Of a stretch of 21,272 nucleotides of DNA, positions 1 to 21,272 are shown piece after piece. Source of the stretch: a virus. The position numbers were made by a program, and so were the translations under genes. The DNA is taken from IMG/VR virus record IMGVR_UViG_3300048065_000074, positions 1-21,272 of that record; one strand, given 5' to 3'. The first letter of the stretch is position 1; each line of letters opens with the position of its first letter. The notes below the pieces were generated by a model. The model saw only the letters and a program-made list of their open reading frames with translations. It did no database searches and was not told the DNA's origin.

Positions 1-503
1 TCATTGGTGCTGATGCTGCTGCTGGTACTGGCGGTGTAGCTGAAACAACTGCTTCTGTAGACTTAGGTGTCGCTTCTGAAGTTGACCCTCTAGACTTAAT
101 GGCTAGAATGGCTAGACTTCTTGACGACCAATCAGTCCCAGAAGAAAACAGATGGTTCGTTGCATCCCCTGATTTCTATGAAGAACTATCTCAAAGTGCT
201 TCTAAATTGTTATCAGTAGATTACAACGCTGGTCAAGGCTCAATCAGAAATGGTTTAGTTTCAAGTGGAAAATTAAGAGGCTTTGATATGTATAAGTCTA
301 ACAACGTACCTTCAGTTTCAACTGCTACAGGTCAATGTTTAGGCGGACATATGTCATCCACAGCAACAGCTAACACAATTCTATCAACAGAAGTAATTAG
401 AGACCCTAGTTCTTTTGGCGATATTGTTAGAGGTTTACATGTCTATGGTGCGAAAGTACTTAGAGATGAAGCTATGGTTAAAGCTATCTACACAATTGAC
501 TAA
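1..503 (+). CDS. Major capsid protein, C-terminal part (5' end outside window)
   Basis: The reading frame is open from the first base (first whole codon at 3) and gives 166 residues before a TAA stop at 501-503, so the start lies upstream of the window. The piece carries motifs usual in HK97-fold capsid proteins of T7-like and marine podoviruses: LLDDQSVPEENRWFVASPDF near residues 38-57 of the fragment, a GFDMYKSNNVP strand further on, and a closing HVYGAKVLRDEAMVKAIY segment. The protein would form the icosahedral shell. An ATG at 99 lies inside this frame but is not the start, because the coding sequence and the family pattern continue upstream of it. The identity also fits what follows: a terminator, then tail tubular genes, as after gene 10 of T7. 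Family assignment is from recognised motifs, not a search. Confidence 0.85.
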   Translation, partial: IGADAAAGTGGVAETTASVDLGVASEVDPLDLMARMARLLDDQSVPEENRWFVASPDFYEELSQSASKLLSVDYNAGQGSIRNGLVSSGKLRGFDMYKSNNVPSVSTATGQCLGGHMSSTATANTILSTEVIRDPSSFGDIVRGLHVYGAKVLRDEAMVKAIYTID

Positions 504-513
504 TAATCAATAC

Positions 514-541
514 GGGGGGTCTTAATTGACCCTCCACTTTT
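514..541 (+). terminator. Rho-independent-type terminator after the capsid gene
   Basis: An 8-bp stem pairs 514-521 (GGGGGGTC) with 528-535 (GACCCTCC), with one G-U wobble and a 6-base TTAATT loop, followed by ACTTTTA with four T. It begins 11 bases after the capsid stop codon. The U-tract is short, so termination is probably partial. That would lower transcription of the tail genes relative to capsid, as T7 Tphi does at the same place. The stem stands out strongly in this AT-rich sequence. Confidence 0.75.
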
Positions 542-556
542 ACAGGGAGATAAAGA

Positions 557-733
557 ATGAAAAAAAGAAAAATGTATAAAGACGGTAAAAAAGTTATGAG
601 TGGTAATGAAGCTGCTATGGGTGGTAATAATCCTAAATTTAAAACAAGAAAAAACTATGTACGTGGTGGAGATGTAAAAATGGACGGATGTCAGCCAGTA
701 TATAAAGGAACACCAAAAGCTAAAGCTAATTAA
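557..733 (+). CDS. Small basic protein of unknown function (58 aa)
   Basis: An ATG at 557 is preceded by GGGAGA at 545-550, a good ribosome binding site with 6-base spacing, and the frame ends at TAA 731-733. The 58-residue product is rich in Lys, Arg and Gly with one Cys (residue 45) and no hydrophobic segment. It carries a YVRGGDVKMDG stretch that resembles YYTGGRVDMSKGG at the N-terminus of the 1112-residue virion protein at 8067. It lies between the capsid terminator and the tail tubular genes, which suggests a minor virion or head-completion role, but this is inference from position. I do not recognise a named family. Confidence 0.7.
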   Translation: MKKRKMYKDGKKVMSGNEAAMGGNNPKFKTRKNYVRGGDVKMDGCQPVYKGTPKAKAN

Positions 734-735
734 TT

Positions 736-882
736 ATGAAAGTTCCAGCACCTAAAGGTTATCACTGGATGAAGTCTGGTAACTCTTATAAATTAATGAA
801 AGACCCTGCAGGTGGTTACAAACCTCACAAAGGTGCGAGTAAGTCTGCTAATTTTAAAATTCAAAAGGTACATAAAAAATAA
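736..882 (+). CDS. Small basic protein of unknown function (48 aa)
   Basis: The frame runs from ATG 736 to TAA 880-882, only two bases after the previous stop, and its last base is the first base of the next gene's ATG. The 48-residue product starts MKVPAPKGYHWMKSGNSYKL and ends with several Lys; it contains PAPKGYHWM and HKGASKSANFKIQKVHKK patches and no membrane segment. There is no strong ribosome binding site, so translation is probably coupled to the 58-residue gene upstream. The tight two-sided packing between real genes is the main argument that it is translated. It may be a small nucleic-acid-contacting or capsid-associated protein; nothing in the sequence proves this. Confidence 0.65.
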   Translation: MKVPAPKGYHWMKSGNSYKLMKDPAGGYKPHKGASKSANFKIQKVHKK

Positions 883-1649
883 TGGCTACTACATATCTAG
901 ATTTAACTAACGAAGTATTAAGAGAACTCAATGAGATTCCGTTGACTTCTGCAAACTTTGCAGACGCTATAGGTTTACAAAAGTTTGTAAAAGATACTGT
1001 TAATAAATCTATATTTGATATAGCTAACGAAGAACCTCAATTACCTTTCTTTTCTGCTGGAGTTAGTGGAGCTACTGACCCTTTTTATGGTAACGTAACT
1101 GTAGAAAGTGTCGCAGGACAAAGATGGTATACTTTGAAAGCTGGTAGTTCTAGTATCACTACTGATTATGCTTCAATAGATTGGGATGATTTTTATGTAA
1201 CTACAATTAACGTAAGTGGAGAAACAGCTCCTTACGTTTCTAAAGGGTTAAGATTTTTAACTCTTGATGATTGGAAAAGATACTACAGAGATAGCGAAAA
1301 CGAAGATGACGCTAATGCTCAAAATCATGGAGAACCTAAATTTGTAATTAAGTCTCCAGATAACAGGAAGTTTGGATTAAGTCCAATTCCTGATAAAGTT
1401 TACAATGTACACTTTTATGCTTTCGTAAGACCAACTGCTTTATCAGCTTACGATGATACAATGGTTTTACCAGAGCAATACAGTAATATTGTAACAGCTA
1501 GAATGAGATATTATGTCTGGCAGTTTAAAGAAAGTCCACAACAGGCTGCTTTTGCATTGGATGATTATAGAAAAGGAATGAAACATATGAAATCTAATCT
1601 TATGAATCCAACGCCTAAGTACATGACAGACGATAGAAGATACTTTTAA
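882..1649 (+). CDS. Tail tubular protein A-like (gp11-type adaptor)
   Basis: The 255-residue protein begins MATTYLDLTNEVLRELNEIP, followed by a helical stretch ending at FDIANEEPQLPFF. This opening is typical of the tail tubular A / gp11-type head-tail adaptors of podoviruses. The middle is beta-rich and includes DWDDFYV and LTLDDWKRYYRDSEN. The C-terminal third is helical (MRYYVWQFKESPQQAAFALD). The role would be a ring below the portal that joins it to the nozzle. The start overlaps the previous stop by one base (TAATG), a coupling junction, and no strong independent ribosome binding site is seen. The protein is longer than T7 gp11 (about 196 residues). Position between capsid and nozzle genes supports the call. 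Confidence 0.75.
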   Translation: MATTYLDLTNEVLRELNEIPLTSANFADAIGLQKFVKDTVNKSIFDIANEEPQLPFFSAGVSGATDPFYGNVTVESVAGQRWYTLKAGSSSITTDYASIDWDDFYVTTINVSGETAPYVSKGLRFLTLDDWKRYYRDSENEDDANAQNHGEPKFVIKSPDNRKFGLSPIPDKVYNVHFYAFVRPTALSAYDDTMVLPEQYSNIVTARMRYYVWQFKESPQQAAFALDDYRKGMKHMKSNLMNPTPKYMTDDRRYF

Positions 1650-1652
1650 ATT

Positions 1653-3254
1653 ATGGCACGTTCACAACCTTTTACAGTAGCATGTGAAGGCGGTTTAGTT
1701 ACTGCTTCTAATCAAATTGATTTGCTACGAAGACCCGGTGTAGCTACAGAGTTAGAAAACTTTGAAGTTTCTATAGAAGGTGGTTATAGAAGAATTAGTG
1801 GATTTACTAAGTTTGGTGAAGGTAGTGCAACTCAACCAACTGGAAGTGCTGATAGAATTTTAGGTGTATTACCTTATGCTGATGGTGTAATAGTTTGTGC
1901 TAGTACAGGTATTTTTTTTAGTCAAGATGGTATTACATGGTTACAAATAAATAGAATATCTGCAGGTGGTGGTGACAGTTATGCAACTTTTACAGGTAAA
2001 GCTTTAAGTGCAAGAACTGGACAAGGACAATGTAGTTTTGCAATATTTGAAAACAGTTATGATTATGGTGAAGTAATTATAGCAGATGGTGCAAATAAAC
2101 CTTTTGCATTTAGAATGGAAGGTACTGGTGCATTAAACACTAGAACTTTTTTTAGTAAGCTTATTACTGTAGATGGAACTAATAGTGTAAAATATATTAC
2201 AGTACATGACCATCACTTATTAGCTGCTGGAGTAAATGATAATGATTCTACTGTATATTATAGTGCTAACAATGCACCAGAAGATTTTACAGGAACTGGA
2301 GCAGGTGCTATTACTATCTCAGATAAGATAGTTGGTATTAGAGGATTCCGTACAGATTTATTTATATTTTGTGAAAATAGTATTCATAAACTTATAAACA
2401 TTAATGATTCACAAACTATAGCAGTAGTACCAGTAGCAGAAAATGTAGGATGTTTAAGTGGTTATAGTATTCAAGAGATTGGTGGTGACTTAGTATTTTT
2501 AGCACCAGATGGAATAAGAACAGTCGCTGGTACAGCAAGAATTGGTGACGTAGAGTTAGGAACAGTTAGTAAAGCTATACAGCCTATACTTAGAGAAGTA
2601 GCAACAAACATTGATAACTTTCAAATAACAAGTATAGTATTGAGAGAAAAATCACAGTACAGATTATTTTATACTAATGTAAATGCTGTAGCTACAGGAC
2701 AAAAAGGAATTATAGGAACACTAAGACCAAACGGTTTTGAGTGGTCAGAAACAAAAGGATTAGAAGTAACAGAAATAGGTTCAGGATTTGATACAAATGG
2801 TGTGGAAAAATATTATCACGGGAATAATTCAGGTTATGTGTTTATACATGATTCAGGTGATGATTTTGATGGCAGTGCTATATTAGCAAGATATGCTACA
2901 CCAGATTATGATTATGGTGATTTAGGAACTTTAAAAACGTTACACTATTTAAAGGTTTCAATAGCAGCAGAAGGATTAGTTACTCCAGAAGTTCAAGTTA
3001 AGTTTGATTATAACAGTGGAGACGTACCACAAGTATCTAGTAATTATTCACTAGGTACAGTAAATCCTTCATCAATATTTGGTAGTGCTGTATTTGGAAC
3101 AAATATATTTGGTGCATCAGCATCACCTATGTTGAGAACACCACTACAAGGAAGTGGTACTTCAAACAACTTTACGGTGATTTCAAACGATAGTAAAGCA
3201 CCATACAGAATTAATGGTTTATATGTAGATTACATACCTTCAGGTAGGAGATAA
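1653..3254 (+). CDS. Tail tubular protein B-like nozzle protein
   Basis: The 533-residue product starts MARSQPFTVACEGGLVTASN and has a conserved early NFEVSIEGGYRRISGFTKFG segment. It then shows repeated short beta-blade-like stretches, such as VYYSANNAPEDFTG followed by IVGIRGFRTDLFIFCENSIHKL. This pattern is seen in beta-propeller tail nozzle proteins (T7 gp12 / P22 gp10 type). The C-terminus YVDYIPSGRR matches the usual GRR ending of such proteins. The product would form the distal tail tube through which DNA leaves. It is shorter than T7 gp12 (about 794 residues). The start lies 3 bases after the tail tubular A stop, with only a weak AGAAG upstream. The exact family is inferred from motif style and gene order. 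Confidence 0.7.
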   Translation: MARSQPFTVACEGGLVTASNQIDLLRRPGVATELENFEVSIEGGYRRISGFTKFGEGSATQPTGSADRILGVLPYADGVIVCASTGIFFSQDGITWLQINRISAGGGDSYATFTGKALSARTGQGQCSFAIFENSYDYGEVIIADGANKPFAFRMEGTGALNTRTFFSKLITVDGTNSVKYITVHDHHLLAAGVNDNDSTVYYSANNAPEDFTGTGAGAITISDKIVGIRGFRTDLFIFCENSIHKLININDSQTIAVVPVAENVGCLSGYSIQEIGGDLVFLAPDGIRTVAGTARIGDVELGTVSKAIQPILREVATNIDNFQITSIVLREKSQYRLFYTNVNAVATGQKGIIGTLRPNGFEWSETKGLEVTEIGSGFDTNGVEKYYHGNNSGYVFIHDSGDDFDGSAILARYATPDYDYGDLGTLKTLHYLKVSIAAEGLVTPEVQVKFDYNSGDVPQVSSNYSLGTVNPSSIFGSAVFGTNIFGASASPMLRTPLQGSGTSNNFTVISNDSKAPYRINGLYVDYIPSGRR

Positions 3255-3259
3255 AAACA

Positions 3260-6200
3260 ATGGCAGGTTATATAAGACAAAGTACATTCGTAGATGGCGA
3301 TACCATTACTGCTGCATTATTTAACAACGAATATAATCAGTTAGTTAATGCATTTAGTAATACATCAGGTCATAAACACGATGGTACAACAGCAGAAGGA
3401 CCAGTAATAGGTCTGATTGGTGATGCAGGTGAGACATCTCCAAATAATAAAGTATTAATAGACACTACAAATAACTATATAGAATTTTATGTTGAAGTAT
3501 CTTCAGCACCTGTACAACAATTATATATTGCAGATGGAGCTATTATTCCTGTCACAGATAGCGACATTAATTTAGGTACAACAAGTTTAAGATTTAAAGA
3601 TACATATACAGATACTGTTACTACTACCGGTAATGTTAGTATCGGTGGTGATTTAACCGTTACAGGTAGTGCTACTATCTCAGGTAATCTTACTTTTGGC
3701 GATGCAGATACTGATAGTATTAACTTAGCTGCTGAAATTGATTCAGATATTATTCCTAACACTGATGGTACATATGACTTAGGAAGTGCTACAAAAGAAT
3801 GGCAAGACCTTTATATTGACGGTACAGCTAACATAGATAGCCTTGTAGCTGATACAGCAGACATTAACGGTGGTACAATTGATGGTGCTACCATAGCTAC
3901 TTCAGATATAACTGTAGGAGCTGGTAAAACTTTAGACGTTTCATCAGGTACTTTAACTTTAGCAGATGACCAAATCTCTGGTGATAAAGTTGAAGGCGGT
4001 ACAATAGCTGCAACAACTATTACTACATTAACTTCAACAACTGGTAACATTACTAACGTAAATGCTACTACAGTAGATTCTACAAATCTTGAAGTTACAA
4101 ATTTAAAAGCTAAAGACGGTACTTCTGCAGGTTCTATAGCAGATACTACAGGTGTTGTAACACTTGCAAGTTCTGTACTAACTACAACAGATATTAATGG
4201 TGGAACTATTGATGGTGTTACTATTGGTGGTACTAGTGCAGGTGCTGTTACTTTTACAGATTTATCAGATGGTACAATAACTATTGCAGGATTTGCTGAT
4301 GAAGATAATATGGTATCTGATAGTGCTACATTGTTACCAACTCAACAATCTGTAAAAGCTTATGTAGACGCACAAGTCACTGCACAGGACTTAGATTTTC
4401 AAGGCGATACCGGAGGTGCTTTAAGTATTGACCTCGACTCTGAAAGCCTTACAATCGCTGGTGGGACTGGTATTGATACTAGTGGAGCTACTAACACTTT
4501 AACAGTTGCAATAGATTCTACAGTCGCTACACTTACTGGCACACAGACTTTAACAAACAAAACACTTACAAGCCCTGTAATCAATACAGGTGTTTCAGGT
4601 ACAGCTTTCCTTGACGATGATACTTTTGCAACTGCAACAGCTAGTACATTAGCATCTTCAGAGTCTATTAAAGCTTATGTAGATACTACAGTTGCTGCAA
4701 CTAATGAAGTTGTTGAAGATACAACTCCACAACTTGGTGGTGATTTAGCATCTAATGGTAATGACATATTATTTGCTGATAACGACAAAGCAGTCTTTGG
4801 AGCAGGTTCAGACTTAGAAATTTATCACTCAGGTGCTGCTTCTATTATTTCCGATGTAGGTACAGGCAATTTAGTTTTACAAGCAGGAGACTTTAGGCTT
4901 AAAAATTCTGACGGCACAGAAACAATGATTCTTGCTAATGCTGGAAGTCTAGTTCAACTTTATCACGACAACTCAGTTAAACTAGCCACAACCTCAACAG
5001 GCATAGACGTAACAGGAACAGCCACAATGGATGGTTTGACTGTTGATGGTGATGCTACATTATCAGATTCTACAAACTCTACTTTACAATTAAAAGGATT
5101 AGCTACTGCTGGTTCGGCTGGTGATTCAATAGGTAGAATAGATTGGTATGGTTCAGCACCAGCAGGAAATGGTGCAGGAATAAAAGCAGCAATTGAAACT
5201 TCTGCTACTACTACAACTTTAAGAGATTTTGATTTACTATTTAAAACCTCTCAAAATGTTGGTTCAGGTGAACCTACTAATTCTTTAAAAGTAGCAGCAA
5301 GTGGAGACATCTCCTTCTACGAAGATACAGGAACTAGCCAAGCTCTATACTGGGATGCAAGTGCTGAATCGCTTGGAATTGGAACGACTAGCCCTGATGC
5401 TAATTTACATATCTCATCAGCAGGTGGAACTGAGCTACATTTACAAGAAGAAACTGCTGGACAGTCTGCACAAATTAAATTTACAAATCCACAAAATTCA
5501 TTTGTAGTTGGTGCAGATGCAAACCCACAAATATTTTTTATTAATACTGATGGTAATCAAGGTAGTGGTCTTTGTATAGATACAAACCACAATGTTGGAA
5601 TTGGAACGACTAGTCCCGCTACAACTTTAGATGTTGATGGTGGAAGTAATAATCCAACCACTCTTACAGTATCTGGTGTTGCATCAAGAGGTATTGTTTT
5701 AGGAGCTGATGATGCTAATGGTAGAGATAGTGGTAAAGGTGTCATATCTGCACCTGATACAGGCTCACAAGCTGGAATATCTTTCCGTGTTACAGGAACA
5801 ACATCATCTGATGAAGCTATGTTCATTAAATCAGATGGCAATGTTGGAATTGGTACGACTACACCTTCATTTGGTAGTGGTTCAGGATTAGAAATACAAA
5901 GAACAAGTGCTGATGCAACTTTAAGATTAGAGCATACTGGTGCAAATGGATTTGAAATAACAGCACAATCAGGACAGGTTACTTATAATTCCCTTTCTTC
6001 AAAACCTCATGTTTTTGAAATAGCAAATACAGAAAGAATGCGTATTGATGGTGCTACAGGCAATGTTGGAATTTCAACGACTAGTCCTGCAGCCAAGTTA
6101 GAAGTTATACATGGAAATGTATCTCAGGGTAATGGAGTTACTTTTGGTAGAACTGCTAGTCAGTCTTGGGATTTTTGGGGCGATAGTGGTGCAAATGTTT

Positions 6201-7450
6201 TATATTCAAAAGGTAATTTTGCAATTATTGGTACATCAGACAGTCAAGACTTATCGTTCAGAACTAATAATACTGACAGGATGCGTATTGATGGTAATGG
6301 CGATATTGGCATTAATACAATCTCGCCCATTGATGGAAGTAAATTAGATGTAGTTGATACAGACGATATGACTATGAGAGTTAGAAGTACAGGTACCTCA
6401 TCTGCTGCTATTAGATATCAAAATTCTACAACAGGAACTACAACAAGTGATGGTTTATTTGTAGGTATAGATGGAACAACAAATGGTTATGTTTGGAATT
6501 ATGAAAATTTACCTGTTTTGTTTGGAACAAATAACGCTGAAAGAATGCGTATTGACTCATCAGGCAATGTTGGAATTGGCACGAGTAGTCCAGTAGCACC
6601 TTTACATATAGAAGGCAAAGACCAAACTGAGGGTACTGCAAGATTTACGCCACACTCAAACAAAGGAAATGAAAGTTCACATATACACTTTGGCTCAACT
6701 GGTGATTGGTACATAAGGTCAGCAGATACAGCAGGTAAAGTAGTAATAAATGATGGTGGGGGCAACGTTGGAATTGGAACGAGTAGTCCTGCTCAAAAAC
6801 TTCATGTATCAGGTAATGCTTACATAGCTGCTGGTAACTATTTTACTGACTCTACAAGTGGTTATTTCTTTGGTGGTAGTGGTTCTTTTACTAATGGTGT
6901 TTATGGTATTGGTTCTAACAATATGGCTTTCAATGTTAATGGCTCAGAAAGAATGCGTATTGATTCTTCAGGCAACTTGTTGGTGGGTACTGCTTCAAAT
7001 TATGCAACTGGTAATGGTCAAGGTATTCAAGCACAAGCATCATCAAATGCTTGTATTACAGCAAGTAGAACTACTGATGATGGTGCTTGTATGAGATTTT
7101 ATCGTAATACTACTTTGGTTGGAAGCATATCAGTTACATCATCAGCAACAGCCTACAACACATCATCAGATGCAAGATTAAAAAACGTTACAGGCTCTGC
7201 AAGAGGTTTAGAAGTAATCAACGAACTAAACCCTGTAGCCTATAACTGGAAAGAATCAGGACAAGCAGACGAAGGCTTAATAGCTCAAGAAGTAAAAGAG
7301 ATAGTACCAAATGCTGTAACAGGTTCAGAAGAAAAAATGTATCAAATGGATTACAGTAAATTGGTAGTCCACCTTGTAAAAGGAATGAAAGAACAACAAA
7401 CACAGATTGAAGCCTTACAATCTGAAATTAACTTATTAAAAGGAGAATAA
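3260..7450 (+). CDS. Long tail fibre with C-terminal S74 intramolecular chaperone
   Basis: The 1396-residue protein starts MAGYIRQSTFVDGDTITAAL after AGGAG at 3246-3250. The N-terminal part likely attaches to the tail. Residues about 90-330 are repetitive beta-rich segments (DLGSATKEWQDLYIDG, DINGGTIDG twice). From about 700 to 1240 there are eight copies of a GNVGIGTTSP-type repeat, four of them preceded by RMRID. The last 94 residues are a peptidase S74 / intramolecular chaperone domain: Ser1303 and Lys1308 in SSDARLKN fit the Ser-Lys dyad five residues apart known for this family. The closing KEQQTQIEALQSEINLLKGE is a trimeric coiled coil. Cleavage before Ser1303 would release the chaperone after trimer folding. 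The fibre would bind the host receptor. Confidence 0.9.
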   Translation: MAGYIRQSTFVDGDTITAALFNNEYNQLVNAFSNTSGHKHDGTTAEGPVIGLIGDAGETSPNNKVLIDTTNNYIEFYVEVSSAPVQQLYIADGAIIPVTDSDINLGTTSLRFKDTYTDTVTTTGNVSIGGDLTVTGSATISGNLTFGDADTDSINLAAEIDSDIIPNTDGTYDLGSATKEWQDLYIDGTANIDSLVADTADINGGTIDGATIATSDITVGAGKTLDVSSGTLTLADDQISGDKVEGGTIAATTITTLTSTTGNITNVNATTVDSTNLEVTNLKAKDGTSAGSIADTTGVVTLASSVLTTTDINGGTIDGVTIGGTSAGAVTFTDLSDGTITIAGFADEDNMVSDSATLLPTQQSVKAYVDAQVTAQDLDFQGDTGGALSIDLDSESLTIAGGTGIDTSGATNTLTVAIDSTVATLTGTQTLTNKTLTSPVINTGVSGTAFLDDDTFATATASTLASSESIKAYVDTTVAATNEVVEDTTPQLGGDLASNGNDILFADNDKAVFGAGSDLEIYHSGAASIISDVGTGNLVLQAGDFRLKNSDGTETMILANAGSLVQLYHDNSVKLATTSTGIDVTGTATMDGLTVDGDATLSDSTNSTLQLKGLATAGSAGDSIGRIDWYGSAPAGNGAGIKAAIETSATTTTLRDFDLLFKTSQNVGSGEPTNSLKVAASGDISFYEDTGTSQALYWDASAESLGIGTTSPDANLHISSAGGTELHLQEETAGQSAQIKFTNPQNSFVVGADANPQIFFINTDGNQGSGLCIDTNHNVGIGTTSPATTLDVDGGSNNPTTLTVSGVASRGIVLGADDANGRDSGKGVISAPDTGSQAGISFRVTGTTSSDEAMFIKSDGNVGIGTTTPSFGSGSGLEIQRTSADATLRLEHTGANGFEITAQSGQVTYNSLSSKPHVFEIANTERMRIDGATGNVGISTTSPAAKLEVIHGNVSQGNGVTFGRTASQSWDFWGDSGANVLYSKGNFAIIGTSDSQDLSFRTNNTDRMRIDGNGDIGINTISPIDGSKLDVVDTDDMTMRVRSTGTSSAAIRYQNSTTGTTTSDGLFVGIDGTTNGYVWNYENLPVLFGTNNAERMRIDSSGNVGIGTSSPVAPLHIEGKDQTEGTARFTPHSNKGNESSHIHFGSTGDWYIRSADTAGKVVINDGGGNVGIGTSSPAQKLHVSGNAYIAAGNYFTDSTSGYFFGGSGSFTNGVYGIGSNNMAFNVNGSERMRIDSSGNLLVGTASNYATGNGQGIQAQASSNACITASRTTDDGACMRFYRNTTLVGSISVTSSATAYNTSSDARLKNVTGSARGLEVINELNPVAYNWKESGQADEGLIAQEVKEIVPNAVTGSEEKMYQMDYSKLVVHLVKGMKEQQTQIEALQSEINLLKGE
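5373..6786 (+). repeat. Coding repeats GNVGIGT/RMRID in the fibre gene
   Basis: The 19-base string TTGGAATTGGAACGACTAG occurs exactly at 5373-5391 and 5595-5613. Closely related copies begin at 5844, 6066, 6570 and 6768, and a more diverged one lies near 6305. A second string, GAATGCGTATTGA, or its GGATGCGTATTGA variant, precedes four of the repeats (near 6038, 6281, 6543 and 6954). Copies are irregularly spaced and in the same frame. They are known as structural repeats of marine phage fibres, and at DNA level they provide homology for deletion, duplication or exchange. Confidence 0.8.
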
Positions 7451-7451
7451 A

Positions 7452-7796
7452 ATGGCAATAGGATATACTTGGAACGTGTCAACAGTTGATACTTACCCAA
7501 CATTAGATGGTAATACTGATGTGGTTTATTCAGTACACTGGAGACTAACAGCAGAAGATGATGCTAATCAGGATGCTGATGGCAACAACTGGACTGCTTC
7601 TAGCTACGGAACTCAATCTGTAGATACAGCAGATATAACAGACTTCACAAGCTTTGCAGACTTAACAAGCTCTGACGTTCAAGGCTGGGTAGAAGCTGCT
7701 ATGGGTGAAGAAGCTATTACAGCTTTAAAAGCTGGTCTAGATGCTCAGATAGAAGCTAAAATCAATCCAACATCTGTTACTAAAACAATCGGATAA
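7452..7796 (+). CDS. Small phage protein, DUF7936-like, unknown function
   Basis: The 114-residue acidic protein starts at ATG 7452, with AGGAG at 7441-7445 lying inside the end of the fibre gene. It opens with MAIGYTWNVSTVDTYPTLDG, then VVYSVHWRLTAEDD, and later SSDVQGWVEAAMGEEAITAL. This arrangement (a YTW strand, a V-x-W-x-L strand, a 'discharge' of Asp/Asn, then a W-containing helix) matches a small protein family common in marine phages that I recall as DUF7936. The family name is from memory and unverified. Function is unknown; its place just behind the fibre suggests a tail or fibre-accessory role. There is no signal peptide or membrane segment. Confidence 0.7.
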   Translation: MAIGYTWNVSTVDTYPTLDGNTDVVYSVHWRLTAEDDANQDADGNNWTASSYGTQSVDTADITDFTSFADLTSSDVQGWVEAAMGEEAITALKAGLDAQIEAKINPTSVTKTIG

Positions 7797-7801
7797 AGAC
7801 T

Positions 7802-8044
7802 ATGGAACTAACACCTTATTTATTTTGGAATATATTTATAACTTTGGTGTTAGCACCAATCCTTTATAGTATCAGACAAAACTCTGAAGAAACTAAAAGG
7901 CTTGATATACTCTTAAACAAGACTCGTGAAGAGATGGCAAAAGAGTATGTAACAAAAACAGAATTAAAAGCTGACTTTGATGTCCTTATAACTAGGATAG
8001 ATAAATTAGGTGAAAAGCTTGACAAACTCTTTGAAGTCAAGTAA
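7802..8044 (+). CDS. Membrane-anchored coiled-coil protein (80 aa)
   Basis: The 80-residue protein has one clear membrane segment at residues 5-23 (PYLFWNIFITLVLAPILYS), followed by a charged helix with coiled-coil spacing (RLDILLNKTREEM, later ITRIDKLGEKLDKLFEVK). Basic residues right after the membrane segment suggest a C-terminal side facing the cytoplasm. Architecture is the same as the protein at 19845 in the lysis block, although the sequences are not obviously homologous. It may be a holin-like or lysis-timing protein, or a membrane tether for virion assembly; the sequence does not decide. The start has a modest GGA at 7791-7793. Confidence 0.7.
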   Translation: MELTPYLFWNIFITLVLAPILYSIRQNSEETKRLDILLNKTREEMAKEYVTKTELKADFDVLITRIDKLGEKLDKLFEVK

Positions 8045-8047
8045 AAT
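8019..8047 (+). promoter_or_regulatory. Candidate sigma70-type promoter before the 1112-aa gene
   Basis: TTGACA at 8019-8024 matches the -35 consensus exactly. TAAAAT at 8042-8047 is a 5/6 match to the -10 consensus, and the spacing is 17 bases, the optimum. It lies in the 3' end of the 80-residue gene and would start transcription around 8053-8056, just ahead of the ATG at 8067. A leader this short would leave little room for the TAGG ribosome binding site at 8055-8058. AT-rich DNA produces such matches by chance, so this is a candidate only. Confidence 0.4.
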
Positions 8048-8066
8048 ATACATGTAGGTATTATAA

Positions 8067-11000
8067 ATGAGTAAAAAGAAAAAAACATATAAGAAAAAAT
8101 ATTATACCGGTGGTAGAGTAGATATGTCTAAAGGTGGTAGAGTAGGTTATCAAAGAGGAGGTCCTAAAAGAAAAAATGACCCTATTGAGTCAAAAGATGT
8201 ATTTGGAAATGTAAGCTCTTCTCAAGCTAAACCTATTGGTGGAAGACTTACTAATGAACAATTAGCTAAAAAATCTCCACAACCAAAAACTCAAACGACT
8301 AATAAAGGACCCAGTTCATCTAAAGCTATTAATAATGAAGCTTCTTTAGATGTATTTGGAAACGTAGGAGGTTCAAATAAAGTTTTACCTACTAACGAAG
8401 AATTATCTGGAAAAAGTTTATCTTCTAATCAAGATTTAACTAACGAACAAATAGCTAAAAGACCTACTAAGCCTTTGCCTAAAGCGAAAACAACTCAAGC
8501 TAAAAAACCTATTCAAACTGTTACACGTAAAAAACCAACAACAGGTAAAGGCTCTGACCAAATGTTTATTGGTAGAGAAGGTGATGTAAGACCTCAAACT
8601 AAACAAGCTGCTGAAGCTAAAACTACTGGAGCTAAAACTGAAACTCGTGAAACATGGTGGAGTAATGCAGGATATAATACTCCTCAAGATGCAATAGCTG
8701 ATGGTTGGAAGTATGACCCTAATTCAAGAACATGGACTCCGGGTGGTGGTACAACTACAGGTGGTGGTACAACTACAGGTGGTGGTACAACTACAGGTGG
8801 TGGCACAACTACAGGTGATACAACTACAACAACTACTGAAGCACCTATAACAGGAACACCAAAACAAATAGAAGAAGAAAGACGTAAAAGAGGTGTTCAA
8901 GCTGGTAGAACTGCAGAACAAATAGCTGCTGGAGAAATACCAGAGGGAATGGTACCGTCTGCAGAAGCTGTTAAAATTATGGAACGTAGACCTGATGAAA
9001 CTCAGGAACAATACGAAGCTAGAATGGCTAGTATGGAAGCTGAAGCAGTTCAAATAGAACCCGGTACTGCATTAGAAGCAGAACCTGTAGCTGCTGCACC
9101 AAGCGAAGTGGTAACTACTATACAAGCAAAAACTGGTAAAACTCCAGAAGAAATAGAAACTGCTTTAGTTACTGCTGCAAAAATTACAGAAAATCCTGAA
9201 GTACAAGCTGCAATAGGAGAGTTATCTCCAGATTCTATTGCCAAGCTTGAAGAAATTAGAGAATTATCAGGACCTGCAGTAGCTGCTGAAATATCAGAAA
9301 AAGTTGCTAACGCTGCAAAAGCTGAAGATATAACTGGTGTTTTATCGTCTGGTGCTTTTGTTCCAGAAGTTACAGCAGTTAATGTTCAAGTATCAGAAAC
9401 TCCAGATGCTGAAGTACAAACTAGAGAAGCTATTACAGGAGAAGCTACTAGCGGAGAAGCTGCACAAATTATAGGTCAAGTAGGTTATGAAGCTGCTAAA
9501 CAAAGAGCAGTAAAAGGAACTGCAGCAAAAGGTGCTGCTGCTAATATGATTGCACAGACTGGAGATTTACCTCCTGAAATATCTGCTGCTATTGTAGAAG
9601 ACCCCGCAACAGTTGAAGCTCAAATAGATGCAGAACCTGTAGAAGTTCAAGCTGCTGTTGCTGCATTACCACAAGAAGCTCTAGTATCTTCACAAATTGA
9701 AAGTTTATTAGGTGGTATGGAAGACGGTGAAGTTCCTATGTGGGCTAAACCTGCTGTAGATAAAGTTAATGCTATGTTAGCTCAAAGAGGCATGTCAGCT
9801 TCTACAGTTGGTAGAGATGCTTTATTTAACTCTATTATTCAAAGTGCTTTACCAATTGCACAAAGTAATGCTACAGCTTTACAAGCTAGAGCAGCTCAAA
9901 ACTTAAGTAACGAACAACAAGCAAATATAGAACAATCTCGTCAAGATATGCAAAGACGTATGTCTAATCTTGCTAATAGACAAACTGCTGAAAGTCAGAC
10001 TGCACAATTTGCTCAACAGATGGGAGTAATGCAAAGTCAATTTAGACAAGATGCTGTAATGACAACTGCTCAACAACAACAGCAAATGAGAATGCAAAAC
10101 TTGCAAAATCAACAACAAGCTGCTGTAGTTAATGTTCAAAATGAACAACAAACGAACATGCAGAATCTTGCTAATGAGCAACAAGTAAATATGGCAGAGC
10201 TTCAAATAGAAGCACAAGTTGAAGGAGCTAATCAATCTGCAGAAAATCAAAGACGTATATTAGAGATGCAAACTGCAGCAGACTTCTTAGCTAAAAACGC
10301 TGCATTTAAACAAGACATGGAAAAAGCTAATCTTAGTGCTGAAATGCAGATGAGATTTGCTAATTTATCAGCTCTTAATCAAGCTAGTTCAGAAAATCTT
10401 AGTGCTGCTCAACAGACAGAACTTGCAAACATGAATAAAGATTTGCAAACTAGATTACTTCAAGGAAAGATTGCAGAGTCTATGGGTATAGCCCAACTTA
10501 ATGTTGACCAAGCAAGAGCTATACAGAATGCTTCTACAGTTGCTAATATGGACATGGCAAACTTTAATGCTGACCAACAAAGAGTAATGGCTGATAGTAA
10601 GTTTATGCAGACTGTTACTCTTTCAAACTTTAATGCTGAACAACAAGCAATTATGCAAAATGCTACAGCTATGGCTTCGTTAGATTTAGCTACTGCTGAC
10701 CAAAGAACTAAGTTAGCTATAACAAATGCTCAAAGCTTTTTAAAGATGGACATGGCTAATTTATCTAATCAGCAACAAACAAATATATTAAAAGCACAAC
10801 AAGAGCAGCAAAGATTATTAAATAATCAGTCTGCTGAAAATGTAGCAAGACAAATTAATGCTCAAAGTGAAAATCAAACTAATCAGTTTATGGCTAGTTT
10901 AGCTCAACAAATGGAACAATTTAATATTGGTCAAATGAATACTGCACAAACTTTTAATGCTCAATCAAAGAATGCTGCTGCTGCCAGAGATGCTGATAGA

Positions 11001-11405
11001 GTTGCAGATGTTAATAAAGCTAATGCTATGATATTAAATGATGTTAATAAATTTAATGCACAATTAGATTTTAATAGAAGTCAATGGAATGCTGCTAACC
11101 AACAAGCTATAATTAATTCAAATATTAGTTGGAGAAGAGATGCTAATAGAATTGATACAGCTACTGAGAACGCAATTAATTCTCAAAATGTACAAAATGC
11201 TTTTGGATTAACTTCATCAGCTTTATCATTTATTTGGAATGAGTTAGCTGACCAAGCAACAAAAGATTTTACTGCTGGTGAAAATGCTGCTACTAGAAAA
11301 CTACAAGCTATGGTAGCTGCTGCTAGTTCTGAAGGCGATGCTGCTAAACACTGGTCAACTAATTTTAATAATGCTTCATCTACTATAGATAGAATATTTG
11401 GATAA
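8067..11405 (+). CDS. Giant repeat-rich internal virion protein candidate (1112 aa)
   Basis: Four regions can be seen. Residues 1-40 are strongly basic with GG motifs (YYTGGRVDMSKGG). Residues 41-250 are low-complexity, with two DVFGNV copies, three TNEQ/TNEE copies and four exact GGGTTT units at 226-249. Residues about 260-600 are Ala/Glu/Val-rich and helical, and include WAKPAVDKVNAMLAQRGMS. Residues 601-1051 are 41 consecutive 11-residue units rich in Asn, Gln, Ala and Met. The last 60 residues hold FIWNELADQ and end STIDRIFG. Position after the tail genes and before other large virion genes fits an internal core or ejection protein, or a tape-measure-like helical protein. No catalytic motif is visible. 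The ATG is preceded by a weak TAGG at 8055-8058. Confidence 0.7.
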   Translation: MSKKKKTYKKKYYTGGRVDMSKGGRVGYQRGGPKRKNDPIESKDVFGNVSSSQAKPIGGRLTNEQLAKKSPQPKTQTTNKGPSSSKAINNEASLDVFGNVGGSNKVLPTNEELSGKSLSSNQDLTNEQIAKRPTKPLPKAKTTQAKKPIQTVTRKKPTTGKGSDQMFIGREGDVRPQTKQAAEAKTTGAKTETRETWWSNAGYNTPQDAIADGWKYDPNSRTWTPGGGTTTGGGTTTGGGTTTGGGTTTGDTTTTTTEAPITGTPKQIEEERRKRGVQAGRTAEQIAAGEIPEGMVPSAEAVKIMERRPDETQEQYEARMASMEAEAVQIEPGTALEAEPVAAAPSEVVTTIQAKTGKTPEEIETALVTAAKITENPEVQAAIGELSPDSIAKLEEIRELSGPAVAAEISEKVANAAKAEDITGVLSSGAFVPEVTAVNVQVSETPDAEVQTREAITGEATSGEAAQIIGQVGYEAAKQRAVKGTAAKGAAANMIAQTGDLPPEISAAIVEDPATVEAQIDAEPVEVQAAVAALPQEALVSSQIESLLGGMEDGEVPMWAKPAVDKVNAMLAQRGMSASTVGRDALFNSIIQSALPIAQSNATALQARAAQNLSNEQQANIEQSRQDMQRRMSNLANRQTAESQTAQFAQQMGVMQSQFRQDAVMTTAQQQQQMRMQNLQNQQQAAVVNVQNEQQTNMQNLANEQQVNMAELQIEAQVEGANQSAENQRRILEMQTAADFLAKNAAFKQDMEKANLSAEMQMRFANLSALNQASSENLSAAQQTELANMNKDLQTRLLQGKIAESMGIAQLNVDQARAIQNASTVANMDMANFNADQQRVMADSKFMQTVTLSNFNAEQQAIMQNATAMASLDLATADQRTKLAITNAQSFLKMDMANLSNQQQTNILKAQQEQQRLLNNQSAENVARQINAQSENQTNQFMASLAQQMEQFNIGQMNTAQTFNAQSKNAAAARDADRVADVNKANAMILNDVNKFNAQLDFNRSQWNAANQQAIINSNISWRRDANRIDTATENAINSQNVQNAFGLTSSALSFIWNELADQATKDFTAGENAATRKLQAMVAAASSEGDAAKHWSTNFNNASSTIDRIFG
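8742..8813 (+). repeat. Four tandem 18-bp repeats encoding GGGTTT
   Basis: The unit GGTGGTGGTACAACTACA occurs four times head to tail: 8742-8759, 8760-8777, 8778-8795 and 8796-8813, the last with one T-to-C change. It is in frame with the 1112-residue gene and is followed by a shortened unit and a run of Thr codons. It likely forms a flexible linker between the N-terminal basic part and the helical body. Near-identical units suggest recent expansion by slippage, so copy number may vary between relatives. Confidence 0.9.
9867..11219 (+). repeat. 41 uninterrupted 33-bp (11-residue) coding repeats
   Basis: Reading residues 601-1051 of the 1112-residue protein in blocks of eleven keeps register with no insertion or deletion: NATALQARAAQ, NLSNEQQANIE, QSRQDMQRRMS, NLANRQTAESQ, and so on to NVQNAFGLTSS. 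By hand, 27 of 41 blocks begin with Asn; the rest mostly begin with Gln, Asp, Glu or Thr. Position 2 is mostly Leu/Ala/Phe, position 6-7 often Gln, position 10 mostly Met/Ile/Leu/Val in the first 28 blocks. Hydrophobic spacing 4-4-3 fits a hendecad helix. DNA units are diverged, so this is an old, protein-level repeat. Confidence 0.9.
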
Positions 11406-11422
11406 GAAAGGAGAAAATAATA

Positions 11423-12457
11423 ATGGGATGGTTAAGAAAAAAAGCTAAACAACTTGTAAAAGGTGTAAAAAAAGTATTTAAAAAAGTAGGCAAAGCTTTT
11501 GGAAAACTTGGAGTTTTTGGACAAATAGGAATGATGCTTCTTATGCCCACTTTTAGTGGAGCTTTAGGAAGTTTTTTTGGAAAAGCCGGAAAGTTAGCCG
11601 AATGGTCTTCTACTCTTTTAAGTAAATCTGGAATAGGTGCTAAAGCTTTAGGTCATGGTTTAAACATGGTAAATAAAGCTGCTACTTTTGCTGGTAAAGT
11701 TTATACTACAGTTACAGAAGGAATTAGTAATGGTTTAGATAGAGTTACTAACTTTGCAAAAGGTAAAGGATTTAAACTAAGTGAAGGAAAAACTTCTATA
11801 TTTGCAAAAGATGTAGCAACTCCTAAAGCTCCAGAAAGTTTAACTAAGGTATTAGAAGCTGAGAAACCTTTTGATATTACTACAGCAACTCCTGAAGATT
11901 TAAGAAACTTTTTTGAACAAAGTTATCAAGAAGCAATTACTCCTAAAATTAAACCATCAGAAATTGTAGAAGGTTTAACAGATGTTTCTGATTTTACAAA
12001 ACCATTAGATGTAAGTTTACTAACTAAACCTAAAGATGTACCATTTATGGACACAATTAAAGGCATACCGGGAGAAATTAAAAAAGGTATTCAAGAATTT
12101 GACATTAAAGAATCTGTCACTACTGGATTAGAAGAAGGTGCTATAGCTGGTATTTATAAAGCAACAGGACAAAAAGTTGCAAAAGCTGCTGGTTATGAAA
12201 CTGAAGCACCTACATATAATTTTATTGACACTGGTAATGTTATAGATAATTTATTAGTTAGACCTAAATCTTATCAAAATATGAATTATTCATTACAACA
12301 ACAAGGTAATAATTTTAATCTTGATAATATTTTAAATTCTAACGCTTTAAACAGTTTAGTAGAAAGAGAAAATGCAGAATATCAAAACTTTATGTCAAAT
12401 TTTTCAATTAATCAAATAATAGAGTCAGATGACTTTATAGCACAAGGAAATGCATAA
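11423..12457 (+). CDS. Membrane-active internal virion protein candidate (344 aa)
   Basis: The ATG at 11423 follows a strong AAAGGAG at 11407-11413. Residues 4-29 form a cationic amphipathic helix with heptad-like Lys/Val/Phe spacing (LVKGVKKVFKKVGKAFGKLG), directly followed by a hydrophobic stretch at about 30-53 (IGMMLLMPTFSGALGSFFG). The middle is Ala/Gly-rich and helical; the last third is acidic and Asn-rich, ending in DFIAQGNA. A basic amphipathic start joined to a hydrophobic helix fits a protein that inserts into the host membrane during DNA ejection. This is inference from composition and from its place among the large virion genes; I recognise no enzyme motif. Its stop overlaps the next start by one base (TAATG). 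Confidence 0.65.
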   Translation: MGWLRKKAKQLVKGVKKVFKKVGKAFGKLGVFGQIGMMLLMPTFSGALGSFFGKAGKLAEWSSTLLSKSGIGAKALGHGLNMVNKAATFAGKVYTTVTEGISNGLDRVTNFAKGKGFKLSEGKTSIFAKDVATPKAPESLTKVLEAEKPFDITTATPEDLRNFFEQSYQEAITPKIKPSEIVEGLTDVSDFTKPLDVSLLTKPKDVPFMDTIKGIPGEIKKGIQEFDIKESVTTGLEEGAIAGIYKATGQKVAKAAGYETEAPTYNFIDTGNVIDNLLVRPKSYQNMNYSLQQQGNNFNLDNILNSNALNSLVERENAEYQNFMSNFSINQIIESDDFIAQGNA

Positions 12458-13050
12458 TGGAAGAATATAATCAAGAAGCAGTAGATGCATTTGCAAACGC
12501 AGCTAGACCTATACCGGGAGAATCTTTAACAGATAATCCTGATGAACCTAGACCTTTTAAAAGACCTCCAGAGTTTACAAACTTTAAAAAGGCTTTAGAG
12601 TTTACTGCAGTTGAATTAATGCAAGAAGAAAACTATATGCCTTTAATGGCTGCTATAGGTGAAGGAGTTCCAATATTAGATTTAACAACTCAAATAGGCT
12701 ATGTAGGTTTTAGAGAAGGTAAATGGAATCCTGATTTAATGTTAATGTTAATAGAACCTATTATGTATTTATTAATGGCTTTAGCTGAAAAAGCTGGTAT
12801 AGATTATAGAATAGATAGTGAAGATGATATTGACGAAGATGAAGATTCTTTATTTGAAGAAAGAACACAAAATATTGCAAATACTATAAAGAAAAAAATA
12901 GAAGATGGTAAAACAATACCTGCTGGTGCTTTACCTAAAGATATTATGGAAGAAATAGAACAACTAGAAATGCCTAGTTTGTTATCAAAACCAGAAACAG
13001 AAGAAATGGTAGAAGAACCAACAAGTTTATTACAACAACAAGGAAGTTAA
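12457..13050 (+). CDS. Conserved acidic phage protein, unknown function (197 aa)
   Basis: The 197-residue protein has an N-terminal block ARPIPGESLTDNPDEPRPF (residues 16-34) and PPEFTNFKKALEF. A helical core follows, containing GFREGKWNPDLMLMLIEP (84-101) and a hydrophobic helix to about residue 110. An Asp/Glu tract comes next (118-136), and the protein ends SLLQQQGS. I recognise the PIPG-SLT...PPEF...GKWNPDLM pattern as recurring in marine phage genomes next to virion genes, without a known function. The hydrophobic part could pack in an oligomer rather than cross a membrane. Translation is coupled by TAATG to the 344-residue gene upstream. A small chaperone or assembly partner for the neighbouring internal proteins is possible but not shown. 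Confidence 0.7.
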   Translation: MEEYNQEAVDAFANAARPIPGESLTDNPDEPRPFKRPPEFTNFKKALEFTAVELMQEENYMPLMAAIGEGVPILDLTTQIGYVGFREGKWNPDLMLMLIEPIMYLLMALAEKAGIDYRIDSEDDIDEDEDSLFEERTQNIANTIKKKIEDGKTIPAGALPKDIMEEIEQLEMPSLLSKPETEEMVEEPTSLLQQQGS

Positions 13051-13051
13051 A

Positions 13052-14629
13052 ATGTCAAAGTATTATAATTACGAAGGTCAAGTTGAGTTTGCTCAAAAAC
13101 AATTTGATGCAGCTAGAGAATATAAACAAACTCAAGCTGATAAATATAATAATCTAACTAAAAAACTTTTAACATTTGATGCAGGTTTTAGTTTAATTAA
13201 TCCATTAATAAATAATGCAGCTGAAGAAATGGATGCTAGACAATTACCTAAAAAAGCAGCTTATCAAAATTTATTAGATAGAAGTACAAGTATTAGAAAT
13301 GATGAAGCAGCTAGAGTACAAGCAGGAACAAGTGTTATTGATTTTTTAGAAAATAAATACTTTACACAATTAGATTCACAAGCTGCTACAGATTATGGAT
13401 ATTTAAGTCCTGTTCAATATAGAAAAGCTTTAAGAGAAGAAGCTAGAAGAATGGCTGTAGAAAACGCACCCGAATACAAACAAGTAGTAGCTTCAGCAAG
13501 TAATATACCTGATTTTAAAGATTTTGATAACTATTATAAAAATGCCGCAGATACACCTAGAAATCTTGCAGAGTGGGCAGGTAAACAAGTTAAAAGATTT
13601 TTTGTTAAAGAAAATGAAGAAACTTTAAAAATAAAAAATGAAAGAGCTGATGATGCTTTATACGGTACTGCACTGTTTGATAATTTTGGAGAATTTGCTA
13701 CTTCATTAAAAACTTATGAAACTGTTTCAGGTCAAGGAATAGATGCTGCTAAAATTATAGAAGGATTAGAATTAAAAACTGGTGGAGCTTTAAAACAGTT
13801 TACAAAAGAATTAACTCCTATTACTAGAGAAGATGAAACAAAAGGTATAAAAATAACAGAATATAGAACTGCTATTGCGACTGCTAGACCAGACGGTACC
13901 CCAGAATATTTACCTGAAAATATTCATACTGTTTTTAAAACTGTAAATATAACAAATTCAAATCGTATGGATGATGCTGACATAAATTCTTTATATAAAA
14001 TGACAGATAATAAATATGATAATACAATTGCAGACATTTTAAGTAATCCGGATGGAGGAAGACCTACATTTGAACAAGGACAAAAAGCACGAGAATTTTT
14101 AGCTAATAATCCAAAAGCTTATGCTATTAATTGGTCTGATGAAAAAGCTAAATTAGATTCTTTTCCTGAATGGTATTCAATTCAAATTAAATATGAAAGA
14201 GACCCCACGAGTGGAAAACGTATAGCTCAAGAAGTTGGAGTTGGTACTGGTGTTTATGAAATAAAAGAAGACTATAGAGATGTAGCAGAAAAATTAGGTT
14301 TAGATGAACCTACTATGTTATCTAGATATAATAATTTAGGAGCTACTATAGCAGGTCCTGCAATGTCTGTTTCAGAAATAGATACACAAGGTAAACAAGA
14401 TTTTATAACTTTATTAAAAGACCCACAAAGTAAAAAAGCTTATCAAGAATTATTAGAAAATCAAGACTCTGATTTATATGATTTACTAAACCAAAGAAAA
14501 ATAGAAAATTCAGAAACAGATATAGTTCCTTTAGGTATTTGGGATTTAGAAGTTGTTTTTCCTAACTTAAACATTACAGGAAAAAAACAAATTTTTTGGG
14601 ATAGAATAAATAATCAATTAATGTATTAG
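13052..14629 (+). CDS. Probable virion structural protein (525 aa), unknown family
   Basis: The 525-residue protein starts one base after the previous stop, with AAGGA at 13040-13043 as ribosome binding site. The N-terminus is helical (YEGQVEFAQKQFDAAREYK), and a long helix-rich segment with many Lys/Glu/Tyr runs to about residue 200. A mixed region then includes TVSGQGIDAAKIIEGLELK, and YNNLGATIAGPAMSVSEIDT lies near residue 425-445. No signal peptide, membrane segment or catalytic motif is visible. It ends at TAG 14627-14629, overlapping the ribosome binding site of the 1424-residue gene. Sandwiched between large internal-type proteins, it is most likely another internal or ejected virion protein. 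I do not recognise a family. Confidence 0.65.
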   Translation: MSKYYNYEGQVEFAQKQFDAAREYKQTQADKYNNLTKKLLTFDAGFSLINPLINNAAEEMDARQLPKKAAYQNLLDRSTSIRNDEAARVQAGTSVIDFLENKYFTQLDSQAATDYGYLSPVQYRKALREEARRMAVENAPEYKQVVASASNIPDFKDFDNYYKNAADTPRNLAEWAGKQVKRFFVKENEETLKIKNERADDALYGTALFDNFGEFATSLKTYETVSGQGIDAAKIIEGLELKTGGALKQFTKELTPITREDETKGIKITEYRTAIATARPDGTPEYLPENIHTVFKTVNITNSNRMDDADINSLYKMTDNKYDNTIADILSNPDGGRPTFEQGQKAREFLANNPKAYAINWSDEKAKLDSFPEWYSIQIKYERDPTSGKRIAQEVGVGTGVYEIKEDYRDVAEKLGLDEPTMLSRYNNLGATIAGPAMSVSEIDTQGKQDFITLLKDPQSKKAYQELLENQDSDLYDLLNQRKIENSETDIVPLGIWDLEVVFPNLNITGKKQIFWDRINNQLMY

Positions 14630-14632
14630 GAG
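14628..14632 (+). promoter_or_regulatory. Ribosome binding site that fixes a GTG start
   Basis: AGGAG at 14628-14632 overlaps the TAG stop of the upstream gene (14627-14629) and lies 9 bases before GTG at 14642. No ATG is available at this distance, which supports the non-ATG start of the 1424-residue protein. Overlap of stop and binding site means terminating ribosomes expose or block the site, so translation of the two genes is likely linked. Confidence 0.8.
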
Positions 14633-14641
14633 TATAAACTC

Positions 14642-17600
14642 GTGGCAAGACCTTTTTCATACATAGATGATAGAACTGAAACTATCAGAAACACTATAAA
14701 TCCTTTATATAAATTAACTAAAAAAGAAGCAATTGAATATGCCGTAGGTATGGGAGCTTCTGATTCTCTTAGAGGTATAGCTCAAGTATTTGGTAAAGGT
14801 GGAGAGTTTTTTGGATGGGATGGTTTAACAAATAGTCTTAAAGAAAAAGATGAGAAACTTAGAGCTATTTTAGAACACCCTGAATATGGAAAAGAAGCTA
14901 ACGCAGCTTTTCTAGGTTCTGCTATTGTAGCTGACCCAGTAAGTTATCTTCCTATTGTAGGTTGGATTCAAAAAGGTAAAAAAGCTAAAAACTTAAAAGA
15001 CCTTGCAATTTATGGAGGAGCTAGTGGAGCTGCTGTATCTGCTATAGGATATACTCCAGAAGAACAAAGAGGTTTAATAGTTGGTGAAGATGCTAATTTA
15101 TTTCAAAGACGTTTAGAAAACGCAGCAATTGGAGGTACTGCTGGTGCTGTTATAGGTAGTGCAGGTGGAGCAGTTGTTGATTTAATTCAAAAAGCTAGAG
15201 GTAAAGGTAGTATTTTTCAAGGCATTGATGAAATAGAACCTAAAAAGTTTGATGATGACATTGTAGATGAAGATGAATTAGCTAAACCAATAATTAAAGG
15301 TTCTTTAGTACGTGCTAATGATAGAAAAAATATAGGTACTGTTATTGATTTAGATGAAGATAAAGGAATAGCTACCGTAAGATTTACTAATAAAGAAAAA
15401 GGCACAACAGCTACTAAAAGATTTACTATAGATGATTTACAACCTCCAAAACCGGGACAACAACGTAAAAGTAAAGTAACTCTTGAAGAAGAAGTTGCAG
15501 AAAAACCTAAAGATATTATTTTTGTTATTGATAGAAAAACAAATAAAGGTAATCCAATTTATAAAACTACTAATCCTAGTAATAAAACTACTTATAGTAT
15601 ACAAAAAGCAGTTGATGAACAAGGTAATATAATTCCTAAACAATGGGAAGTTACAACTGTACCTTTTTTAAGAGGAAGAAAAAAAGGTGAAAGTATTTCT
15701 GATTTTAATAGAAGAAAAAAACAATTAACCGAAATAAATGTATTTGGAAGTCTTCAAGATTCTCAAAGATTTGTTAAAAATAAAATAAAACCAGATGAGG
15801 CAGTAATTGTTCCTAATCAAAATGCTTTTGGTAAAAATGTAGCAGATGAATTAGACAAACCTGTTGACCAAAAATATACTTTAAAAAATCCAGTATTAAA
15901 AGTTTATCAAGATATGGTAGGCACTCCTTTAAAAAATCTTATGTTTAATAATCCGGGTGAAAGTTTTTCAGCTGTAGCTGGTTACGGATTTGGTTTTAAT
16001 GCAATAGATGACCCAGATGCTACCTATGCACAAAAAGTAGCAGCAGGACTTACAGGAGCTGCTATAGGTGCTGGTGGAGTTAATAAAATTAAAAATATTA
16101 AAGTAGGTGATGAATATATTGGTGAAATTTTTGGAAGAAAACTAATAAGTGATTATGGTTTAAAACCTGAATACTTAAATTTAAGACAAGCTTATAGAAC
16201 TAATAAAAATGAAATAGGTATGGAATTTGCTGAATTAGCTGAAAGAGCTAGTAAAGAATTAAACCCAGAACAAAATAAATTATTATACGGTTTATTAAAC
16301 GGAGATTTAGCTACTATAGAAAAATTAGAGCCAGAAGCTTTAGCATTAAATACGGAGACTAGAGGAATACTAATTAAATACGGACAAGAATTAGTAGACA
16401 GAGGTTTATTAAGTGAAAAAGTATTTAAGAAAAATATAGATACTTATATTAAAAGAACTTATTTAAAACCTAAAAAGTCTGATAACAAAACAACATATGA
16501 AAATAGTAAACAAATTAGACTTATCGGAGATGAATTAAAACCAAGAGGTAAGATTGAAACTATTACTTTAAAAGCTTTTAACAATCCTAAAAACAATTGG
16601 AAGAAAGAAGGTTGGGAAATTTTAGAAGAATTAAAAGGTGGTAAAGTTAAAGTAAGAAGACAGTATACAAAACAAGAAAGAAAAGATTTAGAAGAAGTTG
16701 AAAATGCTTCATATGCTATAGCAGAAACAGGAAGATTATTTGCAAACGATATAGCTAGTGCTAGATTCTTTGATGATTTATCTAAGAATAAAAAGTTTGT
16801 ATTAGACGAAGCAGATTGGAAAACATTAACTCCAAGCGAACAATTACGTTTTGAAATTATGCCAAGTAGTAGAGTTAAAGATACTAAAAAATTAAAGTAT
16901 GGTGAACTTAGCGGTAAATATGTAGACAAAGATGTTCTTAAAGATATAAAACACATGTATGGTTTTAGTAATGTTGATAAAGCTAGAGAATACTTAAAAG
17001 TATTTGATAGATTACAAACAATTTGGAAAAAAACTAAAACTGCTTGGAGTCCTTCAACTCACGTAGGTAATACTGCTTCTAACGTAATGTTATTAGATTT
17101 TGCTGATACTAAATTTAATTATGTTGTAAAAGGAATTAAGGAAATGAGAAATCCTAATTCTACATTACATAGACAAGCAAAAATAGATGGTATATTTGAT
17201 GTTGATTTAGTAAGTAGAGAATTAAAAGATTCTTTAACTGAAGTGGAAAAAGGTTTATTAAAAATTCAAAACGAACAAAGTTTTGGTTTAGGAGTTTTTG
17301 GTAAAACAGGTGATAGTATTAAAAACTTTGCTAAGTGGACTCCAGAAAAAATGGAAAAATATTATCAACTTGAAGACCAAATATTCAGAATGGGTGTTTA
17401 TATGGACAGACTTGATAAAGGTTTTTCAAGGTCTGAAGCAGCTTTAGAAGCACGTAAATGGTTTATTGATTATGATATTAATGCTCCGTTTATACAAGGA
17501 TTAAAAAGAACTGCAGTACCTTTTATAAGTTATACCTATAGAGTAATACCTTTGTTAGCTGAATCAGCAGCTCTTAGACCTCATAAGTTTGCTAAATGGG

Positions 17601-18916
17601 CTGCATTAGGTTATGGTATGAACGAAGGTTTTACATATTTAGCTGATGATAAATATGGAGAAGATATAGATAGATTGACAGTTAGAGATTCTTATAATAA
17701 AAAATTATTTGGAGGTGTTCCAATTGTCGGGGATGCTATGCCTTATACAAATATTAGACTTCCAGTAGACGATAAAAATGGTAATGCTTTATATTTTGAT
17801 GCAAGTCGTTGGATTCCCGGTGGAGATATTTTTGAAGGTAGAGAGGGTCCTGTAGGTTTTCCGGGGCTACCAGCTACTTTACAGCCCGGTGGTTTGTATG
17901 TAGATTTAATATCTAATGTATTTTTTAAAGTAGACCCTTTTACAGGACAAAACTTAGAAGATATGGGAGTTGATACAGAAAGCACTGGAGCAATATTAAA
18001 GCATTACGGTAAAGGTCAGATACCTAATATACCCGGATTACCAGAAACTTTTGCTACGAAAAAAATACAAAGAGCTAGAAGAGTTGAGGCAGGTGAGGAT
18101 GTAGGTGAATTAATACCCGGTTCTCAATATGTAACTAAAGATACTCCTTTCTTAGCACTAGCTTATGGTTTTGGTTTTAGGGTAAGACCACAAGACGCAA
18201 GGGTTAATAAGAAAGTAAGAGAATCAAATTATTTAAGAGAAAGAAGCAATATACAAAGTAAAATAAAAAAAGCAGAAAAAGATGTTAAAAACGGTAACTT
18301 AACTGCAAAACAAAAAGATAAAAAAATAATAGAACTTGAATCTGAACTTATAACTTTAAATGCTGAATACGAATTATACATAGCAAAACTTCAAGAGCTT
18401 GAAGACAAGTTAAGTGCTGAAGGCTTAAGAAAATTTGAACAAAGAAAAAGAAAAGTTGAAGGCGGAATAATAGAGGGTGAAGACGTACCATACACTAAAG
18501 AAAACCCAGCAGATAGAGTTGACCCTTTTACAGGACAACCTTACTCTGAGCAAGTAGATAGATTAGGTTTATCTGATGGAGGTAATACAACACCATTATT
18601 TGAGGATAGAATAAAAAATCCAAATAAATATCCTTATCTTAAAAAAAATAAAAACTTAGTAACACATAGAATGGCTGATTCTGATAATATGGTATATCCT
18701 TTAGTTCAGTTACAATCTGATGGAACTTTAAAAGATTATGGTAATGATTTTGAAACAGCTAGAAAAGAAGCTATAAAAAATAATAATTTTAAAACATTCA
18801 AAACTAAAGAAGAAGCTAGAGCATATGCTCAAGGTGGTTATAAAACTGAAGAATTTAAAAAGTATTACAAAAATCAGATGAAAGAATTAGGATTAGATGT
18901 TTTTCAAAAGGAATAA
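14642..18916 (+). CDS. Very large internal/ejection protein candidate (1424 aa), GTG start
   Basis: Translation starts at GTG. Residues 121-137 and 161-182 are Gly/Ala-rich hydrophobic helices (NAAIGGTAGAVIGSAGGAVV), of glycine-zipper type; a similar one lies at 463-480. Residues about 219-266 look like a small SH3/KOW-like beta barrel (GSLVRANDRKNIGTVIDLDE). Residues 801-814 (AWSPSTHVGNTASN) and 905-970 (LEDQIFRMGVYMDRLDKGFS, then VPFISYTYRVIPLL) match patterns that recur in giant phage 'polyvalent' or ejected proteins. Residues about 1200-1260 form a charged coiled coil, and DPFTGQ occurs twice. No protease, transglycosylase or polymerase motif was seen. The likely role is entry into the host with the DNA, comparable in place to T7 gp16. 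Function is inferred. Confidence 0.7.
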   Translation: MARPFSYIDDRTETIRNTINPLYKLTKKEAIEYAVGMGASDSLRGIAQVFGKGGEFFGWDGLTNSLKEKDEKLRAILEHPEYGKEANAAFLGSAIVADPVSYLPIVGWIQKGKKAKNLKDLAIYGGASGAAVSAIGYTPEEQRGLIVGEDANLFQRRLENAAIGGTAGAVIGSAGGAVVDLIQKARGKGSIFQGIDEIEPKKFDDDIVDEDELAKPIIKGSLVRANDRKNIGTVIDLDEDKGIATVRFTNKEKGTTATKRFTIDDLQPPKPGQQRKSKVTLEEEVAEKPKDIIFVIDRKTNKGNPIYKTTNPSNKTTYSIQKAVDEQGNIIPKQWEVTTVPFLRGRKKGESISDFNRRKKQLTEINVFGSLQDSQRFVKNKIKPDEAVIVPNQNAFGKNVADELDKPVDQKYTLKNPVLKVYQDMVGTPLKNLMFNNPGESFSAVAGYGFGFNAIDDPDATYAQKVAAGLTGAAIGAGGVNKIKNIKVGDEYIGEIFGRKLISDYGLKPEYLNLRQAYRTNKNEIGMEFAELAERASKELNPEQNKLLYGLLNGDLATIEKLEPEALALNTETRGILIKYGQELVDRGLLSEKVFKKNIDTYIKRTYLKPKKSDNKTTYENSKQIRLIGDELKPRGKIETITLKAFNNPKNNWKKEGWEILEELKGGKVKVRRQYTKQERKDLEEVENASYAIAETGRLFANDIASARFFDDLSKNKKFVLDEADWKTLTPSEQLRFEIMPSSRVKDTKKLKYGELSGKYVDKDVLKDIKHMYGFSNVDKAREYLKVFDRLQTIWKKTKTAWSPSTHVGNTASNVMLLDFADTKFNYVVKGIKEMRNPNSTLHRQAKIDGIFDVDLVSRELKDSLTEVEKGLLKIQNEQSFGLGVFGKTGDSIKNFAKWTPEKMEKYYQLEDQIFRMGVYMDRLDKGFSRSEAALEARKWFIDYDINAPFIQGLKRTAVPFISYTYRVIPLLAESAALRPHKFAKWAALGYGMNEGFTYLADDKYGEDIDRLTVRDSYNKKLFGGVPIVGDAMPYTNIRLPVDDKNGNALYFDASRWIPGGDIFEGREGPVGFPGLPATLQPGGLYVDLISNVFFKVDPFTGQNLEDMGVDTESTGAILKHYGKGQIPNIPGLPETFATKKIQRARRVEAGEDVGELIPGSQYVTKDTPFLALAYGFGFRVRPQDARVNKKVRESNYLRERSNIQSKIKKAEKDVKNGNLTAKQKDKKIIELESELITLNAEYELYIAKLQELEDKLSAEGLRKFEQRKRKVEGGIIEGEDVPYTKENPADRVDPFTGQPYSEQVDRLGLSDGGNTTPLFEDRIKNPNKYPYLKKNKNLVTHRMADSDNMVYPLVQLQSDGTLKDYGNDFETARKEAIKNNNFKTFKTKEEARAYAQGGYKTEEFKKYYKNQMKELGLDVFQKE
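18906..18912 (+). promoter_or_regulatory. Ribosome binding site that selects the endolysin start
   Basis: AAAAGGA at 18906-18912 lies 8 bases before ATG 18921. The earlier in-frame ATG at 18897 lies upstream of this site, inside the 1424-residue gene, and would add MFFKRNNK, which is unrelated to the enzyme fold. The site therefore supports 18921. Confidence 0.75.
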
Positions 18917-18920
18917 TAAA

Positions 18921-19370
18921 ATGGATATAGAACTTTGCAAAGCTGAAATAAAGAGACACGAAGGCGAAGTGTTAGAAATTTATATGGATAGTCTAGGCTA
19001 TAAAACTTTAGGAGTTGGACACCTTTGCCAACCTAACGACCCTGAATATAACTGGGAAGTTGGCACACCTGTCACACAAAAAGTTGTAGATATGTATTAC
19101 GAGGATGACTTTGAAAAGCATTATAAGGAAGCTATACATGTCTTTGGTAGCGAGGAAGACTTTGAAAAGCTACCAGAAGTTATACAAAGAGTGTTAGTAA
19201 ACATGTGTTTTAACCTAGGAGGTTCAAGACTTTCAAAGTTTCGTAACATGTTGAAAGCTTGTAGAGAACATGATTGGGCGAAGATGGCTGTTGAAATGGA
19301 AGATAGTCGTTGGTTTAAACAGGTAGGTAGAAGAAGTATTGAATTACAAAAAATGGTATTAGGAGCCTGA
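18921..19370 (+). CDS. Endolysin, T4-type lysozyme (GH24 muramidase)
   Basis: With the start at 18921 the enzyme has 149 residues, close to the usual length of T4-type lysozymes. It hydrolyses the beta-1,4 bond between N-acetylmuramic acid and N-acetylglucosamine in peptidoglycan. The catalytic residues Glu14 (IKRHEGE), Asp23 (YMDSLGY) and Thr29 (KTLGVGH) keep exactly the 9- and 6-residue spacing of T4 lysozyme Glu11-Asp20-Thr26. The later VLVNMCFNLGGSRLSKFRNM segment is the typical second-lobe motif, and DSRWFKQVGRRS is the usual closing helix region. There is no signal peptide or signal anchor, so it should need a holin to reach the periplasm. A holin gene follows two bases after its stop. 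Confidence 0.95.
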   Translation: MDIELCKAEIKRHEGEVLEIYMDSLGYKTLGVGHLCQPNDPEYNWEVGTPVTQKVVDMYYEDDFEKHYKEAIHVFGSEEDFEKLPEVIQRVLVNMCFNLGGSRLSKFRNMLKACREHDWAKMAVEMEDSRWFKQVGRRSIELQKMVLGA

Positions 19371-19371
19371 A

Positions 19372-19845
19372 ATGAAGAACGTATTAAAGAACATAGTTGG
19401 AGCTGTTGCACCTACATTAGGTACTGCCTTGGGTGGACCAATGGGAGGAATGGCAGCAAACATGATAGCTGATGTATTGGGAGTACCTAATACACCTAAA
19501 GCTATAGAGAAAGCTGTATCAGAAGCTACCCCTGAACAAATGCTAGAACTTAAAAAAGCTGAACAAGCTTTTGAAGTTCAGATGAAAGAGTTAGAAGTAG
19601 ATGTGTTTAAGTTAGAAACACTAGATGCTCAAGATGCTAGAAAAAACTTTAGTAAAGATTGGACTGCACGTATTATGGGTATAGCTACAGTAGGTGGATT
19701 CTTAGGATATATATTCCTTGTTACTTTACAACCACCAGAGCAGAACTCTGAAGCTCTTATAAACCTTGTCCTAGGTTATCTTGGTGGTTTAGCAAGTGCT
19801 GTTATATCTTTTTACTTTGGAGCTTCTAACACTTCTAAAGACTAA
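19372..19845 (+). CDS. Holin, three-membrane-segment type (GTA_holin_3TM-like)
   Basis: The 157-residue protein starts after AGGAG at 19361-19365. A Gly/Ala-rich hydrophobic N-terminus (residues 7-37, containing LGTALGGPMGGMAANMIADV) is followed by a charged helix with EQMLELKKAEQAFEVQMKEL. Two membrane segments follow at about 101-119 (IMGIATVGGFLGYIFLVTL) and 131-150 (NLVLGYLGGLASAVISFYFG). This layout and the 'LKKAE..F..QMKEL' helix match the three-segment holin family known from gene transfer agents and many phages. It would form inner-membrane lesions that let the endolysin out. It is directly downstream of the endolysin, and its stop overlaps the next start by one base (TAATG). Confidence 0.85.
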   Translation: MKNVLKNIVGAVAPTLGTALGGPMGGMAANMIADVLGVPNTPKAIEKAVSEATPEQMLELKKAEQAFEVQMKELEVDVFKLETLDAQDARKNFSKDWTARIMGIATVGGFLGYIFLVTLQPPEQNSEALINLVLGYLGGLASAVISFYFGASNTSKD

Positions 19846-20195
19846 TGGAACAAGTAGTAGTCTTTATTCAAGAAGTTGGATTTCCTATAGCAGCAGCAAT
19901 AGGTCTTGGTTGGTTTATTTATAAGTTAGTCATACGTATTGTTGATGGTATGGAAGCAAAGCTAGATACTGTTGATGCAAAAGTAGAAGCACAGATAGCA
20001 GCTATAGAAGAGAGACTAGGTGTAAAGTTAGATACACAACATGGCATACTTGTTGCATTGATAGACAGAGTAAGAAGTCTTGATAATGAAATCATAAGAC
20101 AAGATACTATGATTAAAACTATACTAGGAGTGCCACAACTAATTGATACTGCTAAAATTTCAAAAGCTAAAAGAGATGATAAAAGAAAAGATTAA
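19845..20195 (+). CDS. Lysis-block membrane/coiled-coil protein (116 aa)
   Basis: One membrane segment lies at residues about 12-32 (GFPIAAAIGLGWFIYKLVIR). It is followed by a long coiled-coil-prone helix (MEAKLDTVDAKVEAQIAAIE, then DRVRSLDNEIIRQDTMIKTI) and a very basic tail ending KAKRDDKRKD. Acidic residues before and basic residues after the membrane segment predict N-out, C-in topology, unlike an inner-membrane spanin, whose coiled coil should be periplasmic. It could be a holin partner, an antiholin or a second holin. The gene is coupled to the holin by TAATG, so a part in lysis is likely; the exact role is open. Its last 20 bases overlap a short reading frame at 20176. Confidence 0.75.
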   Translation: MEQVVVFIQEVGFPIAAAIGLGWFIYKLVIRIVDGMEAKLDTVDAKVEAQIAAIEERLGVKLDTQHGILVALIDRVRSLDNEIIRQDTMIKTILGVPQLIDTAKISKAKRDDKRKD

Positions 20196-20265
20196 ATTAG
20201 AATTACCTATTATAAGTATCTTTATATTTTTATTTATAATAAGTGTATTAGAGCAACTACAATGA
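20176..20265 (+). CDS. Candidate 29-residue membrane peptide coupled to csgF
   Basis: A short frame from ATG 20176 to TGA 20263-20265 encodes a peptide with a basic start (MIKEKIKLELP) and one hydrophobic segment (IISIFIFLFIISVL). It starts inside the upstream gene in another frame and ends in an ATGA overlap with the csgF start at 20262, a classic coupling junction. The ribosome binding site is weak (AAGAG at 20171-20175). It fills the only sizeable gap in the block (20196-20261). csgF has no good binding site of its own, which makes a coupled leader peptide plausible. AT-rich DNA easily encodes hydrophobic runs, so it may also be chance. Confidence 0.4.
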   Translation: MIKEKIKLELPIISIFIFLFIISVLEQLQ

Positions 20266-20825
20266 AGATAGACGATAAGAAAATATTACAAGTAGTTAAT
20301 CTTTCTCCAAGTGAATCTTGGATAGAAAAAATTGTAAACATACATCCGATGAAACAAATTACTGTAGCTTCTATAGTACAGATATTAGTATTTGGATTTA
20401 TGTTGTTAGCTTTCTGGACTAACTCTAAACTTTTTGCAGACGAAGTAGTATTTAAATTTAAAAGTCCTAGCTTTAGTGGTATTGGTACATCATCACACTA
20501 TCTTACAATCCAGAACCAAGAGTTTAACAGAAAGGAAGCATTGAAAGCAGAGATTAAGGCACTTCAAGACCAAATAGAAAGAGACAAAGAGAATACAACA
20601 CTTGCAAGATTTATAAGAAATTTAGAGTCTAGAATATATGCACAATTATCTAGACAGTTAGTAGAAAATTTATTTGGTGAGACTCCAAGTGATAATGGCG
20701 TACTAGAATTAGAGGGCAACCGAATAGAATATAGTGTTGTCGATGGAATAATAACTTTAAAAATAACAGACAGCGATGGTAATACAACGACTATTTCTTT
20801 GCCTATTGGTAGCTTTACTTTCTAG
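20262..20825 (+). CDS. csgF: CsgF-like curli assembly/secretion accessory protein
   Basis: CsgF docks in the outer-membrane CsgG channel and in curli systems helps place the nucleator outside the cell. Residues 30-59 look like a Sec signal (MKQITVASIVQILVFGFMLL, ending KLFA), with predicted cleavage before Asp60. The mature start then reads DEVVFKFKSPSFSG, which matches E. coli mature CsgF position by position at Phe5, Phe7, Pro10, Phe12 and Gly14. A helical middle includes RFIRNLESRIYAQLSRQLVE and a FGE turn. The C-terminal domain (NRIEYSVVDGIITLKITDSD, then TTTISLPIGSF) resembles the CsgF beta domain. The 29 residues before Met30 are unusual; a start at 20349 would remove them but has no clear binding site. 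It is longer than E. coli CsgF (138 residues). The last 50 bases overlap csgG. Confidence 0.85.
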   Translation: MKIDDKKILQVVNLSPSESWIEKIVNIHPMKQITVASIVQILVFGFMLLAFWTNSKLFADEVVFKFKSPSFSGIGTSSHYLTIQNQEFNRKEALKAEIKALQDQIERDKENTTLARFIRNLESRIYAQLSRQLVENLFGETPSDNGVLELEGNRIEYSVVDGIITLKITDSDGNTTTISLPIGSFTF

Positions 20826-21272
20826 TTGTGCAGTATTAAATAAGAATCAAGACTTAGTATTAACACAAGATATAAAGCCTAGTTCTACATTAGACTTACA
20901 ATCAGAAGAATTAAAAAACTTACCAAGTGCAAAAGTAAGACCAACTATAGCTATATACCCTAATAGCTTTAGAGATTTAACAGGTCAACGTAGAAGTAAT
21001 AGTTCGTTTGCTTTGTTTAGTACAGCTATTACACAAGCTCCTGAAGCATTTTTAATTAGAGCTTTTAAACATGCAGCAGGTGGTGAATTTTTTAGAGTAG
21101 TAGAACGTGTAGGTTTAGATGACCTAACAAAAGAAAGACAACTAATTAGGTCTACTCGTAAAGAATTTAAAGAAGATAATAAAATGCAACCACTGCTTTT
21201 TGCAGGGTTATTGGTTCAGGGAGGAGTTGTTAGCTATGAGGCTAACCTCAAATCTGGAGGTGCTGGTGCTAG
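20776..21272 (+). CDS. csgG: CsgG-like outer-membrane curli secretion channel lipoprotein (3' end outside window)
   Basis: CsgG forms a nine-subunit outer-membrane pore. The frame starts at ATG 20776, inside csgF; it is the only ATG after the in-frame stop at 20764. The product opens MVIQRLFLCLLVALLSSC, a lipoprotein signal with lipobox LSSC at Cys18, followed by Ala rather than Asp, consistent with outer-membrane sorting. E. coli CsgG has a very similar start (MQRLFLLVAVMLLSGC). Further matches are IAIYPNSFRDLTGQ, FSTAITQ, FFRVVERVGLDDLTKERQLI and LLVQGGVVSYEANLKSGGAG, ending at the GGxGAR motif. 165 codons are present; about 100 are expected beyond the window. The stretch aligned with the E. 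coli constriction (Tyr51, Asn55, Phe56) keeps Phe but has Leu for Asn. Confidence 0.92.
   Translation, partial: MVIQRLFLCLLVALLSSCAVLNKNQDLVLTQDIKPSSTLDLQSEELKNLPSAKVRPTIAIYPNSFRDLTGQRRSNSSFALFSTAITQAPEAFLIRAFKHAAGGEFFRVVERVGLDDLTKERQLIRSTRKEFKEDNKMQPLLFAGLLVQGGVVSYEANLKSGGAGA

Follow-up and report, generated by a model that had tools for sequence, protein, structure and literature searches.

Throughout a family of podophage proteins built around a long array of 11-residue repeats, the array changes in length by whole repeats, with its two ends fixed and its register kept in all but one of the relatives. This modulo-11 rule is the strongest result of the present analysis and was invisible to the sequence-only reading that preceded it, which had only the window, here meaning the whole stretch of 21,272 nucleotides under analysis (IMG/VR virus record IMGVR_UViG_3300048065_000074). 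For the family member encoded in the window, the reading we lean towards, tentatively and at somewhat under an even chance, is that of a virion-borne protein of the ejection set whose C-terminal half forms one long helical hendecad array, with copies lying side by side as a rod or tube.

The hendecad array of the window protein

The open reading frame at 8067..11405 (+ strand, as are the parts of this gene and the block genes given below) encodes a protein of 1112 amino acids that belongs to no Pfam or PHROG family and whose homologues are unannotated or carry annotations without a function. Residues 1-554 (8067..9728) form a variable, low-complexity N-terminal part rich in Thr, Gly, Ala and Glu, the length of which is not quantised in relatives. 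A basic segment and GGRV repeats (YTGGRVDMSKGGRVGYQRGG) are seen at its very start (window 8067-8170). Next comes an N anchor conserved among relatives (residues 555-603, 9729..9875; P.WA...RG.S.S....A...(I/M).SALPIAQ.NA), then the unbroken hendecad array (residues 597-1046, 9855..11204) and a C anchor, likewise conserved (residues 1021-1105, 11127..11381; SN..WRR..N...TA..N...NA...SFLW..L.D).

The sequence-only reading had described 41 consecutive, in-phase blocks of 11 residues over 451 residues, starting at residue 601 (codon at 9867) and ending at 11219, and this array is real. Identity at lags of 11, 22, 33, 44 and 55 residues lies 8.4, 9.2, 7.6, 8.1 and 5.2 standard deviations above that of shuffled sequence (2000 shuffles), so the peak at 11 residues that the reading had offered as a check is present, and identity is flat at the lags adjoining the multiples of 11. 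A phase-tracking hidden Markov model (HMM) recovers the array as a single segment, residues 597-1046, with no phase jumps and a score of 237, where shuffled sequences reach -1 at most; its boundaries fall within one to two blocks of those first proposed. A recount of Asn at block position 1 returned the same figure, 27 of 41, and the protein runs for up to 516 residues without a Pro. The proposed 4-4-3 hydrophobic spacing captures only part of the pattern: the hydrophobicity peaks, at roughly 20-fold, fall at 4/11 and 5/11, and at 3/11 there is no significant one (p 0.16). The 11-residue periodicity resides in the first and second codon positions, and where two residues 11 apart are identical, they use the same codon no more often than expected (56 observed, 58.3 expected). 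The repeat is therefore old and maintained by selection at the protein level, and a recent tandem duplication of DNA is ruled out as its origin by the codon count.

Searches of Pfam, PHROG, PDB sequences and, by Foldseek, PDB structures gave no informative match for the array protein and no similarity to a solved fold, while BFVD returned three matches at E below 1e-3, all without an assigned function and presumably homologues. In an AlphaFold2 monomer model, the window region is predicted as all helix (pLDDT 54.8, pTM 0.35), with the middle of the array broken into helical units of about 22 residues at pLDDT of about 60-84. In a model of a short homologue (pLDDT 59.6), strands are absent and the main helices measure 41 to 174 residues. 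The helix breaks differ in position between the two models, and at this low confidence both may be trusted only as "helical". A 22-residue helical solenoid, which the first model had brought up as a candidate, was absent from the model of the short homologue and was rejected.

Register, composition and growth across relatives

Searches recovered homologues from 36 IMG/VR loci, 27 phage records and many further loci, none of them with an assigned function. The phage records include HMO-2011, HTVC033P/103P/104P/115P, Roseobacter CRP phages, CHOED, MQM1, Slicky01, phiM6 and Rhizobium phages; HMO-2011-type short-tailed marine phages are very common. Anchors around SALPIAQ.NA (N) and SN..WRR (C) are common to the homologues, and the window protein has both anchors with an unbroken hendecad array, as in the HMO-2011-type array protein family. 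Anchor-to-anchor distances were read first by regular expression, where 34 of 34 were congruent modulo 11, as were members read by hand, and subsequently with an HMM for 202 unique proteins, a set of distinct sequences from HMO-2011-type and related podophages. Across these 202 the distance takes 22 distinct values from 143 to 858 residues (418 in the window protein), of which 21 are congruent modulo 11; 201 of the homologues conform, the window protein included. The probability that at least 20 of the 21 other lengths would fall in register at random is about 3e-20. As a control, the lengths of the N-terminal part (153 distinct) and the C-terminal part (36 distinct) cover all residues modulo 11. 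The lone array out of register, L127:3056-, departs by +7 residues (a heptad) or -4, and it is the sole exception to the finding that insertions breaking the register, which the sequence-only reading had suggested looking for in relatives, are essentially absent.

At least 21 length changes have occurred within the array, and a parsimony count over a rough tree built from the non-array parts puts the number at 44. Gain or loss of whole blocks between fixed end caps would be a requirement of an in-register helical assembly, and the block-wise length change, fixed caps and strict register together favour such an assembly. The sixfold variation in length, in 11-residue steps, suggests a modular rod or tube. 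The hendecad helix proposed from the window is thus well supported by the register in the relatives, the absence of Pro and the low-confidence all-helix predictions.

Pro is essentially absent over the 201 arrays, the 858-residue class being the only one among the tabulated length classes to average above zero, and Cys is absent altogether. Asn and Gln make up 31% of residues in these arrays and Ala 17%, while Lys and Arg account for about 6-7% and the net charge is mildly negative. Asn occupies hendecad position 1 in 67% of cases, positions 6 and 7 are mostly Gln or Asn, and amides are thus concentrated at positions 1, 6, 7 and, less so, 3; the most hydrophobic positions are 2, 10 and 8. On an ideal hendecad wheel, the window array displays two hydrophobic strips. 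This two-face pattern genuinely holds for the window array and for the long arrays, while several shorter arrays are one-faced. A helical barrel, considered on the strength of the two faces, failed its controls: the pattern is missing from phiX174 H, which forms a tube, and strongly present in P22 gp26, a trimer. Since the pattern, on these controls, does not separate barrels from trimers, the barrel was withdrawn.

Long arrays have a further level of repetition. In those of 528-858 residues, identity is raised at lags of 5 and 10 hendecads (0.24-0.31 versus about 0.20), and the consensus of the 55-residue unit reads NLTAEQQ.RLa / nLQtlvqr..r / nAqL.QQMd.A / NLSn.QQvELA / NL.EkNaAd.A. In the window, one copy resembling this five-hendecad unit was matched to the consensus by eye at residues 722-776 (10230..10394). 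The longest arrays carry the 55/110-residue super-repeat and lengthen in steps of 110 residues; a ladder of 308+110k holds 71 of the 80 homologues with arrays of at least 297 residues.

The downstream gene block and known ejection systems

Four genes follow the array gene. The second gene of the block (11423..12457) encodes 344 amino acids with a basic N terminus and a hydrophobic segment; the third (12457..13050; 197 amino acids) is the most conserved of the four, and the fourth (13052..14629) encodes 525 amino acids. The fifth gene (14642..18916) encodes 1424 amino acids, of which residues 83-182 are weakly similar to residues 325-408 of T7 gp16 (BLAST E 1e-4 within a set of 19 proteins; E 0.016 for phrog_342). 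In Slicky01, the protein at the corresponding place matches PHROG virion structural proteins (E 2e-18). As far as the contigs of relatives reach, and with some small genes inserted, the order of array gene, 70-430, 160-240, 365-930 and 800-1570 amino acids is kept in relatives with short arrays and in those with the longest. In HTVC115P, a gene annotated as a toxin-activating lysine-acyltransferase (L044:5186-5635) directly follows the array gene, ahead of the rest of the block.

The window also encodes an SU10-type adaptor (PF24175). A 1396-residue tail fibre upstream (3260-7450) carries an S74 domain at its C terminus and numerous GNVGIGT(S/T)SP-like repeats. Towards the end of the window lie adjacent homologues of CsgF (20262-20825, Pfam E 3.7e-17) and CsgG (20776-21270, E 1.5e-19, cut by the window end), which are components of the curli secretion pore.

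By synteny with known podophage ejection sets, the five genes opened by the array gene look like an ejection block: the array gene keeps its place as the first gene of a block that ends in a very large protein. The comparison draws on the ejection sets of T7 and P22 (PMC8954989) and on SU10, whose ejection proteins leave the virion (PMC9509320). T7 gp14-16, P22 gp7/20/16 and SU10 gp20-24 are likewise multi-gene blocks with a very large last protein, and SU10 gp20-24 (260/350/322/551/1473 amino acids) comes nearest to the window block in gene sizes and order. Unlike the window protein, none of the T7, P22 or SU10 ejection proteins has an 11-residue array, and hhalign found no significant match of the array protein to gp14/gp7, gp20 or SU10 gp21-23. 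SU10 gp21/22, which are also Asn/Gln-rich with long Pro-free stretches, had been considered as candidate homologues and were set aside on this result.

A functional analogue is proposed in phiX174 H, a decameric tube that spans the cell wall, with hendecads and a lumen lined by Asn, Gln and Arg (PMC7354561). Like the array, H has an Asn/Gln-rich alpha-helical segment with hendecads and lag-11 periodicity; in a reference set of 19 ejection and tail proteins, only H (z 4.0) and T7 gp17 have such periodicity. The window array has amide-rich faces, but the hydrophobic-face diagnostic of a tube failed its controls. However, H consists of three hendecads followed by eleven heptads, whereas the array family has 13-78 hendecads, and the two-face hydrophobic pattern of the window array is missing in H. 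A single hhalign comparison gave no significant homology (E 0.057), and the array protein is not a member of the H family. HMO-2011 gp25, HTVC104P gp61, CRP-1 gp35 and CHOED gp13 are true homologues, which share both anchors and the register and have no annotated function; arrays in the homologues of cultured phages are 143-330 residues long, versus 418 in the window. A literature search for virion proteomics of relatives and for hendecad proteins in double-stranded DNA phages found nothing on the array-protein family.

A proposed rod or tube for genome delivery and its rivals

From the register and the gene order, we tentatively infer an oligomer carried in the virion, where the array protein would itself be a virion protein, and engaged in ejection as a conduit for DNA. 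The array itself is probably helical, judging from the models. Several copies would pack side by side and in register as a rod or tube, which would extend through the host envelope as DNA leaves the short tail. The helical tunnel and role in ejection that had been put forward from the window are plausible in light of the gene order. Against this stands the lack of sequence homology between the array protein and any known ejection protein tested or solved structure. In addition, the longest arrays, 858 residues, would, as a single straight helix, reach about 129 nm. The Gram-negative envelope is thinner than this, so such arrays would have to fold or overlap. A more specific version is a trans-envelope helical conduit with fixed caps and staves of about 21 to 129 nm, growing in 11-residue steps, with 110-residue units added in some lineages, and tuned to the envelope or surface layers of the host; in all these particulars it seems quite unlikely.

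The main rival is a trimeric coiled-coil tail rod. It could be a needle of the P22 gp26 kind or an appendage shaft, and the variable N-terminal part would anchor or decorate it. Needles of the gp26 type are long helical rods of variable length encoded near the same operon position, and the two-face pattern of the gp26 trimer resembles that of the array and is even stronger; with a lag-11 z of 0.2, however, gp26 has no 11-residue periodicity, and no HMM relation was found between the array protein and gp26, a gp26-like profile or SU10 gp18. The array gene comes after the tail fibre gene, yet it opens an ejection-type block and does not lie within the fibre region. S74 chaperone-type domains are typical of trimeric tail fibres, and the homologue in CRP-3 (L049:3323-5182) ends in a Peptidase_S74-type domain (Pfam E 6.7e-6), as does, by motif match, that in CRP-738 (L053:2597-5011). 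Another extra C-terminal motif, a segment starting CWVARE(V/I)Y, occurs in HMO-2011 (L038:8951-11071) and at L208. Neither motif is present in 198 of the 202 homologues, and Pfam detects no C-terminal S74 domain in the window protein. MQM1, which carries a homologue, was described as having typical podophage morphology, with a tail measured at 9.2 nm (PMC10410586), although its array would be some 27 nm long. A needle or fibre is an unlikely reading, if still a serious contender. It is distinctly doubtful that the array protein is instead a compact component of the internal core or a DNA-organising head protein, its helices folded back and never forming a long rod. A straight helix of 64-129 nm would hardly fit the roughly 55-70 nm of a podophage head, and the 22-residue units in the model of the window array also speak for this reading. 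The short homologue, however, is predicted with helices of 41-174 residues, the 55-residue super-repeat contains an odd number of hendecads and so breaks a 22-residue alternation, and monomer predictions of oligomeric helices are prone to artificial collapse.

Two further proposals of the sequence-only reading fared less well. Quantised length between fixed end caps is what would be expected of a measuring rod, and a ruler in which the repeat count follows head size had been suggested. Array length instead decreases with increasing genome length (rho -0.69 across 42 genomes or contigs no shorter than 45 kb, a sample of related and hence non-independent sequences in which some contigs are possibly incomplete), which removes the head ruler. 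A ruler of head or tail size is very improbable; phages with short tails offer no long tail to measure. As for a tape measure of the siphophage or myophage kind, whose length would scale with the tail, the relatives are described as short-tailed. Least probable of all is an amphipathic helix that binds membranes. Synuclein, perilipin and apolipoproteins also contain helical repeats of 11 residues, but the single hydrophobic face along the helix that marks the synuclein and perilipin type was not found in the window array (one-face moment z 0.0), and the array is Asn/Gln-rich, poor in Lys and Arg and net negative, which counts against the lipid-binding helix first proposed.

Whatever function the protein proves to have, the modulo-11 rule is a strong and testable structural constraint on it. 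If the array protein is a delivery conduit, the family would provide a natural series of helical assemblies graded in length, from 13 to 78 hendecads between the same caps, and with it a direct test of conduit or rod length against the host envelope. It would also serve as a model for uninterrupted hendecad assembly.

Follow-up and report, generated by a model that had tools for sequence, protein, structure and literature searches.

Why would a phage carry genes for a curli secretion pore directly behind its lysis genes? The question is raised by viral record IMGVR_UViG_3300048065_000074, a fragment of 21,272 nt that was analyzed at full length (hereafter, the window) and that ends within csgG. 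The original prediction described endolysin, holin, and membrane/coiled-coil genes running into csgF and csgG, and proposed that the phage uses CsgG-CsgF either as a lysis or leakage pore or for remodeling the surface of the infected cell. The gene order was as described, with all five genes on the plus strand. The features are as follows.

18921..19370, plus strand: endolysin of the phage lysozyme family (PF00959, E 1.1e-8; phrog_7 endolysin, E 2.9e-16), a neighbor of the cassette and not a member
19372..19845, plus strand: holin-like protein, 157 aa, two transmembrane (TM) segments (phrog_1544, E 2.7e-26; two hydrophobic segments), likewise a neighbor and not a member
19845..20195, plus strand: TMcc, a one-TM coiled-coil protein of 116 aa, assigned as the first cassette gene (phrog_18771, E 4e-15)
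20176..20265, plus strand: hydrophobic 29-aa ORF, overlapping the end of TMcc and the start of csgF (ATGA)
20262..20825, plus strand: csgF with an N-terminal extension (PF10614, E 3.7e-17; [NS]PxFxG motif)
20776..21272, plus strand: csgG, truncated by the contig end at 165 of ~284 aa (PF03783, E 1.5e-19; lipobox LLSSC)

The 66-bp spacer between TMcc and csgF contains most of the 29-aa ORF, and a 50-bp overlap joins csgF to csgG. The window contains no detectable tRNA or tmRNA. A second in-frame ATG for the endolysin lies at position 18897. The holin label of the 157-aa protein comes from context, and phrog_1544 carries no named function; in Vibrio phage 1.275.O, a relative of this protein is encoded immediately after a DD-peptidase gene. 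We consider that the window most probably (about 0.76) holds the 5' half of a phage curli (type VIII secretion) cassette that would export curli-like fibers and that lies 3' of podovirus structural and lysis genes.

The predicted identities of csgF and csgG were confirmed by the PF10614 and PF03783 matches. CsgG combines its family match with a lipobox, as befits the pore lipoprotein of a type VIII secretion system, and breaks off at PF03783 profile position 111 of 210. A full-length relative matches PF03783 at E 3.3e-48 and NCBIfam CsgG at E 1.5e-47 (under that model's cutoff), and the full-length relative L158 matches the Escherichia coli CsgG chains in the PDB (E 7.6e-44). The constriction-loop segment is kept in phage CsgG and can be aligned with that of bacterial CsgG, the bacterial relatives reaching 44% identity. 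The CsgG search of phage records also picked up an unannotated Salmonella phage record of 1,499 bases (33.6% identity).

Of the secretion signals originally called clear, that of CsgG includes the lipobox; in CsgF, a signal-like segment is present but is preceded by ~30 additional residues, an atypical start. In relatives, the stretch matching this extension is often a separate small protein, and mature CsgF probably starts near residue 60 (DEVVFKFKSPSFSG). The [NS]PxFxG motif occurs in 150/150 phage CsgF proteins, 47/47 bacterial CsgF proteins, and 1/1825 other ORFs, and is a post hoc motif, widened after sequence inspection from a narrower first pattern that had missed all 47 bacterial proteins. 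No PDB sequence, solved CsgF included, matched the CsgF at E ≤ 1. According to PMC10133297, the CsgF N terminus is suggested to be necessary for CsgG recognition and secretion.

Because csgG is cut by the record end, the lack of csgA/B in the window is uninformative; similarly, a curlin profile found no match in the window, which stops inside csgG. We infer that the record continues past csgG as its relatives do. These comprise 147 contigs with a CsgG of >100 aa, excluding the window and two myophages; they were picked for their resemblance to genes of the window (best 80 per scan), and the counts thus hold for near relatives. Among near-relative contigs with enough sequence, a curlin-like gene lies directly 3' of csgG in 112/112, and csgF, the FecR gene, and the cyclase gene are present in 140/141, 96/96, and 79/79, respectively. 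Domain matches in relatives include FecR (PF04773, E 3.9e-11), CHASE2 (PF05226, E 2.4e-27), and cyclase (PF00211, E 7.6e-21). By these counts the cassette is complete in relatives, and median dN/dS values of 0.15 to 0.19 across CsgG, CsgF, curlin, FecR, cyclase, and TMcc indicate that its proteins are under purifying selection. CsgE (PF10627) was found in 0/17 records, all of them fragments, and in the E. coli control; the pore may therefore be ungated.

The curlin-like subunit of the podoviruses has diverged. Pfam Curlin_rpt matches 23/47 members at E ≤ 1 (best, 6.4e-5), and a DUF3060 model matches 32/47 (best, 3.9e-5). Of four subunits run singly against Curlin_rpt, two went unmatched at the limit used and two fell below the cutoff, and NCBIfam CsgA reached only E 0.018. 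Nevertheless, when a profile built from 87 podovirus sequences was run on 80 bacterial csgG loci, it matched ORFs 1.1 to 3.1 kb from csgG in 16 of them (best E 4.8e-9) and no shuffled ORFs. The one such bacterial ORF put to Pfam (L354) contains nine Curlin_rpt stretches (E 2.2e-28). AF2 predicts an all-beta fold for the curlin-like protein (pLDDT, 81.9; pTM, 0.77). Foldseek returned no match to this model at E ≤ 0.001, and VIA-align returned many beta-solenoids, which ranked highest (Z up to 17.1), with no curlin entry among the best 50 listed; a solenoid shape shared with a predicted model proves no function.

At the other end of the cassette, TMcc precedes csgF/csgG in 132/132 near-relative contigs with enough sequence, and among 50,697 phage records its only matches are the six that carry csgF. 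Its family, phrog_18771, is that of the gene just 5' of csgF in Pelagibacter phage HTVC008M (E 7.1e-41). On this sequence evidence we assign TMcc to the curli cassette both in podoviruses and in myophages. Thus, of the lysis block originally predicted, the endolysin and holin-like genes do adjoin csgF-csgG, but the membrane/coiled-coil gene goes with the curli cassette. A weak match of window TMcc residues 1 to 21 to holin family phrog_4898 (E 0.0031) counts against this assignment. TMcc of relative L061 also weakly matches holin family phrog_1296 (E 0.016) and the Rz-like spanin family phrog_739 (E 0.084). TMcc proteins of 93 to 116 aa showed no kinase domain by Pfam or NCBIfam; from gene position, we guess that TMcc may be what PMC9599517 calls a histidine kinase. 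The 29-aa ORF, which has a similar counterpart at the equivalent offset in several relatives, is possibly a small membrane protein.

The cassette would therefore read TMcc, the small membrane ORF, csgF, csgG, curlin-like subunit, FecR, and CHASE2 adenylate/guanylate cyclase. In the mechanism that we propose, the subunit would be exported through the Sec system of the host, which is probably of SAR11 type; the CsgG lipoprotein would assemble into an outer-membrane pore, and CsgF would dock in it via its N-terminal peptide. The subunit would then be threaded out, presumably forming fibers on the infected cell, while FecR, the cyclase, and perhaps TMcc might sense or regulate envelope state. Expression is likely to be late, and, as proposed in publications, the phage could gain from aggregation or sibling capture or from being shielded against competitor phages.

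The best reading is thus a type VIII secretion cassette of a kind already known from phages, exporting curli-like fibers. The original prediction noted csgG/csgF in some marine phages, and phage curli cassettes are described in PMC7029224 and PMC9599517. The latter reports the entire cassette from HTVC023P-type podoviruses, with csgF, csgG, a curlin repeat gene, FecR, often adenylate cyclase, and one or two genes before csgF. In contrast to that arrangement, the window cassette adjoins an endolysin and a holin-like gene, and its pre-csgF gene encodes a 116-aa TM/coiled-coil protein with no kinase match. In phage 023Pt_psg01 (MW574966), no type VIII secretion system is annotated in the first 45,000 of 59,769 bases. 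HTVC008M and Methylophilales phage Melnitz likewise carry TMcc family genes, csgF, csgG, curlin, FecR, and cyclase, and their CsgG proteins are 44% and 38% identical, respectively, to a podovirus CsgG; they differ in being T4-like myophages in which both the TMcc and the curlin gene occur twice and the cassette lies near ssb and helicase loader genes. Bacterial curli operons share the CsgG and CsgF families and curlin repeats near csgG. They differ from the tested phage records, in which CsgE was not found, and the phage FecR, cyclase, and TMcc profiles matched nothing in 80 bacterial csgG loci (by title, largely Gammaproteobacteria and Bacteroidota). PMC9599517 places the cassette's origin in the Alphaproteobacteria.

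Could CsgG-CsgF instead replace spanins by opening the outer membrane for lysis or leakage, timed with holin and endolysin? A related idea, a pinholin/secretin proposal for Melnitz, appears in PMC9004378. The lysis reading draws on a pore that stands alone and adjoins lysis genes. The genes are indeed adjacent and codirectional, the cassette lies downstream of endolysin/holin-like genes in 90/140 contigs found by lysis-gene scans, and no terminator-like site occurs in 18500-21272, though just 1.2 would be expected. None of 17 records yielded CsgE, and the weak holin and spanin matches of TMcc point the same way. As originally stated, no spanin pair is recognizable in the window, a fragment: families phrog_739 and PF03245 gave no match, and a simple lipobox scan retrieved CsgG alone. 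This absence of a recognized spanin remains unexplained.

The pore does not stand alone, however. Its invariable curlin-like neighbor, accompanied by FecR and cyclase in near relatives, leaves the predicted lysis pore unsupported, and the endolysin neighborhood varies (upstream in 26, downstream in 5, and not recognized in 12 of 43 contigs). With the two myophages, whose cassettes lie away from lysis genes, linkage is frequent but not invariable, and a different cassette occupies the slot in 20/140 contigs. Moreover, CsgG overexpression is reported in a review (PMC4551309) to make E. coli erythromycin sensitive with no vancomycin sensitivity, growth defect, or general loss of membrane integrity. 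The published idea is weakened because neither the relatives of the window nor Melnitz have an isolated pore: the Melnitz record contains two genes passing the Pfam Curlin_rpt cutoff, in conflict with the premise given in PMC9004378 that Melnitz lacks csgA/B. We thus regard a lysis pore as very unlikely, whereas the other predicted role, surface remodeling, fits.

Family phrog_739 is unspecific: it matched 5/17 records but also 11/14 control genomes, including archaea. By coordinates, its match in G013 (L061) falls within TMcc; the other four are ORFs of 115 to 134 aa with one N-terminal hydrophobic stretch, located among small ORFs, and were rejected as spanins, with no same-strand lipobox ORF nearby. 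PF03245 matched 0/5. GTA_holin_3TM (PF11351) did not match the window; its control matches (6/14 genomes) were all below the cutoff, and so the nonmatch decides nothing.

Two further readings were weighed. In one, raised in PMC7029224 and PMC9599517, the pore mainly lets nutrients or cofactors into the infected cell and curlin plays a minor part; the missing CsgE gate (17/17 records) and the FecR-domain protein in the cassette are in keeping with it. CsgF and curlin are nonetheless as constrained as CsgG (median dN/dS, 0.18, 0.15, and 0.17), and thus more so than an uptake pore alone would need, making this reading improbable, if a little less so than a lysis pore. A hitchhiking bacterial operon in decay, functionless in the phage, could account for clear bacterial csgG relatives (up to 44% identical), but low dN/dS in all cassette proteins, a complete cassette in each near-relative contig with room, and its sharing by podo- and myophages render this the least credible explanation.

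Host curli genes are absent according to PMC9599517 and PMC9004378. The latter also notes no clumping in infected OM43 cultures, which counts against the fiber-export reading. A limited literature search found no study testing phage csgG function. The cassette raises the question of whether fibers encoded by the phage come to coat infected marine bacteria.

Beyond the assignment of a small TM/coiled-coil gene to the curli cassette in two phage kinds, the comparison points to a swap site where a second, uncharacterized cassette replaces curli. Tentatively, and with considerable doubt, the slot 3' of the lysis genes might be an exchangeable dock for surface-fiber modules, with host-surface remodeling a general late function; amyloid-like curli would then be merely one solution for remodeling the surface of a dying host. 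The alternative cassette encodes two proteins that are apparently secreted and unrelated to curli, one rich in Thr/Asn repeats and one large (pLDDT of the modeled N-terminal domain, 45.5).

The right end of the 21,272-base viral record (G000; 34% GC) carries five genes in the following order, all on the plus strand:
18921-19370, +, endolysin
19372-19845, +, two-TM holin-like protein
19845-20195, +, one-TM coiled-coil protein of 116 aa (TMcc)
20262-20825, +, csgF
20776-21272, +, csgG
The original prediction of genuine csgF and csgG genes after lysis genes held, and both assignments are secure (PF10614, E 3.7e-17; PF03783, E 1.5e-19). Such genes have been described in pelagimyophages (PMC7029224) and podoviruses (PMC9599517). 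The former suggests uptake or host capture, while the latter describes complete cassettes in nine podovirus genomes. We consider it probable (roughly 0.76) that TMcc, csgF, and csgG form the 5' part of a phage-borne curli cassette of this already-known kind, which would export curli-like fibres. A SAR11-type host is likely but not proven, as a structural protein (1653-3254) shares 46% identity with one of Pelagibacter phage HTVC104P.

Because the end of the record cuts CsgG, the genes downstream were read in relatives. These were fetched by four viral-contig scans with CsgG, CsgF, endolysin, and the holin-like protein, each limited to its best 80 candidates (out of 283, 532, 283, and at least 596, respectively); the resulting 278 loci were merged into 209 contig pieces. 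ORFs were labeled by profile searches seeded with the window and phages HTVC008M and Melnitz. The nearest relatives have CsgG proteins 93 to 97% identical to that of the window (best 80 of 283). Among 147 contigs with a CsgG of >100 aa, all near relatives from the best-80-per-scan set, a curlin-like gene lies directly 3' of csgG wherever downstream sequence suffices (112/112), followed by FecR (96/96) and a cyclase gene (79/79), which in some contigs is encoded on the other strand. A CHASE2 domain is present in the single podovirus cyclase examined. Upstream, csgF precedes csgG in 140/141 contigs, and TMcc precedes both in 132/132. Thus, csgF-csgG is never a bare pore in the near relatives examined.

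The podovirus protein encoded 3' of csgG appears to be curlin-like. It has a hydrophobic, signal-like N-terminal segment and invariant QxG and GxxN positions; its AlphaFold2 model is all-beta (pLDDT, 81.9; pTM, 0.77), and the closest solved shapes are beta-solenoids. Pfam Curlin_rpt matches are weak (23/47 members at E ≤ 1; best, 6.4e-5) and are equaled or beaten by DUF3060 (32/47; best, 3.9e-5), while NCBIfam CsgA reaches E 0.018 at best. A profile of 87 podovirus subunits retrieved, with a best E of 4.8e-9, ORFs 1.1 to 3.1 kb from csgG at 16 of 80 bacterial csgG loci; shuffled ORFs gave no hits. One of these bacterial ORFs (L354) has nine Pfam curlin stretches. Among phage records, the subunit matches only the post-csgG curlin genes of Melnitz (E 2e-3) and HTVC008M (E 6e-4). 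One of the two HTVC008M genes contains Pfam curlin repeats above the cut-off and the other does not.

Taken together with these genes, CsgG-CsgF would export a fibre-forming subunit onto the surface of the infected cell. The CsgG constriction-loop segment can be aligned with bacterial CsgG, with substitutions. An N-terminal CsgF motif, defined post hoc with the sequences already in view, occurs in 150/150 phage and 47/47 bacterial CsgF proteins and in 1/1,825 other ORFs. Purifying selection acts on the cassette proteins (median dN/dS, 0.15 to 0.19), as estimated from 40 sequences per protein after removal of saturated pairs and of those with a dS of 0.1 or less, with overlapping frames taken as is. 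A search of 17 records, each a fragment, found no CsgE.

The original prediction offered a lysis or leakage pore or remodelling of the infected-cell surface. A role in lysis had already been proposed in PMC9004378, which states that Melnitz is without csgA and csgB. The basis of that proposal is weakened, since the Melnitz record (MZ577097.1, 52015-54809; L150:7324-10118) holds two annotated curlin-repeat genes, both passing the Pfam cut-off. Overexpression of CsgG in Escherichia coli is also reported (PMC4551309) to occur without general loss of membrane integrity, making a lysis pore very unlikely. The small probability we leave to it reflects weak matches of TMcc to holin families phrog_4898 (window residues 1 to 21, E 0.0031) and phrog_1296 (L061 relative, E 0.016) and to the Rz-like spanin phrog_739 (L061, E 0.084). 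The L061 protein is likely the source of a separate phrog_739 match in its record, and we take these matches to reflect the usual composition of a short TM segment plus coiled coil.

TMcc was originally placed in the lysis block; the corrected boundary puts it with the curli cassette. It shares phrog_18771 with an HTVC008M gene upstream of csgF (one 41-aa ORF intervenes there). In a search of 50,697 phage records, its matches were confined to the six csgF-bearing records, of which four are from Melnitz and two from HTVC008M. CsgG alone also matches an unannotated 1,499-base Salmonella phage record (OR851715.1, 253-654; 33.6% identity), which may be host DNA. Since TMcc has no kinase match in Pfam or NCBIfam, it may be the gene that PMC9599517 calls a histidine kinase, sometimes present twice, and places ahead of csgF; this identification is a guess based on position. 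Relatives of the holin-like protein occur in 138 phage records, mostly of Vibrio and Pseudomonas phages; its lysis label is supported by Vibrio phage 1.275.O, where the gene lies directly 3' of a DD-peptidase gene.

Within this phage group, csg and lysis genes are frequently adjacent, but the arrangement is not fixed. Of 43 long-flank csg contigs, 26 have an endolysin of the window's family upstream and 5 have it downstream; in the other 12, none was recognized. In the T4-like HTVC008M and Melnitz, the cassette is near ssb and the helicase loader. The 140 contigs from the endolysin and holin-like scans (best 80 each of 283 and at least 596) have csg downstream in 90, an alternative cassette in the same slot in 20, csg upstream in 4, and neither in 6; 20 are too short. 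The alternative cassette was delineated in nine contigs:
L194:3948-7576, after the holin-like gene
L279:8813-12432, after the holin-like gene
L237, L242, L244, L259, L266, L269, L281, further contigs
It encodes two proteins with signal-like starts (judged by eye), one rich in Thr/Asn repeats and the other about 670 to 860 aa where complete, plus a TM/coiled-coil protein in contigs extending far enough. No contig carries both cassettes (csgG in 151, including the window and myophages; alternative proteins in 20 and 16), a count partly shaped by contig extent and fetching route. A possible swap site after the lysis genes is a lead.

The L279 copy of the Thr/Asn-repeat protein matches phrog_20531. 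Relatives of the C-terminal part of the Thr/Asn-repeat protein occur in cultured pelagiphages, among them HTVC115P, HTVC023P, HTVC033P, and Mosig. Eleven csg contigs have a different upstream protein of 144 to 147 aa replacing the holin-like one and no window-family endolysin nearby:
L005, L009, L023, L027, L028, L042, L052, L069, L078, L099, L111
The start of the window CsgF ORF (20262-20440) corresponds to a separate 40- to 60-aa hydrophobic protein in relatives and may represent a fusion or shared signal segment. Two CsgF-labeled ORFs precede csgG in 43/146 contigs; a 59- to 61-aa relative stands alone in three csg-lacking contigs, and a hydrophobic protein of that size occurs in three of the nine alternative-cassette contigs. 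A 29-aa hydrophobic ORF (20176-20265) overlapping the TMcc end and csgF start is present in several relatives. Neither Pfam nor PHROG gave the 1,424-aa protein at 14642-18916 a match at E ≤ 1; its central region is ∼24% identical to sequences in four Helicobacter pullorum phage records.
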